From Alphaproteobacteria bacterium AO1-B (GTDB lineage: Bacteria; Pseudomonadota; Alphaproteobacteria; Rhizobiales; Stappiaceae), in NCBI GenBank assembly GCA_001890945.1, contig MLAX01000003.1, positions 434,001-498,000 on the forward strand: a stretch of DNA of 64,000 nucleotides, written 5' to 3'. The position numbers and the translations under genes were made by a program. The notes beneath the pieces are model-generated. The model was not told the origin of the DNA and did no database searches. It saw only the letters and a program-made list of their open reading frames with translations. Shown piece by piece: positions 1 to 64,000 of the stretch; the stretch's first letter is position 1, and the number at the start of each line of letters is the position of its first letter.

Positions 1-1944
1 GCTGCCGATGAGCTCGGCGAGTTGAGTGCCGGTTTCGGCGAGTTTCTGAGTGAGTGAGCCGGTCTGTTCGCCAAGACCTGCAGCGAACTGGCCGGAAACG
101 CTTTCCAGGGTCTCGCGGAAGCCGATGGTCTGCTGTTCAAGGATGCTGGCCATTTCGTTGCTGCGGGCAGCAAGACGCTCGTCCAGCTCGGTGCCGTTGA
201 TCGAAATGGCCGTGTAGATCCGCTCGGAGATATTGTCGAGCTTGTCGGCCAATTCGCCGCCGCGGACCGAAATGGTCTGGGTGAGAGAACCTGCTGTCTC
301 GTCCAGTTTGGCTGCGATTTCGCCGCCGCGCAGGGACAGGTCGACAACGATGCTTTCGCCAGTGCCGCGCAGGATTTCTGCCACTTCGGTGGAACGGCTG
401 GACAGGGTCTCGACGATCTCCGCACCCCGGATGGAAATGGTGTCGGTAACGGTCTGACCTTTTTCGGAAATGCTCTCGACAACCCTGTTGCCGGTTTCCG
501 CAAGCGCCTCATCGAGATGAGTGACGCGGGTGTCGACCGTTGTCACCAGCTCTTCGGTCCGTGCCGTGATGGTGTCGATCAGGCGGCCGGAGGTCAGAGA
601 CAGGTTCGCGTTGATCTCTTCGCCACGCGCCGTGATGGTATCGCCGACCTGGGTCCCTGTGGTTTCAAGCGCGGTGCGGAATTCATCCGCCTTGCTGCTC
701 AGCGTATCGACCACTGTGGTGCTCGATGTGGTCAGCGTTTCGTTGATCTCCAGGCCACGCTTGGTCAGGGTTTCGACGAAGGTGTTGGCGGTCTCGGCGA
801 AGCGTTCGTTCACCTCATTTCCACGGTAGGAGAGGGTCTCATACATCGTGGTGCCGGTTTGCGAGAGGTTTTCGACCAGCTCGGTACCGGTGGTGGACAG
901 GCGGGCCACATAATCTTCCGCGCGAACGGTGAGAGATTCCACCATCTCGTTGCCGGAGGCGTTGAGCGTCGCGCCAAGGGACTCGATCCGCGAATCCACG
1001 GTGCTGGTGAGTTCTTCAACCCGGGCATTCACCGCGTCGATCATCCTCTGGGTCGCTTGGTCGACATTCGACCCGAGTTCACCAGATGTGTCAGAGAGCT
1101 GAGAGGCAAAATTCTCGTGCGCGCCGGCGATCGTCTCCCGAACCCGCTCGGCGTTCATGACAATCGCTTCGCGCTGTGTGACCAGCTCCTCGATCAAAGA
1201 CCGGATTTTCAGCTCATTGTCGTTGTAGGAGCGTTCCAGCGAAGACACTTCGTTGTGAACCAGAACCTCCAGTTCACTGGCCCTGGCGATGGCGCGTTCA
1301 ATGCCGTCGCCCATGGCGGCCACTTCGCGGCGGATGGCCTGGCCAACGCTCAAGATGGATTCCTTGGCCATGTCTTCAGGTTCGGCGAGGCGAAGGGCAA
1401 CTTCGGTCATGCCGCGGGCAACGATGCGCATCTCCTGCGCGCGCCAGATCATCATGGCCATGACAAAGAAGAAGATAATCGGAACAACGATCCCGATGGC
1501 AGCCAAGATCATGTCCGGAGACTGCATCAGTGTTTCTGCATCCGTGACGCCAGCAACCCGGTCGGCGAACGAAGACATGAAGAGGCTGGTGCCGAGCGCG
1601 GCCCAAACGGCGCTCAAGGCAAATGCACCCCAGAAAGGCGCTGTCGATGGCCGGCGTTGCAGGGCGTAAATCAGATTGCCGATGTTCCGGCGGTCGTCAT
1701 TGGCAGCAGGCGGTCGTCCACCGCGTCCACGGCGGCGTGCCGGGCGCTGGTTGTCTTTGTCCGCTTCGCTGTTGTCCGCAGTTTTGGCCGCGCGCCGTGA
1801 CGGGCGCTCATCGCTCGGCGTTTCCTGTTCCGCCGGTTGATCTGCCGCTGAAGCTTCAGGGCCGCCGAAATCAAGCTTAAGCGCTTCTTCAACCGCAGAC
1901 AGAGCTGCTTCCGCCGGATCTTTCGCCTTCGTCTGATTTGCCAT
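1..1944 (-). CDS. GPR-like giant coiled-coil membrane protein (partial, N-terminal part)
   Basis: The frame is open for 648 codons from an ATG at 1944 to the left edge, so the C-terminus is missing. GAGGCGACC lies a few bases upstream of the ATG. Residues 1-70 are charged and Ala/Arg-rich. Two hydrophobic segments follow, around 85-105 and 125-150, the second ending in FFFVMAMMIW. The rest is predicted helix built from loose 22-residue units such as DTITARGEEINANL and QTISVRGGELADKL. Long proteins of this plan (N-terminal membrane anchor, apolipoprotein-like helical repeats) include the growth pole ring protein GPR of Agrobacterium, needed for polar growth. The family match rests on architecture, not a search. 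A structural coiled-coil protein of another role is possible. Confidence 0.75.
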   Translation of the reverse strand, partial: MANQTKAKDPAEAALSAVEEALKLDFGGPEASAADQPAEQETPSDERPSRRAAKTADNSEADKDNQRPARRRGRGGRPPAANDDRRNIGNLIYALQRRPSTAPFWGAFALSAVWAALGTSLFMSSFADRVAGVTDAETLMQSPDMILAAIGIVVPIIFFFVMAMMIWRAQEMRIVARGMTEVALRLAEPEDMAKESILSVGQAIRREVAAMGDGIERAIARASELEVLVHNEVSSLERSYNDNELKIRSLIEELVTQREAIVMNAERVRETIAGAHENFASQLSDTSGELGSNVDQATQRMIDAVNARVEELTSTVDSRIESLGATLNASGNEMVESLTVRAEDYVARLSTTGTELVENLSQTGTTMYETLSYRGNEVNERFAETANTFVETLTKRGLEINETLTTSSTTVVDTLSSKADEFRTALETTGTQVGDTITARGEEINANLSLTSGRLIDTITARTEELVTTVDTRVTHLDEALAETGNRVVESISEKGQTVTDTISIRGAEIVETLSSRSTEVAEILRGTGESIVVDLSLRGGEIAAKLDETAGSLTQTISVRGGELADKLDNISERIYTAISINGTELDERLAARSNEMASILEQQTIGFRETLESVSGQFAAGLGEQTGSLTQKLAETGTQLAELIGS

Positions 1945-2219
1945 TTTTGGGTCGCCTCACATCCGTACTCTTTACACACCGGTGATCTCAGGCAGCTTTT
2001 CGCTGTTATGAGGGTCAACCGGATGCGCCGATCTTGAACCGAGACTAACACTGTTTCCGGTTCGGATCATAAACTCTGGGAAGGGCCGCCGCTGACCCGC
2101 TGCAACCATGAAGGTTGACAGCATTCTCCCCATCTTGCCGCATCAGTTACTGTAATGGCACAATCTCTCCTAACGAACAAGAAACAGCAATCGCCTGAAT
2201 CACTTAGGAGGGGGATCTC

Positions 2220-2534
2220 ATGCCTCAAACGAAGCAAAAGAACGTAACGGAAAGCGAAGCGGGGCCGGCAAAAAGATCTGCACTTAATGCAGGCAGTTTG
2301 TCGCCTGCACAAAAGCGCTGGTTGAAATCAGGGCTCGCCCAGCCGGGAGGAAAGTTGCCTCTCTTTGATGATCAAGGCCGCCAGGTTCCCGCCCGCACGA
2401 TCCGTTCCTGCATTGATGCAGGCTGGGCAGAGCCTTGGTTTTCCAACCCAATCAAGCCTGACTGGCTGGTTTGCAAGCTCACTGCAGACGCGTTCGAATT
2501 ATTGACCGCAAGTCAAAAAAACGAAAAAAGTTAA
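2220..2534 (+). CDS. Small conserved hypothetical protein (104 aa)
   Basis: A strong ribosome site (TAGGAGGGGGATCTC) precedes the ATG. The protein is soluble, with no signal peptide or membrane segment. The first 25 residues are polar. The core (residues about 28-95) contains LAQPGGKLPLFDDQGR, RTIRSCIDAGWAEPWF and PIKPDWLVCKLT. This looks like a small globular or winged-helix-like domain of a type I associate with alphaproteobacterial hypothetical proteins. It is transcribed away from the GPR-like gene across a 275-bp divergent region. I assign no function. Coding status is supported by the ribosome site and the conserved-looking core. Confidence 0.75.
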   Translation: MPQTKQKNVTESEAGPAKRSALNAGSLSPAQKRWLKSGLAQPGGKLPLFDDQGRQVPARTIRSCIDAGWAEPWFSNPIKPDWLVCKLTADAFELLTASQKNEKS

Positions 2535-2676
2535 TGCGAATCATTTTATTAAAATTTTGGCGATTCAGGAAACCTGCGAAAAAGCAAGGGATTTTTCCTC
2601 TGGTTCGGCGCAGGCCCTTAATGCTCGTTAACCAAGAAATCAATTTTTTGGGGACATGCTCGAATTTGCAATCGTG

Positions 2677-2701
2677 AAACGCCTGATTTAACCGGGCGTT
2701 T
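2677..2701 (+). terminator. Weak hairpin after the 104-aa ORF
   Basis: AAACGCC (2677-2683) and GGCGTTT (2695-2701) form a 7-bp stem around an 11-base loop, with no long T-run after it. A short perfect repeat GCGGCA/TGCCGC also lies at 2738-2752, just before the Hpt gene. Both are minor secondary structures; terminator function is uncertain. Confidence 0.3.
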
Positions 2702-2784
2702 GGGTCTTCGCTGCACACTTATACTCCTGTAGAGCTTGCGGCAGGGTGCCGCCAGGCATGTGTTGAGTATTTCGGAGCACCCTT

Positions 2785-3581
<797 letters not shown>

Positions 3582-3602
3582 GACGCTTCGCAGTTCCAAT
3601 TG

Positions 3603-3636
3603 AAAACCCCGCTGGAGCGCTCCGGCGGGGTTTTTT
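3603..3636 (+). terminator. Bidirectional intrinsic terminator after ferredoxin
   Basis: AAAACCCCGC (3603-3612) pairs with GCGGGGTTTT (3625-3634), followed by T residues to 3636. On the other strand the A-run gives the T-tract, so it can also end transcription of the convergent MFS gene. Confidence 0.9.
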
Positions 3637-3647
3637 GTGTCCAGTTA

Positions 3648-4874
3648 TTATTCTGCCGGTTGGGCAGCTGGTTTGCGGAACCACCAATCAACCTCGTTCC
3701 CGTCATCCGGGTTGGACGGGATCATGGTCGAGAGGAACAAGCTGACGGCGGCCATTCCGGCGCCTGCCAGGAAGACGGCTGCCGGGGACACCAGCCAGAC
3801 CAACCCGAAAACTACAGGGATGAAGACTGCAGCGATGTGGTTGATTGTAAAGGCAACACCTGCTGTCGGTGCGATGTCAGCCGGATCGGCGATCTTCTGG
3901 AAGTAGGTCTTGATAGCAATCGCGATTGCAAAGAAAGCGTGGTCGATCACGTAGAGTGCGGCTGCAACAGTCGCATTGGTGACGAAAGCATAGGTCACGA
4001 AGACCCCAATCAAACCGACATACTCCAGGATCAAGGCTTTGCGTTCACCGAAGCGGACGATTAGTTTGCCGATCTTTGGCGCAAGCAGCATGTTGAAGAC
4101 GCCGTTGATCAAGAAAAGCCCGGCAACCTCATGAACGTCATAACCAAAGCGTTCGACCATCAGGAAGCCGGCAAAGACGGTGAAGATCTGGCGGCGGGCA
4201 CCGGCCATGAAGGTCAGCGCGTAATAGAGCCAATAGCGCTTCTTCAGAATCAGCTTCTTGTGTTGCGGAACACCTTCCTTGAAATGCGGATAGGCCATGA
4301 TGAGGAAGGCCAGCACAACAATGGTCAGCCCTCCGGCGATCGCGAAGACCACCGTGAAAGACAAGTTGAACGTCTTCCAGGCAATGAAAATCAGGCCGTA
4401 GGCAATCAGCTGGGCGAATGAGCCCACAGCCAGGATCTTGCCCATACTGGCAGCCGCCGTTGCTTTGGGCAGCCATTGCAAGGACAGCGATTGCGCCATG
4501 GTTTCGTAATAATGGAAGCCGATCGACATGATCAGGGTCGTTATGTAGAAGCCAAGCGCGGTGGGGAAGTACCCGGTAATGGCCACACCAACGCCGAGGA
4601 GCAAAAGCGAGAGGTAAGCGAGCGTTTGCTCGCGCATCACAAGCAGCAGATAAACGGCGAGAAAGCTCAGGAAACCTGGAATTTCACGGATAGACTGCTG
4701 GATGCCAATTTCCCGGCCTGTGAAGTCCAGCTCCTGAACAGCGAAATTGTTCATCAGGTTCCACCAGGCAGCAAAGGACAGCTGCATGGCTCCAGCCATG
4801 ATCATCAAGAGGACGGCAGGCGAGCGCCACCCGGTCAATTCATTTGGGTTTGTGCTTTGTGTGAAGTACGTCAT
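3648..4874 (-). CDS. MFS family transporter
   Basis: 408 residues from the ATG at 4874. A longer in-frame start at 5024 would overlap the divergent regulator and add a charged leader, so I reject it. About twelve hydrophobic segments span the protein, for example SPAVLLMIMAGAMQLSFAAW near the N-terminus and AAVFIPVVFGLVWLVSP near the end. The central cytoplasmic loop is basic (HFKEGVPQHKKLILKKRYW). The family is clear from topology, but the substrate is not visible. It is divergently paired with an AraC regulator across 138 bp, the usual layout when the regulator controls the exporter or importer. It converges on the ferredoxin gene with a shared terminator. Confidence 0.85.
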   Translation of the reverse strand: MTYFTQSTNPNELTGWRSPAVLLMIMAGAMQLSFAAWWNLMNNFAVQELDFTGREIGIQQSIREIPGFLSFLAVYLLLVMREQTLAYLSLLLLGVGVAITGYFPTALGFYITTLIMSIGFHYYETMAQSLSLQWLPKATAAASMGKILAVGSFAQLIAYGLIFIAWKTFNLSFTVVFAIAGGLTIVVLAFLIMAYPHFKEGVPQHKKLILKKRYWLYYALTFMAGARRQIFTVFAGFLMVERFGYDVHEVAGLFLINGVFNMLLAPKIGKLIVRFGERKALILEYVGLIGVFVTYAFVTNATVAAALYVIDHAFFAIAIAIKTYFQKIADPADIAPTAGVAFTINHIAAVFIPVVFGLVWLVSPAAVFLAGAGMAAVSLFLSTMIPSNPDDGNEVDWWFRKPAAQPAE

Positions 4875-5012
4875 TTGTTTCTTGCCAAAAAAGTGGGTGC
4901 TGGCAGCGCTGCGGTTCGCTTGTACTTCGATTGCGCTCTTGCGTGTTAGCGCTGTTTTGTCATGATATGTTTCTGTTTCGCCAATCCCGTCTAGCATCAA
5001 AAAGGGCAGGTT

Positions 5013-5801
5013 ATGCCAATCCATCCGGAGTTATCCGCGTTTCCCGATCATGAGGTGAAGGCGAAGATCATCGGATATGCCAACAGCCAGAGAGCCGGAC
5101 CCGGACATAATGGCTGGCACTCGCACGACTCAGCCCAGCTCTTTCACGTCGTCAAAGGCTCGATTGCGATCGATACTGAAGTTGGGACCTTTTTCGCCCC
5201 GCCGGAGCGGGCAGTCTGGCTGCCGCCACGGATCGCGCACGAAACCCGCTATCTGACCGATACTGAAATCCGGTTCGTCTATGTCAGTTACGACTACGCT
5301 CAGGATCTGCCGAAGACGGCTCAGGTCATTCAGGTGACAACCTTGTTGCGGGCCTTGATCCTGGAGTTCATGGCCTACCCGCGCGCGGAAACCATTGATG
5401 GACCGGCGGGCCGGATTGCAGATGTCATTCTTGATCAGCTGAAAATGCTGCCGGCAGCGCCGCTTCAGCTTCCGATGCCGCAAGACCCGAGATTGAGAGA
5501 CTTGTGCGATGGCTTGGTGCGTTGTCCCGCCCATGTCCCAGCACTCGCCGAGGCCGCGGCACAAAGCGCCATGTCTGTCCGGTCCTTTGAGCGCCGGATC
5601 AAAGCGGAAACCGGGATGAACTACCGGACATGGTGCCGGCAGGTGAAACTGTTTCGCGCGCTTGAACTTTTGGCCGCTGGCCGCAGCGTGTCGGATGTCT
5701 CGCACAAACTCGGCTACGAAGGGCCGAGCGCGTTTGTCGCGACCTTCCGGAAGGCATTCGGCGTGACGCCCGGGCGGTATTTCGGCAGTCCGGACGGCTG
5801 A
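5013..5801 (+). CDS. AraC-family regulator with N-terminal cupin
   Basis: 262 residues. The N-terminal half is a cupin sensor (HNGWHSHDSAQLFHVVKG, then WLPPRIAHETRY). The C-terminal third is the double HTH of AraC proteins: SVRSFERRIKAETGM in the first and HKLGYEGPSAFVATFRKAFG in the second, ending with TPGRYF. AGGTT lies just before the ATG. The cupin-plus-AraC layout resembles NimR/YeaM, which controls a divergent MFS exporter gene in E. coli. The same divergent layout here suggests control of the 3648-4874 transporter. The inducer is unknown. Confidence 0.88.
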   Translation: MPIHPELSAFPDHEVKAKIIGYANSQRAGPGHNGWHSHDSAQLFHVVKGSIAIDTEVGTFFAPPERAVWLPPRIAHETRYLTDTEIRFVYVSYDYAQDLPKTAQVIQVTTLLRALILEFMAYPRAETIDGPAGRIADVILDQLKMLPAAPLQLPMPQDPRLRDLCDGLVRCPAHVPALAEAAAQSAMSVRSFERRIKAETGMNYRTWCRQVKLFRALELLAAGRSVSDVSHKLGYEGPSAFVATFRKAFGVTPGRYFGSPDG

Positions 5802-5873
5802 TTGATCTGCCTCATGGCGAAGGGCCTTGGCGGAGGCCTAGATTCCCTTCAAGAATTTTAAGGGAGTAACGCC

Positions 5874-6302
5874 ATGTTCAAGAAAATCCTTGTTCCCATC
5901 GATCCGGCTGAACCGAAGTTTGCCGATGACGCACTGGCGAAAGCAGCTCAGATGGCCCGTGACTACAGTGCCAAGATCCATCTGCTCGGAGTTTGTCCGG
6001 AAGTGCAGAGCTTCGTGGCAAGCCAGTTGCCGGAGGGCTTTCAGGAAAACGAGCTGAGGGAAACCGCAGGCATCCTGCAAAAGATCGGCGATGCCCTGGA
6101 CGTGCCGGAAGGGGCGGTCGATGTCATGGTCCGGGTTGGATCGGTCTACCATGAAGTGATCGAGGAAGCCGAAAAGGCAGAGTGTGACCTTGTGTTGATG
6201 ACATCCCACAAACCGGGGCTCTCCACCTATTTCATCGGCTCAAATGCCGCCCACATCGTCCGTCATGCACCATGCTCGGTGATGGTGCTGCGCGACAGCT
6301 GA
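5874..6302 (+). CDS. Universal stress protein (UspA family)
   Basis: 142 residues with the Usp fold signature: MFKKILVPIDPAEPK at the N-terminus and the nucleotide-binding tail GSNAAHIVRHAPCSVMVLR at the C-terminus. The G-2x-G-9x-G(S/T) ATP loop is only partly present (SHKPGLSTYFIGSNA), which is common in this family. A good ribosome site (AAGGGAGTAACGCC) precedes the start. It stands alone between the AraC gene and a strong terminator. Family proteins help cells survive stress or starvation; nothing local gives a narrower role. Confidence 0.92.
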   Translation: MFKKILVPIDPAEPKFADDALAKAAQMARDYSAKIHLLGVCPEVQSFVASQLPEGFQENELRETAGILQKIGDALDVPEGAVDVMVRVGSVYHEVIEEAEKAECDLVLMTSHKPGLSTYFIGSNAAHIVRHAPCSVMVLRDS

Positions 6303-6332
6303 GGGTTATCCCTGCTTCTCTGGAGGAGGAAG

Positions 6333-6366
6333 ACGGTGGTGGGCGAAAGCCTGCCGCCGTTTTTTT
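6333..6366 (+). terminator. Intrinsic terminator after uspA-like gene
   Basis: A 12-bp stem with G-U pairs, ACGGTGGTGGGC and GCCTGCCGCCGT, closes a GAAA tetraloop and is followed by T7. The T-run touches the stop codon of the convergent methyltransferase gene. Confidence 0.9.
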
Positions 6367-7499
6367 CAAATCACCCGACTGTCTGCTCGTGTCATGAGCG
6401 CTGCGACGGCGATATAGCGGAACGGATAGAGGTCCGGTGCGGCTTTCAGCAGCTGAATGGCTTTTTTGTAGATCTGCTCAACAAGAGTGTCCCGCCGATC
6501 GTTTGCCGGGAGTGCATTTCTGAGAACCGCTTCAGTAAAGGCGCGGAAGAAATTGACGTAATCGCGCGCGTAAGCTTCCAGATCGCCGTCTGCGGAAAAG
6601 CGCTCATTGAAGGAAACCGGGATCTCGTAGGATGTCGCGTGGTCAATTTGGAAATGCCCGGCAGCGCCTAGAGCCGGATCGCTGACAGGTCCCGTCAACT
6701 CCTCCAGTGTCCGCATATAGACCGGCTGATAGTACGCTGCGTAAACATCCTGGGATATCGAGCCTTCTTCGACGAAACAGAGAACCGCATCGTTTAGAAG
6801 ATCATAGATCCCGTCGCAGGTGCTGGCGGTCTCATTTGCGCCGAACACTTGCAGCAGCAGTTTGCCGCCTGGCACCAGCTCCCTGGCGCGGGCTTTCAGG
6901 AAGGTCGCAATATCTTGCTGTGCGAGCTCTGAAAAAGCCGCCTGATCTTCTTCGGAAACGAAGCCGTTGTTGCGGATAGCGCTTGGACCATTTGGAAAGA
7001 TGTAACCCGGCAGCGTCGCAATGGGTTTTCTGGACAGGAAGCCGATCGCGTTGAACGTCGTGGCCATATGAAGGCTCCGGTCCGGCAGCAGCTGGTCATA
7101 CATCGAGCCGCCAACAACGGACGAATAGACATTCGGCTGTCCAAAAACGGAGTGTCCCTCCAGCCATAGAGAGCGCAAGAGGCTTGAGAAGTCATTGGTC
7201 GGGAGGTCCGAATGGATCGTCTGGATCGGCCGGTTTGTCCGCTGCACCAGGCGGGACACGGGCCTGCTCAGCGCTGCGATTGAGTTTCGGCCTTCCGAAC
7301 AGCCGAAATCGGCAAGACAGATCGGCCCGGTTCCGCCCAGCGGCAGTGCATCTGCAGCGGCTTCCAGATGGTCAAGGACAGCAGCCGTTGCGTCCCACTG
7401 TGGTGTGGAGTTCTGATTGTAAAACCCGCCACCGGTCATGCCGGTCGTTGTTGCGTGGGCGACCGGCGAGGCAGAGGCGGGCGGTTTCTGTCCAGACAT
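6366..7499 (-). CDS. SABATH-like SAM-dependent carboxyl methyltransferase
   Basis: 377 residues. Motifs match the SABATH (salicylate/benzoate/jasmonate carboxyl methyltransferase, Methyltransf_7) family in order: GGFYNQNS near residue 24, SAM motif I LADFGCSEGRNS near 62-73, HSDLPTNDFSSLLRSL near 96-111 (plant proteins have NDLPGNDFN here) and GSMYDQLLPDRSLH near 131-144. The family methylates carboxyl or nitrogen groups of small molecules and is best known in plants; bacterial members are few. M21 is an alternative start closer to the conserved block. The gene stands alone and the methyl acceptor cannot be read from context. Confidence 0.8.
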   Translation of the reverse strand: MSGQKPPASASPVAHATTTGMTGGGFYNQNSTPQWDATAAVLDHLEAAADALPLGGTGPICLADFGCSEGRNSIAALSRPVSRLVQRTNRPIQTIHSDLPTNDFSSLLRSLWLEGHSVFGQPNVYSSVVGGSMYDQLLPDRSLHMATTFNAIGFLSRKPIATLPGYIFPNGPSAIRNNGFVSEEDQAAFSELAQQDIATFLKARARELVPGGKLLLQVFGANETASTCDGIYDLLNDAVLCFVEEGSISQDVYAAYYQPVYMRTLEELTGPVSDPALGAAGHFQIDHATSYEIPVSFNERFSADGDLEAYARDYVNFFRAFTEAVLRNALPANDRRDTLVEQIYKKAIQLLKAAPDLYPFRYIAVAALMTRADSRVI

Positions 7500-7521
7500 A
7501 TTCTGTGCCCCTGTCGGCCGG

Positions 7522-8697
7522 TTAGCGGGCCAGTTCCTTCATGGCGTCCGTCAGTCCCTCCACGGTCATCGGGAACATGCGGTTTTCCATCAATTCCTGT
7601 ATCATCTGGATCGAGGGTGTGTAACGCCAGTGTTCCTGGCGCACGGGATTGAGCCAGACCGCGCTGTTGTAGAGCCCGGTGACGCGTTGCATCCAGGCAG
7701 ATCCTGCTTCTTCGTTCCAGTGCTCCACCGATCCACCCGGATAGGCGATCTCATAGGGGCTCATGGAGGCATCTCCGACAAAGATGATCTTGTAGTCGGA
7801 CGGGTACTTGTGCAGCACGTCCATCGTTGGCAGCCGCTCGGTGTGGCGCCGCCTGTTTTCCTTCCAGACCGTCTCATAAAGACAATTGTGGAAGTAAAAA
7901 TGCTCCATCACCTTGAATTCGGACCTAGCGGCCGAAAAGAGTTCTTCGCAGACCCGGATGTGATCGTCCATCGATCCACCAATGTCGAAGAACAGAAGCA
8001 CCTTGACGGCATTGTGCCGTTCGGGGCGCATCTTGATGTCGAGAAGGCCCTTGTGAGCGGTCGCCTTAATCGTGTGATCGAGATCCAGCTCTTCTGCTGC
8101 GCCCGTGCGGGCGAAATTGCGCAGCCGTTTCAAGGCAACTTGGATGTTGCGGGTGCCAAGAAGCTGGGTGTCATCGAGATCCTTGAACTCGCGTTTGTCC
8201 CAGACCTTCACGGCACGCCGGTGCCGGCTTTCCTTTTGGCCAATCCGGATGCCTTCCGGATTGTACCCGTAGGCGCCAAATGGCGAAGTACCCGCTGTGC
8301 CAATCCACTTGTTGCCGCCCTGGTGGCGTTTTTCCTGTTCCTTGAGCCGCTCAGCCAAGGTTTCCATGAGCTTCTCAAATCCGCCCATGGCCTCGATTTG
8401 CGCTTTTTCCTCTTCGCTCAAGTGTTTTTCTGCGAGCTTGCGAAGCCAGTCCTCAGGGATCTCCGTGATGGGCACGTCGCTCATTAGCTCCAGTCCCTTG
8501 AAAACGGTCCCAAAAACCCGGTCGAACTTGTCGAGATTGCTCTCGTCCTTCACCAGCGACAGGCGCGCCAGATAATAAAAATCCTCGACGCTGCGCTCAG
8601 CCAGATCCTTATCCAGCGCCTCCATAAGCGTCAGATACTCACGTAAGGAGACCGGGATTCCGGCGGATTTCAGTTCGGTAAAAAAGGTAATGAACAT
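7522..8697 (-). CDS. VWA domain protein, CoxE-like
   Basis: 391 residues. The N-terminal half is helical and charged (LKSAGIPVSLREYLTLMEAL). A von Willebrand factor A domain follows, with metal site DIGGSMDDH near 238-246, so the usual DxSxS is changed to D-x-G-x-S. KIIFVGDASMSPYE supplies the later metal-site Asp. CoxE-type VWA proteins work with a MoxR AAA+ ATPase to mature or remodel other proteins. A MoxR gene lies on the same strand 5.2 kb upstream, separated by unrelated genes, and is the likely partner. Ribosome site is weak. It is the last gene before the methyltransferase (22-bp gap). Confidence 0.88.
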   Translation of the reverse strand: MFITFFTELKSAGIPVSLREYLTLMEALDKDLAERSVEDFYYLARLSLVKDESNLDKFDRVFGTVFKGLELMSDVPITEIPEDWLRKLAEKHLSEEEKAQIEAMGGFEKLMETLAERLKEQEKRHQGGNKWIGTAGTSPFGAYGYNPEGIRIGQKESRHRRAVKVWDKREFKDLDDTQLLGTRNIQVALKRLRNFARTGAAEELDLDHTIKATAHKGLLDIKMRPERHNAVKVLLFFDIGGSMDDHIRVCEELFSAARSEFKVMEHFYFHNCLYETVWKENRRRHTERLPTMDVLHKYPSDYKIIFVGDASMSPYEIAYPGGSVEHWNEEAGSAWMQRVTGLYNSAVWLNPVRQEHWRYTPSIQMIQELMENRMFPMTVEGLTDAMKELAR

Positions 8698-8774
8698 GCG
8701 GCGAGATTAGCGGTGGTGGTGTTGGGTGTCGAGCCGTTCTTGCGCTGATTTGTTTTCTGAGTGAGACACTAATG

Positions 8775-8799
8775 AAAACGGGCCGGATGGTCCGGCCCG
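8775..8799 (-). terminator. Intrinsic terminator of ppk2
   Basis: Read on the minus strand, CGGGCCGGA-CCA-TCCGGCCCG is a 9-bp perfect stem followed by TTTTC. It lies just after the polyphosphate kinase stop codon. Confidence 0.85.
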
Positions 8800-8835
8800 C
8801 CTGTTTGTCCTTGATCTAATGCCTCAAATTGTTCG

Positions 8836-9894
8836 TTAGCTGCCGTTTGTAGACCGGCCACCCTTGATGTCCGGATGGAGCGTCTTGCCAAGGATGTGGT
8901 GATCCCGGCCGATGACGTGATGGCCGGTGCCGACAATCAGTGGATCTGGCTGGCCGACCACGCGGGTGTTTTTGCCCGGATAGGGCAGGGAGGACAGGAA
9001 ATGCTCCATGCAGTTGAGGCGAGCGCGTTTCTTGTCGTCCGACTTGACGATGGTCCAGGGCGCATCGGCGGTGTCGGTGTAGAAGAACATTGCTTCCTTC
9101 GCCTCGGTATAGTCGTCCCATTTGTCCAGAGACGCCTTGTCGATCGGGGAGAGTTTCCACTGTTTCAGCGGATCGATTTCCCGCTGCTTGAAACGGCGGC
9201 GCTGCTCGTCGGATGTCACCGAGAACCAGTATTTGAACATCAGAACTCCATCGCGAACCAGCATTCGTTCGACTTCAGGGCACTGACGCATGAATTCCAG
9301 GTACTGGTTGGGGGAGCAGAAGCCCATCACCCGTTCGACACCGGCGCGGTTGTACCAGGACCGGTCGAAGAACACCATTTCCCCGCCTGAGGGCAGGTTC
9401 TCAATGTAGCGCTGGAAGTACCACTGTTTGCTTTCGCGCTCTGTCGGCTTTTGAAGTGCAACCACGCGGGCCGCCCGCGGGTTCAGGTGTTCGTTGAATC
9501 GCTTGATCGTACCGCCTTTGCCAGCCGCATCCCGGCCTTCGAAAATGAGAACAATACGCTGATCGGTGTCCTGGACCCATTGCTGTGCTTTCAACAGCTC
9601 TGCCTGAAGGGCTGCTTTCCGTTTTTCATAGGGCGCCCGCTTCATCTTGTTGGCGTAAGGGTATTCACCGGTTTCGAAGACATGATTGATCGCCGCCGGA
9701 TCGCGCCGCATTTGGGCAAGTTGATGTAGGCGCTCGTTAGCTTCTTTTTGTTCAGCTGTTTCGGGAGCAGGGACCGCTTGCGCCGGAGTTTTCCGGGGGC
9801 GCCTCGGAGCTGGCTTTTTGGCCGGTTCGGTCAAGGTCCCGTTGTTGGCGGGTGCCTGGGTTTTGCTTTCGGTTGTAAGTGTCTCTGCGGCCAT
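8836..9894 (-). CDS. ppk2: Polyphosphate kinase 2
   Basis: 352 residues. An Ala/Pro/Lys-rich disordered leader (1-60) precedes the PPK2 domain. Walker A is FEGRDAAGKGGT near 118-129; the Walker B and lid region is VFFDRSWYNRAGVERVMGF near 174-192, followed by FWFSVTSDEQRRRF-type sequence (here KYWFSVTSDEQ). PPK2 uses polyphosphate to phosphorylate nucleoside diphosphates or, in other classes, monophosphates. Length and motifs fit the class that phosphorylates GDP/ADP. Ribosome site AGAGGACGCAAA is good. A clear terminator follows, so it is probably its own unit. Confidence 0.93.
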   Translation of the reverse strand: MAAETLTTESKTQAPANNGTLTEPAKKPAPRRPRKTPAQAVPAPETAEQKEANERLHQLAQMRRDPAAINHVFETGEYPYANKMKRAPYEKRKAALQAELLKAQQWVQDTDQRIVLIFEGRDAAGKGGTIKRFNEHLNPRAARVVALQKPTERESKQWYFQRYIENLPSGGEMVFFDRSWYNRAGVERVMGFCSPNQYLEFMRQCPEVERMLVRDGVLMFKYWFSVTSDEQRRRFKQREIDPLKQWKLSPIDKASLDKWDDYTEAKEAMFFYTDTADAPWTIVKSDDKKRARLNCMEHFLSSLPYPGKNTRVVGQPDPLIVGTGHHVIGRDHHILGKTLHPDIKGGRSTNGS

Positions 9895-10103
9895 TTTGCG
9901 TCCTCTCTTCGGGTCGCAAAATGGCTACGCCAGCAAAGTAATTTTTGCATTGATAAGGGTCAATTCCGTAGTGGTATTCCAGTCAAGATACTTATGTTTG
10001 GTTAAATTGGTCTTGCAGATTTCGACTAGAGGTTGCTGGCGTGTTGGTGCCTACTTTCCGTGTTTGACCTTCAAGTACTTCAAAAGAGGATTTGCTGGTC
10101 AAA

Positions 10104-11162
10104 TTAGCTTGTTGTTTTGCTGTTCTTGGAGGCGGTCTCAGCTTCAGCGGAGGATAAAAGTTCTCCCATGAAGTCGGACACGCTGGGCCCCTTAGTTGCA
10201 ATGAACGGCGCCGGCCGGCACACGGCAATCGCGGCAATGCCAATCCTTGCGGTCAAAATACCGTTGATGACACCCTCGCCAAGCCGCGCCGACAGACGTG
10301 CTGCCACACCGTGACCAAGCACTTGTGAGGCAAGGCTATCACCTGCGGCCATGCCGCCGGTAACTGCAAGATGGGCCAAGACGTGCTTGGCCAGCCGGAT
10401 AAAGCCAAGCGTGCCCGGACGCCCGCCGTAAAGGGTCGACAGTCGGCGGATGATGCGGACGTTTTCAAACAACACCATCATAAGGTCGACCAACGCCCGG
10501 GGGCTGACAGCCGTAACGATTGAGACCCGCTTGGCACTGTTCATGACGATCTTGCGGGCTTCCTGGTCCAGAGCCTGCAAAAGATCGCGCTCAGCCAGCA
10601 TCACCAGATCCTTGCCGTCGATGATCTCGCGCATATGGCCACTCAACGTCTTGCGTCCAAGCGCGGTCTCCGGTCGGTCCTGGTAAATGGCGAGGAGGTC
10701 TTTCAGGCTCTCTTGCGCCTTTTGCGCATCATCGGTGTCAGCGGCGGTTTGTAATCGCTCCCGGAGATCGTCGATGCGCTTGAGACGGAGAACACCGGCA
10801 AGTTCGCGTGCAGTCAGGCCAATCAGTCCGGCAACGGCGATGGCGGCAAGGGCGACGCCAAGCCATCCGAGCCAGTCGGTTCTGGAAAAGAGATCCCGGA
10901 TCAGGCTGTCTATGGCCAGGCCGATGCTGAGGGAAACAAGACCACCGAGACCAACCAGAAGCCATTTGCCGAAGCTGGAGCCGGACTTGGGTGTGCTGGC
11001 CGAGCGGGGGAGGCGCGGGGCTTCCTCGTCAAGCACCTCTTCGGTGATCAATGCGTGGTCGGCAGATGGGTTTTCAGCATGGTCATCGGAGAGCTGAACC
11101 TTGCTGTCATCGAGACGGAAGGCGGCCGGTTTGCGGGGCGGGCGGTTGTTCGTATCGGTCAT
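10104..11162 (-). CDS. YcjF-like membrane protein (TIGR01620/DUF697)
   Basis: 352 residues. A polar N-terminus (1-60) is followed by two transmembrane segments near 65-85 and 95-120 (WLLVGLGGLVSLSIGLAI; WLGWLGVALAAIAVAGLIGL), then a helical cytoplasmic domain that includes ALVDLMMVLFENVRIIRRL and SARLGEGVINGILTARIG, typical of the DUF697 part of YcjF. Its ATG overlaps the stop of the upstream YcjX gene by four bases (ATGA), so the two are translationally coupled. In enterobacteria ycjX and ycjF belong to the psp/RpoH envelope-stress regulon. No pspA is seen here. Confidence 0.88.
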   Translation of the reverse strand: MTDTNNRPPRKPAAFRLDDSKVQLSDDHAENPSADHALITEEVLDEEAPRLPRSASTPKSGSSFGKWLLVGLGGLVSLSIGLAIDSLIRDLFSRTDWLGWLGVALAAIAVAGLIGLTARELAGVLRLKRIDDLRERLQTAADTDDAQKAQESLKDLLAIYQDRPETALGRKTLSGHMREIIDGKDLVMLAERDLLQALDQEARKIVMNSAKRVSIVTAVSPRALVDLMMVLFENVRIIRRLSTLYGGRPGTLGFIRLAKHVLAHLAVTGGMAAGDSLASQVLGHGVAARLSARLGEGVINGILTARIGIAAIAVCRPAPFIATKGPSVSDFMGELLSSAEAETASKNSKTTS

Positions 11163-12658
11163 GCCAGACGGTCTCCGAGAAGGAATTCCAAGGCCCGGTC
11201 GAGGCGGATATGGGGTAGGGACAGTGTCAGGCCTTCTGCGGTCGTGTCCAGCTTCGGCGGCCGGAACCGCATGAACTGCAGTGAAGGATCAGTCTGACGC
11301 GGGGTTTGGCCGGTGTCTTGAGAAAGTGATTCAATATCCTCAAAGAGCATGTTCGGGTTTTCCGGTAAGTCGCCGGGAAACATCGCGATTTCCGTATTGC
11401 CGTCGTAGGTTTCTCCGTCGATCTTCTCGCCAGGCAGGGGCGTGCCAAGGATCGCCGGCAGTTTCTGGCCCTTGTGGCGGACACTGGCTTCGCGGGTCGC
11501 ACGCACGGCTGCGAGCGCAAGAACATCGACTTCAGCGCCCTTGAACCGCGCACGATCAGCGGCTCTGCCCACCAGGCGGTGGGTGATTGCTTCCAGACGG
11601 TCATGATCGGTCCGGTGAACATGGTCGGCCTTGGTCGCCGCAAAGAGGATCCGGTCAATCCTTCGGCTGAGAATGGACGACAGCCAGCTCCGGCGGCCCG
11701 GCCGGAATGCCGACAGCACTTCGCTGAGAGCAATTTCCAGATCCAGCATTGCATGTGGGCCCGCGTTTAGAGCCTGCAGGACATCGACGAGGACGATCTG
11801 TCGATCTAGCCGTGCAAAATGGTTGCGGAAGAACGGGCGGATCACATGGGTCTTGTAGGCCTCATAACGCCGCTCCATCATCGCGCGCATCGTGCCCGTC
11901 CGCGCCGGGGGCGCATCCGGGGCAATGTCGAGTGGGGCGAAGGTGAGCGCTGGAGACCCGTCAAGGTCGCCGGGCATCAGAAACCGACCGGGTGGCAGCA
12001 TCGACAAGGCATGTGCATCCGCGCGGCATGCGCTCAAGTAGCTTTTGAAAGCCACTGATAGTATCTGCGCAGTTTGTTCATCTTCCGGCGCATCCGCTTT
12101 TGCAGCGGCTTCATTCAATGCCTCAAGGTAGGGTCCGGCAATCGATGATCGGTGCTCTTTCCGTGCCCGCGCAACTGCCTCGGCTGAAAACGTCGCATAG
12201 TCCTTGTCCAGCAAGGGCAAATCCAAAAGCCATTCGCCGGGATAGTCGATGAGGTCGAGATGCAGGCGACCCGGCCCAAGTTTCCGGTAAACGTAGGAGG
12301 CGCTTTCATAGTCGATGGTCAGTCTGAGCTCCGACACTTGCCGCGTTGACTGCGGCCAGATCCGGTCTTTGACCAGTGCATGAACATGGCTTTCGTAGTC
12401 GAACCTTGGAACCGCATCGTCGGGCTGGGGCTGCAGGCGTGCACCGGTCATCCTCTGACCCGCTGCGGCGCTGAAGACAGGCAGGCGACCGCCATGCACC
12501 AGATTGTGTACGAGTGAGGTCAGGAACACGGTCTTGCCCGCGCGAGCAAGGCCGGTGACGCCGAGACGCAGGCTCGGCACAGCCAGGTCTGTTGCGGCAT
12601 CTGTCAGATTGGCAAGGGTCAGCCGGGCTTCTTCGGCGAGATTTGTCAGGGATGTCAA
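11159..12658 (-). CDS. YcjX-family P-loop protein
   Basis: 499 residues. The start is TTG, supported by GGAGG seven bases upstream and the lack of a nearby in-frame ATG. A P-loop GVTGLARAGKT lies at 33-43, followed by switch-like DLIDYPGEWLLDLPLL near 135-150 and ILFAATKADHVHRTDHDRL near 340. The latter resembles the TKAD base-specificity loop of GTPases. YcjX proteins are dynamin/Ras-like GTPases of the stress response and pair with YcjF, encoded next with a four-base overlap. Molecular role is not established. Confidence 0.9.
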   Translation of the reverse strand: MTSLTNLAEEARLTLANLTDAATDLAVPSLRLGVTGLARAGKTVFLTSLVHNLVHGGRLPVFSAAAGQRMTGARLQPQPDDAVPRFDYESHVHALVKDRIWPQSTRQVSELRLTIDYESASYVYRKLGPGRLHLDLIDYPGEWLLDLPLLDKDYATFSAEAVARARKEHRSSIAGPYLEALNEAAAKADAPEDEQTAQILSVAFKSYLSACRADAHALSMLPPGRFLMPGDLDGSPALTFAPLDIAPDAPPARTGTMRAMMERRYEAYKTHVIRPFFRNHFARLDRQIVLVDVLQALNAGPHAMLDLEIALSEVLSAFRPGRRSWLSSILSRRIDRILFAATKADHVHRTDHDRLEAITHRLVGRAADRARFKGAEVDVLALAAVRATREASVRHKGQKLPAILGTPLPGEKIDGETYDGNTEIAMFPGDLPENPNMLFEDIESLSQDTGQTPRQTDPSLQFMRFRPPKLDTTAEGLTLSLPHIRLDRALEFLLGDRLA

Positions 12659-12728
12659 GCAATGGCCTCCATGGTCGTCATGTAGGCGTCAGTCCATGGA
12701 CTTGCAAATGTCAGTGGCGCTCCGGCGG

Positions 12729-13256
12729 TTAGTCGTCCAATTTTGCGGCGAGATCCCGGGGCTTGACGAACCGCTCCAGGTGGCCGGTTCCGATCTGCAC
12801 TTCATCCCAGCTGGCGATGTCGAAGTCGATGACCGCGAGCGCGCCAGTGGGGAACTTGATCCGCAGATCTGCCATGGCATCTGCATCACCGGTTCCGGCG
12901 AGTTCGATTGCGGTCTGCTCGGTGGCCGGGTTGTGCCCAATCACCATCAGCTGTTGGGCCCGTCCGCCATGGCGCCGGATCACGTTGGTGTAGCTGAGAT
13001 CGCTTTCGTCGTAGATATCGGACAACAGATGGATCTGCGCTTCCTGGGGTTGAAAGGGTAGGGTCCGAGAGAGCGTCTCGCGGGTTCGCAAAGAGGTGGA
13101 GCACAGAATGCGGTTCGGAAGGAGGTTTTGTTCGCGCAGATACCGCCCCATCACGCGGGCTGCAGATTTCCCGCGTCCGTTCAATGGACGGTCAAAATCT
13201 GCAAGATCGGCGTCTCCCCAGTCGGATTTTGCGTGCCTAAAAAGGTAGAGACGCAT
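12729..13256 (-). CDS. SixA-like histidine phosphatase
   Basis: 175 residues of the phosphoglycerate mutase/SixA superfamily. The catalytic RHG-type motif is LFRHAKSDWGD at the N-terminus (His 8), the second arginine is in CSTSLRTRETL and the second histidine in MVIGHNPATEQ. The short size matches SixA-type phosphatases, which remove phosphate from phosphohistidine in phosphotransfer proteins; other small-molecule substrates are possible. It lies 39 bp after the secreted hypothetical protein, on the same strand. Confidence 0.88.
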   Translation of the reverse strand: MRLYLFRHAKSDWGDADLADFDRPLNGRGKSAARVMGRYLREQNLLPNRILCSTSLRTRETLSRTLPFQPQEAQIHLLSDIYDESDLSYTNVIRRHGGRAQQLMVIGHNPATEQTAIELAGTGDADAMADLRIKFPTGALAVIDFDIASWDEVQIGTGHLERFVKPRDLAAKLDD

Positions 13257-13295
13257 GCAGATGCCCTCGCTTTTGTCCTTTGGAGCCGAACCGGG

Positions 13296-13835
13296 TCAAT
13301 TCTGGCGGGCCAATGCTTCTGTGAAAGACGCGATTGCCGGGCCAATGTCAATTTCCTGGGTTGGTAGAGTGTAGGCCATCCAAAGGGTGAAGTCGGCTTT
13401 CGCACCTGCAAAATGCCAGAAGGTTTCGCATTGGGTCGCGTTATCCCGCGTTCCGGTCTTGAAGGAAATGCCCGTCTCCGCGGGGCCGCTTAACAAGATG
13501 GATTCAAATCCGGCTGCTTTATAGCTGCGTGAAAAACTGACTGCTTCGCGGCGTCCTGAGCCTTGCAAGTGCATCCGCAATACCGCGGTAATGCCGTCGC
13601 GGCCGGTATAGATGCAGCCAGCCAGGCTGGAGCCATCACCTTCCATCACCTTGATACGGTAAAAAGCTCCAATAACATCCGGGCAGCGCAGGCCGGTGAA
13701 ATGCCGCAGGCCCTCTACATCGCTCTGCCAGCCAGCCTCAGCTTCCGGGCTCACCTGGGCCTCGGCGGCATCAATGCCGGAGAGTGTCCAAGCGCCGATC
13801 AAGCAGAGGAGGGCAAGTTTCGTCAGATGGAGCAT
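13296..13835 (-). CDS. Secreted hypothetical protein (179 aa)
   Basis: The N-terminus has a signal peptide (MLHLTKLALLCLIGAWTLSG, then DAAEAQ with likely cleavage after AEA). The mature part is about 150 residues, with cysteines in GLRCPDVIG, LAGCIYTG and ATQCETF, so disulfides in the periplasm are likely. No known domain is recognised. It lies 23 bp after the MoxR gene and ahead of the SixA-like gene on the same strand, so it may share their transcript. It ends in ASFTEALARQN. Confidence 0.7.
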   Translation of the reverse strand: MLHLTKLALLCLIGAWTLSGIDAAEAQVSPEAEAGWQSDVEGLRHFTGLRCPDVIGAFYRIKVMEGDGSSLAGCIYTGRDGITAVLRMHLQGSGRREAVSFSRSYKAAGFESILLSGPAETGISFKTGTRDNATQCETFWHFAGAKADFTLWMAYTLPTQEIDIGPAIASFTEALARQN

Positions 13836-13858
13836 GTCAGATGCGTCCCGTGATCGGA

Positions 13859-14704
13859 TTATCCCCGTTCCCGGCGTGCCATGAATGCCAGACGTTCAAA
13901 AAGATGGACATCCTGTTCATTCTTCAGCAAAGCACCGTGCAGGGGCGGAATCAATTTCCCACTATCCTGTTGGCGCAAGGTCTCAGGGTCAATGTCTTCA
14001 TTTAGAAGCAGCTTGATCCAATCGATAAGCTCCGAGGTTGACGGCTTCTTCTTCAGGCCCGGAACATCCCGGACTTCAAAGAACATGCGCAGTGCTTCGT
14101 TGAGCAAGCGCTGCTTGATGCCCGGAAAGTGAACTTCGACGATTTCTGTCATCGTCTCAGCATCCGGGAATTTGATGAAGTGGAAGAAACAGCGGCGCAA
14201 GAAGGCGTCCGGCAGGTCCTTTTCGTTGTTCGACGTAATGATCACGACGGGGCGTTGCTTGGCGCGAACCGTTTCACCTGTCTCGTAAACGTGGAACTCC
14301 ATGCGATCGAGTTCGAGCAGAAGGTCGTTCGGAAACTCGATATCCGCCTTGTCGATTTCATCGATCAGCAGAACCGGTTTTTCCGGTGCCACGAACGCAT
14401 CCCAGAGTTTGCCTTTGCGGATGTAGTTGTTGATGTCCTTGACCCGTTCATCGCCGAGCTGGCTGTCGCGAAGACGTGGCACCGCATCGTACTCGTAAAG
14501 TCCCTGCTGCGCTTTCGTCGTCGATTTGACATGCCATTCGATCAACGGGGCGTTGAGCGCTTGAGCGACTTGTTCAGCCAGGACAGTCTTTCCAGTTCCC
14601 GGTTCGCCCTTGACCAGAAGGGGCCGCTCGAGTGCGACTGCGGCATTGACCGCAACTCTCAAATCCTCAGTGGCGATGTAACTATCGGTGCCTTCAAAGC
14701 GCAT
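13859..14704 (-). CDS. MoxR-type AAA+ ATPase
   Basis: 281 residues from the ATG at 14704, which has AGGG eight bases upstream. An in-frame ATG at 14725 has no ribosome site. Walker A is KGEPGTGKT (32-40), Walker B is VLLIDEIDKAD (111-121), sensor 1 is VVIITSNNEKDLPDAFLRR and includes the arginine-finger region. MoxR ATPases act with VWA proteins as chaperones for metal insertion or complex maturation. The CoxE-like VWA gene is on the same strand at 7522-8697, unusually far away. The gene is divergent from flgE. Confidence 0.9.
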   Translation of the reverse strand: MRFEGTDSYIATEDLRVAVNAAVALERPLLVKGEPGTGKTVLAEQVAQALNAPLIEWHVKSTTKAQQGLYEYDAVPRLRDSQLGDERVKDINNYIRKGKLWDAFVAPEKPVLLIDEIDKADIEFPNDLLLELDRMEFHVYETGETVRAKQRPVVIITSNNEKDLPDAFLRRCFFHFIKFPDAETMTEIVEVHFPGIKQRLLNEALRMFFEVRDVPGLKKKPSTSELIDWIKLLLNEDIDPETLRQQDSGKLIPPLHGALLKNEQDVHLFERLAFMARRERG

Positions 14705-14938
14705 GTGGGTGTCCCTGTCATTCATGTTGCCGAAAGGTGGCAGGCAGGAGCATGGGATGCAAGTCAGCTTTTTGCAGAGTGTGCTGGTTGAGCACCGGTA
14801 AGTGGAGACTCTTGCCCGTTCGCCGGGAAGTTTTTGCCGCTCTGAACACGGTGTGCCGCCGTCACTCGCCGATAGGTAATCCAGGAAAAATAATCTATCT
14901 AACTGATATTATTCATTTAATCTGAATCATGTGCTGTT

Positions 14939-14954
14939 TGGCACATTGCTTGCT
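14939..14954 (+). promoter_or_regulatory. Sigma-54 promoter of flgE
   Basis: TGGCAC-attgc-TTGCT matches the -24/-12 consensus (TGGCAC-N5-TTGCW) at every position. It lies 66 bp before the flgE start codon. Hook genes are sigma-54 dependent in Caulobacter, which makes this assignment fit. Confidence 0.85.
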
Positions 14955-15019
14955 GATCCTCTTCGAAACCGGGCTGTCCTTGTTCAGGAGCATGCCCACA
15001 GTGACCAAGAGGACGAAAC

Positions 15020-16456
15020 ATGGGTATTTACGGGGCGATCAACTCCGCCGTTTCTGGTTTGTCAGCGCAGGCGACCGCGCTTGAAAATATCTCGGGCAAC
15101 GTTGCGAACTCACAGACGGTTGGGTTCAAGCGTCTCGATACGACCTTCTCCGATCTGGTATCCGGTGGCGGTTCCACGCAGGCCGATCAGGTGTCAGGAA
15201 CAACCTATGCCACGTCGCGTGCAACCAACACGATCGGCGGCGATATCTCATCCAACGATGTTGATACCTATATGGCCATCAATGGCGAAGGTTACTTCGT
15301 CGTGACACAGGCAGCCGATTTTGTTGACGGCTCAACAACCTTTGCGGATGACACGTTCTATACACGGGCTGGCGACTTTGAAGTCAACAAGGAAGGCTAC
15401 TTCGTCAACCAGTCGGGTTACTATCTGAAGGGGTTTCCTCTTGATCCGACGACCGGCAACCCGGTCGGTGACAATCCATCGGTTATTCAGATCAACAGTC
15501 AGCCGCTGGCCGCGAATTCAACAACAACTGTGAATTACCAAGCGAGCTTGCCGACTGTTCCAGATACCACGAACTACGATGGTTCCGATGCCGCAACGGC
15601 CCTTCTGAATACAGGTGCGAACTCTCCGCCTGCGACTGGTGCAAACCTTGGAGCCAGCGACATCGCGGTTGGCGGCACCAATGAAACGGACTTCCTGGCC
15701 ACTTCAATTACAGGCGGTTCTGTCACAACCTACAATTCGAACGGCTCGGAAGTTCCATTGAATATCCGCTGGGCAAAGATCGACAACACTGCAGGCGCTG
15801 AAGTCTGGAGCATGTACATTGATACCGGCGGCGATGCGACGAACGAGTACTACAAGATCGGTGATGTAACGTTTGACGGTAACGGCGACATCAGCACGCT
15901 TACCCCGAACGGGGCCGGCGCGGTAACGGTCACCAACACTGGTACGGAAAGCTTCACGCTTGATGAAATCACAGTAGGCGGTGTCACAGCTGGTACTGCT
16001 GGTAACGCAGCCGACAGCATCACCATCTCTTTTGCAAATGGTTCTTTGACGCAATTTGCAGATCCGGACGGAATTGCGACATCCGTCAACCTGAGCCAGA
16101 ACGGTTATGCGGCTGGCGAGCTTACAAACATCGCCATCGATGAATCTGGCCGCGTGATTGCGAGCTATTCCAACAACCAGACACGTGCGCTGTATGAGAT
16201 TCCACTGGCAACTTTCCAGGCCGAGCAGAACCTGCGCCGGGTGGATGGAGCGGCCTTTGCTGCGACCTCCGACTCCGGTGATGCCGACCTGTCCGGCGGC
16301 GGTGCCGTGATCTCCAACGCTCTTGAGCTCTCCAACGCAGATATTGCGGACGAGTTTTCCAAGCTGATCATTACGCAGCAAGCCTATTCGGCAAACTCCA
16401 GGATCGTCACCTCTGCGGACGAAATGCTGGACAGCGCCCTGAACATGGTCCGCTAA
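15020..16456 (+). CDS. flgE: Flagellar hook protein FlgE
   Basis: 478 residues. The N-terminal D0 domain has MGIYGAINSAVSGLSAQ and NISGNVANSQTVGFKRLDT. MAINGEGYFVV follows near residue 90, then D1/D2 beta regions, and the C-terminus ends in LIITQQAYSANSRIV and DEMLDSALNMVR. FlgE polymerises outside the cell to form the universal joint. GAGGACGAAAC precedes the ATG. It is first in a row flgE-flgK-flgL with 67-bp and 3-bp gaps, and carries a perfect sigma-54 promoter upstream. The start is unambiguous. Confidence 0.96.
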   Translation: MGIYGAINSAVSGLSAQATALENISGNVANSQTVGFKRLDTTFSDLVSGGGSTQADQVSGTTYATSRATNTIGGDISSNDVDTYMAINGEGYFVVTQAADFVDGSTTFADDTFYTRAGDFEVNKEGYFVNQSGYYLKGFPLDPTTGNPVGDNPSVIQINSQPLAANSTTTVNYQASLPTVPDTTNYDGSDAATALLNTGANSPPATGANLGASDIAVGGTNETDFLATSITGGSVTTYNSNGSEVPLNIRWAKIDNTAGAEVWSMYIDTGGDATNEYYKIGDVTFDGNGDISTLTPNGAGAVTVTNTGTESFTLDEITVGGVTAGTAGNAADSITISFANGSLTQFADPDGIATSVNLSQNGYAAGELTNIAIDESGRVIASYSNNQTRALYEIPLATFQAEQNLRRVDGAAFAATSDSGDADLSGGGAVISNALELSNADIADEFSKLIITQQAYSANSRIVTSADEMLDSALNMVR

Positions 16457-16523
16457 CGCTCATCTGCTGGCGGCTTTGGCCGCCAGCGATCCCTTTTCTG
16501 AGTAATTCTGAGGAGTAGCCGCC

Positions 16524-18419
16524 ATGGGACTGACAAGTGCCCTGAACACAGCGGTTTTCGGCATATCGTTCAATCAGCGTCAGATCGATGTCACCGCATC
16601 GAATATCGCGAACGCTGATACGGCCGGCTATTCCAAGAAAACAGTCTCTGCAAATGCTTACTTCGACGGCGAAGGCAATGTCGCCGGGATCGTCACCAAC
16701 GAGATCAGCCGCATCATCAATGAAGAAATCCAATCGGATTACTTCAATTCCTTGGCCGACACGAACTACGGCAAACAGATTGCGGCTTTCACAGATCGTC
16801 TCGACGACATTTTTGGCACCATTGGTGATCAGACCGGCCTCTCAGCCCTGGCAGGGGAGTTGACCGCGGCGCTGTCGTCGCTGGTCAACCAACCAGGCAA
16901 CTACGCCGCTCAGCAGGAAGTGGTGGCTGCTGCTGACGCAATGGCGCGGGAATTGAATTCCTCCTACCAGCAGATCGCCGATCTGCGCCAGGAGGCGGAC
17001 GAGGCGCTTGCTCGCCAGACGGAGACAGTAAACAGCCTTCTATCCAGCATTGAATCAATCGATGCGGCCATTCGCGATGCCACACAGGCTGGCGTTTCCA
17101 GCTCGGAAATGGAAGACGAGCGCGACCGCCTCGTTGAACAGCTTTCCGGTTACCTGGATCTCAATGTCAGCAAAACGACCACGAATACGCTTTTTATTCA
17201 GACCAAAAACGGTCAGCCGTTGTTCTCTGATGGCGAGGCTGCAACACTTGCCTTTCAGCCGACAAACAGGCTGGGAGCAGATCAGCAGGGTAACGCCATA
17301 GTCGCAACGACGGCCGGTGGTGCCCAGTTTGATATCGTACCTGCAGGGGCGTCAGGACGTGACCGCACGACTGGCACGGGCCTCATGGTCGCAACCATGG
17401 AGTTGCGGGACGACGTCCTGATCGAGGCGCAAAAACAGCTGGACACCATCGCAGCTGAACTTTCTCTGGCGTTTTCCAATGTGACGCAAGCCAGCACAGC
17501 GGCAACCGTCGGTCCGGATACGGGCTTCGATCTGCCTGTGTCCGGTCTTCAATCCGGCAATACAATCAATCTGGAGTACACCGACTCGGCTGGTCAGTCG
17601 CAGACGATCACGCTTATGGCTGTTAGCGATCCTACGCTGTTGCCGCTTGCAGATACAGCAACAACCAATCCGAATGATACGGTTGTCGGCATTGACATCT
17701 CCAGCGGTACTCCTGCGACCTACATCACGAATATTATCGCAGCCTTGGGAACCGCAGCGCCAGATTTGCAGGTCTCAAACGACGGAAGTGACAACCTGCG
17801 CATTCTCGGCGACAGTACCACCGTACCCAATGCGACAACGGTTGAGAGTTTGTCGGCGAATATTACGCCTTCAGCGACCACCGATCAGGGCTTGGGTCTG
17901 TCGATCTTTGTCGATCAGCGCAACGGCACTGAAGTGTTTACCGATGCTCCTGAGAACGGCGGACAGCGCGTCGGTTATGCGAACGGAATAAGCGTCAATC
18001 CAGCTCTGCTGGCAGACAGTTCTTTGCTTGTCGATTACCAGACAACCCCAGCTGCAAACTCTGAGAACGATCCTGCGCGGGCGCAGTATCTGCTGAATGC
18101 ATTGACCAACGAAACTGGCTATTTCGATCCAGAGGCCGGTATGGGCAGCAGCTCGAGCCCGTTCCAAGGAACTGTTCTGGACTACATCAACCAGACGGTG
18201 GCCTATCAGGGCAACCAGGCAGCTGATGCAAAGACATATTCGGATTCCAAAGAAGCTCTGACGCTCAATCTCGCGGTCCGGTACGAGGAAAGCTACTCGG
18301 TCAATCTCGATGCTGAAATGGCGTTTCTGGTTCAGCTGGAAAACGCCTATGCGGCGAATGCCCGTGTCATGCAGACAATCAATGATCTGATGCAAGAACT
18401 TCTGAATGTGGTGAGGTAG
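16524..18419 (+). CDS. flgK: Hook-associated protein FlgK (HAP1)
   Basis: 631 residues. The conserved N-terminus is MGLTSALNTAVFGISFNQRQ, then ASNIANADTAGYSKKTV, and the C-terminus is LVQLENAYAANARVMQTIND followed by LMQELLNVVR. The central part holds the coiled-coil D1 (residues 90-220) and a variable beta-rich middle, larger than in enterics (about 550). FlgK forms the first junction layer between hook and filament. TGAGGAGTAGCCGCC gives a strong ribosome site. It follows flgE and almost abuts flgL. Confidence 0.96.
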   Translation: MGLTSALNTAVFGISFNQRQIDVTASNIANADTAGYSKKTVSANAYFDGEGNVAGIVTNEISRIINEEIQSDYFNSLADTNYGKQIAAFTDRLDDIFGTIGDQTGLSALAGELTAALSSLVNQPGNYAAQQEVVAAADAMARELNSSYQQIADLRQEADEALARQTETVNSLLSSIESIDAAIRDATQAGVSSSEMEDERDRLVEQLSGYLDLNVSKTTTNTLFIQTKNGQPLFSDGEAATLAFQPTNRLGADQQGNAIVATTAGGAQFDIVPAGASGRDRTTGTGLMVATMELRDDVLIEAQKQLDTIAAELSLAFSNVTQASTAATVGPDTGFDLPVSGLQSGNTINLEYTDSAGQSQTITLMAVSDPTLLPLADTATTNPNDTVVGIDISSGTPATYITNIIAALGTAAPDLQVSNDGSDNLRILGDSTTVPNATTVESLSANITPSATTDQGLGLSIFVDQRNGTEVFTDAPENGGQRVGYANGISVNPALLADSSLLVDYQTTPAANSENDPARAQYLLNALTNETGYFDPEAGMGSSSSPFQGTVLDYINQTVAYQGNQAADAKTYSDSKEALTLNLAVRYEESYSVNLDAEMAFLVQLENAYAANARVMQTINDLMQELLNVVR

Positions 18420-18422
18420 CGT

Positions 18423-19952
18423 ATGCCAGTATCATCCATCTCAACGTCGCGGAGTTACCTGACCAGCCAGCTGTTGAACCTCAATGACAAGCTCACTGAG
18501 AAGACAACACAGCTGGCGAGCGGCAAGGTTGGCAGCACCTATGGCGACATTGGCGATCGCCGGCTGCTGGATATTCAGCTGACGCAAAAAGTCAGCCTGA
18601 TCGAATCCTATCAAGAGACAATCACGATCTCCAACTTGCATCTTGAAGCGATGACCGTGTCGCTGGATCGTTTGGAAGATATTCGCCGTGATGCCAAGTC
18701 CGCAATGGATACCAATGACTTTGTGATCCAGAGCGATGGTCAGACCCAGACCCAGTCAAGAGCAGAGCTCTTGTTGAACGAAGCTCTCAATATCTTAAAT
18801 ACTGAAGTCGCCGGTTACTACCCGTTTGGCGGGACGGATGCGATCTCCGATCCGGTCCAAACCATTGATACCATTATGAACGGGGCCAACGGTCTTTCAG
18901 GCCTGAAGGACTACATGAGCGAGTTCTCCCAAGCGAACTTGGGTGCCTTGAATAATGGTCGGATGACCGTGTCTGCCCTAACGACAACACCCGGGCCAGT
19001 GGATTCCACGTTTACAATTGCGGAAGACGGGGCACACGATTTCGGCTTCGATATTTCATCCGTGACATCAACGCTGACCAACGTGACACTTACAGGTCCA
19101 GGAGGAGGGGACCCAGATACCTTCGACGTTCAATTCACGGGACAACCCACGCTTGGCGAGCAGATTGAAATTACACTTACGCTCCCGCCTGACCATACCA
19201 ATACAACGACAATCACGTTGACAGCCGCCGCCTCCAATGAAGCTGAGGGGACGTTTGCGATAGGCGCGGATTTGGAAGAGACGGCACAAAACCTCCGCGA
19301 CGCTATTGCTCAGGAGTTGGAAGATGCCGCACAAACAACCCTGAAGGCTGCATCAGATATTTGGGCTTCGGACGAGTTCTTCAGCACTTACAACGGTGAA
19401 GTCCCGCAGAGGGTTGACGGTCCTCCTTACGCCACGGCGACTGCGCTGACATCCGGCGCAACGGATACCGTCTCTTGGTATACAGGACGCAATACGACGA
19501 CCACGGATCCGCGCACCGACAAGAACGCGATCATTGATACAAATCTGACGGTAGAATATGGCGTGCGGGCCAACGAGGAGCCACTTCAAGAGCTCGTGCA
19601 AACACTTGCAACATTTGCTGCGGCTGATTTCTCCGGTGGCGCCCAGCTTGATGAAGAGTACTACAACGCGCTCTCGACAGATTTACGGGCCATATTGCAG
19701 CCACCTGGCATCGATCAGTCTGGCATCGTGGACATCTCGACAGACATTGCAATCGCGCATCGAACCGCAAGTTTGACGGATCAACGTCACATTCAGGTCG
19801 TGAACACCTACGAGGCGACCATCGGAGAGATCGAAGGCATTGATCAGGACCGGCTTGCCGCAGAAATCCTGCAACTCAGGACGAACATCGAGGTCTCCTA
19901 CAATGCCTCTTCGATCGTCTTCAACCTGAGCCTTGCCGACTATCTGAGGTAA
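18423..19952 (+). CDS. flgL: Hook-filament junction protein FlgL (HAP3)
   Basis: 509 residues, longer than the roughly 320 of enterics. The N-terminus (SRSYLTSQLLNLNDKLTEK, LASGKVGSTYGDIGDRR) and the C-terminus (RTNIEVSYNASSIVFNLSL) are of flagellin/FlgL type. The extra length is a beta-rich Thr/Asp-rich insertion around 190-340 in which D3-like domains can sit. The ribosome site GAGGTAGCG overlaps the flgK stop, and the start lies three bases after it, so the pair is coupled. It ends at a shared terminator with flaF. Confidence 0.92.
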   Translation: MPVSSISTSRSYLTSQLLNLNDKLTEKTTQLASGKVGSTYGDIGDRRLLDIQLTQKVSLIESYQETITISNLHLEAMTVSLDRLEDIRRDAKSAMDTNDFVIQSDGQTQTQSRAELLLNEALNILNTEVAGYYPFGGTDAISDPVQTIDTIMNGANGLSGLKDYMSEFSQANLGALNNGRMTVSALTTTPGPVDSTFTIAEDGAHDFGFDISSVTSTLTNVTLTGPGGGDPDTFDVQFTGQPTLGEQIEITLTLPPDHTNTTTITLTAAASNEAEGTFAIGADLEETAQNLRDAIAQELEDAAQTTLKAASDIWASDEFFSTYNGEVPQRVDGPPYATATALTSGATDTVSWYTGRNTTTTDPRTDKNAIIDTNLTVEYGVRANEEPLQELVQTLATFAAADFSGGAQLDEEYYNALSTDLRAILQPPGIDQSGIVDISTDIAIAHRTASLTDQRHIQVVNTYEATIGEIEGIDQDRLAAEILQLRTNIEVSYNASSIVFNLSLADYLR

Positions 19953-19974
19953 GGCCCTCACTCGATCAGAATGC

Positions 19975-20007
19975 AAAAAAAGCCGGTGTCAATTCACCGG
20001 CTTTTTT
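19975..20007. terminator. Bidirectional terminator between flgL and flaF
   Basis: AAAAAAAGCCGGTG and CACCGGCTTTTTT form a long stem around TCAATT. T-runs lie on both strands, so it can end flgL (+) and flaF (-). Confidence 0.92.
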
Positions 20008-20029
20008 GTCGTCTGTATGGGGAGCTGAC

Positions 20030-20407
20030 TTACTCAGGCTTTGCCCGCAAGCCTTCCGCGATCGTGCGGTTGATGCTGATTAGTGCTCCAAGCTTCTCCG
20101 GATCTTGTGTCGTGATAACAGTCATCGTCTGTTTGAAGACAAAAACCCCCAAAGATCCGATGTTGTTTTTGATTTCCAGCGGCAGAGAACTCTCTTCGCT
20201 GGTCGCAGAAGTGACAAGAACCGTCCAGAGTTTACGGTTGTAAATCAGGGCGTCATCGACCTCTGCAAGGGAGAGGTCATCCCATTCATCCTTGATCAGC
20301 TGGAGCCGGGCTGCGGCTTTCATCAGCAGAGTCGCTTCCAGCTCCCGCGGCGATACCGGTGCTGCCTGGCTGGTTTTCTGATAGGCCTGCGCTGCCTGTT
20401 TGTACAT
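20030..20407 (-). CDS. flaF: Flagellar biosynthesis regulator FlaF
   Basis: 125 residues, all in the FlaF family pattern: MYKQAAQAYQKTSQ at the start, SPRELEATLLMKAAARLQ, then ALIYNRKLWTVLVTSA and GVFVFKQTMTVI. FlaF is needed for flagellin export or synthesis in Caulobacter and acts opposite to FlbT. The start lies well inside the 3' end of flbT, with a 122-bp overlap in another frame. AAGGGAC lies about 12 bases before the ATG. The convergent flgL terminator ends the unit. Confidence 0.93.
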   Translation of the reverse strand: MYKQAAQAYQKTSQAAPVSPRELEATLLMKAAARLQLIKDEWDDLSLAEVDDALIYNRKLWTVLVTSATSEESSLPLEIKNNIGSLGVFVFKQTMTVITTQDPEKLGALISINRTIAEGLRAKPE

Positions 20408-20783
20408 GACTGATCAGCGTCCCTTCATACTCAATGAGCTTACGAGCTTCTTTCAGTGCCTTGTAGAAGGATCCGGATATAATCGAGTTACTAATCCGTG
20501 TGACATAAGGGATTGTACTCGGTGCGGCCTTCACGATGTCATTGACCAGGGTGAAGTAACTTTCCTTAACTCGCTCCAGGTCGGTGGATAAATACATCAA
20601 CTGAACTGCAAGATAGACGCGTTTTGCTGGCGTATCTGCGGTATCAGGTGTGAGAATGTCCTTTTCTCTAAGGATCGGCGCGTCGCCCTCGATGAATAGG
20701 CGGGTTCTCTGGTTGTCATTGGTAATTACGCTTTCACCAATGATGATCCTTTCTCCCGGCTTTAACTCGACCTTGAGCGCCAT
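20286..20783 (-). CDS. flbT: Flagellin synthesis repressor FlbT, with overlapping tail
   Basis: 165 residues. The FlbT domain covers 1-125: MALKVELKPGERIIIGE, then DAPILREKDILTPDTADTPA, YLAVQLMYLS and FYKALKEARKLIEYE. FlbT proteins are mostly about 140-150 residues. Here the last 40 are Gly/Ser/Ala-rich (GIAAGAGSDSADES) and overlap flaF completely. FlbT binds the 5' leader of flagellin mRNA and represses its translation in Caulobacter. GGAGGTCAAGGA is a strong ribosome site. It follows the last flagellin gene by 90 bp. Confidence 0.93.
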   Translation of the reverse strand: MALKVELKPGERIIIGESVITNDNQRTRLFIEGDAPILREKDILTPDTADTPAKRVYLAVQLMYLSTDLERVKESYFTLVNDIVKAAPSTIPYVTRISNSIISGSFYKALKEARKLIEYEGTLISHVQTGSAGLSENQPGSTGIAAGAGSDSADESRSPAPADQG

Positions 20784-20818
20784 TCCTTGACCTCCACGTT
20801 TGAGTATCGGAGCGAAAC

Positions 20819-20836
20819 GTTAACAAATAGGTTAAC
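20819..20836 (-). promoter_or_regulatory. Paired GTTAAC palindromes before flbT
   Basis: GTTAAC-AAATAG-GTTAAC lies 36 bp before the flbT start. It resembles a CtrA box, but the two TTAA cores are eight bases apart rather than seven, so binding is doubtful. Confidence 0.35.
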
Positions 20837-20873
20837 ACTTTCACCCGATACCTGCCGAATCCGGCTTTTCCGG

Positions 20874-22364
20874 TTAGCCGAACAGGCTGAGTACACTTTG
20901 TTCCGCCTGGTTGGCCAGGGACAGGGCAGTTGATGACAGCTGTTGCCGTGTTTGAAGGGCCAGCATGTTTGCGCCTTCTTCATTCATGTCGGCAATTGTC
21001 AGGTCGCCAGCACCCACTTCAAGTGTATTGATGATGTTCTGGGTAAAGTCAGTTCGGATCTCGACTGTGGACAGCGCTGTGCCCAGACTGCGCGCGGAGT
21101 TTCGAAGCTCGTCCAACGAAGCGTTAATCGCCTGCAGGACCCGTTCTATGTCCGTGTCTGTCTTGAATTCCGAGGCTGTTGCACTCAACGCCACAGTTCC
21201 AGAAGTCGACGCCAGACGCATCCTGTTGAAGTCGTTGTTATCACTGGTGATATTAAACGACACTTCACCGATCAGACTAATGCTTCCTCCAGAGAAAGTG
21301 GCATCAAGTCCTTTTACGTTGTTGATCAACTTGACAAGATCATCGACGGTCGTTTCTTCGTCAATCTCAAGAGATGCTGGTTCGAAGCTGTTTCCGTCGG
21401 TGATGGTGATTGTATCACCAGCCTTAAATCCGCCTGAGGTAATTAGTGTCGCAGTCGAAGAAAGGGCTGTTGCAGTCAGTGTCGTCGCACCAGCGGTGAT
21501 ACCACCATCGGAAGTGCTGCCACCGCCGTTTGCGTCTTTGGTAATCGTGACGTTGCTGTTCAGACCTGTCACGAGAGTGATTGAGTCCGTCGTTTCGTCA
21601 AAGGATGCGTGGACGCCTGAAAGGTTATCGAGCGCGTCAACGTAGTCCTGAACAGTAACGATATCGACCCCGACTGTAAGGGTTGTCGTCGTTGACCCAT
21701 CTGTGACCATCACATGGTTGTTGTCCGCAAATGCGGCCAGATCCGTGAGGTTGGATGAGGCCTGCAAACCGGTCAGGGTCAATTGGGCGCTGCCGCCGTA
21801 CATATTAAACGAGGAAGTGCCGCTTGCGCCTGTCGCAAGGTCGTCAAGGTTAAGGCCTGTATCCAGCGTGGTGTCGGTGAAATCGACCGGATTCACGGTC
21901 AGGTTTGATGTGCTGTCTTCGTTGAAGATGACTTCAAGCTCATTGCCAGCACCTGCAAGCAGGTTCTTGCCCTTGTAGCCCGAATCCTTAGCCATATCCT
22001 CGATTTGCTCAAGAATGGCATTGTACTGGATGGCAAATTGGCGCCGTTCGTACTCACTGGATGTCTGGAGAGCCTGGTTCGCGATGGCCTTGGCGGATTC
22101 AACGAGTTTGGTGATCGATGTAATGCCATCGTCGGCTGCGCGAAGCGTTTGAACGGCTTGACCCATATTGTCCAACAGATTGGACAGGTCATTTGCCCGG
22201 TCATTCAGGGATTGCGCGGTAAAGTATGAATTCGGATTGTCGAGGGCCGAATTTACCTTCAAGCCGGTCGCAAGGCGGTTCTGAGTTGTTTCCTGAAAAG
22301 CCGCAGTCTTTTTCAAAGACAACAGATTGTCGCGAACCGCGCTGGAAAGAACAATATCAGGCAT
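20874..22364 (-). CDS. fliC: Flagellin (divergent paralogue)
   Basis: 496 residues and the most divergent of the five flagellins. The N-terminus (VLSSAVRDNLLSLKKTA, NRLATGLKVNSALDNPNSYF, LLDNMGQAVQTLRAADDGI) and the C-terminus (EGANMLALQTRQQLSSTAL) are flagellin D0/D1. It ends in SVLSLFG, one residue longer than its sisters. The middle contains two related hook_IN-like modules (VQDYVDALDNLSGVHASF; VDDLVKLINNVKGLDATF). It is the member nearest flbT/flaF. A near-CtrA box lies 85-100 bp upstream. Confidence 0.94.
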   Translation of the reverse strand: MPDIVLSSAVRDNLLSLKKTAAFQETTQNRLATGLKVNSALDNPNSYFTAQSLNDRANDLSNLLDNMGQAVQTLRAADDGITSITKLVESAKAIANQALQTSSEYERRQFAIQYNAILEQIEDMAKDSGYKGKNLLAGAGNELEVIFNEDSTSNLTVNPVDFTDTTLDTGLNLDDLATGASGTSSFNMYGGSAQLTLTGLQASSNLTDLAAFADNNHVMVTDGSTTTTLTVGVDIVTVQDYVDALDNLSGVHASFDETTDSITLVTGLNSNVTITKDANGGGSTSDGGITAGATTLTATALSSTATLITSGGFKAGDTITITDGNSFEPASLEIDEETTVDDLVKLINNVKGLDATFSGGSISLIGEVSFNITSDNNDFNRMRLASTSGTVALSATASEFKTDTDIERVLQAINASLDELRNSARSLGTALSTVEIRTDFTQNIINTLEVGAGDLTIADMNEEGANMLALQTRQQLSSTALSLANQAEQSVLSLFG

Positions 22365-22448
22365 CTGGCTTCACCGCATTTCCTGTTCAGTACTCGTACA
22401 GGCCGCTGCTGGATACTTGTTCACAGATCAGGGCCACGTGCGTAAATC

Positions 22449-22463
22449 TAAACGGAAAGTTAA
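22449..22463 (-). promoter_or_regulatory. Near-consensus CtrA box upstream of flagellin
   Basis: On the minus strand TTAA-CTTTCCG-TTTA matches TTAA-N7-TTAA at seven of eight positions. It sits about 85-100 bp before the flagellin start at 22364. Confidence 0.4.
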
Positions 22464-22579
22464 TCGGTGATGCACGAATTAACGTTATTTAAATAAAAGT
22501 TACCAAAAGCTTTCTTTTAACTAATTGAATTTACGAGAGAAAATTTTTGACTTCTGCCAAGTAATTGCAGTCAGGCAAC

Positions 22580-22608
22580 AAAAACGGCGGGTGGTGAACC
22601 CGCCGTTT
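22580..22608 (-). terminator. Terminator of second flagellin gene
   Basis: Minus-strand stem AAACGGCGGGT/ACCCGCCGTTTT followed by TTGTTG. It lies between the flagellin stop at 22651 and the next flagellin. Confidence 0.85.
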
Positions 22609-22650
22609 GTGCTCCTGTTCGCGTTTTTTGCTGCGAAACTGATTCTGCTT

Positions 22651-24171
22651 TTAGAACAAGGACAGTACGGTCTGATCTGCCTGAGAAGCGAAGGACAAGG
22701 AGGTTGATGCCAACTGCTGCCGTGTCTGCAGGGCCAGCAAGTTTGCACCCTCTTCGTTTGTATCTGCCAAGGTGAGTTTGCCAGCACCTTCTTGCAACGT
22801 ATTGACGATAGCCCGGGTAAAGTCCTGCCGGTTTTCAACAATCGAAAGGTTAGTACCGAATTCGGATGCTTGGGTTCTAAGGTTTCCAAGTGAGTTGTTC
22901 AGCCGCGTGATGACCCGGTTGATTTCAGTGTCAGTCGCAAACCCGGAGTCTGTCAGAGCAGACAAGGACTGCGCACCATTTGCGGTGGCAGCAAAGTTTG
23001 TGGAGGCAAAATCTGTATTTGCGGAACCACTTCGCTCACTTGATACCGTCAAGTCCGTTTCCGATGTGATGCTCAGACGACCAGTTGTGTTGTTGTACTG
23101 CGCGTCAACGCCGTTGAAGTCATTGATGAAATTGACCAAGTCGGAGACTGTCGTGCTCGCTTCGATTTCAAGCGAACCGAGCTCGTAGTTGTTACCGTCG
23201 GTCAATGCAATCGTGTCACCGACCGCGAATGAACCACTGTTTGTCAAAAGCGAACCGGTCGTCAATGCCGAGGCATTTACTGAAGCCGCAGAACCTATCG
23301 TCAGAGCGGTTGTCGCTGTTGTGTCTGTGTCGGAGATCAGGAAGTCCTGGTTGCTGTAGATGGTCAGCTCACCGTTGCTTTCGTCAAACTCGGCACGAAC
23401 ACCTTCCGTGTTGTTAATAGCGTCCACAAGATCTTGAACTGATGCGCCGCTGCTGACGTTGGTACCTATCAGTGTTGGCGTGCTGGACTGGACGTTCGTG
23501 AATTCCAGGGTCGTCGTTGTCGAAATAGCCGTCGACTCGCTCAGTATTGAGCTTGAGTTCAACGCACCATCGGCACCGGTGAGGGTGATGGTTGTAGCGC
23601 CGCCAAGCAGATTGAACGCAGTAGCGCCGCCCTGTCCTTCCACCAGATCCGATAGATTGAGACCAGTAGAGAGAGTGGTGTCAGTGTAATCAACTGCGGA
23701 GATATCAAGACGAGAAGTTGAATCTTCGTTGAAAAGTGTCCGCAGATCATTGCCAGCGCCAGCAAGCAAGTTTTTGCCTTTGTAGCTTGAGTCCCGAGCA
23801 GTATCTTCAATTTGCTCGAGCAGTTCATTGTACTGCGCGGCGAATTGTTTCCGCTCGTACTGACTCTGTGTCTGCAGGGCCTGATTTGCTTTTGCTTTAG
23901 CGGACTCAACCAGCTTTGTGATGGCTGTAATACCGTCATCGGCAGCTTTAATTGTGTTCACTGATTGGCCCATATCGTCGAGCAGGCTGCTCAAGTCGCT
24001 TGCACGGGCGTTCAATGCAGAAGCGGTGAAGAAGTTGCCCGGGTTGTCGAGCGCAGAGTTTACCTTCAGACCGGTCGCCAGTTTGTTCTGGACGTCCGCT
24101 GTCAAAAAGGATGTGTTTTGGAGGGTAAGCAGGTTCTGCCGAACGGCAGCCGAAAGCGTAATGCCTGACAT
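22651..24171 (-). CDS. fliC: Flagellin
   Basis: 506 residues from the ATG at 24171; the frame also opens with a TTG one codon earlier. AGGG lies seven bases upstream. D0/D1 ends are typical: NLLTLQNTSFLTADVQNKLA and LLALQTRQQLASTSLSFASQ, ending VLSLF. The middle holds two copies of a hook_IN-like module, DLVDAINNTEGVRAEFDESN and DLVNFINDFNGVDAQYNN. The middle is nearly identical in protein to the 26351-27865 flagellin (TIYSNQDFLISDTDTTATTA in both). It has its own terminator and a long AT-rich leader region. Confidence 0.96.
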   Translation of the reverse strand: MSGITLSAAVRQNLLTLQNTSFLTADVQNKLATGLKVNSALDNPGNFFTASALNARASDLSSLLDDMGQSVNTIKAADDGITAITKLVESAKAKANQALQTQSQYERKQFAAQYNELLEQIEDTARDSSYKGKNLLAGAGNDLRTLFNEDSTSRLDISAVDYTDTTLSTGLNLSDLVEGQGGATAFNLLGGATTITLTGADGALNSSSILSESTAISTTTTLEFTNVQSSTPTLIGTNVSSGASVQDLVDAINNTEGVRAEFDESNGELTIYSNQDFLISDTDTTATTALTIGSAASVNASALTTGSLLTNSGSFAVGDTIALTDGNNYELGSLEIEASTTVSDLVNFINDFNGVDAQYNNTTGRLSITSETDLTVSSERSGSANTDFASTNFAATANGAQSLSALTDSGFATDTEINRVITRLNNSLGNLRTQASEFGTNLSIVENRQDFTRAIVNTLQEGAGKLTLADTNEEGANLLALQTRQQLASTSLSFASQADQTVLSLF

Positions 24172-24307
24172 CAATAATCCCTTTCCTGGGTCATATGTTC
24201 AGCTGCTCTTCCTGAGCAGGTTGGCACAAGAATTCCCTGTTAACCTTAATCAATAGTAAAAGGGGTTGCGGATTGCTGGATCAGTACAGAAGAGCTATCA
24301 TGAATAC

Positions 24308-24321
24308 TGTTAAAAATAACA
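24308..24321. repeat. Inverted repeat TGTTAAAAATAACA (copy 1)
   Basis: TGTTA-AAAA-TAACA lies 137 bp upstream of the flagellin start at 24171. The same 14 bases occur upstream of the next flagellin at 26124-26137. It may be a shared regulatory site or leftover homology from gene duplication. Confidence 0.5.
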
Positions 24322-24467
24322 ATTATGAGACAAAATTTCAGTAAATTATATTGTAAAAAATGACAATGTTAATAAAGTGAATGGCACCTTGGTTAACGCG
24401 AGGAATGGCGGAAATGCTTGCATTCCGCATTGCGTTTGCCATCGGTATTATGAAAATTGAAATTGGC

Positions 24468-24496
24468 AAAAAAAAACGGGCCGCGAGGCCCGTTTT
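24468..24496 (-). terminator. Terminator of third flagellin gene
   Basis: Minus-strand AAAACGGGCC-TCGC-GGCCCGTTTT followed by a run of nine T residues. This is the strongest terminator in the flagellin cluster. Confidence 0.93.
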
Positions 24497-24543
24497 GCAA
24501 ATAGCTTTGAAGTTAATAGGCGATGTTGACCAATCAACGATTC

Positions 24544-26067
24544 CTAAAACAGCGACAAAACCGTCTGATCTGCCTGTGATGCGAAGGAGAGGGAGGTTGA
24601 TGCCAACTGCTGACGAGTTTGCAAAGCCAGAAGGTTTGCGCCTTCCATATTTGTATCTGCAAGTGTCAGTTCGCCAGCCCCTTCCTGCAGCGTATTGATC
24701 ATAGCGGTGGTGTAATCCTGTCGATGCTGAATCGTTGACAGGTTGGTGCCGAACTCAGATGCTTGAAAACGCAGGGTGGAAAGTGCGTTGTTCAAACGAT
24801 CCACCACTCTGTTGATGTCACTGTCTGTTGCAAAACTTGAGTCTTCCAAAGCGGACAAAACAACACCATCGTTGTTGGCATTGAAATCCTTGGCGTTAAA
24901 GTCGGTGTTTGTGGCTCCGTTCCGCTCACTGGCCAATGTGAGATCAGTCTCTGCCAATATGCTAAACCGCCCTGTCGTGTTGTTGAAGGATGCATCAACG
25001 CCTTGGAAGTCATTGACGAAGTTGACTAGGTCTCCAACTGTCGTGTCTTTATCGATCTCTAAAGATCCCAGCTCGTAGTTGTTGCCGTCAGTCAATGTAA
25101 GTGTGTCACCGATTGCAAATGAGGCACTGTCAACGAGATTAGCAGTCAAACTTCCATATGCAGCGGTGGTGATGTCGGCAGCATTTCCAAGCGTAATGGC
25201 AGTACCTGCTCCAACATTTGCGTCAGAAATCCGGAAATTGTCGTTGCTCAAGATGGTCAGTTTGCCGGTTTTCTCATCGAATTCAGCGCGCACGCCCTCT
25301 GTTTTGTTGAGCTCGTTGATGAAATCTTGAACAGTGGCTGATGCCGAAACATGGGTCCCCATCAATGTTGGTGTGCCAGATTCCAGGAACTCAACAAAGC
25401 TGAGTGATGTCGAAACAGTGATGCCGCTGGACTCATGGAGCCTTGAGCTCGAATTCAAAGCGCCATCTGTACCGGTCAAGGTGATCTCAACCTTTCCACC
25501 TGAGAGGTTGAAGGCCGTTGCTCCGCCTTGTCCCTCAACCAAATCAGTCAGGTTCAGGCCTGTAGATAGCTCGGTATCTGTGTAGTCTACCGCTTCCATA
25601 GTCAGCTTTGACGTGGCGTCTTCATTAAAAATTGTTGTCAGGTCGTTGCCAGCCCCAGCAAGGAGGTTCTTGCCCTTGTAGGAGCTGTCTTTTGCGACGG
25701 CTTCGATTTGGGACAACAGGTCATTGTACTGTGCGGCGAACTGTTTGCGCTCATATTGACTTTGCGTTTGCAGTGCCTGATTGGCCTTTGCCTTTGCTGA
25801 TTTCACCAATTCGGTGATGGTTGTGATCCCCTTGTCCGCGGCTTTGATGGTCTGGACGGATTGGCCCATATCATCAAGCAACGTGCCGAGATCACTTGCC
25901 CGGGCATTGAGACCCGACGCCGTAAAGAAGGAATTCGGATTGTCGAGGGCCGAGTTCACCTTCTTTCCGGTCGCCAGTTTGTTCTGGACACCGGACATGA
26001 AATCAGCAGTGGACTGGAGGGTAAGCAGATTCTGCCTTACGGCAGCCGACAGAGTGATGTCAGACAT
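24544..26067 (-). CDS. fliC: Flagellin
   Basis: 507 residues. D0/D1 ends: NLLTLQSTADFMSGVQNKLA, VNSALDNPNSFFTASGLNAR and LLALQTRQQLASTSLSFASQ, ending VLSLF. The middle has two hook_IN-like modules (VQDFINELNKTEGVRAEFDE; VGDLVNFVNDFQGVDASFNN). The second half (AADITTAAYGSLTANLVDS) differs from its sisters. A perfect TTAA-N7-TTAA CtrA-type box lies about 95-110 bp upstream. It has its own hairpin terminator. Confidence 0.96.
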   Translation of the reverse strand: MSDITLSAAVRQNLLTLQSTADFMSGVQNKLATGKKVNSALDNPNSFFTASGLNARASDLGTLLDDMGQSVQTIKAADKGITTITELVKSAKAKANQALQTQSQYERKQFAAQYNDLLSQIEAVAKDSSYKGKNLLAGAGNDLTTIFNEDATSKLTMEAVDYTDTELSTGLNLTDLVEGQGGATAFNLSGGKVEITLTGTDGALNSSSRLHESSGITVSTSLSFVEFLESGTPTLMGTHVSASATVQDFINELNKTEGVRAEFDEKTGKLTILSNDNFRISDANVGAGTAITLGNAADITTAAYGSLTANLVDSASFAIGDTLTLTDGNNYELGSLEIDKDTTVGDLVNFVNDFQGVDASFNNTTGRFSILAETDLTLASERNGATNTDFNAKDFNANNDGVVLSALEDSSFATDSDINRVVDRLNNALSTLRFQASEFGTNLSTIQHRQDYTTAMINTLQEGAGELTLADTNMEGANLLALQTRQQLASTSLSFASQADQTVLSLF

Positions 26068-26123
26068 TCAGGATCCCTTTCCTGGGGTCATGACGCCTCT
26101 TCCTGAAGCGTCAAAAATTACAT

Positions 26124-26137
26124 TGTTAAAAATAACA
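26124..26137. repeat. Inverted repeat TGTTAAAAATAACA (copy 2)
   Basis: Identical to the copy at 24308-24321, here 57 bp upstream of the flagellin start at 26067. The palindrome extends to ATTGTTA-AAA-TAACAAT in this copy. Confidence 0.5.
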
Positions 26138-26162
26138 ATAAAACTGTGTCGCACTTTTATGG

Positions 26163-26177
26163 TTAATAAGGGTTTAA
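26163..26177. promoter_or_regulatory. CtrA box upstream of flagellin (24544-26067)
   Basis: TTAA-TAAGGGT-TTAA (TTAA-ACCCTTA-TTAA on the minus strand) matches the CtrA consensus TTAA-N7-TTAA exactly. It lies 96-110 bp before the start codon. Confidence 0.6.
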
Positions 26178-26291
26178 CGACGTGCGGGAAGGGAATTTCT
26201 TTGTTTTGAAACAAGCCGAAAGGGGAGGCAGGCGAAGTTGCCATAAAAGCGACGTATCGTCGGCCTGGCGTTTCGCGGCCGATCAGTGGAG

Positions 26292-26324
26292 ACAAAAGAA
26301 AAAGGCGGGCCAAAGCCCGCCTTC
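26292..26324 (-). terminator. Terminator of fourth flagellin gene
   Basis: Minus-strand AAGGCGGGC-TTTG-GCCCGCCTT followed by TTTCTTTTG. It lies just after the stop codon at 26351. Confidence 0.9.
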
Positions 26325-26350
26325 TCTGATTGTGTTTAAGACTTTCTGTC

Positions 26351-27865
26351 TTAGAAGAGACGCAGAACGTTCTGGTCTGCCTGAGATGCGAAGGACAACG
26401 AAGTCGAAGCCAGCTGCTGACGGGTCTGCAGGGCCAAGAGGTTTGCACCTTCCTCGTTGGTGTCGGCAAGTGTCAGCTTACCAGCACCTTCTTCCAGCGT
26501 GTTTATCAGGCTTCGTGTGAAGTCCTGACGGTTTTCAACGATGGAAAGGTTGGTACCGAATTCAGAAGCTTGGGAACGCAGGTTGGACAATGCGTTGTTC
26601 AGCTTGCTGATCGTCCGGTTGATGTCGTTGTCGGTTGCGAAACCAGAGTCGGACAGTGCAGAGATGCTGAAAGAACCGTTGGTCGTTGCAGCAAAGTTCT
26701 CACTACCGAAGTCGGTGTTGTTTGAACCATCACGGCTACTGTTGATGGTCAAATCCGTCTCTGAGGTAACGCTGATCCGTCCACCAGCGAAAGTTGAACT
26801 TACGCCGTTGAAGTCGTTGATAAACGTGTTCAGATCATCAACGGTTGAGGAACTTTCGACTTCGAAAGATCCAAGCTCATAGCCGTTGCCGTCGGTCAAT
26901 GTAATGACATCACCAAGTGCGAACGAACCACTGTCCGTAAGGGACGAACCAGACGTGAGCGCAGATGCATTTACCGAGGCCGCAGAACCAATCGTCAGAG
27001 CGGTTGTAGCGGTGGTATCAGTATCAGAGATCAAGAAGTCTTGGTTGCTGTAGATCGTCAGCTCGCCGTTGGTTTCGTCAAATTCCGCACGAACACCTTC
27101 AGTTGCGTTGAGAGAGTTGACCAGATCCTGAACGGTTGCGCCGTTGCTCACGGTCGTACCGATCAAAGTTGGAGTCGAGGACTCAACGTTTGTGAATTCC
27201 AGAGTTGTTGTTGTTGAAATCGCAGTGGATTCGTTCAACGTGGAGCTGGAGTTCAGGGATCCATCAGCACCTGTCAGGGTGATGGTGGTCTTGCCGCCGG
27301 ACAGGTTGAACGCAGTTGCGCCACCTTGACCTTCAGTCAGATCGGACAGGTTCAGACCAGTCGACAATGTGGTGTCGGTGTAATCAACAGCGGAAACATC
27401 CAGTTTGGACGTGGAGTCTTCGTTGAAGATGGTCCGAAGGTCATTGCCGGAACCCGCGAGCAGGTTCTTGCCCTTATAGCCGGCGTCTTTTGCAACATCT
27501 TCGATCTGTGTGAGCAGTTCATTGTACTGCGCAGCAAACTGTTTCCGCTCATACTGGCTACCGGTTTGCAGGGCCTGGTTAGCTTTAGCTTTTGCGGACT
27601 CAACAAGCTTCGTGATGGCGGTGATACCGTCGTCGGCTGCTTTAATGGTCTGAACCGATTGGCCCATGTCATCGAGCAGGGTGCCCAGATCGTTTGCACG
27701 GGACTGAAGACCGGAAGCGGTGAAGAAGTTGCTCGGATTGTCCAGAGCCGAGTTCACTTTTTTACCGGTGGCCAGTTTGTTCTGGACATCGGACATGAAC
27801 GATGCGGTCTGCTGGAGGGTGTTAAGGTTCGCACGAACTGCGCTGGACAGAGTAATGTCAGCCAT
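26351..27865 (-). CDS. fliC: Flagellin
   Basis: 504 residues. AGGAAACAAA gives a clear ribosome site. Conserved ends: ANLNTLQQTASFMSDVQNKL and LLALQTRQQLASTSLSFASQ, ending VLRLF. Two hook_IN-like modules occur in the middle (VQDLVNSLNATEGVRAEFDE; VDDLNTFINDFNGVSSTFAG). Residues around 230-300 are nearly the same as in the 22651-24171 paralogue, which suggests recent duplication or gene conversion. The promoter region has GGTTAACAA about 96 bp before the start, similar to the neighbouring flagellins. Confidence 0.96.
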   Translation of the reverse strand: MADITLSSAVRANLNTLQQTASFMSDVQNKLATGKKVNSALDNPSNFFTASGLQSRANDLGTLLDDMGQSVQTIKAADDGITAITKLVESAKAKANQALQTGSQYERKQFAAQYNELLTQIEDVAKDAGYKGKNLLAGSGNDLRTIFNEDSTSKLDVSAVDYTDTTLSTGLNLSDLTEGQGGATAFNLSGGKTTITLTGADGSLNSSSTLNESTAISTTTTLEFTNVESSTPTLIGTTVSNGATVQDLVNSLNATEGVRAEFDETNGELTIYSNQDFLISDTDTTATTALTIGSAASVNASALTSGSSLTDSGSFALGDVITLTDGNGYELGSFEVESSSTVDDLNTFINDFNGVSSTFAGGRISVTSETDLTINSSRDGSNNTDFGSENFAATTNGSFSISALSDSGFATDNDINRTISKLNNALSNLRSQASEFGTNLSIVENRQDFTRSLINTLEEGAGKLTLADTNEEGANLLALQTRQQLASTSLSFASQADQNVLRLF

Positions 27866-28000
27866 TTTGTTTCCTTTCTAGGAACACGAGATACACAGCC
27901 CCTTTCTGGGACTGGCACGCATGAAACGGCTGAAACTGAAAACGGAATCTAAATAAACATGGTTAACAAGCGTTATGGATAACGTAAAGTAAACACGTGT

Positions 28001-28027
28001 AGGCGGCGGGGTTACACCCCGTCGCCT
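28001..28027 (-). terminator. Hairpin after first flagellin gene
   Basis: AGGCGGCGGGG and CCCCGTCGCCT form an 11-bp stem around TTACA, with one G-U pair. The minus-strand tail (ACACGTGTTTACTT) is only weakly T-rich, so termination may be partial. Confidence 0.6.
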
Positions 28028-28106
28028 GAAATAGTCGTCATTTCAATGCTCTACTGTTGCTCTTGGCTTTTTGTTGAAAGCGCCAGGAACTTGAGAGCAG
28101 TCTGCC

Positions 28107-29234
28107 TTAGAACAACCGCAGCACGTTCTGTGATGCCTGGGACGCCATCGACAGGGAAGTGGACGCCAGCTGCTGCTGTGTTTGCAGAGCCAGAAGGTTC
28201 GCGCCTTCAACGTTGGTATCAGCCAGTGTCAATGCGCCCGCACCTTCCTGCAGTGTGTTAATCAGGTCGGTCGTAAAATCTTGCCTGTTTTCTACGATGG
28301 AAAGATTTGTACCAAATGTGGACGCTTGAGCACGCAGTGTGTCCTGAGCAGATTTCAATGCAGAAAGGGCTGTCTCGATTTTTGCATCCGTGTCAAAGTC
28401 ACTTATTGTTCCACCAGTCCCAATTTCTTCGGATCCGTTCTTCAGCTGAATGCCCTCACCGGCAAACGTGATGTTTCCGGTCGTGTTGTCATAAGTTGAC
28501 GTAACGCCGGTTAAGCCGTTGAGTGCTGTTGCTAGATCGGCCATTGACATGGTGTCAGTTATTGAAACTGTTCCAACAGAATCGCCTTTACTGTCCGTAA
28601 CGGTGAGGGTGTCGCCAGCTTTATATGTACCCTGATCTACGACGTGAGCTGTTGTTGACGTTCCGTCGGCGGCAAACTCAAGTTGAGCTGTTGCAGAAGT
28701 GGCTGTGCGGTCGATATCGCTCAGACCAAGGCCAGCAGATGAGTTGGTGTAATCAACTGCCGAAATTGACAGGGATGACGAGCCGTCTTCGTTGAAGGTC
28801 AGGGAAAGGTCATTGCCAGTTCCGGACAAAAGGTTTTTACCCTTATAGCCCGAGTCTTTGGCCAAATCTTCCATCTGGCTCAGCAGGTCATTGTATTCCT
28901 GAGCGTATTTGGAACGCTGTACTTTATCTGACGTCTGCAGCGCCTGGTTGGCTTTTGCCTTGGCGGCATCGACCAGGTCGGAAATCGCCGAAATCCCTTT
29001 GTCTGCTGCCTTTAGTGTCTGAACGCCTTGGCCCATGTCGTCGAGCAGGGTGCTGAGATCGCTTGCGCGGTTCTCCAAGCCCTTTGCCGTGAAGAATGAA
29101 TTCGGGTTGTCGAGCGCGGAGTTCACCTTCTTGCCGGTCGCCAGCTTGTTCTGAACATCCGACATCATTTTCGCGGTCGAAGTCAGAGTGTTGAGGTTGG
29201 CCCGTACGGCGTTGGTGAGGGTGATGTCGGACAT
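28107..29234 (-). CDS. fliC: Flagellin, short form
   Basis: 375 residues from the ATG at 29234, with AAGGAAAAGAA upstream. An in-frame start 20 codons earlier has no ribosome site and would add a non-flagellin leader. Ends are typical: TNAVRANLNTLTSTAKMMSD and LLALQTQQQLASTSLSMASQ. It lacks one of the two middle modules of its sisters, keeping a single one (MADLATALNGLTGVTSTYDN), so it is about 130 residues shorter. It is the upstream-most flagellin and is preceded by a 537-bp non-coding region. Confidence 0.95.
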   Translation of the reverse strand: MSDITLTNAVRANLNTLTSTAKMMSDVQNKLATGKKVNSALDNPNSFFTAKGLENRASDLSTLLDDMGQGVQTLKAADKGISAISDLVDAAKAKANQALQTSDKVQRSKYAQEYNDLLSQMEDLAKDSGYKGKNLLSGTGNDLSLTFNEDGSSSLSISAVDYTNSSAGLGLSDIDRTATSATAQLEFAADGTSTTAHVVDQGTYKAGDTLTVTDSKGDSVGTVSITDTMSMADLATALNGLTGVTSTYDNTTGNITFAGEGIQLKNGSEEIGTGGTISDFDTDAKIETALSALKSAQDTLRAQASTFGTNLSIVENRQDFTTDLINTLQEGAGALTLADTNVEGANLLALQTQQQLASTSLSMASQASQNVLRLF

Positions 29235-29771
29235 TTCTTTTCCTTCCTTGGAAAAACGCAAAACAAGATTCCCGTCCTGGGGATCGCCGACCAAGAAAGA
29301 CTATAGGCATTAATGACAATGTAAAAAATACGGTTAGCAGAAATTAAGGTTAACAAAGTCCTACAGTCACAATTTGGCTGAAACGAGCCGTTCCTGCAAG
29401 GACGACTGCTGTGTTTCTGGGAATGAGTGCTTTAACCGAGCCGCCTAACGGTCTCTTTCGAACGATTTTCTTGGACTGTTCCCGCCCGTGGCTGACCGAT
29501 GTTGGTTTTGATTTTGGCGACGGCTGATTGAGGGGAGACCTGGGGAGTGATCGATCACGTTTGGATGTATACTTGCAAAGCCGGTTGGACTGCCAGCAAC
29601 GGGAACTGCGGTCTCAGTGGGAATGACGAGCTTCTACCCGGGCGATAGGCTCGACACGATGCGGGAGCTCATCAGATGACAAAGCAGTTCAGATTGTGAT
29701 GTTTTGGAAACTGAAAATAGATATCCGTGCCCCATGAAGCATGGGTCAGGAACGAGCCGTTCAACCTTGGT
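29235..29771. other. 537-bp non-coding region upstream of flagellin array
   Basis: I see no convincing gene. It holds GGTTAACAA at 29348-29356 (a motif shared with other flagellin leaders, about 114 bp before the start), a perfect CCCATG-AAG-CATGGG repeat at 29731-29745, and ACGAGCCGTTC twice (near 29382 and 29752). The second copy is part of a long hairpin at the end of the FlaG-like gene. Confidence 0.7.
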
Positions 29772-29798
29772 TTACACAGTGCGTTGAACGGCTTCGTT
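29751..29798 (-). terminator. Long hairpin spanning the flaG-like stop codon
   Basis: AACGAGCCGTTCAAC (29751-29765) and GTTGAACGGCTTCGTT (29783-29798) pair over 15 bp with one bulged base, enclosing the stop codon at 29772. There is no T-run, so mRNA stability or Rho-linked roles are as likely as intrinsic termination. Confidence 0.45.
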
Positions 29799-30209
29799 TT
29801 CAGAGCTTGAGCGCTGCTGTTCTTCGACCTGGGTCCGGTAAGCGGCAACTGTCTCGCTGTAGGCACGTAGCCTCAGCAAGGTTTCGCTTGGAATCTGACG
29901 AATGACATCGCCTGTTTCCGTGTTGGTTGCGACGTAGATGAGGCTTTCGCTGTCTTCGTCGAACACGTTCTGGCGTGTCACGGGTGGCGTGTAACGCTCC
30001 AGTGCAGACTGATCAGCGCGGCCTTCACTGGCCCTGTTCTGTTCGTTTGTCGCAGCCCGTTGAGATCCAGATGAATCTGCGGAAGGACGGACAGTGTCCT
30101 CCGCCGGCAAATCCGTAGAACTTGCCGGTTGATCTTTTTCCGGGGCGCGTGTCACCGGCGTGATCGCCGTATATGTCGGCGATGGAGGCCGGACTAATGC
30201 GGTATCCAT
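29772..30209 (-). CDS. FlaG-like flagellar protein
   Basis: 145 residues. The first 80 are disordered (Pro/Ser/Asp/Glu-rich). Residues 78-120 carry the FlaG-type core: QNVFDEDSESLIYVATNTET and GDVIRQIPSETLLRLRAY, where the GEVIRQIP-like motif is diagnostic. FlaG proteins influence filament length in other bacteria. CGGAGGGCAAA is a strong ribosome site. It lies between the flagellins and the flgI group on the same strand, with 211 bp to flgN-like. Confidence 0.78.
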   Translation of the reverse strand: MDTALVRPPSPTYTAITPVTRAPEKDQPASSTDLPAEDTVRPSADSSGSQRAATNEQNRASEGRADQSALERYTPPVTRQNVFDEDSESLIYVATNTETGDVIRQIPSETLLRLRAYSETVAAYRTQVEEQQRSSSENEAVQRTV

Positions 30210-30420
30210 TTTGCCCTCCGGGTAACGTCATACTATGACCCGATAGTGGCAAAAATAACGTAAGGGAATGAATCTTCTGTTAACGGAATAGTTAGAATTT
30301 TAAGGAGTTGGATTTATCTTCTTGTGACCATTTTTGATTCGCTTTCAAGCCCGCGTCTCTCAGTTCGTTTTGATAGCTAAAACTGGATACTGAGGAAAAT
30401 ATCAAGGCTCAGCTGATGTC

Positions 30421-30915
30421 TCAAAGAGATTGGTTCACTGCAATGCCTTGAGCTGATTGCGGCCCATTGGGAGAGGCGCCGGTCCGGCCGTAAGTGGTCG
30501 GCGCTGTTGCGTTTTTGGCCCCAACAGCCTTTGCGACCGACGTCACAATGTTATTCGTCACTTCGCGGGCCGTTGCAAGAACCGCCAGATTGATGCGCAG
30601 CACGGGTTGGAATTCGCCATGCTGACGGCGCAGCGACTGTGTGGCGGCGGGCGCAAGGTTGCCAAGCGCAACAGCATGGTCTTTTGCGGACATCATGCCG
30701 CGCGTATATTCATGAATGAGACGCGCCTTGTCGGCTTGCAACTCACCGGCTTCCTTCAGCTTTCCCGCGCGGACAAGATCTGTCTCCATTTCGATCACGG
30801 ACAGGAGCGCTTCCATGGTCCCGGATAATGCGGAGCAGAAGTTTTCAGCCTCCTGCTTGCTGGCCGGCCGGTCGAGAGAAAAGGGAAGGGTGCTGGTATC
30901 TGGTTGTGCGGTCAT
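30421..30915 (-). CDS. FlgN-like flagellar chaperone
   Basis: 164 residues, mostly helical. A central region LSGTMEALLSVIEMETDLV through KARLIHEYTRGMMS fits FlgN-type export chaperones for FlgK/FlgL, and a less conserved C-terminus ends in polar residues. The ATG overlaps the stop of the rod-binding gene by four bases (ATGA), so it is coupled to flgI-flgJ. The FlgN call is by size, helical pattern and position, not by a strong motif. Confidence 0.7.
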   Translation of the reverse strand: MTAQPDTSTLPFSLDRPASKQEAENFCSALSGTMEALLSVIEMETDLVRAGKLKEAGELQADKARLIHEYTRGMMSAKDHAVALGNLAPAATQSLRRQHGEFQPVLRINLAVLATAREVTNNIVTSVAKAVGAKNATAPTTYGRTGASPNGPQSAQGIAVNQSL

Positions 30916-31223
30916 CGGGCGCCTTCCTGCAAAGCAAGCAGTTCACGTTCAACACTATCTGCGATTCCAACGCCGCCGGCAGCAGAAATCGTACGGGCAT
31001 ATTCATCGACAAGCATTCCTTGCCAGGCATCAGACCCCGTTCCGCCACCCCAAGCACCGCCATTTTCAAGGCCGGAAAACATGCTTTGCAGCATATTGTT
31101 CAAGAACACGGCTTCAAATTCTTCTGCAGCAGCCCGCGCGGCGGTCTTGTCGCTCGGGTTCACACCCTGGAGGACATCAAGCGGGTTGGAGCGCGGCATA
31201 GAAGGGGCAAGTGGCAAATCCAT
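30912..31223 (-). CDS. flgJ: Rod-binding protein, FlgJ N-terminal domain only
   Basis: 103 residues. It carries the rod-binding domain of FlgJ (AAEEFEAVFLNNMLQSMF, then MLVDEYARTISAAGGVGIAD) but no C-terminal peptidoglycan hydrolase domain. This is normal in alphaproteobacteria, where the gene is also called cheL and a separate hydrolase is used. It starts one base inside the flgI stop (TGATG), with GAGGTGCTC as ribosome site, and overlaps the FlgN-like gene by four bases. Confidence 0.9.
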   Translation of the reverse strand: MDLPLAPSMPRSNPLDVLQGVNPSDKTAARAAAEEFEAVFLNNMLQSMFSGLENGGAWGGGTGSDAWQGMLVDEYARTISAAGGVGIADSVERELLALQEGAR

Positions 31224-32368
31224 CAGAGCACCTCGATTTCGGCTTGGAGAGCACCGGCAGCTTTGATTGCCTGGAGGATGGAGATCATGTCACGCGGACC
31301 AATTCCGAGCGCATTCAGTCCATCAACGAGTTGTTTCAAAGTCACTGTGTTTGGAACGATTGCCAATTTCGCGTCTGGATCGGTGTTCACATTAAGATCC
31401 GTGCGTGGTGCGATCGCCGTCTGACCGTTTGCGAATGGCAGCGGCTGAACGACTTCCGGTGTCTCTGCAATCGTCACGGTCAGGTTGCCCTGAGCAACAG
31501 CCACCATCGAAACCTTGACGTCCTGGCCCATGACGATAATGCCGGAGTTTTCATCGATTATGACCCGTGCGGCAAGGTCCGGTTCAACAATCAACTGTTC
31601 AATGTCGGTCAACAGATCAACGATGTTGCCATCGTATTGGCGTGGTAGGTCAAGCTGGACTGTTGCCGGGTCGACAGGCTCTGCGGTCGGCATGCCGATC
31701 AATTCGTTGATGGACAGCGCCACCCGCCGTGCTGTGGTGAGATCCGGGTTGCGCAGGGCAAGGCGAACTTTTGTCAGCGATGCCAGTTTGAAATCCAGTT
31801 CGCGCTCGACAAGGCCGCCATTTGCGATCCGGCCGGCTGTCGGCACGCCGCGGACAATGGACGCAGCGTCGCCTTGTGCCGAAAAGCCGCCAATCGCGAC
31901 TGAGCCCTGCGCGATTGCATATACTTCGCCATCTGCACCAACCAAGGGCGTCACAAGCAGCGTGCCGCCTTGAAGAGAAGAGGCGTCGCCCAAAGCGCTA
32001 ACGCTCACGTCTATCCGCGTCCCTTGAGTGGAGAACGGTGGCAGGTTTGCCGTCACCATGACAGCCGCAACCGTGTTGGTGTTTAGCGGAATGTTTCGTG
32101 TGTTCACACCGAGCCGTTCCAGCATGGCTTGCAAACTTTGCTGCGTAAACGGTGTGTTGTTGAGGCTGTCGCCAGTGCCGTTCAAGCCGACAACCAGGCC
32201 GTACCCGATGAGTTGGTTCTCACGAATGCCTTCAAAATCCGCGATGTCCTTGATCCTTGAGGAAGCGACAGCTTGAACAGCGATCGCAAGCTGTAAGCCG
32301 ACAAGGGCAGCCGCAATGAGTGTGACGCGGGCCGCGCGGTTTTCGAAATATGTGATCAGACGACGCAT
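31223..32368 (-). CDS. flgI: Flagellar P-ring protein FlgI
   Basis: 381 residues with a signal peptide (LIAAALVGLQLAIAVQAVAS). Family hallmarks: SRIKDIADFEGIRENQLIGY, GLNGTGDSLNNTPFTQQSL, NTNTVAAVMVTANLPPF and the C-terminal LNALGIGPRDMISILQAIK. FlgI forms the periplasmic ring around the rod. It heads a minus-strand operon with flgJ and the FlgN-like gene and is divergent from fliX, the same layout as in Caulobacter. A sigma-54 element lies 68 bp upstream. Confidence 0.97.
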   Translation of the reverse strand: MRRLITYFENRAARVTLIAAALVGLQLAIAVQAVASSRIKDIADFEGIRENQLIGYGLVVGLNGTGDSLNNTPFTQQSLQAMLERLGVNTRNIPLNTNTVAAVMVTANLPPFSTQGTRIDVSVSALGDASSLQGGTLLVTPLVGADGEVYAIAQGSVAIGGFSAQGDAASIVRGVPTAGRIANGGLVERELDFKLASLTKVRLALRNPDLTTARRVALSINELIGMPTAEPVDPATVQLDLPRQYDGNIVDLLTDIEQLIVEPDLAARVIIDENSGIIVMGQDVKVSMVAVAQGNLTVTIAETPEVVQPLPFANGQTAIAPRTDLNVNTDPDAKLAIVPNTVTLKQLVDGLNALGIGPRDMISILQAIKAAGALQAEIEVL

Positions 32369-32681
32369 TCTTCACGCAGATCCATCTAAGAGGCCGTTTT
32401 ATCAGCCAAGGGTCACTATGGTTCGAGATGCATTATGCGAGAGCCGTGCCAAGTTTCAGGCTTGGTTGGATTGAGACGCTAAAGTGGCTGGATTCTGCGC
32501 CGTTTGCCGAAGAATGGCGAGTATATCCACGCAAATGTGGCGAATAGAGTTAATGATTAACAATAGATGCCCGGCAAATATTGCCTTGCTTGCCCGGACT
32601 CATTTACCCTTCAAGGCAGATTCTGTCAGGCCATGGAGCAACTTGGTGTTGACCAGCCGTTCAGAACATTAGGAAAGAGCA
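32369..32681. other. Divergent promoter region flgI / fliX
   Basis: This 313-bp gap holds the sigma-54 site of flgI (32436-32451) and TTAATGATTAA near 32548, close to the fliX side, in which two TTAA sequences are only three bases apart. No gene is seen. Confidence 0.7.
32436..32451 (-). promoter_or_regulatory. Sigma-54 promoter of flgI operon
   Basis: Minus strand TGGCACG-gctc-TCGCA matches the -24 element fully and the -12 element (TTGCW) at four of five positions. It lies 68 bp before the flgI start. Its sequence is nearly the same as the site before flgF. Confidence 0.72.
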
Positions 32682-33104
32682 ATGCGTATAACCGGGAGCA
32701 AACCGTTAACCGGAGTTCAGGGGCGCGGCGCAAAGAAGAGCAGCAGTTCAGGCAGCGATTTTGCGCCGGACCTTGGTGGAGCCGCTGAGCAACCGGCAAC
32801 GCAGGCCACAGCCGGTGGAGCTGGTATTCAGGGCATCGACGCGCTTCTGGCTCTGCAGGAAGTGGATGAACGGACCGAGCGGCGCAAGAAAGCAGCGCGT
32901 CACGGGCATACACTGTTGGACAGCCTGGAAATGATCCGGGCGGATCTTTTGGCAGGCCATGTTTCCGAAGATCGTTTGGAGCAGCTTTCGCTGACAGTTT
33001 CAAAGCGCCAATCCAGCGGCGACCAGGAGGTCGACAGGGTGCTGGAAGAGATCGAACTTAGAGTCAAAGTAGAGCTCGCAAAGCTCGGCCGATTCCCTGA
33101 TTGA
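32682..33104 (+). CDS. fliX: Flagellar assembly regulator FliX
   Basis: 140 residues. The N-terminus (MRITGSKPLTGVQGRGAKKS) is basic and disordered. The C-terminal domain holds GIDALLALQEVDERTERRKK and ARHGHTLLDSLEMIRADLLA, typical of FliX. FliX works with the sigma-54 activator FlbD to couple completion of the early basal body to expression of rod, ring and hook genes. AGGAAAGAGCA is the ribosome site. Its presence, divergent from flgI, supports a Caulobacter-type hierarchy. FlbD itself is not in the window. Confidence 0.93.
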   Translation: MRITGSKPLTGVQGRGAKKSSSSGSDFAPDLGGAAEQPATQATAGGAGIQGIDALLALQEVDERTERRKKAARHGHTLLDSLEMIRADLLAGHVSEDRLEQLSLTVSKRQSSGDQEVDRVLEEIELRVKVELAKLGRFPD

Positions 33105-33269
33105 GCGTGCCCAAGGGCGTTGAAACTGAGCCGAGATATTGGCTAAAATTTACGCAACAAATTGAATTAATTGCAGAATTTATGACGCTAATTTTACCAA
33201 ATGAACCGTTGTCCCCGGGACGAACCGCCTATATATTGCGCCCGTCATAACGGTAAACCGGAGTTGTAG

Positions 33270-33686
33270 ATGACGGTTGATATTGAGTCTGAATACCGAC
33301 CCTCGGAAGACGAGCCGTTCATGAATGATAGGCAGCGGGAATACTTCAAAAACAAGCTGCTTGCTTGGAAAGATGAGATCCTGAAAGAAAGCGCTGAAAC
33401 ACTCGCGACCCTTCAGGAGGAAAGCCAGAACCACCCTGACTTGGCAGACCGCGCATCTTCGGAGACGGATCGTTCTATTGAGCTGCGCGCACGTGATCGC
33501 CAACGCAAGTTGATTTCAAAAATCGATGCCGCCCTGGAGCGGATTGCGGATGGCAGTTATGGATACTGTGAAGAGACGGGGGAGCCGATTGCTCTGCGCA
33601 GGCTCGAGGCACGGCCAATAGCGACGTTGTCGATTGAGGCTCAGGAAGCGCACGAACGCCGGGAGAAGGTGTATCGCGACGACTGA
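33270..33686 (+). CDS. dksA: DksA-type RNA polymerase regulator, zinc site degraded
   Basis: 138 residues. The coiled-coil N-terminal part has the acidic tip DLADRASSETD (D-x-x-D-x-A as in E. coli DksA, needed for action in the secondary channel). The C-terminal region is GYCEETGEPIALRRLEARP then ATLSIEAQEAH, so only one of the four zinc cysteines remains and the others are Thr, Ser and Ala. DksA works with ppGpp to change promoter choice on starvation. GGAGTTGTAG is the ribosome site. It lies between fliX and flgH but is probably its own unit, with a terminator. Confidence 0.93.
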   Translation: MTVDIESEYRPSEDEPFMNDRQREYFKNKLLAWKDEILKESAETLATLQEESQNHPDLADRASSETDRSIELRARDRQRKLISKIDAALERIADGSYGYCEETGEPIALRRLEARPIATLSIEAQEAHERREKVYRDD

Positions 33687-33733
33687 TTTCCAGTAACGGC
33701 CGGTTTGCTGAATTCGCAAGCCAATTTGACTTG

Positions 33734-33764
33734 AAGACCTTCCCGGAGACGGGGAGGTTTTTTT
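33734..33764 (+). terminator. Intrinsic terminator of dksA
   Basis: ACCTTCCCG-GAGA-CGGGGAGGT forms a 9-bp stem followed by T7, 50 bp after the dksA stop. Confidence 0.88.
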
Positions 33765-33799
33765 ATGTCTGATTGAATGTCGGTAATCGCTGAGATCAA

Positions 33800-33842
33800 A
33801 AGAAATCGGGCACGGCACTCGGGGAGCGAGATGCCGTGCCCG
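33800..33842 (-). terminator. Terminator of flgF-flgG-flgA-flgH operon
   Basis: CGGGCACGGCA (33807-33817) and TGCCGTGCCCG (33832-33842) pair perfectly over 11 bp. On the minus strand the stem is followed by ATTTCTTTT. It is 75 bp after the flgH stop. Confidence 0.85.
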
Positions 33843-33916
33843 GTTCAGCTGCAGCGGGCCTTTCACGTCTGACTTGCCTGCCGCAGCCGGGGGAGCTGGT
33901 GTGTGATTTTGCCGGT

Positions 33917-34666
33917 TTAGAACGGCAGGAGGATATCCAGAACCTGATTGCCGTAGCGTGGCTGTTGAACATCGGTGATCTGGCCACGTCCGCCGTAACC
34001 GATGCGGGCTTCCGCAATCTGCTGGCTGGCAATCGTGTTGTTGGAGGTGATGTCTTCCGGACGGACAATACCGGCTACAATCAACTCCCTGACTTCGAAG
34101 TTCACCCGGATTTCCTGACGCCCCTCAATAACCAGATTGCCGTTCGGCAGAACCTGGGTCACGACAGCAGCAACAGTTGTGCGCAGTTCTTCCTCACGGT
34201 CCACTTCGCCGGCTCCGGCGAAAGTCGAGCTGCTGTTTACGTTTCCAAGGTCACTGGCGGAACTTCCAGCCGGCAGGAATATGGTGTCGATGGCATTTCC
34301 AAGCGCACCGCCAACGCCCGCGCCGTTGGTTTCGGTGCGGCTTCTGGCTGTATCGTTTTCGATCTCCGCTTTTTCATCGATGGAGACCACGACGGTCAAG
34401 ATGTCACCGACTTGGCTTGCGCGCTGATCCTTGAAGAAGGCTCGGCTGCCTGATTGCCAAAGGGAGTTCGGATTGTAGTGCGCCTGAACCGGGTCCGGCA
34501 TCGGCATTTGAACTGGCCTGTATCCGGGAGTTGTTGTCGGGTCCTGAATGGCGTTCAGGGCGGGCTGCTGGCCGACATTCGCCAGCCGGTCTGCGGAGCC
34601 GCATCCTGCAGCAAGTGCTGCGAGGGCGATGCTGCCCAACAGGGATATGTTGCGAGAGATAGACAT
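33917..34666 (-). CDS. flgH: Flagellar L-ring lipoprotein FlgH
   Basis: 249 residues. A lipoprotein signal peptide ends in LAALAAGC (Cys 22). Family motifs: NSLWQSGSRAFFKDQRASQVG, DILTVVVSIDEKAEIEN, then VLPNGNLVIEGRQEIRVNFE and the C-terminal GQITDVQQPRYGNQVLDILL. FlgH forms the outer-membrane ring. Its ATG shares one base with the flgA stop (TAATG), so it is the last gene of the flgF-flgG-flgA-flgH operon. Confidence 0.97.
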   Translation of the reverse strand: MSISRNISLLGSIALAALAAGCGSADRLANVGQQPALNAIQDPTTTPGYRPVQMPMPDPVQAHYNPNSLWQSGSRAFFKDQRASQVGDILTVVVSIDEKAEIENDTARSRTETNGAGVGGALGNAIDTIFLPAGSSASDLGNVNSSSTFAGAGEVDREEELRTTVAAVVTQVLPNGNLVIEGRQEIRVNFEVRELIVAGIVRPEDITSNNTIASQQIAEARIGYGGRGQITDVQQPRYGNQVLDILLPF

Positions 34667-35646
34667 TAATTGGCCTCGTGGTTCAGGCTTGCAACAACTG
34701 CATGAGCGGCATGAACAACTACTTGGCCGCGGGAAGTCACGGTCGCAGGTACGACACGCCGGGACTGGAGATTCATGACATCAATTACGTCGCCTTTGGC
34801 GCCGTTGGTCAGGGCTTTCGCCCGGGAGGTGAGGTTCATAGCGCCGAGATTGTATGTGACTGTGACCTTGTCGCCGCGTTCGACCAGAACCGGATATTCA
34901 AAATCCTTTTGCGACAAGGGTTGGCTCGGGCGCAGGTTCACTCGAGCCGCCTTGCCGACAATGTTCGCGCCGTCCTGGAGCGCTGCGGTGTTCACTTTCA
35001 AACGCGGCAGGCGGATCGTTGTGAAGTCTCCCTCCTGAACGATGTCGCCGCGCTTCAACGGCTGGCCGAGCACAAGAACGTCAATCATCTCAACCGCAGT
35101 GCCAGTCACGGTCAAAGGGCGTGTGCCGTGTTCGACTGCAATGGTTGCGAACACTGTGAAGTGTCCGTTGTTCCGGCTCCAGTTGATCCTGTCGATACGG
35201 ACCGGATCCACCGCCTTCGGGTCGGCCAGGATCTGGTCGGGGGCCTGCAGAAGCGTGATTTCGAGCCCTTCAGGATCAATGCCTGCTTCAAGCTTTGCCA
35301 GATCGTTGCGAATAAGGTTTTCCAGCTGATGGCGGTTGAGCTGTGTCGCGCCGCGGTGAACGACGACTGTGCGCAAGCCGTCCGTGCCGGCTGTAACCAG
35401 GCCGGCATCCCGGGCGCGTTGTGCAACCGTGGTTGCCGGGACATTGCCTGAGGTTCCCATGTCAGGGGACCGGAACAGCGGCACTTGTGCCACATCTCCG
35501 GCGTTGGAGTAGAAGTCCCCGACTGTCACAATGTCCGACAAGGTCATGACCTGGGACCGTAGAACCGGGCGCTCATTGGCTGCTGCACCAAAACTGGCCA
35601 GTGCTGCCATTGCCAGGCTAAGAGCGGCTATCATTAAGGCCTTCAT
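34666..35646 (-). CDS. flgA: P-ring assembly chaperone FlgA
   Basis: 326 residues. The signal peptide is MKALMIAALSLAMAALASF followed by GAAAN. The C-terminal SAF domain is clear: VLGQPLKRGDIVQEGDFTTI, then LRPSQPLSQKDFEYPVLVER and VVPATVTSRGQVVVHA. FlgA helps FlgI assemble in the periplasm. The enteric protein is about 220 residues; alphaproteobacterial ones have an extra N-terminal domain as here. It is 18 bp after flgG. Confidence 0.93.
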   Translation of the reverse strand: MKALMIAALSLAMAALASFGAAANERPVLRSQVMTLSDIVTVGDFYSNAGDVAQVPLFRSPDMGTSGNVPATTVAQRARDAGLVTAGTDGLRTVVVHRGATQLNRHQLENLIRNDLAKLEAGIDPEGLEITLLQAPDQILADPKAVDPVRIDRINWSRNNGHFTVFATIAVEHGTRPLTVTGTAVEMIDVLVLGQPLKRGDIVQEGDFTTIRLPRLKVNTAALQDGANIVGKAARVNLRPSQPLSQKDFEYPVLVERGDKVTVTYNLGAMNLTSRAKALTNGAKGDVIDVMNLQSRRVVPATVTSRGQVVVHAAHAVVASLNHEAN

Positions 35647-35664
35647 CGACTTAAGCCTTTCTCG

Positions 35665-36447
35665 TTAGCGGATCTGAGTGGTGGTCGAGTACATCTGGTC
35701 GGCCGCCTGGATGACTTTCGAGTTCATCTCATAGGCGCGCTGGGCCGAGATCAGATCGGCGATTTCGGTCACCGCATCCACATTGGCCATCTCCAGAAAA
35801 AACTGCTGAGTGCTTCCGTAACCATCCTCATTGGGATTGCCGGTCTGCGGTGCACCACTGGCATCCGTTTCGAGAAACAGGTTGTCACCGATCGCTTCAA
35901 GGCCGGCTTTATTGACGAACCGGGCAAGCTGTATCTGACCGAGATCAACTGTGGCGCCTGCTTCGTCAACGCCTTGAACCTTACCAGATGGAGCGATTGT
36001 TAGATCGCGCGTGTTTTCCGGAATAGTAATGTTTGGATCAAGTTGGTAGCCATCAATGGTCACCAGCTGGCCGTTTTGATCCCGTTCGAACGAGCCATCT
36101 CGTGTGTATCCGGTTGTTCCATCAGGGAGCTGAATCTGAAAGAAGCCTTCCCCGCGGATGGCAATGTCCAGTTCCTTGCCGGTGTTCTCCATTGATCCTT
36201 GCGACATGACTCGGCCAGTTGATGCCAGTTTCACACCGGTGCCGATCTGGATGCCGGTCGGGACGATCGTGCCTGCATCGGAGGTTTCCGTGCCCATGCG
36301 GCGCAGGTTTTGGTACAGAAGGTCCTGAAAATCGGCCCGCTGTTTCTTGTAGCCCGTGGTCCGCATGTTGGCGACGTTGTTCGAAATGACTTCAACGTTG
36401 TATTCCTGCGCCTTCATACCGGTCGCGGCGGTGTAGAGAGCTCTCAT
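35665..36447 (-). CDS. flgG: Distal rod protein FlgG
   Basis: 260 residues, the usual length. MRALYTAATGMKAQEYNVEV, NNVANMRTTGYKKQRADFQD and AIRGEGFFQIQLPDGTTGYT are diagnostic, and the C-terminus LISAQRAYEMNSKVIQAADQ is the rod/hook D0 helix. FlgG forms the distal rod. AAGGAGAACGCAAC precedes the ATG. It is 21 bp after flgF and 18 bp before flgA in one operon. Confidence 0.97.
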   Translation of the reverse strand: MRALYTAATGMKAQEYNVEVISNNVANMRTTGYKKQRADFQDLLYQNLRRMGTETSDAGTIVPTGIQIGTGVKLASTGRVMSQGSMENTGKELDIAIRGEGFFQIQLPDGTTGYTRDGSFERDQNGQLVTIDGYQLDPNITIPENTRDLTIAPSGKVQGVDEAGATVDLGQIQLARFVNKAGLEAIGDNLFLETDASGAPQTGNPNEDGYGSTQQFFLEMANVDAVTEIADLISAQRAYEMNSKVIQAADQMYSTTTQIR

Positions 36448-36468
36448 GTTGCGTTCTCCTTAAGGCGC

Positions 36469-37209
36469 TTAGGCTTCAAGTTTTCCAAGGACCTGGATCG
36501 CCTGTTGGCGAAGATCATTCACGTCCTTGAGCATCTTGGTGATGGATTCGTAGGCCCGGGTGACTTCGATCATTTGGGTCACCTGGTAAACACCTTCGAC
36601 ATTGGAGCGTTCGAGGGCGCCCTGAACGACATTGAACCGCTGCGGGATGCCCGGGTTTTCGCCCCGGTACAGGTTGTCACCCTGTTTCTCAAGTTCCTGC
36701 GGATCCTCAAAAGACGCCACACGGATGACACCGCGAATTCCAAGTTCCGTTGAAATCGTGCCGTCTTTGGCGATCTCAACAGATCCATCTTCGGTCGAGA
36801 AAGTGATCGGGCCGCCTGTGGTCAAGACCGGGCGTCCATCGGATGTGACGAGTTGACCGTTCTGATCGATCACAAACGCACCGTCGCGTGTGTAGGCTTC
36901 GGTACCATCACCCATCTGGACGACGAAAAAGCCTTCGCCTTCGATCGCCAGGTCCAGATCGTTCCCGGTCATCTTGAATGCGCCGGTGTCAAAGTCCGTA
37001 ATAGACTGATAGTCCAAAACATAGGACAGCGTTTCGTCCGGTGTCTGGAATTCCGTCGCTTCGGCAACCGGCATCAAGTACTCTTCAAAGAGCAGCCGCT
37101 GCGACTTAAAACCTGTCGTGTTGATGTTCGCCATGTTGTTGGCGACCACATCAAGCTGATTCCGCAAAGCGGACTGCCGGGACAGGCCTATGAGATGTAC
37201 GTTCTCCAT
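36469..37209 (-). CDS. flgF: Proximal rod protein FlgF
   Basis: 246 residues. MENVHLIGLSRQSALRNQLD and NNMANINTTGFKSQRLLFEE at the N-terminus, LAIEGEGFFVVQMGDGTEAY in the middle and MIEVTRAYESITKMLKDVND near the end fit FlgF. It is first in the operon flgF-flgG-flgA-flgH and has a sigma-54 promoter 70 bp upstream, facing the divergent fliL operon. Confidence 0.95.
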   Translation of the reverse strand: MENVHLIGLSRQSALRNQLDVVANNMANINTTGFKSQRLLFEEYLMPVAEATEFQTPDETLSYVLDYQSITDFDTGAFKMTGNDLDLAIEGEGFFVVQMGDGTEAYTRDGAFVIDQNGQLVTSDGRPVLTTGGPITFSTEDGSVEIAKDGTISTELGIRGVIRVASFEDPQELEKQGDNLYRGENPGIPQRFNVVQGALERSNVEGVYQVTQMIEVTRAYESITKMLKDVNDLRQQAIQVLGKLEA

Positions 37210-37278
37210 AATGAACGGTTCCTTTGCTCCCCGATGAGCGCTTCAGCCTCCCCAGACGTCGGCGCCCGTTAAGGTTAA

Positions 37279-37294
37279 TGCAGGAGCCGTGCCA
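37279..37294 (-). promoter_or_regulatory. Sigma-54 promoter of flgF operon
   Basis: Minus strand TGGCACG-gctc-CTGCA matches the -24 element fully and -12 at four of five positions. It lies 70 bp before the flgF start. TGGCACGGCTC is identical to the flgI site. Confidence 0.75.
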
Positions 37295-37414
37295 GTTTTT
37301 AAATCCTTGGGAAAACTGGGCAAAACCCGTGAGTGGGTGGTGCGTCCGGCAAGAGATTCCGGCAGAAGTTAACCACTTGGCAATTTTTGCCCGGTGACTC
37401 GCTGAGGTGGATTG

Positions 37415-37429
37415 GTAACCATTCGTTAA
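37415..37429 (+). promoter_or_regulatory. Near-consensus CtrA box upstream of fliL
   Basis: GTAA-CCATTCG-TTAA matches TTAA-N7-TTAA at seven of eight positions, about 60-75 bp before the fliL start. The fliL operon is CtrA-controlled in Caulobacter, which supports the call. Confidence 0.5.
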
Positions 37430-37458
37430 CCTTTAACACTTTAGTAATTTTAGAGCGC

Positions 37459-37474
37459 GCGCGAGCGCTCGCGC
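37459..37474. repeat. 16-bp perfect GC palindrome in the fliL leader
   Basis: GCGCGAGCGCTCGCGC is perfectly self-complementary and ends 16 bases before the fliL ATG, next to the ribosome site GGAGGGCAGC. It may act as a protein-binding site or as an mRNA or cruciform structure. Confidence 0.7.
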
Positions 37475-37490
37475 ATGTGCGGAGGGCAGC

Positions 37491-38000
37491 ATGACCGACG
37501 AGAATGCCGCAGCCGAAGAAGATGGTGAGGAAGATGCCGCCGGTGGTGGCGGTAAGAAGAAACTCATTCTCTTTGGGGCAATTGGGCTTGTGGTTCTGCT
37601 CGCCGTTGGAGGCGGGGCTTACTACTTCTTGTTCATGGGCGACAGCATGCCGGCGCCTGCGCCAGGTGAAGATGCGGCGCCGCAGGAAGTGCAAAGACCG
37701 GTGGTCTTTTATGACCTTCCGGAAATGACTGTGAATTTGGCGACCGAGGGCCGCACGACCTACCTGAAGGTCCGCATCGCTCTGGAGGTCGAAAACCGCG
37801 CAATGATCGATCAGATCCAACCGTATCTGCCGCGCATCCTCGATGCGTTTCAGATCTACTTGCGCGAGCTTCGTCCCGCAGACCTGGAAGGGTCTGCCGG
37901 CCTGTTCCGCTTGAAGGAAGAATTGCTCAGGCGGATCAACTTGTCGGTCTATCCGGCAAAAGTGGAAGGGGTGCTGTTCAAGGAAATCCTTGTTCAGTGA
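37491..38000 (+). CDS. fliL: Flagellar basal-body protein FliL
   Basis: 169 residues. An acidic, glycine-rich cytoplasmic leader (1-20) is followed by a basic GGKKK and a single transmembrane segment (LILFGAIGLVVLLAVGGGAY). The periplasmic domain carries FYDLPEMTVNLATEGRTTYL, KVRIALEVE and LRRINLSVYPAKVEGVLFKE. FliL surrounds and supports the stator. It starts the operon fliL-fliM-DUF6468-motE, with a CtrA-like site and a GC palindrome in its leader. Confidence 0.95.
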   Translation: MTDENAAAEEDGEEDAAGGGGKKKLILFGAIGLVVLLAVGGGAYYFLFMGDSMPAPAPGEDAAPQEVQRPVVFYDLPEMTVNLATEGRTTYLKVRIALEVENRAMIDQIQPYLPRILDAFQIYLRELRPADLEGSAGLFRLKEELLRRINLSVYPAKVEGVLFKEILVQ

Positions 38001-38008
38001 TGGTGTGA

Positions 38009-39247
38009 ATGGCAAACGCCGACGACGATGATGATCTGTCCGAAGAGGACATGGCTGATGCGTGGGGTGCTGCTCTAGCGGAGCAGGGCGCAGGTGGCGA
38101 TGACGATGAAGATCTGGCTGCGGCCTGGGGTGCTGCTCTAGAGGAGCAGGGCGCTGGCAGCTCGGACGATATGGCTGCGCAATGGGCGGCCATGATCGAC
38201 GACAGCGAGCCGGATCTGGAAAACGCCACCCGCGGCGCCGACCGCGTTCTCAACCAGGAAGAGATCGACAACCTCCTCGGGTTCAACATCGAGGACACGA
38301 TTGCTGGTGATCAGAGCGGGATTCGCGCGCTGATCAACTCGGCAATGGTGTCCTACGAGCGCTTGCCGATGCTCGAAATCGTGTTCGACCGTCTCGTGCG
38401 ATTGACCACGACATCCTTGCGCAACTTCACGTCCGATAACGTTGAGGTGTCGCTGGACTCCATCAGCTCCGTACGTTTTGGCGATTATCTGAATTCCATC
38501 CCGCTGCCGGCGATCCTCGGTGTCTTCAAGGCGGAGGAGTGGGACGGATTTGGCCTGATCACCGTTGAATCAAGCCTCATTTATTCGATCATTGACGTCT
38601 TGCTCGGCGGCGGCCGTGGCACCACGGCGGCCCGCGTGGAAGGGCGTCCTTATACGACCATCGAAACGAACCTCGTTCAGCAGATGGTATCGCTGATCCT
38701 TCAGGATGCAGAACAGGCCTTCGCGCCGCTGTCTCCGGTTCATTTCAATCTGGAGCGGCTGGAAACCAACCCACGCTTTGCTGCGATCTCCCGGCCGGCG
38801 AACGCGGCGATCCTCGTCGAATTGCGTATCGACATGGAGGACCGCGGCGGGACCGTTGAAATCATGATGCCCTACGCAACTCTGGAGCCGATCCGTGATC
38901 TGCTGCTCCAGATGTTCATGGGTGAAAAATTCGGCCGTGATCCAATCTGGGAAGGCCACTTGGCGACAGAAATCCATGCGGCGGAGATTGAAGTCGATGC
39001 GGTTCTTTATGAGACCTACCTGCCGCTCGGCCGGGTACTCAGTCTGGATGTGGGGCAGACCTTGGTCTTCGATGTTTCGCCGACGGATCCAGTGTTGGTG
39101 AAATGCGGAAATATTCCGCTGACTGAAGGGACGCTTGGCAAAACGGAAGACTCTATTGCCATCCGTATCGCGCGGAACCTGCGCAAACCGAAAATGACAT
39201 TGGCGGCGTTCGAGCGGGCCATGCAGAGCGAAATGGAGCAACCATGA
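38009..39247 (+). CDS. fliM: Flagellar motor switch protein FliM with N-terminal repeats
   Basis: 412 residues; most FliM proteins have 320-350. The extra N-terminus has three tandem units: EEDMADAWGAALAEQGAG (12-29), DEDLAAAWGAALEEQGAG (33-50) and DDMAAQWAAMIDD (53-65). The usual LNQEEIDNLLGF, the CheY-P binding motif, comes only at 81-92. The middle CheC-like domain (LPMLEIVFDRLVRLTTTSLR, LPLPAILGVF-type sequence) and the C-terminal SpoA domain (LSLDVGQTLVFD) are complete. FliM is the C-ring switch subunit. It follows fliL by 8 bp and overlaps the next gene by four. Confidence 0.95.
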   Translation: MANADDDDDLSEEDMADAWGAALAEQGAGGDDDEDLAAAWGAALEEQGAGSSDDMAAQWAAMIDDSEPDLENATRGADRVLNQEEIDNLLGFNIEDTIAGDQSGIRALINSAMVSYERLPMLEIVFDRLVRLTTTSLRNFTSDNVEVSLDSISSVRFGDYLNSIPLPAILGVFKAEEWDGFGLITVESSLIYSIIDVLLGGGRGTTAARVEGRPYTTIETNLVQQMVSLILQDAEQAFAPLSPVHFNLERLETNPRFAAISRPANAAILVELRIDMEDRGGTVEIMMPYATLEPIRDLLLQMFMGEKFGRDPIWEGHLATEIHAAEIEVDAVLYETYLPLGRVLSLDVGQTLVFDVSPTDPVLVKCGNIPLTEGTLGKTEDSIAIRIARNLRKPKMTLAAFERAMQSEMEQP

Positions 39248-39816
39248 CATCCTTGCCAATCGGATTGATTATTGAGGCTCTTGTTGCCGTTCTGCTGGTC
39301 ATTACGATCGCTTACTGCTGGATCCTGAACCGCCGTTTGCAGCGCTTGAGAGCCGATGAGCAGACCCTGCGTGCAACCATTTCCGAATTGATGACAGCGA
39401 CGGAAATTGCCGAGCGGGCAATCCTGGGTTTGAAGACGACCGCAGCCGAGGCAGACAAGTCGCTCGGCAAGCGTCTTAAGGAATCGGAAACCATGTCGAA
39501 CGCCTTGGCTGACCAGATCCGCGAAGGTGATAAAGTGTTTACGCGGATATCTCAGATTGCAGGGGCCGCGAAGTCATCGGCTCCGCAACGAGAACCTATT
39601 CCGGCAGCGGACCCGTACCCGGTGCAGCCGCAAAATGCTCCGGTGCCGCAACCTGCTGGGTACGGAGCTGTTGAACCAGTGGTTCCGCAAAGTGCGCCGG
39701 CTGTCGAACCCGAGCGCAGACGCGCAAGTAGGGCCTCGGATATCCGCAGTGCGGCTGAGGAAGCGACGGCGCGGTTGGAGCAGTTTCGAAACAAGCGTAA
39801 AGGCGCTGCTGCATGA
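39244..39816 (+). CDS. DUF6468-like flagellar-operon membrane protein
   Basis: 190 residues. One N-terminal transmembrane helix (IGLIIEALVAVLLVITIAYC) is followed by a coiled coil (RRLQRLRADEQTLRATISEL to about residue 105) and a Pro-rich disordered tail ending in RLEQFRNKRKGAAA. It overlaps fliM by four bases (ATGA) and motE by four, so it is tightly coupled to both. I associate this type with DUF6468, found in alphaproteobacterial flagellar operons, but its job is unknown. Position suggests a role at the motor or stator interface. Confidence 0.75.
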   Translation: MTSLPIGLIIEALVAVLLVITIAYCWILNRRLQRLRADEQTLRATISELMTATEIAERAILGLKTTAAEADKSLGKRLKESETMSNALADQIREGDKVFTRISQIAGAAKSSAPQREPIPAADPYPVQPQNAPVPQPAGYGAVEPVVPQSAPAVEPERRRASRASDIRSAAEEATARLEQFRNKRKGAAA

Positions 39817-40538
39817 ACTTGAGATTGTTGCCATTGTTGGGTGTCGCTGCGAGCGCGCTGTTCGGGTTGAAGCTTTTGGGACTTGCTGTGGGTCCTGAAA
39901 CCGGCAGCCTGCCAATCAATGGTGCGATCGCACAAGAAACGACTGAGTCCGCGGCGGATGGCGGTGAAGCGCCACCAGCACCTGCTGATCTGGCGGCGCA
40001 ACCTCCCGGGGCCGTGCCTCCGCCTGCCCAGCCGGTGCTTCCGGATAGCTTGGAAATCGGCGGATCTGCGGCTGAGCGCGCAGTTTTGGAAAGCCTCGGG
40101 AAACGTCGGGAAAATCTGCAGAAGCAGGAAGGTCAGTTGGATCTGCGGGAGCGCCTACTTCAGGCGACCGAAGAGCGGATCGAGCAGCGGGTTGAAGAAC
40201 TCAAACAACTCGAGGCCCGTATCGGTGCTGCCGTTGAGGAAAAAAAGCAGCAGGAAGAAAACGAGATCGCTGGTCTTGTGACCATGTACGAAAACATGAA
40301 GCCGAAAGACGCAGCTCGTATTTTCAACCGTCTCAGCCTGCCGATCCTTTTGAAGGTCGTACGCCAAATGAAACCGCGGAAAATGGCGGATATTTTGGCG
40401 CGCATGTCACCTGATGCCGCGGAACGTTTGACGGTGGCGATTGCCAGCCAATCTTCGACACCGCCAGAGCCGGAAGCGCAACCTGTTCAGGCCCAGGCGC
40501 CCACCGGTGGTATCCTACCCAAGATTCCGTCGAATTGA
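39813..40538 (+). CDS. motE: MotE-like periplasmic protein (MgtE N-like domain)
   Basis: 241 residues. A signal-like N-terminus (LLPLLGVAASALFGLKLLGL) precedes a Pro/Ala-rich linker, a coiled coil (RRENLQKQEGQLDLRERLLQ through EEKKQQEE, about 87-148) and a compact helical domain: LVTMYENMKPKDAARIFNRL and MKPRKMADILARMSPDAAER, the MgtE-N-like fold of FliG/MotE. Rhizobial MotE is a periplasmic chaperone for MotC. No motC is in the window, so the symbol is by family. It overlaps the upstream gene by four bases. Confidence 0.8.
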   Translation: MNLRLLPLLGVAASALFGLKLLGLAVGPETGSLPINGAIAQETTESAADGGEAPPAPADLAAQPPGAVPPPAQPVLPDSLEIGGSAAERAVLESLGKRRENLQKQEGQLDLRERLLQATEERIEQRVEELKQLEARIGAAVEEKKQQEENEIAGLVTMYENMKPKDAARIFNRLSLPILLKVVRQMKPRKMADILARMSPDAAERLTVAIASQSSTPPEPEAQPVQAQAPTGGILPKIPSN

Positions 40539-40632
40539 GCAAAAAATAGCCTGATCTCTGCAAGCGACGTAAGGGCGCGTTAACAAGACATAACTAAACT
40601 ACAGTGTTGGCGGCAAACGAGGTCAAAACAAC

Positions 40633-43600
40633 TTGCCAAGGCGAATTCAGACATCGCTGGCTCTTATGAAATTCGCAGATTACTGCGAACGGAGAGCATT
40701 TGCGTGCCTGCAGGTTGCCGTCTTGCTCGTTGCGGCCTTGGTTTCGTTAACTGTTCCTGCGTCCATATCTCTTGCAGACACACTGGAACCGGTTGAACTG
40801 GAAGTTTCTCAGGAACAAGGCTTTGGCCGTATCGTTCTGACCTTCAAGGACCGGACCCTCCTGCCGACGTATGACGCGGTTATAACGGGCGGTGTGCTTC
40901 GCATTTCGTTTCAGGACCCGATTGACGTCAATGTCGATGATGTTCCTTTGGACCTTAGCGACTACGTCACTATCGCCCGGCGGGATCCGGATGGAGCCGC
41001 GATCCGCTTTGCTCTGAAAACCCAATATCAGATCAATACGCTTGAGGCCGGCGAAAAGCTCTTCATTGATATCCTGCCGATGACCTGGAGCGGTTTGCCG
41101 CCAGGACTGCCAGACGATGTTGTCCGGGAGTTGGCGAAACGCGCCGAAGAAGCGATGCGCAAAGTGCGCGCTTTGGAGCAGGCGCGCTTGAAGGCGCAAG
41201 AAGGACCGCAGGTTACGTTGCATGTCGGAGAGCATCCAACGTTCACACGGTTGGTGTTCGACTGGTCCATCAAGTTCGACACCGCGTTTGTTCGTGAAAA
41301 CGACATTATCAAGCTGACATTCAATCATCCGGCGCAGTTGGACATCTCGCATCTGCGCACACACCTGCCACCCGGTGTGATTGATGCGACGTCGTTCCTG
41401 GACAAAGGCAAGCTGAAGTTTTTGATGCGCGTTGAACCGTCGGTCGATATCCGGGCGTTCCGCGAAGAGCAGACCTATGTGATCGATGTTACGCCGGAGA
41501 ACATGGAGCCGAATGATCCGGCGAATGCTCTTATCAATCAGGAACTGTCCGTTGCTGATAACGAAAACCGCTCGCAGATGATAACGGCTCCGGGGCTGCG
41601 GGACACGCGGGAGGTCCGAAACCCTCGTGGCTTGCCGCCGGCAGCCGTGTCTTCTTCCGGTGGTGGGCGGCTTAAAGAATCCCGTGCGGATGAATCTCCA
41701 GGTTTTACAGCAGTTCCACTTGGAGGGGGTGGGGCGGGCTCCTCGGACAATGGCAGCCAGGCGGCGCCGACCGATGATTCAGCTCAGGCACCACCGATAG
41801 AAGAAATTACCATCGCTCAGGCGCCTCCGCCGGCTGGCGTTGCAGGCGATGGGCCCCGGCAGAAACCCCCTGGAACTTCCGGAGTTCCCAACGCAGAAAA
41901 CAGAGCCAACAACAGGACCGGGCAAGGCCCGGTTCAAGTCGTTTCTGAAGACGAAGCTCCTGGCGAAACCAATTTGCCGCTTGAGAGCGTGTCCGCAGAT
42001 CCAGTGGTTCTGGCAGATGCTGATGGGAACGAGGCGTCTGCGACAGCAGATGGCAGCGAAATCACCGCTTCGATTGGGCCTCAAGACGGTGAGTTCGGCG
42101 ATTCTTATGCGACCGGGACGTCTGATGTGAACGTACCGCGACCAATCCAATTGGCTCAGGCAAGCCAACGCGCCATGCCGCTCGGCGACGTTCCGCCTCT
42201 GGAAGAACAAATTTCGCGACCAGCCCCTATGCTGGATTTGTCCACGCAGCAACCTGGTGATCCACTGCCTGAAGCGCCGCAGCCTGGAAACGCCATTCCG
42301 ACCTTGCAGCCGGCAGAGGCACTCGACGAAAACAATCGTCCTGCCGTGCCAAACAGTTCGGTTCAAATCCGGCAGAATAATACCCTTGGCGGCAGTGACA
42401 TTCCGGCCGGGATACAGCTGCCGCAAACCGAGGTTCAGGCGCCTGAGACTTGGCGCGCCACTGGTGGCCGTGATGTCGGGGCTCCGCGTGTGTCGCCCGA
42501 GCGCCCGCCCGAAAACTTTGGCGCGGAAGCCAGGAACTTTGTGTCTGCGGAAGCCCGCCGGATCGGCAACACCGTCCGGGTTGTGTTCCCGTTCTCAGAA
42601 CCGGTGTCGAGCGCAGTCTTCCGTCGGAATGATAGCATCTGGCTCGTGTTTGATACGGACGCAACGATCGATACGCGCGGCATGGTCTCCGCCCTTGCCG
42701 AAACTGCTGAAACGATCGATGTCGAACAACACGGGGACTATCAGATCCTCCGTTTGGACATGAATGATCCGGTTCTGGCAACCGTTGGCGCTGATGGCAA
42801 TGCCTGGTCCCTTGTCATTGGGGACTTGATTTTGGAGCCTTCTATTCCGTTGAAGATGGAACGGACGGTTCGCGGTGATGGCGGCTCCATTTTGCGGGTT
42901 CTCTATCAGGATCCGCAACATATTCGCAGCATCACAGACCCGTTTGTTGGCGACACGATTTCCCTGGTGACAGGGTTTGGACCACCGCGCGGGTTGTTGA
43001 AGCCGCAAAACTTTGTCGATCTGGAAGCCCTGAGTTCAGCGCAAGGGATCGCACTTGCGACTCGTTCCGACGGCGTGAAGATCAAGATCCTCGGTGACGA
43101 TGTCATCATCGAGAAAGACGGTGGCCTTGCTCTGTCCAACCGCCATCTTCGGGGTGGGACGGGAACACTCAGCCGGATTGTCGAGCCGGACGACGATGGA
43201 ACTGTCGAGTTTGTATCTTTGAGCACAACAGGGCCGGGCGCATTCCGGTCCCGCTTGAACGAACTGCAATCAGATCTTGCGCAAACACCTGAAGGCAAAC
43301 GCGCCAAGCCCCTGATGGCTCTGGCCCGGTTCTACCTGGCACACCAGTTTCCGCAGGAAGCGATGGGCTGGTTAAACCTCGCATTGGAAGAAAACCTTGC
43401 CCTTGCCGAGGACAGTTCGTTCAACCTGGTCAAGGGTGCGGCGCTTGCAATGGCGGATCGGCCAGAGGAAGCGTATGAGCATCTACACAGACCTGACCTG
43501 AAGAACAGCCCTGATGCGGCAGTTTGGCAGACAATCGTCGATGTAAAGCTTGGCAATTGGACACAGGCCCGGATTGCCATGCCACGCGGCCGGGCGGTGG

Positions 43601-44943
43601 TCGGAAACTATCCGACGTCGATCCAGACCGAGTTCAAATTGGCTGCCGCTCAGGCGATGGTTGAGGCCAATGATTTCGGGATCGCAAACGGCATTCTTGC
43701 CGAGATCGAACCTGCCGAAGTCACGCGTGCACAAGCGGCGCGCTATGACATCTTGCGTGGCCGTGTTGCCGATGCATCCGGCCGCTCCCAGGAAGCCTTG
43801 ACCGTGTTTGATCTGGTCGCCCGGTCGGATGACCGGCCGCGGGCAGCGGAAGCCGAATATCGTGCGCTGCGCATCCGCTACCGCGATGGCGAGATGACCA
43901 TTGATGAAGCGATCGATCAGCTTGCTGCCCTTTCGACCTCCTGGCGCGGAGACGAAATCGAACTCAGAACGCTTCGGTTCCTGGCCCAGCTTTATGCGGA
44001 GCAAGGCCAATACCGAGAAGCGTTTGAGGCGATGAAATCCGCCGTGCAGGCCGAACCTGACGCAGACACCACGCGGCTGCTTCAGGAAGAAATGAACGCG
44101 TTGTTCAATTCGCTTTTCCTGGATGGAAAAGCGGATGAAATGCCACCGATCAAGGCTTTGGCGCTGTATTATGATTTTAGAGAATTGACGCCGATCGGCC
44201 GCCAGGGCGATGAAATGGTCCGTCTTCTCGCCAAGCGTCTTGTCGAAGTCGATCTTCTCGACCAGGCAACCGAATTGCTGCGCCATCAGGTCGATAACCG
44301 GTTGAAGGGGGCTGCCCGGGCCCAGATCGCAGCCGATCTTGGGGCGATCTATCTCATGGACCGGAAGCCGGAAGAAGCGCTTCGTGTCTTGAACCGGACC
44401 CGCCAAGCCAGCCTTCCGTCGACGCTGACACGTCAGCGCAACATCGTCGAAGCGCGGGCGCTCACTGAAAGCGGCCGCCCGGATCTGGCGCTGGAGCTTG
44501 TTCGGAACATGCGCGGAACTGATGTGGATCGGCTCCGGGCCGATACGTTCTGGGCCGCAGAGAGCTGGCGGGATGCCGGTGATCAACTTGAAGCCATGCA
44601 CGGCTCCCGCTGGTCGGACCAGATCCCCCTGGATGAGCTTGAGCGCCGAGATATTCTGCGCGCCGGGATTGCCTATTCTCTTGCCGGTGATCAGCTGAGC
44701 CTGGAGCGTTTGCAGAACAAGTATATGGCCAAGATGGCCGACAGTCCGGAAGCTTTGGCATTTGAAGTCGTCACCCGGCCGATCCAGGCACAAGGTGTCG
44801 AGTTCCTTGAAGTTGCCAGCCAATTGGCGGACGTCGACTCGTTGGAAACATTCCTGGAAGAGTACCGGCGTCAGTACATGTCCCCGGACCGCAGTTCCAA
44901 CCGCGCGGAAGGTCCACCGGTTGAAGCTGAGCCTGCGGGTTAA
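40633..44943 (+). CDS. Giant periplasmic AMIN-like/TPR protein of the flagellar locus
   Basis: 1436 residues if the TTG at 40633 is used (GAGG ten bases upstream); an ATG at 40666 would trim 11. A signal peptide or anchor spans 22-48 (QVAVLLVAALVSLTVPASIS). Two beta-rich AMIN-like modules occupy about 50-150 (GFGRIVLTFKDRTLLPTYDA) and 192-288 (FTRLVFDWSIKFDTAFV). A Pro/Gln/Glu-rich linker spans about 290-630. A third AMIN-like module lies near 640-735 (NTVRVVFPFSEPVSSAVFRR). From about 875 to 1400 come TPR-type helices (LMALARFYLAHQFPQEAMGW; AQLYAEQGQYREAFEAMKSA). AMIN domains bind peptidoglycan or envelope proteins. The role is unknown; position after motE suggests the motor's periplasmic part. 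Confidence 0.85.
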   Translation: MPRRIQTSLALMKFADYCERRAFACLQVAVLLVAALVSLTVPASISLADTLEPVELEVSQEQGFGRIVLTFKDRTLLPTYDAVITGGVLRISFQDPIDVNVDDVPLDLSDYVTIARRDPDGAAIRFALKTQYQINTLEAGEKLFIDILPMTWSGLPPGLPDDVVRELAKRAEEAMRKVRALEQARLKAQEGPQVTLHVGEHPTFTRLVFDWSIKFDTAFVRENDIIKLTFNHPAQLDISHLRTHLPPGVIDATSFLDKGKLKFLMRVEPSVDIRAFREEQTYVIDVTPENMEPNDPANALINQELSVADNENRSQMITAPGLRDTREVRNPRGLPPAAVSSSGGGRLKESRADESPGFTAVPLGGGGAGSSDNGSQAAPTDDSAQAPPIEEITIAQAPPPAGVAGDGPRQKPPGTSGVPNAENRANNRTGQGPVQVVSEDEAPGETNLPLESVSADPVVLADADGNEASATADGSEITASIGPQDGEFGDSYATGTSDVNVPRPIQLAQASQRAMPLGDVPPLEEQISRPAPMLDLSTQQPGDPLPEAPQPGNAIPTLQPAEALDENNRPAVPNSSVQIRQNNTLGGSDIPAGIQLPQTEVQAPETWRATGGRDVGAPRVSPERPPENFGAEARNFVSAEARRIGNTVRVVFPFSEPVSSAVFRRNDSIWLVFDTDATIDTRGMVSALAETAETIDVEQHGDYQILRLDMNDPVLATVGADGNAWSLVIGDLILEPSIPLKMERTVRGDGGSILRVLYQDPQHIRSITDPFVGDTISLVTGFGPPRGLLKPQNFVDLEALSSAQGIALATRSDGVKIKILGDDVIIEKDGGLALSNRHLRGGTGTLSRIVEPDDDGTVEFVSLSTTGPGAFRSRLNELQSDLAQTPEGKRAKPLMALARFYLAHQFPQEAMGWLNLALEENLALAEDSSFNLVKGAALAMADRPEEAYEHLHRPDLKNSPDAAVWQTIVDVKLGNWTQARIAMPRGRAVVGNYPTSIQTEFKLAAAQAMVEANDFGIANGILAEIEPAEVTRAQAARYDILRGRVADASGRSQEALTVFDLVARSDDRPRAAEAEYRALRIRYRDGEMTIDEAIDQLAALSTSWRGDEIELRTLRFLAQLYAEQGQYREAFEAMKSAVQAEPDADTTRLLQEEMNALFNSLFLDGKADEMPPIKALALYYDFRELTPIGRQGDEMVRLLAKRLVEVDLLDQATELLRHQVDNRLKGAARAQIAADLGAIYLMDRKPEEALRVLNRTRQASLPSTLTRQRNIVEARALTESGRPDLALELVRNMRGTDVDRLRADTFWAAESWRDAGDQLEAMHGSRWSDQIPLDELERRDILRAGIAYSLAGDQLSLERLQNKYMAKMADSPEALAFEVVTRPIQAQGVEFLEVASQLADVDSLETFLEEYRRQYMSPDRSSNRAEGPPVEAEPAG

Positions 44944-45083
44944 GGCCTGATATCTATCTATATTGATTAAATGCGGAACGCGTCTGGTAGCGCGTGCGTT
45001 GTTCTTTGTGCGAGCAACGCAAGGCGTTAGAGCGTCGGAAGCTAGCCGATGCTAACTGAATTAACATCTAAGGGGGAGACGCT

Positions 45084-46181
45084 TCAGTGCGCCGTAACGG
45101 TAGCGCCCAGGGTCGACGCTGCTGCAGCCGCTGCTGCTGCGGCAGCATTCCTCGGCTTCTTGAGTTCTTTTTTGTACCGCATGACCAGTTCCGGAATGCT
45201 CCGGGTGCTCCGGTCCAGCCACTCGCAGCGCGCTTTCAGGAAATCACGGTAAGTTTTCTCGTGAATGCCTGTCTGCAGCATCAAGCGCATGATTGCGCCG
45301 TCCGCATCTGACTTCAGCGTGTCTGACACCACATCGTCGGCGAGATTGATCTTGCGGCTGATCAACCAGATCGCTGCATCCAGGCGCTGTTCCTCGAACA
45401 GGGTCCTTAGGATTGCATCAAAGGACAGCTCACCATTTGCGATCTGTACGCTTGCTTCATGCCGGGAGTAAATGACCCCATCGATCTCGATGTCGCCTTC
45501 GCCGCGTTTGATGTTGTTGATCTGCGCGGCCAGCTTTTCCAGGGTGTCTTCCTCGATGGCGCGCTTTAGAGGCGCCGGAAAGATCGGACAGTTGGTCTCC
45601 AGGATCTGCATCTGGGTTTCCAGGAACTCGCTGTCGCGCAAGGCGCGCCTTGCAAGTCCACCAAGCACTTCAACTTCCGTGTTTGCAAAGATCAAAAGCG
45701 CCAACACGCCGCGGACGGAGAAGGGGGCGTCGAGATTTTCCAGGAGCGCATGCACCACTGGCCGGGCACTTCTGGCAATCAGCTTGTCGGTGACCTCTTC
45801 GCTGAGATCGTCGCGGTGCGCCATGACCCCCCGCTTGTCGTTTCCGCCGCTGGTGGCGATTGCCATCAGGGCGTCCTGGCTGATGACCGGGGAGCATTCG
45901 ATGACAGGTTCGGACAGGGCAAAATCTTCTTGGGCAAGACGGTCGGCAAGGTCCGGAATGATCCGGTTGGTTTTGGCGAGACGGACAACCAGTTCATAGC
46001 GCGCGCTGCGGTCCAGCTGATCGAAGACGGACAGCACAATCCTGGAAAAGAGTTCCCGCTCATTTTCCGTAGGGTCGTGGTCTTCCGAACGCGCATATTC
46101 CCCCACAAGGGTCCGGATCAATTTTGAGCGAGCTTCAGGTTCTTTGATGCGCGCGAGTTGTTCAAGTTGTTCTATGAGCAC
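45084..46181 (-). CDS. DUF2336 protein with poly-alanine tract
   Basis: 365 residues from a GTG start. HEAT-like helices fill the protein: LVVRLAKTNRIIPDLADRLA, FALSEPVIECSPVIS and RSARPVVHALLENLDAPFSV are typical of DUF2336 (often linked with PilZ or sensor proteins in alphaproteobacteria). After LVMRYKKELKKPRN the C-terminus has ten alanines in a row and then STLGATVTAH. It lies alone on the minus strand between two flagellar operons, converging on the giant TPR gene. Function is not known. Confidence 0.85.
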   Translation of the reverse strand: MLIEQLEQLARIKEPEARSKLIRTLVGEYARSEDHDPTENERELFSRIVLSVFDQLDRSARYELVVRLAKTNRIIPDLADRLAQEDFALSEPVIECSPVISQDALMAIATSGGNDKRGVMAHRDDLSEEVTDKLIARSARPVVHALLENLDAPFSVRGVLALLIFANTEVEVLGGLARRALRDSEFLETQMQILETNCPIFPAPLKRAIEEDTLEKLAAQINNIKRGEGDIEIDGVIYSRHEASVQIANGELSFDAILRTLFEEQRLDAAIWLISRKINLADDVVSDTLKSDADGAIMRLMLQTGIHEKTYRDFLKARCEWLDRSTRSIPELVMRYKKELKKPRNAAAAAAAAAASTLGATVTAH

Positions 46182-46420
46182 CTAAAAACCAAACTTCTTT
46201 TGGAGTGGCGTTCTGCAATGATCGGTATTATTTCAAATACTGTGTTAATTTTTCTCTACTTGTCAGCATGAGAAAAGTGCAGGGGCTCATCCACGATTTG
46301 GCATTTTGCGCCAACGGTTGGCGACCATCAGCGCGCGCCAATGTTCCCGGTGAAACAAGATCGCTCAGAATTGGAGCGTATGCCCGAATCTGGAAGTCGG
46401 GCATTGCACAGCAATACCCG

Positions 46421-47188
46421 CTAGCCGCCCCCGAAACTCTTGACCAGGGATCCCGCCACTAGGTTCCAGCCATCGACTAGAACAAAGAAAATAAGCTTAA
46501 AGGGCAGAGAGATCACCACTGGCGGCAACATCATCATACCCATCGACATGAGGACCGAGGCAATCACAAGGTCAATGATCAGGAATGGCAGATAAAGCAG
46601 GAAACCGATCTCGAACGCCCGCCTGAGTTCGGAAATCATGAAGGCCGGAATGAGGACCGCCATCTCGAGATCTTCCGGTGTTTCAGGAGCGTCCCGGCCG
46701 GACAGTTCCTGAAAGAGCATCAGATCTTTTTCCCGCACCTGTGACAGCATAAAGTCCCGGAACGGCTCGGACGCCCGTTCATAGGCCTGATCGATTTCGA
46801 TATCGCCATCGATCAGGGGCTGGATACCTGCGTCATAGGCTGCTTGAAGCGTCGGCATCATGATAAAGGCAGACAGGAACAGGGCGAGGCTCACCATCAC
46901 CATGTTGGGCGGTGCGGTCTGCAGGCCGATCGCCGACCGCAAGAGCGACAGAACCACCACGATCCGGGTAAAGCTCGTGACCATCACAAGGATGGACGGC
47001 GCCAATGACAGCACCGTCAAAAGGATCACGAGTTGAACCGCACGCTCAGTCAGGTTCGCGTCATCCCCGAACCCAACGGAGATTTCCTGCGCCTGCGTCG
47101 GCAAGGTGAGTGCAATGGCACCCAGTGCAAACACCAGGCTTGCTGTCAGATATTTAAGCCAGTGGATGCGGCTAATGCGGCCCGTCAT
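46421..47188 (-). CDS. fliP: Flagellar export gate protein FliP
   Basis: 255 residues with a cleavable signal peptide (ASLVFALGAIALTLPTQAQE) as usual for FliP. Hallmarks: SILVMVTSFTRIVVVLSLLR, LQTAPPNMVMVSLALFLSAF, then LIPAFMISELRRAFEIGFLL and SMGMMMLPPVVISLPFKLIF. FliP5FliQ4FliR1 forms the core of the export gate in the inner membrane. It overlaps fliO by four bases. fliQ and fliR are in the other operon, at 50.4-51.5 kb. Confidence 0.97.
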   Translation of the reverse strand: MTGRISRIHWLKYLTASLVFALGAIALTLPTQAQEISVGFGDDANLTERAVQLVILLTVLSLAPSILVMVTSFTRIVVVLSLLRSAIGLQTAPPNMVMVSLALFLSAFIMMPTLQAAYDAGIQPLIDGDIEIDQAYERASEPFRDFMLSQVREKDLMLFQELSGRDAPETPEDLEMAVLIPAFMISELRRAFEIGFLLYLPFLIIDLVIASVLMSMGMMMLPPVVISLPFKLIFFVLVDGWNLVAGSLVKSFGGG

Positions 47189-48759
47189 TGTTTCGGCTGT
47201 CCACCCAATTCATCCAGAATTTTCGCCATCTCTGCTTCGATCGGATTGCGGTCTCCAATGCCTTGGTCTTGCGGGGTCTGGGCCTGCTTGCCTGTACCGA
47301 TCTCTTTTTTCTCCTCGCCGGAGTTTTCGGCCGTTTCGGCCGCCTTGACCGGCTCGCTCACGTCGTGTGCGTCTTTTTTCTCGTCTGTTTCTTTGGTCTC
47401 GACAACGATGCCGGCTGGCTTTTCCTCAGTTGGCTCTGATGCCGATGCCTCAACCTTTTGTGGTTCTGTGCCGGTTGTGGTCGTGGCGGGCTCGTCGAAC
47501 AATTCCTTTTCAATGCTCTCGGCCATGACATTTGTTAGATCCGCCTTTTCTGCCGAAGAGGAGTTGTCTTTCGGCTTTTCCGGATCTGACGCATTTTCAA
47601 CTGCAAGTACTGCTTCCGCACCGAGTTTCGGTTTTTCTGCCTGTTGGTTTGAGCCTTGAAGAGTTTCTTGAGATTGGGGTGTGGTGTTGGTGTTGGGGGT
47701 CAGGACAGGCTCAACCCGTTTTTGTGAGCTGTCCGTTTCGACCGGTGTAACCAACGCCGTTTTTGCCCGGGCTGCTGGACCAGAAGCTGGCGGCGATATT
47801 TTTGCAGACCCATAGGACGGCCGGTCCTTTGGAGAGAACGGCCGCGCCAATGAACTCAAAGAGTTGCTGAGCCGGGAAGCCGGTTTTGGGGCCTCATCCT
47901 TGGTCGCAGACAAAACCGGCGCAGAACTGCCTGGTTCTGGCTTCGTGGCGGTGACAGTTGAAGCGGAGAGGGCCGGTGCCTTGTCATTCGAAACCGGGCT
48001 TGCAGGTGCAACGGTGACCGGCGGCGTCTGCGCATTTGCTGAACTTGGTGCTGTTGTTTGTTCAGCGGGGCGAGGACCTACCGGCTGAGCACTTTTGTTT
48101 TGGCTGATTGAGCCCATGGAGGGGCGAGGGCTTCCGGCCAGGGTCTGTGGCTTGGCGGGTGCCGCAGGCGAGGAGGGTTGTGGTGCCTGGCGCGGTGGAA
48201 GAGCAGCGGTCGCCGGCGCTTTGGGCGCGCTCTCTACCGGTGTGGCCGGTGCCGGTACAGGTGCCGTGGCCATTGCCGTTGATGGTGCCGGTTGCGCCGG
48301 CGCTTTCAGATCTGGCGCCTGATGAGGTTGCTGTGCAGCCGCGCTGTCTTCCGGTGTCAGAGGAATATCCGGACCAGGAGCAAGAGGTGCCTTGATGCCC
48401 CCTGCCTGCGCTGCGGCCTGATGGGTGCCGGTTCTGGTTTGCCCGGCAGCGAGTGGCGTGTTGCGGATGATGTTTTGCTCAACCACGACATCTGTCGGGC
48501 CGCCGACAAGGATCAGATGCTCGATATTGTCCCGGCGCACCAGCAAAAGCCGGCGGCGATTGTCGATCGCGGCACTGTCCATAAGTCCGATGCGCGGCTG
48601 GCGCCCGCGCGACTGTGTGATCCGGCCGCCCATCAGCCGTTTGATGATGAATATGAACAATCCAAACAGGGCCAGAACAACCGCCAGAGAAATGATCAGC
48701 GCCAGTCCCTGCGCCACGCTTTCTCCGACCTGAAATGTGTTTTGAATCCAGTTGTACAT
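47185..48759 (-). CDS. fliO: FliO with a very long disordered C-terminal extension
   Basis: 524 residues from the ATG at 48759, supported by CGAGGTAAAG; a start ten codons earlier lacks one. The N-terminal 95 residues are a FliO domain: one transmembrane helix (LALIISLAVVLALFGLFIFI) then RLMGGRITQSRGRQPRIGL, DSAAIDNRRRLLLVRRDNIE and HLILVGGPTDVVVEQNI. Residues 100-524 are Pro/Ala/Ser/Thr-rich, later Glu/Lys-rich, without a fold. The last helix is IEAEMAKILDELGGQ. Enteric FliO has about 120 residues. FliO stabilises FliP during gate assembly. It overlaps fliP by four bases. Confidence 0.9.
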   Translation of the reverse strand: MYNWIQNTFQVGESVAQGLALIISLAVVLALFGLFIFIIKRLMGGRITQSRGRQPRIGLMDSAAIDNRRRLLLVRRDNIEHLILVGGPTDVVVEQNIIRNTPLAAGQTRTGTHQAAAQAGGIKAPLAPGPDIPLTPEDSAAAQQPHQAPDLKAPAQPAPSTAMATAPVPAPATPVESAPKAPATAALPPRQAPQPSSPAAPAKPQTLAGSPRPSMGSISQNKSAQPVGPRPAEQTTAPSSANAQTPPVTVAPASPVSNDKAPALSASTVTATKPEPGSSAPVLSATKDEAPKPASRLSNSLSSLARPFSPKDRPSYGSAKISPPASGPAARAKTALVTPVETDSSQKRVEPVLTPNTNTTPQSQETLQGSNQQAEKPKLGAEAVLAVENASDPEKPKDNSSSAEKADLTNVMAESIEKELFDEPATTTTGTEPQKVEASASEPTEEKPAGIVVETKETDEKKDAHDVSEPVKAAETAENSGEEKKEIGTGKQAQTPQDQGIGDRNPIEAEMAKILDELGGQPKQ

Positions 48760-49179
48760 CTTTACCTCGTGCCGTCCCTTGGCGCCCAAACCGGGAGACA
48801 GCGTTTACTGTTGAATGTGTTCCTGATGACGGCTTGTGGCGTTTATCCCCAGTAATTCCGAACATCACCGCGTTGGGGCGTGCTCATTCAAATCGGCTGT
48901 AATTGCCTGCCGTTTTCGATCAGTGCCGCACCTGTTCTGGCTGCTCTTGGCAATTTCTGCCGCTTGATGCCCCGTCTCGAATCTCTCTTAGTCTCAAAGT
49001 TAACAGAGCTAGGCAGAATTTGCCTGTGGTCGGGGCGCGGTAATTCGCGAAATGCACGAAAAACATGCGGGGCTTTGGTGAAAAATTAACGCCGGACCTG
49101 TCTACGTTAAGAATAGTTAACCACTCATTAACCATTTCGTCGGCAATCTTTGCCTGTTGGTTAACAGAAAGTGAATCGG
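48760..49179. other. Divergent promoter region fliO / flgB
   Basis: This 420-bp gap contains a perfect CtrA box at 49117-49131 and extra TTAA sequences at 49086, 49107 and 49162 near flgB. The fliO side has no motif I can name. A 69-codon plus-strand frame (48880-49089) has no ribosome site and is not taken as a gene. Confidence 0.75.
49117..49131 (+). promoter_or_regulatory. CtrA box of the flgB operon
   Basis: TTAA-CCACTCA-TTAA(CC) matches the CtrA consensus fully, 49-63 bp before the flgB ATG. The flgBC-fliE genes are class II, CtrA-dependent genes in Caulobacter. Confidence 0.75.
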
Positions 49180-49584
49180 ATGGCTTTTACGGACTTGCCT
49201 CTGTTCCAGGCGCTGAAATCCAAGATGCAATGGCACCAAACGCGCCAGGGGGTCTTGGCTGAGAACATTGCGAACTCGGATACGCCTGAATTCGAAGCGC
49301 GCGATGTCAAAGCTTACTCGTTTGATGATCACATAGGGCGTGAGGCTTTCGGCCTGACAACGGAACGCACCTCCGTTGCCCACATATCCGGAATGATCGG
49401 ATCGGGTATCGGTGGCAAGGCCGAGCGCCGCGACAGTTTTGAGATCACACCCAGCGGCAATGCGGTCAACCTGGAAGAGCAGATGATGAAAATCACGCAG
49501 AACCAGATGGACTTTCAGGCAGCAACGACCCTTTACACAAAAGGGCTTGGGTTGATCCGCACTGCACTTTCGAAGACCGCGTAA
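49180..49584 (+). CDS. flgB: Proximal rod protein FlgB
   Basis: 134 residues from the ATG at 49180, with CAGAAAG nine bases upstream; an in-frame GTG three codons earlier is possible. Motifs: LPLFQALKSKMQWHQTRQGV, LAENIANSDTPEFEARDV and the C-terminal QMMKITQNQMDFQAATTLY. FlgB forms the proximal rod. It is first in flgB-flgC-fliE-fliQ-fliR-flhB. Confidence 0.95.
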   Translation: MAFTDLPLFQALKSKMQWHQTRQGVLAENIANSDTPEFEARDVKAYSFDDHIGREAFGLTTERTSVAHISGMIGSGIGGKAERRDSFEITPSGNAVNLEEQMMKITQNQMDFQAATTLYTKGLGLIRTALSKTA

Positions 49585-49616
49585 CAGAACGGCAATGCAA
49601 TGAGGAGTGACATCCT

Positions 49617-50027
49617 ATGGATCTGATGAAGTCCCTGTTCATCTCCGCTTCCGGCCTGAAAGCGCAGAACGGACGGATGCGGGTGATTGCGGAAAACATC
49701 GCCAACGCAAATTCGACCGCCCGGACCCCGGACGAAGAGCCGTACCGGCGGAAAATTCCGACCTTTCAGTCCGAATTCGACAAGCAACTTGGCGCTGACA
49801 AGGTGGAGCTCGGACGGATTGTTGAAGACAAGTCCGCTTTCAAGTCGACCCATATGCCCGGGCATCCGGCGGCGGATGAAAACGGCTATGTGCTGCAGCC
49901 GAATGTCAGCACACTGGTTGAATCGGCCGACATGCGGGAAGCTCAACGCTCCTATGAAGCCAACCTCAACGTCATCGAAACCACGCGCAAAATGCTGCAG
50001 CGGACGATCGATATCCTGCGGGCCTGA
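49617..50027 (+). CDS. flgC: Proximal rod protein FlgC
   Basis: 136 residues. LFISASGLKAQNGRMRVIAE, NIANANSTARTPDEEPYRRK and STLVESADMREAQRSYEANL are diagnostic for FlgC. The C-terminus NVIETTRKMLQRTIDILRA is the D0 helix. GAGGAGTGACATCC is the ribosome site. It is 32 bp after flgB and 47 bp before fliE, the usual rod-gene order. Confidence 0.97.
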   Translation: MDLMKSLFISASGLKAQNGRMRVIAENIANANSTARTPDEEPYRRKIPTFQSEFDKQLGADKVELGRIVEDKSAFKSTHMPGHPAADENGYVLQPNVSTLVESADMREAQRSYEANLNVIETTRKMLQRTIDILRA

Positions 50028-50074
50028 GGGCACTTGCGCCATCGCCTGAAGCAACCGGATTAAGGAAGTAACCC

Positions 50075-50389
50075 ATGTCGACAATGTCCATTGCAAACAA
50101 TGCCTACCAGATGGCGGCCCAGCTTCAGCAGCAGGCAAAAGCGATTGAAGATCCGACACCTGTTCGTGAGCAGGTTGATTTTGGGCAAATGGTGCAAAGC
50201 GCGGTCGAAAATGTCGTTGACCAGGGCCGGGTGGCGGATGCCAAGGCCGTCGGCTTGATCGAAGGCAAGGCCGATGTTGTCGATGTGGTGACGGCCGTTG
50301 CCGAAGCTGAGGTTACACTGGAAACTATGGTTGCGGTCCGCGACCGTGTGATTTCGGCCTATGAAGAAATCATGCGGATGCCGATCTGA
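50075..50389 (+). CDS. fliE: MS-ring/rod junction protein FliE
   Basis: 104 residues. The conserved helices are FGQMVQSAVENVVDQGRVAD and EAEVTLETMVAVRDRVISAY, ending YEEIMRMPI as FliE proteins do. FliE links the MS ring (FliF, not in this window) to the rod and is exported early. AAGGAAGTAACCC precedes the ATG. It sits between the rod genes and the export-gate genes in the same operon. Confidence 0.95.
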   Translation: MSTMSIANNAYQMAAQLQQQAKAIEDPTPVREQVDFGQMVQSAVENVVDQGRVADAKAVGLIEGKADVVDVVTAVAEAEVTLETMVAVRDRVISAYEEIMRMPI

Positions 50390-50436
50390 TCTGGTCTTAG
50401 TTTTGTTTGAAGGCGCTGTAGCGCGGAGGTGGTGTA

Positions 50437-50709
50437 ATGACCGGTCCTGAAGTGCTTGATCTGGCCCGGTCTGCTGTGTGGGCGATGATCCTGATTGCCG
50501 GGCCAACCATGGTGATCGGTCTGCTCGTCGGTGTGATCATCGCGCTGTTTCAAGCCTTGACCCAAATCCAGGAAATGACACTGGTCTTCGTGCCAAAGAT
50601 CCTCGCGATCTTTGTGACGCTTTTGCTTTCCCTTCCGTTCATGAGCCAGGTTCTGGAAGGCTTTATGGGTGAAATCGCCGAGATGATCCTCGCCACTGGT
50701 CCGGTTTGA
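50437..50709 (+). CDS. fliQ: Flagellar export gate protein FliQ
   Basis: 90 residues with two transmembrane helices. LARSAVWAMILIAGPTMVIG and IIALFQALTQIQEMTLVFVP are diagnostic for FliQ/SctS, with PKILAIFVTLLLSLPFMSQV after them. GCGGAGGTGGTGTA is the ribosome site. It is part of the inner-membrane gate with FliP and FliR. It is 10 bp before fliR. Confidence 0.96.
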   Translation: MTGPEVLDLARSAVWAMILIAGPTMVIGLLVGVIIALFQALTQIQEMTLVFVPKILAIFVTLLLSLPFMSQVLEGFMGEIAEMILATGPV

Positions 50710-50719
50710 GGCCTGAGGG

Positions 50720-51493
50720 ATGACGATCGAGCTTGATTTCCTGCCAGACGTTGCGGCCGCGTTCATGCTGATGTTTGCGCGTCTTGGCACGATGATCATG
50801 CTGCTTCCAGCTCTTGGAGAAAGCTCGATCCCAACCAGGTTTCGCCTAACCATCGCTTTGGCTCTGACCTTGGTGCTCTACCCGGTCGGCTCCCAGCTCT
50901 ACCCAGCGGATCTGGTATCGAACCCGGCACAGCTCGGTGTCCTCTTGATCAGCGAAATCATCATCGGGGTTGCCATCGGGCTTTGCGCAAAATTGGTGAC
51001 GTCTGCCGTGCAGATTGCCGGCGTGATCATGGCAAACCAATCCGGTCTTGCCTTCGCGCTTGGCACTGACATCTCCAATGAAGGACAGCAAGGCGCGCTT
51101 TTTGGAAACTTTCTTGCCCTAGTCGGCATAACGCTGATCTTCACCACAGACACGCATTATCTGGTGATCGCTGCCCTTCACGACAGTTTTACGTTATTCC
51201 CACCTGGCAGCATGCCACCGGTTGGAGATTTTTCCGAGAATTTCGCCGAGACAGTGGCGATGGTGTTCTCGATCGCGGTGCGGATGAGCGCACCGTTTCT
51301 TGTCGTTGGTCTGGTCTTTTATTTCGGCCTTGGTTTGTTGAACAAGCTGATGCCGCAGATGCAGATCTTCTTCATCGCCATGCCTGTGAACATTGCGATC
51401 GGGTTCTTCCTTCTCATGGTGCTCATAAGCACGCTGATGATGTTCTATCTTGAACACGTCCAGCAGGCTCTGGGCAAGTTTATAGCGGGGTAG
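50720..51493 (+). CDS. fliR: Flagellar export gate protein FliR
   Basis: 257 residues with about six transmembrane helices. FMLMFARLGTMIMLLPALGE, STPTRFRL-like SSIPTRFRLTIALALTL, LLISEIIIGVAIGLCAKLVT and GFFLLMVLISTLMMFYLEHV fit FliR. It completes the gate with FliP and FliQ. CCTGAGGG lies just before the ATG. The gap to flhB is 9 bp. Confidence 0.96.
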   Translation: MTIELDFLPDVAAAFMLMFARLGTMIMLLPALGESSIPTRFRLTIALALTLVLYPVGSQLYPADLVSNPAQLGVLLISEIIIGVAIGLCAKLVTSAVQIAGVIMANQSGLAFALGTDISNEGQQGALFGNFLALVGITLIFTTDTHYLVIAALHDSFTLFPPGSMPPVGDFSENFAETVAMVFSIAVRMSAPFLVVGLVFYFGLGLLNKLMPQMQIFFIAMPVNIAIGFFLLMVLISTLMMFYLEHVQQALGKFIAG

Positions 51494-51502
51494 CGGTGCG
51501 TT

Positions 51503-52582
51503 ATGGCTGACGAAACCGACGACTCAGAAAAGACTGAGGACCCCACGCAGAAACGTCTCAAAGACGCGCATGACAAAGGGGATGTTCCGAAATCTCAGGA
51601 AGTCAGCACCTGGTTCACGCTTGCTGGCGCGACCCTGATGATTGCCATCATGGCGCCGGGGGCGGCTGCGTCGCTTGGAAACTTGCTAAAGGGCTACATA
51701 GAGCACGCTCACCAGATACCGGTTGATGGCTATGCGCTCAAAGCCCTTTGGCGGGACACCGGACAATCCGTAGCGCTGATCGTGGGTTTGCCTTTGCTAG
51801 CCCTGGTGATCATGGCGGTGTTCGGCAATTTGATCCAGCATCAGCCATTGCTGACTGCTGAGACCATCAAGCCCAAACTCTCCAAGGTCTCTCCGCTTTC
51901 TGGCTTCAAGCGACTGTTTTCCTCCGAAAGCCTGGTCAATTTCGCCAAGGGGATGGTGAAGATCCTGGTCGTTGGCGCGGTCATGGTGGCCGTGTTGTGG
52001 CCGCACCGGGACGAAGCTGAAATCATGATCTTCGCGGATGAGATGATCATCCTTGAAGAAGCCCGCATTTTGATCCTTCAGGTTCTGGCCGCAATCCTTG
52101 CCGTGATGACAGTCGTTGCCGCTGCGGATTTCGTCTACCAAAAGAACAAGTGGTTCAACAAACAGAAGATGAGCCTCAAAGAGGTCAAGGAAGAATTCAA
52201 GCAGACAGAAGGTGACCCCCACGTCAAAGGCAAGATCCGGCAACTGCGCATGGAGCGTTCCCGCAAACGCATGATGTCTGCGGTGCCGGCAGCGACGGTG
52301 GTTGTCACCAACCCGACGCACTATGCCGTCGCCCTTCAGTATGAAGAGGGGATGGGCGCGCCGCTCTGTGTAGCCAAGGGAACGGATGCACTGGCCTTGC
52401 GGATCCGGGACGTGGCCAAGGAACACGAGGTTCCTGTCATCGAGAATCCACCGCTCGCCCGCGCGCTCTATGCCAGCGTTGAGATCGAACAGGAAGTGCC
52501 GGAAGAACACTTCAAAGCCGTTGCAGAGGTCATCGGTTTCGTCTTCAGAATGCGCAAACGGGCCGCCTGGCGGGCCAATTGA
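51503..52582 (+). CDS. flhB: Export substrate-switch protein FlhB
   Basis: 359 residues. The start ETDDSEKTEDPTQKRLKDAH is typical, followed by four transmembrane helices (around 36-55, 88-110, 150-168 and 190-212). The cytoplasmic domain has the self-cleavage site NPTH at 270-273 within VVVTNPTHYAVALQY, cut between Asn and Pro to switch export from hook to filament proteins. It closes the flagellar operon; cckA begins about 150 bp later on the same strand. Confidence 0.97.
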   Translation: MADETDDSEKTEDPTQKRLKDAHDKGDVPKSQEVSTWFTLAGATLMIAIMAPGAAASLGNLLKGYIEHAHQIPVDGYALKALWRDTGQSVALIVGLPLLALVIMAVFGNLIQHQPLLTAETIKPKLSKVSPLSGFKRLFSSESLVNFAKGMVKILVVGAVMVAVLWPHRDEAEIMIFADEMIILEEARILILQVLAAILAVMTVVAAADFVYQKNKWFNKQKMSLKEVKEEFKQTEGDPHVKGKIRQLRMERSRKRMMSAVPAATVVVTNPTHYAVALQYEEGMGAPLCVAKGTDALALRIRDVAKEHEVPVIENPPLARALYASVEIEQEVPEEHFKAVAEVIGFVFRMRKRAAWRAN

Positions 52583-52733
52583 TTACGGTAAAAAGTAACG
52601 ATATCGCAGGGAATGCGGATTAACGGGTGAATTTCAACAGGACTGAGCGCTTGCTCTGTTGAATTTACCGGCCAACAACAGAATGCTGAAATTCGGCCTA
52701 AACAAAGCGAATCGGGCCGAGGAGACGGATTGT

Positions 52734-55283
52734 ATGAGTGACCTTGACGGAGCGCCAGGCGGGCCGATGATCAATCGGCCGGAGCGATCCGGAAACATAG
52801 GGTTGTTGATCGGGCTCGCGCTTGTGCTTGCCGGGGCTGCGGCTGCCTTTGCGGTCATGGACCGGGCCGTTGCACAGCCGTTCATTCTCGCTTTGCTCGG
52901 AATTCTCGCTGTTGTCGGCGTTTTCTGCCTTTTTGCCGGTGCTATTGGGTTTCTGCGCCTTTCCGCAAGGCCTGGTGAAGCCAATCCGCTGGCCTCTGCA
53001 TTTGTCGATACGCTGGAAGACGGTGCGCTCATCACCGACATCGATGGCCGTCTGGTCTACGCCAACAAGGCTTACGCCGAGCTAACTGGCGCGGAAACTG
53101 CTGCCGATATTCGCGTCGTTGAACGCGTGTTTTCCTCCGATCCGGACGCGACCGACGCGATTTTCCGTTTGTCTCAGGCGATGCGCGATGGCCGTAAGGC
53201 GCAGGAAGAAATCCGTATGCCGTTCCCGCTTGGCCGGGCGGAGGGAAAAGCGCGCTGGTATCGCGTCTCTGTGCGACCGCTCCAAGTGTCTGGCAACGCG
53301 TCCGGCAAGGTCATGGCGGTCTGGCAGCTATCCGATATCACCCGGGATCGCGCTGAGCAGGAGAATTCCTTCCAGGAACTTCAGCGCGTCATCAATTTCC
53401 TTGATCATGCGCCCGCAGGGTTCCTGTCGTCAGACGCCCAGGGACGGATCGTATACCTCAACGCGACCCTCGCCGATTGGCTCGGCTATGACCTGGCGCA
53501 GTTTGACGCTGGAGATCTCGGGCTCTCCGATATTGTACGGGGTGACGGCACTGAGCTGATCCGTTCCGTGAAGGGGCAGGCCGGTGAGGTCAAGAGCGAG
53601 ACCTTCGATCTGGATTTTGTCACCCGCAATGGCCTCGGGCTTCCGGTTCGCTTGTTGCATCGGGTTCCATTCGGCGAAAACGGCACACAAGGTGACAGCC
53701 GGACGCTAGTTTTGAACCGGTCACGGGGTGAAGAAGCCTCCGAAGCGCTGCGCGCGGCGGAAGTGCGTTTCGCCCGCTTCTTCAACAATACGCCGATTGC
53801 CATCGCCTCCCTCGACAAGGAAGGCCGCGTGCTGCGCACAAACGCGCCGTTCCTCAAGTTGTTTGGTGCCGTCGATACGGATGATCAGGCGCCGAAACTT
53901 GAAGCCTATGTCGCTGACAACGGTCAGGAAGATCTCCGCAAGGCGTTGAGCGCGGCGGCGAACGGGATCAGCGAAATCGCACCGATCGATATTCCGCTTG
54001 TGGAAGGCAATGACCCGCGCTCGGCAACTTTCTACGTCTCCGCGGTTCAGGAAGGCGAGGGTGATGGTGAGGCCGCCATTGTCTATGCGCTTGAAACGAC
54101 GCAGCAACGCGCCCTAGAGGCTCAGTTTGCGCAAAGCCAGAAGATGCAGGCGATCGGCCAGCTGGCCGGTGGTGTCGCACACGACTTCAACAACGTTCTG
54201 ACCGCGATCATCGGCTTTTCCGATCTGCTTCTGGCAAGCCATCGCCCAACCGATCCGTCCTTCCAGGACATCATGAACATCAAGCAGAACGCCAACCGGG
54301 CCGCGGGACTTGTGCGGCAGCTGCTGGCATTCTCGCGCCGCCAGACCTTGCGTCCGCAGCAGCTTGAACTGAATGACGTTTTGGCTGATCTGTCGATCCT
54401 GCTGGACAGGTTGCTTGGCGAGAAGGTGGACCTGAAGGTTATTCACGGGCGGGATCTGTGGCCGGTCATGGCCGACCTCAATCAGCTGGAGCAAGTGATC
54501 GTCAACTTGGCCGTGAATGCCGGAGATGCGATGCCGGATGGCGGACGCCTGACGATTACCACGCGTAATGTCTCCGAATCTGAATCGACCCAGTTTGAGA
54601 ACACCCGCGGCATGCCGCCGGGTGAATACATGCTGGTCGAGGTGGAAGACACAGGCCACGGCATTCCACCCGATGTGATGGAGAAGATCTTCGATCCGTT
54701 CTTTTCCACCAAGGAAGTCGGCAAAGGCACAGGGCTCGGGCTCTCGACCGTCTACGGGATCGTGAAACAGACCGGCGGATTCATCTTCTGCACCTCGGAA
54801 ATTGATGAAGGCACAACCTTCCGCCTGTTCTTGCCGCGCTACATCCCGGCCGTTGTCGATGAGCCGAAGCAAGAAGCGAAGGAACCTGAGAAGGAAAAGG
54901 TTGCGGATCTGACCGGGTCTGCTTCGATCCTTCTGGTAGAGGACGAAGAGGCGGTTAGGGCCTTTGCTGCACGCGCCTTGGCCTCCCGCGGCTACACGGT
55001 TCACGAGGCTGGCACGGGCATGGAAGCGCTCGAGGTCATGGAAGAGACCGGCGGCGATGTCGATCTCGTGGTGTCCGACGTGGTCATGCCGGAAATGGAC
55101 GGCCCGTCATTGCTGGTGGAACTGCGCAAGACCCGTCCGGATCTGAAGATCATCTTCGTGTCCGGTTATGCAGAAGATGCGTTTGAGGAAAACCTGCCCG
55201 CCAACGAAAAGTTCTTCTTTTTGCCCAAGCCGTTTACCCTCAAGCAGCTCGCAACGACCGTGAAGGATGTACTGGACGGCTAG
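52734..55283 (+). CDS. cckA: Hybrid sensor histidine kinase CckA
   Basis: 849 residues from the ATG at 52734, with GAGGAGA ten bases upstream; earlier in-frame TTG and ATG starts lack a ribosome site. Two transmembrane helices (20-42, 50-75) are followed by PAS domains (about 88-205, 215-335 and 342-458), a HisKA domain with phospho-His 483 ([20 protein letters not shown]), a HATPase domain (N-box [25 protein letters not shown]) and a receiver domain with Asp 782 ([14 protein letters not shown]). CckA phosphorylates CtrA and CpdR through ChpT. Its place next to the CtrA-box flagellar operon fits its role. Confidence 0.93.
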
Positions 55284-55298
55284 TCATGGCCGAGGGAT

Positions 55299-55322
55299 CT
55301 GCGCTAGGTATGCCTAGTGCAG
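55299..55322. terminator. Hairpin between cckA and the cupin gene
   Basis: CTGCGCTAGG-TATG-CCTAGTGCAG is a 10-bp stem with one G-U pair, 15 bp after the cckA stop and just before the ribosome site of the next gene. There is no T-run, so it may be a weak terminator or an operator. Confidence 0.4.
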
Positions 55323-55337
55323 ATAAAGGAGTAGCCC

Positions 55338-55676
55338 GTGGACCTGCCCGATTTCATCAAGTCTTTCCCCGCTTTGGATGTGCCGTTTCCTGAGGACGTT
55401 GTCACTTCCTACGCAGTCCAGTCGGACCGGGGATTGGTGGTTTTCTTTGATTTCAAGAAGGACATGGTCCTGCAGCCACATTCACATCTGGCGCAGTGGG
55501 GCACCGTTCTGTCCGGCGAGATCGAGTTCACCATCGGCGGTGAAACCCGGACTATGGGCCCCGGCGCGATCTACAACATTCCGGCAAATGTCGAACATGG
55601 CGCTGTTATCAAGGCCGGCACCAAGGTGATTGATGTCTTTGAAGAGCCGTACCGGTATCCCTTGCGGGGGGAGTGA
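55338..55676 (+). CDS. Small single-domain cupin protein
   Basis: 112 residues from a GTG start with AAGGAGTAGCCC upstream. The cupin metal motif is MVLQPHSHLAQWGTVLSGEI, with histidines 47 and 49 and a glutamate in GEIEF. The second motif is IYNIPANVEHGAVIKAGT. No other domain is present. The substrate or signal is unknown; small cupins of this kind serve as isomerases, dioxygenases or sensors. It converges with the lipid operon. Confidence 0.85.
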   Translation: MDLPDFIKSFPALDVPFPEDVVTSYAVQSDRGLVVFFDFKKDMVLQPHSHLAQWGTVLSGEIEFTIGGETRTMGPGAIYNIPANVEHGAVIKAGTKVIDVFEEPYRYPLRGE

Positions 55677-55687
55677 ACCCCAGGGAA

Positions 55688-56317
55688 CTACTCCCAAGGC
55701 GCAAAGGTTTTTTCCGACGAGAGGTCGTTAAACCGGTCTTGCAGGGTGTTCATGAACTGAGTCCGGTCACCCGCCCAAGTGATTGGTTTGCCGACAAAAA
55801 TATCGCAGAAAAACGGCACAAGCAAAAACGAACCCTTTGGCAGCGCCTTGCCGAGGCCGTGGGTGAACACTGGAACGACAGGGGCGCTGGGCGCGCGTTC
55901 GGCGAGATAGGAAATGCCCTTTTTCAGGCCAGTCATTTCTTCCGGTTCGCCTCGGGAGCCCTCCGGAAACAGGATCAACACCTTGCCTTTGTCCAGCGCC
56001 TGGTAACAGCCTTCCAGTGGATCGGAGGTCCGGTCCGCGCCTTTGCGTTCGACCGGGATGATGCCGAGTACGTGTTCGGAAACCCAAGCCTTCCAGGGAG
56101 AGGAAAAGAAATAGTCGGCGGCGGCAACCGGCTTGATGTTCTTCAGCTTTGACAGCGGCATCAGGGCCATCAGCACCATCGTGTCGAGATGGCTGTTGTG
56201 GTTGGCAACGATGATTGCCGGCCCTTCAGAGGGCAGCAGGTCTTTTCGCCTGACATTCAGCCCGAGCAGAAACAGCACCGCGATCTTGATGAAGATATAA
56301 AAGACCTTCTGCAGCAT
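55688..56317 (-). CDS. PlsC-type 1-acyl-glycerol-phosphate acyltransferase family protein
   Basis: 209 residues. An N-terminal hydrophobic helix (YIFIKIAVLFLLGL) anchors it to the membrane. The catalytic motif is VANHNSHLDTMVL (H40-x4-D45), and the substrate motif is LFPEGSRGEPEEM (117-129). This is the PlsC/LPLAT fold that transfers acyl groups to lysophosphatidate or similar acceptors. It is 9 bp after the CdsA-like gene, so it is the third gene of a lipid-synthesis operon. Confidence 0.88.
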   Translation of the reverse strand: MLQKVFYIFIKIAVLFLLGLNVRRKDLLPSEGPAIIVANHNSHLDTMVLMALMPLSKLKNIKPVAAADYFFSSPWKAWVSEHVLGIIPVERKGADRTSDPLEGCYQALDKGKVLILFPEGSRGEPEEMTGLKKGISYLAERAPSAPVVPVFTHGLGKALPKGSFLLVPFFCDIFVGKPITWAGDRTQFMNTLQDRFNDLSSEKTFAPWE

Positions 56318-56326
56318 TATCCCGGC

Positions 56327-57253
56327 CTAATAATAAAAATAGCGGGTGAAGTGGAAAAACAGCGGGGCGGTGAAGGTCAGGCTGTCGATCCTGTCGAGAA
56401 TGCCGCCATGGCCGGGAATGAGGCTTCCGGTATCTTTCACGCCGAGATCGCGCTTGAGCGCGGAGACGGTGACATCGCCGATAAACCCGGCCACGGGGAT
56501 CAAGAGCCCGGCGGCTGCTGCATGTGCAAGGCTGAAGGGCGTCACCAAAGGCGCGGTTACAATGGCGAGCACAAAGGTCGTGCCGACGCCGCCTAGGAAC
56601 CCTTCCCAGGTTTTGTTCGGGCTGACGCCCGGTATGATTTTCTTTCGTCCGAACATTTTGCCCCAGGTGTATTGGGCAACGTCATTGAACTGGGTCAGGA
56701 ACACCAGGAACAAAAGCAAGCCTGCACCGCCCGCCGAGTTGCCCTCGGTCGGCGGCAGGATCAAGAGGAAGGCCGCGTGGGAGATTGAAAACACGCAGAG
56801 CATCAGGCCCCAGTTGAGCGTGCCGACGGACTTCAGAAACCCTTCGGTCTGCTGGGAGAGCAGGCTGGCAAAGGGCAGAAACAGGAACATGTAGACCGGG
56901 ATGAACACGGCAAACATCCCGTAGTAACTGTCGTAGACCCAGAAATACTGAACCGGGATCGACAAATACGCCCAGAACAGCACGCGCCGGTCTGCACGCC
57001 TAGTCGGGATCATCGAGAAATACTCTTTCAGCGCCAGGAAACTGATCAGGGCGAAAACGATGATCGAAATCGTGTTGGAGACGAGAAAGGCGACCGTGAA
57101 GATCGCCACCATTACCCACCAGCTTTGGGTGCGCTGAACCAGTTCTGAAAGGTTTTTCTCCGAGCGTTTGGAGAGCATGTAAACGATGAGGCTAGCTGCG
57201 ATCAGCAGCCCCCAGATGCCGATCAGGGCCCAGTGGATGGCGTGCAGGGTCAT
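56327..57253 (-). CDS. CdsA-like phosphatidate cytidylyltransferase
   Basis: 308 residues from the ATG at 57253, whose ATGA overlaps the stop of the upstream gene; a longer frame to 57385 would overlap that gene's coding region. About eight transmembrane helices. The CDS signature is complete near the C-terminus: SALKRDLGVKDTGSLIPGHG then GILDRIDS. It makes CDP-diacylglycerol, or a related CDP-lipid. The genome probably has another housekeeping cdsA. Here it sits between a CDP-alcohol phosphatidyltransferase and an acyltransferase. Confidence 0.9.
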   Translation of the reverse strand: MTLHAIHWALIGIWGLLIAASLIVYMLSKRSEKNLSELVQRTQSWWVMVAIFTVAFLVSNTISIIVFALISFLALKEYFSMIPTRRADRRVLFWAYLSIPVQYFWVYDSYYGMFAVFIPVYMFLFLPFASLLSQQTEGFLKSVGTLNWGLMLCVFSISHAAFLLILPPTEGNSAGGAGLLLFLVFLTQFNDVAQYTWGKMFGRKKIIPGVSPNKTWEGFLGGVGTTFVLAIVTAPLVTPFSLAHAAAAGLLIPVAGFIGDVTVSALKRDLGVKDTGSLIPGHGGILDRIDSLTFTAPLFFHFTRYFYY

Positions 57254-57861
57254 TGCGTCTCCAGTTCGCCCAGGGCGTTCTTGGCGCGGTTCCAAATGGT
57301 GACGGCGGATAGAAGAACGCCAAGACCCATCAGGATCGCAAAAAAGAGTTCCGAGGTGAGCCCAAAGGCCACCAGAACACCGCACAGGCCGAAAAGGGCG
57401 GCCCGGTCGCTTTTGCCGAACGGTCCGTCATACCGCCGGCTTGCCCCGATCTGGACGGCGATGACACCGGTCATCTCGCCGATGATCGCCAGGACCACCA
57501 ATCCGACAACCAGTTCGCCCGGAAAAAACGGCAGTGCGGCGAAGGGCAGGTAAAGAGCGGCATCGGACAGCACATCGCCGAGTTCATTCAGGATCGCGCC
57601 GAGATCCGTTTTCTGGTCGTGTTCGCGGGCGAGCATGCCGTCAATGGCGTTCAAACCCATCCGGACAAACAGGATTACGGGCAACATAATGAGCGGCCAA
57701 AAGGCGCCGGGAAACGCCCAGAGCGCCAAACCTTCCGCGACCGATAGCGCGAGGGCCAACAGCGTCACCTGATTTGCCGTGACACCAGCAGAGGCAAGAC
57801 TTTTACAGAGTGGACGGAGGAGATCCTGAAAGCGGGATTTGAGCTGATAAATGGTGGGCAT
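57250..57861 (-). CDS. CDP-alcohol phosphatidyltransferase family protein
   Basis: 203 residues from the ATG at 57861; a GTG 11 codons earlier is possible. Several transmembrane helices. The CDP-alcohol signature appears as GLNAIDGMLAREHDQKT and LGAILNELGDVLSD. Compared with D-x2-DG-x2-AR-x8-G-x3-D-x3-D, the first and third aspartates are Asn and an extra Asp follows. This variant plus the adjacent CdsA-like gene recalls E. coli ynbA-ynbB. The alcohol it uses is unknown. The gene is first in the operon. Confidence 0.85.
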   Translation of the reverse strand: MPTIYQLKSRFQDLLRPLCKSLASAGVTANQVTLLALALSVAEGLALWAFPGAFWPLIMLPVILFVRMGLNAIDGMLAREHDQKTDLGAILNELGDVLSDAALYLPFAALPFFPGELVVGLVVLAIIGEMTGVIAVQIGASRRYDGPFGKSDRAALFGLCGVLVAFGLTSELFFAILMGLGVLLSAVTIWNRAKNALGELETQ

Positions 57862-57945
57862 GAGAACCAGCGCTTCGGAAAAGGATGGAGACACTATAAC
57901 GGTAGTTGGGCGCGCGGTAACCTGTTCAGATCATTGAGTGCCAAC

Positions 57946-58731
57946 TCACAACGCCAGCATGACGCGCATCGGATTTGCCGGATCCAGAAGCAGTTTGACC
58001 GCCATGGCGATGCACGAGCACACAAGGAGCGGGCGGATGATCTTCGCGCCGTTCTTCATGGCGAGCTTGGACCCGGCCTGCGCTCCGAGAAACTGACCGA
58101 GTCCCATCAGCAGGCCGATCTTCCAGAATACGGCTCCGCTCACCATGAACACAAGAAACCCTGCGAGGTTCGATGCTAAGTTCAGCACCTTCGTATGGGC
58201 GGTGGCTTTCAAGAGACCTGCGCCCATCAGGGCGACAAAGGCGAGCATGAAAAAGGACCCGGTGCCCGGGCCGAAGATGCCGTCGTAAAAACCGATCGCC
58301 GGTACAAGGGTCGCGCCGAAGGCAAAGCTGGTCATCCGCGGCACCTGTTCTACGGCTCCGACATTGGGTTTCAGCGCGAAATAGACGGCAATAAGGATCA
58401 AGACGACGGGCAGGGCTGTCTGGAGCACGTGTGTTGGCAGGATTGTGGCAACCAGCGCTCCACAGACCGCGCCAGCGGCCGACAATACGGCCATCGGCAG
58501 GATGACCTTGTAATCAACAAGCCCTCGGCGGGAATAGGCGAGGGTGGCGGACCCAGAGCCAAACAGCGCTTGCAGCTTGGCTGTTCCGAGTGTTTCCAGC
58601 GGGGGGAGCCCGGCCATGAGGAGAGCAGGGATAGCGATCAAACCACCGCCGCCTGCAATGGAATCGATAAACCCGGCAATGAAAGCAGCCACGAACAACA
58701 GCAGCAGAATATCAAACGCAACTTCGGCCAA
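57946..58731 (-). CDS. TauE/SafE (TSUP) family membrane transporter
   Basis: 261 residues from a TTG start (no in-frame ATG or GTG lies near the first helix). Eight or so transmembrane helices in two halves. The first repeat has AGFIDSIAGGGGLIAIPALL and the second GFYDGIFGPGTGSFFMLAFV, the hallmarks of TSUP proteins, which move sulfite, sulfonates or other anions. The following motif TAKLQALFGSGSATLAY is also typical. No sulfur genes are nearby, so the substrate is open. It converges with nothing and is 105 bp from the tetR-like gene. Confidence 0.9.
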   Translation of the reverse strand: MAEVAFDILLLLFVAAFIAGFIDSIAGGGGLIAIPALLMAGLPPLETLGTAKLQALFGSGSATLAYSRRGLVDYKVILPMAVLSAAGAVCGALVATILPTHVLQTALPVVLILIAVYFALKPNVGAVEQVPRMTSFAFGATLVPAIGFYDGIFGPGTGSFFMLAFVALMGAGLLKATAHTKVLNLASNLAGFLVFMVSGAVFWKIGLLMGLGQFLGAQAGSKLAMKNGAKIIRPLLVCSCIAMAVKLLLDPANPMRVMLAL

Positions 58732-58836
58732 ATTGGACCCGATCTTTGGAAACTGGCGCGGACGGACAGAATCTGGCTGGTCGGACGCACTCGGAAGGTG
58801 GGGTCCTATTAGTCCCGTTTTGTTTTGATTACCAGC

Positions 58837-59433
58837 TCACTTGGTTGCCAGGACACCGGCCAGAAGTGTCTTGGTGGCTGTTTCGTAAGCTGAACGGTCT
58901 GCGCCATTCGCGATTTCCAGCGCGGCCCGGTCGAAGGCGGCGGACAGGAGCTCGGCGAGCGGCTCCAGGGGAACGTCCTGCAAGTACCCGTGCGCCGCAC
59001 TGTGCTGCAATCCTTCAAGAAGCGTTGCACCGCCGGTTTTCCGGTCGATCTCGGCCATTTCTTCCAGGCCGAGCACCGTAGGGCCTTCAAGCAACAGTAT
59101 CTTTGCCCGTCCAGGCACGGATAGTGCGGAAAAGTAGGCGCTGGCACCGGCAATGAAGGCATCCAGCGGAGACTGGCTTGTGTTGGTGTCAGAAGCAATC
59201 TCGGCTGCGACCGCTTCGGCTTCCCGCTGGACCAGGGCGCGCATCAGGTCCGGCTTGTCCTCGAAATGATGATAGAGCGCGCCCCGGGTGACGTTCGCCC
59301 GTTTGACGATCTCCGGTGTCCCGGTTTCCGCGTACCCCTTTTCAACGATGAGTGCGCGGGCAGCGTCCAGAAGTGCTTTCCGGGTTTCAGCACGGCGCTC
59401 GGCTTGGGACCGGCGCGGTTTTTCACCTTGCAT
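58837..59433 (-). CDS. TetR-family regulator
   Basis: 198 residues. The N-terminal HTH is clear: RRAETRKALLDAARALIVEK and VKRANVTRGALYHHFEDKPD (31-68). The C-terminal helical domain (LDAFIAGASAYFSALSVPG onwards) resembles many TetR proteins of Proteobacteria. The start codon lies inside one inverted repeat and a second repeat lies 30 bp away, so it probably represses itself and the divergent glyoxalase-fold gene. The ligand is unknown. Confidence 0.92.
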   Translation of the reverse strand: MQGEKPRRSQAERRAETRKALLDAARALIVEKGYAETGTPEIVKRANVTRGALYHHFEDKPDLMRALVQREAEAVAAEIASDTNTSQSPLDAFIAGASAYFSALSVPGRAKILLLEGPTVLGLEEMAEIDRKTGGATLLEGLQHSAAHGYLQDVPLEPLAELLSAAFDRAALEIANGADRSAYETATKTLLAGVLATK

Positions 59434-59449
59434 ACATGCAGCCTGTATG
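59431..59449. promoter_or_regulatory. TetR-type operator 1 (overlaps regulator start)
   Basis: CATACA-TGCAGCC-TGTATG is an inverted repeat that includes the regulator's start codon. It shares half-sites with operator 2. Confidence 0.6.
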
Positions 59450-59462
59450 TTAATTGAAATTC

Positions 59463-59479
59463 ACATACATACTGTATGT
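59463..59479. promoter_or_regulatory. TetR-type operator 2
   Basis: ACATAC-ATACT-GTATGT is an inverted repeat in the 120-bp divergent region between the tetR-like gene and the VOC gene. Confidence 0.65.
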
Positions 59480-59553
59480 TTATTTGTTGCGGCTGAAAAG
59501 CCCCATCAGCTCAGTTGGGTTGATGCTCTGTGTTGGATTGCAGGAGACGCGTG

Positions 59554-59982
59554 ATGAAATGCACCCAGTATTACCCCGTCCTTATGACTAAGGATGTGAC
59601 CAAGACTGCCCGGTTTTATCGAGATCACTTCCGGTTCAAGGCCGTGTTCGAGGCGGACTGGTATGTGCATCTGCAGTCGGTCGAGGATGAAGCCGTGAAC
59701 CTCGCCATTCTCGACCAGGACCATGAGACCATCCCGGAAGTCCGCCGGGGGCAGGGCACGGGGGCGATGCTGTTGAACTTTGAGGTGGAAGATGTCGATC
59801 AGATCTATGAAGGCGCGAAGAATGCCGGATTGCCGATCCTGCTGGCGCTGAAGGACGAACCCTTCGGTCAGCGGCATTTCATCACCGAAGACCCGAATGG
59901 CGTCATGATCGATGTGATCAAACCAATCCCTCCGAGCCCGGAGTTTCTGAAGCAATTCGCGCCAGAGGCCGTGCCTGCCTGA
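59554..59982 (+). CDS. Glyoxalase/bleomycin-resistance (VOC) family protein
   Basis: 142 residues from the ATG at 59554, with GGAG nine bases upstream; the frame opens with a TTG eight codons earlier. Two beta-alpha-beta-beta-beta modules: [20 protein letters not shown] and [20 protein letters not shown] in the first, [20 protein letters not shown] and [18 protein letters not shown] in the second. VOC proteins bind a metal and act in detoxification or antibiotic binding. It is divergent from, and probably controlled by, the TetR protein. Confidence 0.88.
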
Positions 59983-60029
59983 ACCCTAAGTTTGGTAGCC
60001 CGCCCGAACGGCATCCCATAAGGGTTGGT

Positions 60030-60767
60030 TCAACCTGAGGCGGAATTGCCGAGGACGAGCGATTCCACCGAACAGATGCGGTCTTGTTCCAGGGCGAACA
60101 GGATCGCTTCTACGACATGCCGGGCGGTCATTGTTCTGCCTGTGCCTGGGGAGGGCCGTTCGAACCAGGCTGGGCTCTTATACTCCAGATCGCTTTCAAA
60201 ATCGGGCGGAAAGACGGACATCACTCGAATATGGGGATGTGTTTGGCGAAGCCGGTTCATGAAGGCGGTCTGGGCGCTCTTGGTGGCATGGTAGGCAGCA
60301 TTGGGCTCCGATTGACCATCCAATGCCAGACCCGACTTTGAAACAATGGTCAGGATGTCAGGGTCTTCTGACATTTCCAAAAGCGGCAGGCAGTGTTTGG
60401 TCAGGAGGATCGTTCCGGTCACCGTAGAACTTACGGCGGCGATCAAATGATCGTCGTCCGTCGTTTCAAAGGATCCGGACACCCACGTGGCCGCACTGTT
60501 GATCAGAATATCGATCTTGGGCGTCGCCGTCTTCAGAGCCAAGACAAACTGACAGATGCTGTCCGGATCTGCGATATTGCAGTTGTACGCAGTGGCAGAT
60601 GAGCCGGTGACATCTTTGATAAAGCGGCACGTGTCTTCGGCCTGTGCCTTGTCCCGTGCGGACAGATGAACGTCTGCGCCACGGTCCGCCAAGGCTGCCG
60701 CGAGTGCCCGGCCGGTTGATCGGCCCGCACCGGTGATAACCACTGTCTTGCCATCTAGCGTGCCCAT
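60030..60767 (-). CDS. Short-chain dehydrogenase/reductase (SDR)
   Basis: 245 residues from the ATG at 60767, with GGAGCGGAAGAAAC upstream; an in-frame start 22 codons earlier adds a non-SDR leader. Cofactor motif TGAGRSTGRALAAALADRG (TGxxxGxG with S-T before the last G), NSAA at the NNAG position, and the active site with Ser near 148 and YHATK near 165. Substrate unknown. It stands between the VOC gene (convergent) and the lipoprotein gene. Confidence 0.88.
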   Translation of the reverse strand: MGTLDGKTVVITGAGRSTGRALAAALADRGADVHLSARDKAQAEDTCRFIKDVTGSSATAYNCNIADPDSICQFVLALKTATPKIDILINSAATWVSGSFETTDDDHLIAAVSSTVTGTILLTKHCLPLLEMSEDPDILTIVSKSGLALDGQSEPNAAYHATKSAQTAFMNRLRQTHPHIRVMSVFPPDFESDLEYKSPAWFERPSPGTGRTMTARHVVEAILFALEQDRICSVESLVLGNSASG

Positions 60768-60912
60768 GTTTCTTCCGCTCCTTCGCCTGTCGTTGCAGCC
60801 GTCAATTCCTAGCGACAGGTGGGTATGAAGCACGATTTAACAAGAAAGTACTTTTTATATCTTGAAGGTTCACGAATAGGCGTGAGAAAACACGGCGTCA
60901 AATTGATGTGGT

Positions 60913-61407
60913 TTAAGACGCGACCGGCGGGCAGGAACTGCTCTGCTCGGCACGGCTCTTCAGGCCTTGCAGGCTTTGCATGGTGTTTGGATTGCCCGGC
61001 AGAACGAAGCTCTGTTCCAGCGCCGTGCGCACGTTGTTGATCACGGCAAGATCCTGAACAACGAGCGTCTCACATGGGGTGCCTGTGAAGCGAAGCCGGA
61101 TGCGGATAACCCGGTTTCCGTTGTCTGAGGGTCCAAACTGGCTGTCCAGTGCCGGGTTTTCGCCGGTGAGCTGGCGCTCCATGACGACCATATTCGGCTC
61201 GTCCTGGATCACGATGGTGCCGCGTTCCTGGGCGCTGGAAACCAGCGCTGAGCGAACGGTCATTGGGTCGGCGGCGACTTTAACGCTTTGCGCGCCCTGC
61301 GGCACGGTCAGCTGCGGCTGGTTTCCAAGGGACGCTTGTTCGGTGTTGCTGGACTGGCACGCTGCAAGTGTGAGTGCACAAAGGCCTGCAAGAATGAGAT
61401 GCCGCAT
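60913..61407 (-). CDS. Small outer-membrane-type lipoprotein
   Basis: 164 residues from the ATG at 61407; the longer frame to 61647 overlaps the next gene and has no signal. The signal peptide MRHLILAGLCALTLAACQSS ends in a lipobox LAAC (Cys 17). The mature domain has VRSALVSSAQERGTIVIQDE and NRVIRIRLRFTGTPCETLVV and ends in SSSCPPVAS, so two later cysteines may pair. No known domain is recognised. Position +2 after Cys is Gln, which does not signal inner-membrane retention. Confidence 0.78.
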   Translation of the reverse strand: MRHLILAGLCALTLAACQSSNTEQASLGNQPQLTVPQGAQSVKVAADPMTVRSALVSSAQERGTIVIQDEPNMVVMERQLTGENPALDSQFGPSDNGNRVIRIRLRFTGTPCETLVVQDLAVINNVRTALEQSFVLPGNPNTMQSLQGLKSRAEQSSSCPPVAS

Positions 61408-61528
61408 GAGATCGCCTGAGCTTGTATGAATGTCTCGATCGGTTCGGTCTAAAACAGGTTTTTCGCCAGTGCAAGGAAGCTGCCGTATCGTAAGGGCCGG
61501 TTTCTGCACCAGTGTCACAAATATGACC

Positions 61529-63010
61529 CTAGAACGTATCTCCGGTCTTGAAGCCACCGCCGCCGAATCCGCCGCCGGTCTTGAAGCCGCCGCCACCAAA
61601 CCCGTCATTGCCGCCCGGCATACCGGCTCCCGGCCCGCCGAACCCACCGGGACCTGGAATGCCGCCGAAGCCGCCCATGGAACGGGGAAGGCCTTTGCCT
61701 TTTGGAAATGCCACCCGGCGGCCTTTGGGACGGCGGCGCTTGTGGGACCGTTGTGCCCTATCCCAATACTCAGCGCCGGAAATCGCGCCCTTTACGAGTT
61801 CGCCCAAGAGGACAGTTGTCAGCCGATCATCTGAAAACGTTGTTTCCCAGCTGCCATACCCGTTGGAGCGGAACCGTTTGACGACATCTGCGAGCTCGGC
61901 CCGGCGGCGGCCGATATCGCGCTGCAGTTCCCGGTCCTGGCGGACCTCCCGGGCGACCTGCTCAATGCGGTCCTTGAAGTCTTCAATGCGTTGGACAATT
62001 TTTTCGTCTTCCGGAGACGGCGTTTCGATGGCCGCCCGCCACAGATCATTGAGGGCATCCATCTGCAGCGAAGACGCGAGGTGTTCTTCCGCCTTCTGGA
62101 AATCGTTGTCTTCGCCGCTGGCGAACTCTGCCAGGGCGCTGGCGAGGGTCTCGATCCGCCGGTCCAGTTGATCCAGCTCGCCATCGATGCCGTCAATCTC
62201 GCCGCTCAGCGTTTCAATGCTTCCGACAAGATCCGTGCCTGCGGCATCAGTCATGGCGTTGCGGCTGAGCTCTGCCAGTTTCGCCTGTTCCTGGTCTGCG
62301 ATCTCGGCGCAGCGTGCGGCATGTTTGGCCATGCGCTCGGGGATCCCGGTGAGCATCGCGTAGTTGGCTCTGGCATCATTATACCCGATCAACCCGGCAA
62401 CCCAACGGTCCAGAGATCGGGTCAAACCGCGTTTGTCATAAGAGGGTGTCGCAAAGCCCCGGTCCCAGAGGTAGAGAAACAGCGGATCAGCCTCGTAGGC
62501 TTTCCCTTTTTCGAGCCGGTCAGCCTCAGACGTTTCCGCCTTTGCGGCTGCCGCAGCTGCCGTCTCCTCAGCGCGCTCGACTGCAGACTTCTGGCGTTGA
62601 AATGCGTCATCGCCCTCCAGGCGCGTGTCGACCGCCTCCAGAAGGTCGTCCATCTGGTTTTCGGCGGTATCCCGATCCGCATCCAGCTGCTGGCGGCGGG
62701 CATGAAGCGTGCTGCGTTCGCTCTCGCACTGCCGCAGTTGGTCGCTCAGGACCTTGTAGTCTGCCGTGCGTTTCTCCAAAAGCCGCCGGGCTTCCCGTGC
62801 GGCGCTGTCCAGGCGGGTGTTGAGAGCGCCGGCCGCATCATTGTCCAGATGAAAGCGGGCAAGGTCCCGATAGGCTTCGGTCTGCCGTTCCTGCAGGTCG
62901 GTCAGCCCGCGGGTCGCCCGTTCGATCCGCTGGCTGAGCTCTGCCTCTTCGCGGCGCAGGTCGCTGAGCGCCTGTTCAATGGTTCCAAGGGTCTGCCGGC
63001 CTGTCAGCAT
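61529..63010 (-). CDS. Coiled-coil protein with Gly-rich C-terminal tail
   Basis: 493 residues. Residues 10-180 are heptad-rich coiled coil (EQALSDLRREEAELSQRIER; DAENQMDD-type). A globular segment follows (KAYEADPLFLYLWDRGFATP, LTRSLDRWVAGLIGYNDARA), then a second coiled coil to about 400 and a basic patch RAQRSHKRRRPKGRRVAF. The last 50 residues are Gly/Phe-rich with two copies of GGGGFKTG. No signal peptide. It is 37 bp after a membrane-protein gene on the same strand, so they probably act together. I do not recognise a known function. Confidence 0.75.
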   Translation of the reverse strand: MLTGRQTLGTIEQALSDLRREEAELSQRIERATRGLTDLQERQTEAYRDLARFHLDNDAAGALNTRLDSAAREARRLLEKRTADYKVLSDQLRQCESERSTLHARRQQLDADRDTAENQMDDLLEAVDTRLEGDDAFQRQKSAVERAEETAAAAAAKAETSEADRLEKGKAYEADPLFLYLWDRGFATPSYDKRGLTRSLDRWVAGLIGYNDARANYAMLTGIPERMAKHAARCAEIADQEQAKLAELSRNAMTDAAGTDLVGSIETLSGEIDGIDGELDQLDRRIETLASALAEFASGEDNDFQKAEEHLASSLQMDALNDLWRAAIETPSPEDEKIVQRIEDFKDRIEQVAREVRQDRELQRDIGRRRAELADVVKRFRSNGYGSWETTFSDDRLTTVLLGELVKGAISGAEYWDRAQRSHKRRRPKGRRVAFPKGKGLPRSMGGFGGIPGPGGFGGPGAGMPGGNDGFGGGGFKTGGGFGGGGFKTGDTF

Positions 63011-63047
63011 TGTCTGTTCCGCATGTCAGGAAATCGGCAAAGCAGTC

Positions 63048-63974
63048 TTACCATTCGGTGATCGCTCCGTTTTGGACGCCGCTGCGCCAGGTGATGTCCA
63101 GCTCACCGCGTTGCTTTTGGCCCAAGGTTCCTTTTTGGACGATGCCGTCATCGACCTTGTCGCGCCGGACTGCAGTGTAGATGGTATCCGATACCCGCTG
63201 TGCCCACTTGTTGACCCGAACCGTCTGGCCGTTTTCTTCCGAGACGATGTCGCGCTCCAAGATGTTGCCGTCCGGATCGACCGCTTCAACCACGATGTAG
63301 TGATTTTCCGCGTCCTGATTGGCGTCGGGGATCCGGGTAATGCCGGTTGGTACGCCTTCCCTTGATATGATCTGAACGTCAAAGACTTCGGCAAGGCGGC
63401 TGGCCAAATCCCTGAGGTCGGCCTCCGCCTTAAAGGCCGCATCGGTCTTGCCGTCTGACAGCGCGATGGTTCCATCGTCCACAAGGCGCTGGGCATCGGC
63501 CTCGATATCGGTGTTTCCGGTCAGGTCATCGATGCGTTGAAACAGTTCGGAATAGGTTTGCGGCATGTTTTCAAGCCGCTCAGCAAGGGCAGCTTCGGAC
63601 CGCTGTGCCGGTAGCGTGACGAGCATATACCAGGCCGTCGTCGCGACAATCAGGACAACGGCCAGTCCGGCAAGCCACTTGGACCAGATCGAGCGGGTGA
63701 TGTAGACCATGGCCAGCGTGCGCTGAAAGCCAGCGGCCGGCGGACTGTAGACAAACCGGTCCCGCTTGAGGTCTTCAACACCGGCTTTTAGAATATGGTC
63801 GGGGACGTCGATCCCTTGCGCGGCATAGACCTTGCGCAGCCGCTCCACCATGGCGGCATCACGTTCGTCGGCTTTCAGTTCGCGCGCGACCTGGCCTTCT
63901 TGGTGGCGGAGCGTGTCCACCACGTCCATCGCCATCATCAGATCATCGAGCGGCGTGTCGGGCTGTGCAGCCAT
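63048..63974 (-). CDS. Single-pass membrane protein, DUF6384-like
   Basis: 308 residues from the ATG at 63974 (GGAAG upstream). A TTG six codons earlier is less likely. The cytoplasmic N-terminus (LDDLMMAMDVVDTLRHQEGQ, VERLRKVYAAQGIDVPDHIL) precedes one transmembrane helix near 105-127 (WLAGLAVVLIVATTAWYMLV) and a periplasmic domain with EVFDVQIISREGVPTGITRI and ENHYIVVEAVDPDGNILERD. I tentatively link it to DUF6384. It is the promoter-proximal member of a pair with the coiled-coil gene; anything upstream is beyond the window. Confidence 0.72.
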   Translation of the reverse strand: MAAQPDTPLDDLMMAMDVVDTLRHQEGQVARELKADERDAAMVERLRKVYAAQGIDVPDHILKAGVEDLKRDRFVYSPPAAGFQRTLAMVYITRSIWSKWLAGLAVVLIVATTAWYMLVTLPAQRSEAALAERLENMPQTYSELFQRIDDLTGNTDIEADAQRLVDDGTIALSDGKTDAAFKAEADLRDLASRLAEVFDVQIISREGVPTGITRIPDANQDAENHYIVVEAVDPDGNILERDIVSEENGQTVRVNKWAQRVSDTIYTAVRRDKVDDGIVQKGTLGQKQRGELDITWRSGVQNGAITEW

Positions 63975-64000
63975 GGACTTGGGTCTTCCCAAATTGCCGG

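Follow-up and report, generated by a model that had tools for sequence, protein, structure and literature searches.

The flagellar E-ring is formed by FlgY and FlbB, homologues of MotE, and is absent from Escherichia and Salmonella, the main sources of flagellar knowledge (PMC13023049). Partners of the E-ring proteins, such as PflA and MotK, serve as spokes or stator scaffolds. FlgY contacts PflA, and in Campylobacter both are structural. MotK of Cereibacter sphaeroides, which belongs to the Fla2 system, binds MotE and MotB2, is required for rotation and localizes to the flagellated pole in a manner that needs MotA2/MotB2; the stability of MotE depends on MotK, and motE and motK mutants have been described with paralysed flagella. 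In Caulobacter crescentus, an fssB (CC_2058) mutant makes filaments but is paralysed and does not swim. MotE of Sinorhizobium meliloti was initially called a chaperone for MotC. Here, a large protein encoded directly downstream of motE in a close relative of Roseibium (Hyphomicrobiales) is compared with these systems.

Operon and domain architecture

The window (the whole stretch of 64,000 nucleotides that was analysed) carries, on the forward strand, the operon's first gene fliL (37491..38000; PF03748, 1.6e-20), followed by the motor-switch gene fliM (38009..39247; PF02154, 3.4e-65, with TIGR01397 above its cut-off), a gene for a DUF6468 protein (39244..39816; PF20072, 2e-23) and motE (39813..40538; NCBIfam collar_FlbB 3.5e-8 and MgtE_N 5.9e-5, both below cut-off). 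The motE product is an E-ring protein of the MotE/FlgY/FlbB family and is presumed to be the binding partner of the protein described here. The DUF6468 protein occupies the slot of PflI in Cereibacter (fliL-pflI-motE), the name PflI being applied by gene order only. No CtrA-type boxes were found 5' of fliL.

As an earlier sequence-only reading had described, a large open reading frame follows this operon after a 94 bp gap. It extends from a TTG start at 40633 to 44943 on the same strand (1436 codons), the gap being counted from the end of motE at 40538. Translation from the first ATG (40666) instead would leave 127 bp and yield a protein of 1425 residues, the numbering used below; since a GAGG motif lies about 10 nt 5' of the TTG, either start is possible. 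Judged by eye, residues 1–37 (40666..40776) look like a Sec signal peptide.

Profile comparison and AlphaFold models give an architecture of three AMIN-like modules, a Pro/Ala/Gly-rich linker, a further β domain and a helical solenoid. Module 1 (residues 39–144; 40780..41097; structure model and hhalign) is separated by a modelled 29-residue helix (residues 150–178; 41113..41199) from module 2 (residues 179–281; 41200..41508), the module shared with MotK-type proteins. The linker (residues 285–617; 41518..42516) is of low complexity, with a P/A/G/S-rich composition, and spans 333 residues rather than the 340 first estimated. Module 3 (residues 617–721; 42514..42828; model and hhalign) precedes a fourth β domain (residues 721–821; 42826..43128; model), which hhalign finds unrelated to the AMIN modules. 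The C-terminal TPR-like solenoid (residues 854–1405; 43225..44880; Pfam, model and fold searches) contains 32 helices in the AlphaFold model and a single repeat above the Pfam cut-off (TPR_2, residues 1103–1132, 1.3e-6), in agreement with the long TPR array proposed earlier. Residues 1168–1246 (44167..44403) are the best conserved stretch within residues 600–1425 and form a candidate docking site.

The three AMIN-like modules recognized in the sequence-only reading are mutually homologous, with hhalign probabilities of 98.6 (modules 1 and 2), 97.8 (2 and 3) and 94.9 (1 and 3), and the predicted structure of module 2 adopts an AMIN fold. In the profile search suggested at that time, neither PF11741 (AMIN) nor PF24837 (AMIN-like) reaches its curated Pfam cut-off in this protein, although the fold matches. 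PF24837 gives an E-value of 0.18 with the whole protein and 0.0063 with a fragment (12.4 and 17 bits, compared with a curated cut-off of 27), and among the 45 aligned family members PF24837 matches 13 and PF11741 six at E ≤ 1. Sequence-only Pfam support for the AMIN identity is therefore weak.

Genome distribution and gene order

The AMIN/TPR protein tracks one flagellar motor type. Among 61 relatives, 50 contain both the protein and a PF02154 FliM and 11 contain neither; eight of these 11 lack FliP, and three have FliP together with a MotC-like gene, i.e. the other motor type, so that PF02154 FliM is a marker of motor type rather than of flagella in general. In 48 of the 50 relatives with the protein, fliM precedes its gene in the same orientation at a distance of no more than 3.5 kb, and in the remaining two the genes are on separate contigs. 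This conserved neighbourhood excludes chance placement in the operon, and the operon order is likewise kept in the order-level loci and many named loci.

The association holds across the class. In 240 genomes, the protein occurs with FliM in 121, alone in 11 and is missing from 12 with FliM, with 96 having neither (Fisher 4e-40); for MotE, the corresponding counts are 121, 11, nine and 99 (Fisher 4e-43), and all three proteins are found together in 118. Nine genomes have FliM and no MotE match, six of them without the protein and three with it (G087, G103 and G148). Of the 11 genomes with the protein and no FliM, three have weak matches (E-values between 1.7e-4 and 7.4e-4); among the remaining eight, five fall below 90% completeness. 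The protein was not found in six genomes with both FliM and MotE, in three of which the contig ends within 1.8 kb downstream of motE. One genome (G043) has the protein and FliM and no FliP match.

The AMIN domain is best known from AmiC and PilQ. Both of these proteins are among the top fold matches and TPR scaffolds are common, as would be expected of a general envelope scaffold, of the cell-pole or secretin type, that happened to be located in a flagellar operon. Such a protein should not be missing from precisely the eight FliP-less relatives and the three with the MotC-type motor while being present in the 50 with PF02154 FliM, nor be linked to FliM and MotE throughout the class. In addition, of 40 genomes from the family of Brevundimonas halotolerans (Caulobacteraceae), 36 each contain a single long match. 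A general envelope role is accordingly very improbable.

Beyond the class, matches are weak. In a sample of 349 genomes of the phylum, with at most two candidates scored per genome, 84 match, and the 31 of these that belong to other classes are all weak (best 1.8e-11). A plasmid search with L076 gave no match, and in plasmid loci with a MotE-like gene from Salipiger, Pseudoroseomonas and Komagataeibacter no gene within 6 kb carries a TPR annotation. Seven extra loci were examined, three of which were used as MotK-type representatives. Of the other four, L260 (genome G712) belongs to the family and has the usual operon setting, L256 (G702) is a family member beside flgF, L259 (G709) is a weak match with flagellar genes absent on 12 kb and L261 (G243) has the fliL-DUF6468-motE genes but lacks a family member. 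The C-terminal alignment (A5) omits 20 of the 80 named loci, 19 owing to redundancy or length and, in addition, L157.

Relation to MotK and FssB and proposed role

Three MotK-type proteins, encoded in fliL-motE-motA-x operons and linked to C. sphaeroides MotK by operon order and not by name, match the family with an hhalign probability of 99.3 (E-value 9e-21, 473 aligned columns), against values of at most 0.5 for controls with reversed sequences. The match covers the solenoid (99.2) and module 2 (94.7) but not module 3 (0.2). By profile comparison, the family thus includes the MotK-type proteins, and judging by the membership of relatives and by gene order it probably includes Caulobacter FssB. 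The earlier statement that the protein has no named role is not supported, whereas the link to the flagellar motor is supported by this match together with the conserved operon and the co-occurrence with FliM and MotE. The few members of the family that have been studied are needed for flagellar rotation.

The likeness extends to layout and locus: AMIN-like modules lie N-terminal to a TPR solenoid, and the gene is in or adjoins a fliL-(fliM)-DUF6468-motE operon. MotK has an AMIN-like domain followed by TPRs and a gene in the motE operon, but has 652 residues, a single AMIN-like domain and a gene placed after motA. FssB has a Sec signal, an AMIN-like N-terminus and a TPR region, and CC_2058 follows the MotE gene CC_2059 as the present gene follows motE. 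Eight inspected loci (six Brevundimonas, one Caulobacteraceae and one unclassified) encode two AMIN modules 6–9 residues apart, in contrast to the three modules and long linker of the Roseibium form.

In the B. halotolerans family, motE is directly upstream of the long match in 19 of the 34 genomes that have both. The genes directly 3' of motE in Brevundimonas were considered as CC_2058 candidates and gave no family match; the family gene there lies beside fliP, away from motE.

We propose, with a probability of about 0.78, that the AMIN/TPR protein is a periplasmic scaffold, or spoke, of one flagellar motor type that acts with MotE. MotE dimers would form an E-ring around the MS-ring, as has been shown for FlgY and FlbB; the C-terminal solenoid would dock on this ring, most likely through residues 1168–1246, and extend outwards to the stators, with the AMIN modules holding peptidoglycan or MotB. 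The spoke could thereby recruit, position or activate stator units. In the Roseibium form, two AMIN modules would be carried on the 333-residue flexible tether. The periplasmic location, the binding of MotE and MotB2, the polar localization and the paralysed mutant phenotype are carried over from the literature on relatives, from which an equal role in Roseibium would follow.

A chaperone-like protein that folds or delivers MotE, with the motor defect following from loss of MotE, would account for the dependence of MotE stability on MotK, the original description of S. meliloti MotE as a chaperone and the strong genomic pairing with MotE. However, MotK itself is found at the flagellated pole in dependence on MotA2/MotB2, FlgY and PflA are structural in Campylobacter, and a solenoid of 550 residues together with three AMIN modules would seem to exceed the needs of a chaperone, making this explanation unlikely. 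Many loci place the gene close to flgF-flgG-flgA-flgH and fliP clusters, which might point to a scaffold for assembly of the rod, P-ring or L-ring rather than to a stator partner. The filaments of the Caulobacter fssB mutant and the paralysed flagella of the C. sphaeroides motE and motK mutants indicate that assembly is not blocked in these relatives, and an assembly role is very improbable.

If the protein is a spoke acting with MotE, a profile that unites the alphaproteobacterial family, and whose matches co-occur with MotE across genomes, makes the spoke findable by sequence and allows its docking site to be addressed. Load transfer from the E-ring to the stators could then be tested in a marine or soil bacterium that is easy to culture. 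Since FssB is required for the stator-dependent adhesion response of Caulobacter (PMC7885107), the family is also linked to surface sensing.

Comparison with PflA and MotC

A Foldseek search with residues 600–1425 ranked 9hmf_K first of 1701 matches (E-value 8.7e-11, TM-score 0.23); this chain has 773 residues, consistent with PflA residues 16–788. VIA-align placed ordinary TPR proteins on top for the solenoid and did not list 9hmf, which together with the TM-score indicates that the solenoid by itself is not specific for PflA. The models do show the PflA-type order of an AMIN-type β sandwich, a linker and a TPR superhelix. As to sequence homology, no PflA chain is among the PDB sequences matched by profiles A3 (E ≤ 1) and A6 (E ≤ 10; 44 of 45 pieces).

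MotC was rejected as a homologue: a MotC-like family of 12 sequences, from the window's genome and 11 others, gave hhalign probabilities of 12.8 and 29.3 with the C-terminal part and 0.1 with the AMIN part, and MotK compared with MotC likewise gave 0.1.

It is conceivable, and put forward here only tentatively, that MotK, FssB and the AMIN/TPR protein are one ancient, sequence-coherent family of E-ring partners and a vertical homologue of PflA, with ring and spoke forming a single ancestral module. The solenoid would then be a strut of near-constant length and the AMIN end would have been rebuilt, from one module in the MotK type to two untethered modules in Brevundimonas and, in Roseibium, three modules whose tether can reach ∼340 residues, so that the reach to the cell wall or stator would be lineage-specific, while the second motor type of the same cell would use the unrelated MotC. 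PflA of Campylobacter jejuni and Helicobacter pylori differs from the Roseibium form in having one AMIN domain, and MotC of S. meliloti resembles it as a periplasmic, TPR-rich partner of MotE but belongs to another flagellar type.

Operon position and domain architecture

The gene for the AMIN/TPR protein (a 1436-codon ORF, 40633–44943) follows fliL (37491–38000), fliM (38009–39247), a DUF6468 gene (39244–39816) and motE (39813–40538), all on the + strand. Pfam and NCBIfam identify FliL, FliM and DUF6468 clearly; motE scores 3.5e-8 with the FlbB collar model and 5.9e-5 with MgtE_N, each below its cut-off, and the MgtE_N domain serves as the hallmark of MotE/FlgY/FlbB proteins in a review of the E-ring (PMC13023049). 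A GAGG lies about 10 nt 5' of the TTG start of the AMIN/TPR ORF, and an alternative ATG start is found at 40666, from which residues are numbered here. One comparison genome (G001) carries a copy 97% identical to the window protein.

A contig profile scan retained the best 80 of 559 confirmed AMIN/TPR loci, from Brevundimonas, Bradyrhizobium, Afipia, Rhodoplanes, Stappia, Roseibium and other genera; the stretches examined around these 80 also hold FliM in 52 cases and MotE in 57. Among the named loci of this set, Roseibium sediminicola (genus classified in Stappiaceae, Hyphomicrobiales) shows identical gene order and the same DUF2336 neighbour. In the window this neighbour, weakly SpbR-like (45084–46181, − strand), faces the AMIN/TPR gene; phmmer finds it at three of the best 80 loci, all Roseibium (L165, L168 and L188). 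A FliO-type gene (47185–48789, − strand, 534 codons) has a very long Pro/Ala-rich part; the lengths of its relatives span roughly 90 to 670 codons. Two perfect TTAA-N7-TTAA boxes, of the CtrA type, occur at 49117–49131, 39 bp 5' of the flgB start, and at 26163–26177 (mean in shuffled sequence 0.15).

Within the best 80 of 559 loci, where some ORFs are cut at contig ends, AMIN-like modules 1, 2 and 3 and the fourth beta domain occur as 1-2-3-4 in 60, 2-3-4 in 12, 3-4 in seven and 1-3-4 in one. The distance between modules 2 and 3 runs from 6 to 343 residues (median 135, n = 72), with the five longest all in Roseibium or Labrenzia; eight loci inspected in Brevundimonas and related taxa have two AMIN modules, separated by 6–9 residues. 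The portion after the fourth domain is near 611 residues (range 585–698, n = 80), and residues 1168–1246 form the most conserved stretch within residues 600–1425.

Association with one type of flagellar motor

The sequence-only reading had tied this protein to the fliM–motE operon, and a neighbourhood survey bears this out. Of 61 relatives (the source genome, 36 of its genus and 24 belonging to the same order but to different families), 50 have both the AMIN/TPR protein and PF02154 FliM, and the other 11 have neither; fliM lies upstream on the same strand within 3.5 kb in 48 of the 50, and on a different contig in the other two. FliP (PF00813) is present in 52 relatives, comprising 49 of the 50 (all except G043) and three of the 11. 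The remaining eight of the 11 look non-flagellated, because FliP is absent. The three genomes with FliP and neither PF02154 FliM nor the AMIN/TPR protein (G037, G058 and G059) carry a MotC-like gene (5.3e-11, 2.0e-31 and 1.6e-36). They therefore seem to have a MotC-type motor whose FliM is missed by PF02154 at the threshold used. Given this distribution of FliM, FliP and MotC, the AMIN/TPR protein accompanies one motor type.

Across 240 genomes of the class, the protein and FliM occur together in 121, the protein alone in 11, FliM alone in 12 and neither in 96; the corresponding numbers with MotE are 121, 11, 9 and 99, and all three are present in 118. Among the 121 genomes with protein and FliM, 90 have the two genes within 12 kb of each other, and 89 of these pairs share a strand; three genomes have them far apart on a single contig and 28 on separate contigs. 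Nine genomes have FliM and no MotE match; six of these lack the AMIN/TPR protein, and in all six FliM is short and divergent. The other three carry it (G087, G103 and G148). The six with a divergent FliM are among the 12 FliM-positive genomes without an AMIN/TPR match. In three others of the 12 the contig stops within 1.8 kb past motE, one keeping the first part of the protein; G275 has motE elsewhere; and in G212 and G260 motE is present with no family member on the stretch examined. Three of the 11 genomes with the protein and no FliM give weak matches (G126, G288 and G299); among the remaining eight, completeness is below 90% in five. In a phylum sample of 349 genomes, all matches below 1e-40 fall within the class. 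A small genome, G171, has a weak match of 933 codons (L085:4504–7302, − strand), adjoining a gene that by eye is tolB-like and about 200 kb from its FliM.

The source genome has a second flagellar set on contig C11 (808000–831000 and 559500–568000), with a short divergent FliM and its own second MotE-type gene adjoining flgH. Its MotB, MotC and fliK are presumptive names, resting on Sinorhizobium gene order; the MotC-like gene so named (C11:818277–819509) encodes a protein with no profile relation to the AMIN/TPR family, and no family member is seen among the ORFs listed at this set.

Plasmid tblastn matches comprise 11 Azospirillum records, one Sphingobium and one Erythrobacter. In Azospirillum brasilense the gene (L189:7233–9614), annotated only as a tetratricopeptide repeat protein, adjoins flgF–flgG–flgA–flgH and lies between flgF and motA–motB, directly 5' of the latter; on the Erythrobacter plasmid it is 3' of fliL–fliM–DUF6468 and a MotE-type gene.

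Proposed relationship to FssB, MotK and spoke proteins

In the family of Brevundimonas halotolerans, 36 of 40 genomes have a long AMIN/TPR match, and 34 of these 36 also have motE (directly upstream in 19, elsewhere in 15). CC_2058 (FssB), encoded after the MotE gene CC_2059, is probably the Caulobacter member of this family. Its deletion leaves filaments, abolishes swimming and blocks a stator-dependent adhesion pathway (PMC7885107).

Three genomes (G082, G493 and G669) show the order fliL–DUF6468–motE–motA–x, with motA named from position and look and DUF6468 not called in the third; this equals the Cereibacter sphaeroides order fliL2–pflI–motE–motA2–motK (PMC10954123). The x proteins (764–819 residues) match the AMIN/TPR alignment profile at 5.7e-11, 2.5e-12 and 4e-6 among locus ORFs, and at 2.3e-5, 1.8e-6 and 5.1e-5 per genome. 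As an alignment of three sequences only, they give hhalign values against the family of 99.2–99.4 for the solenoid, 94.7 for module 2 and a weak 48.3 for module 1, with no match to module 3 (0.2) and 0.5 or less in reversed-sequence controls. According to the authors who described MotK, BLAST shows no similarity between it and the Caulobacteraceae proteins (PMC10954123). A preprint describes PflA and PflB as unconserved in sequence; for its BLAST searches of Alphaproteobacteria it took CC_2058, MotK and MotC as queries (PMC11870540). A literature search of listings and main-text passages found no paper uniting FssB, MotK-type and AMIN/TPR proteins by sequence.

The present analysis establishes the architecture, the homology and the association in genomes. 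As to binding and geometry, we infer that the solenoid would use the conserved stretch 1168–1246 to dock on the MotE ring, with the AMIN modules oriented to the cell wall or MotB. In known systems, MotK binds MotE and MotB2 (PMC10954123), and PflA spokes meet the FlgY E-ring in Campylobacter and reach the stators in Helicobacter (PMC13023049).
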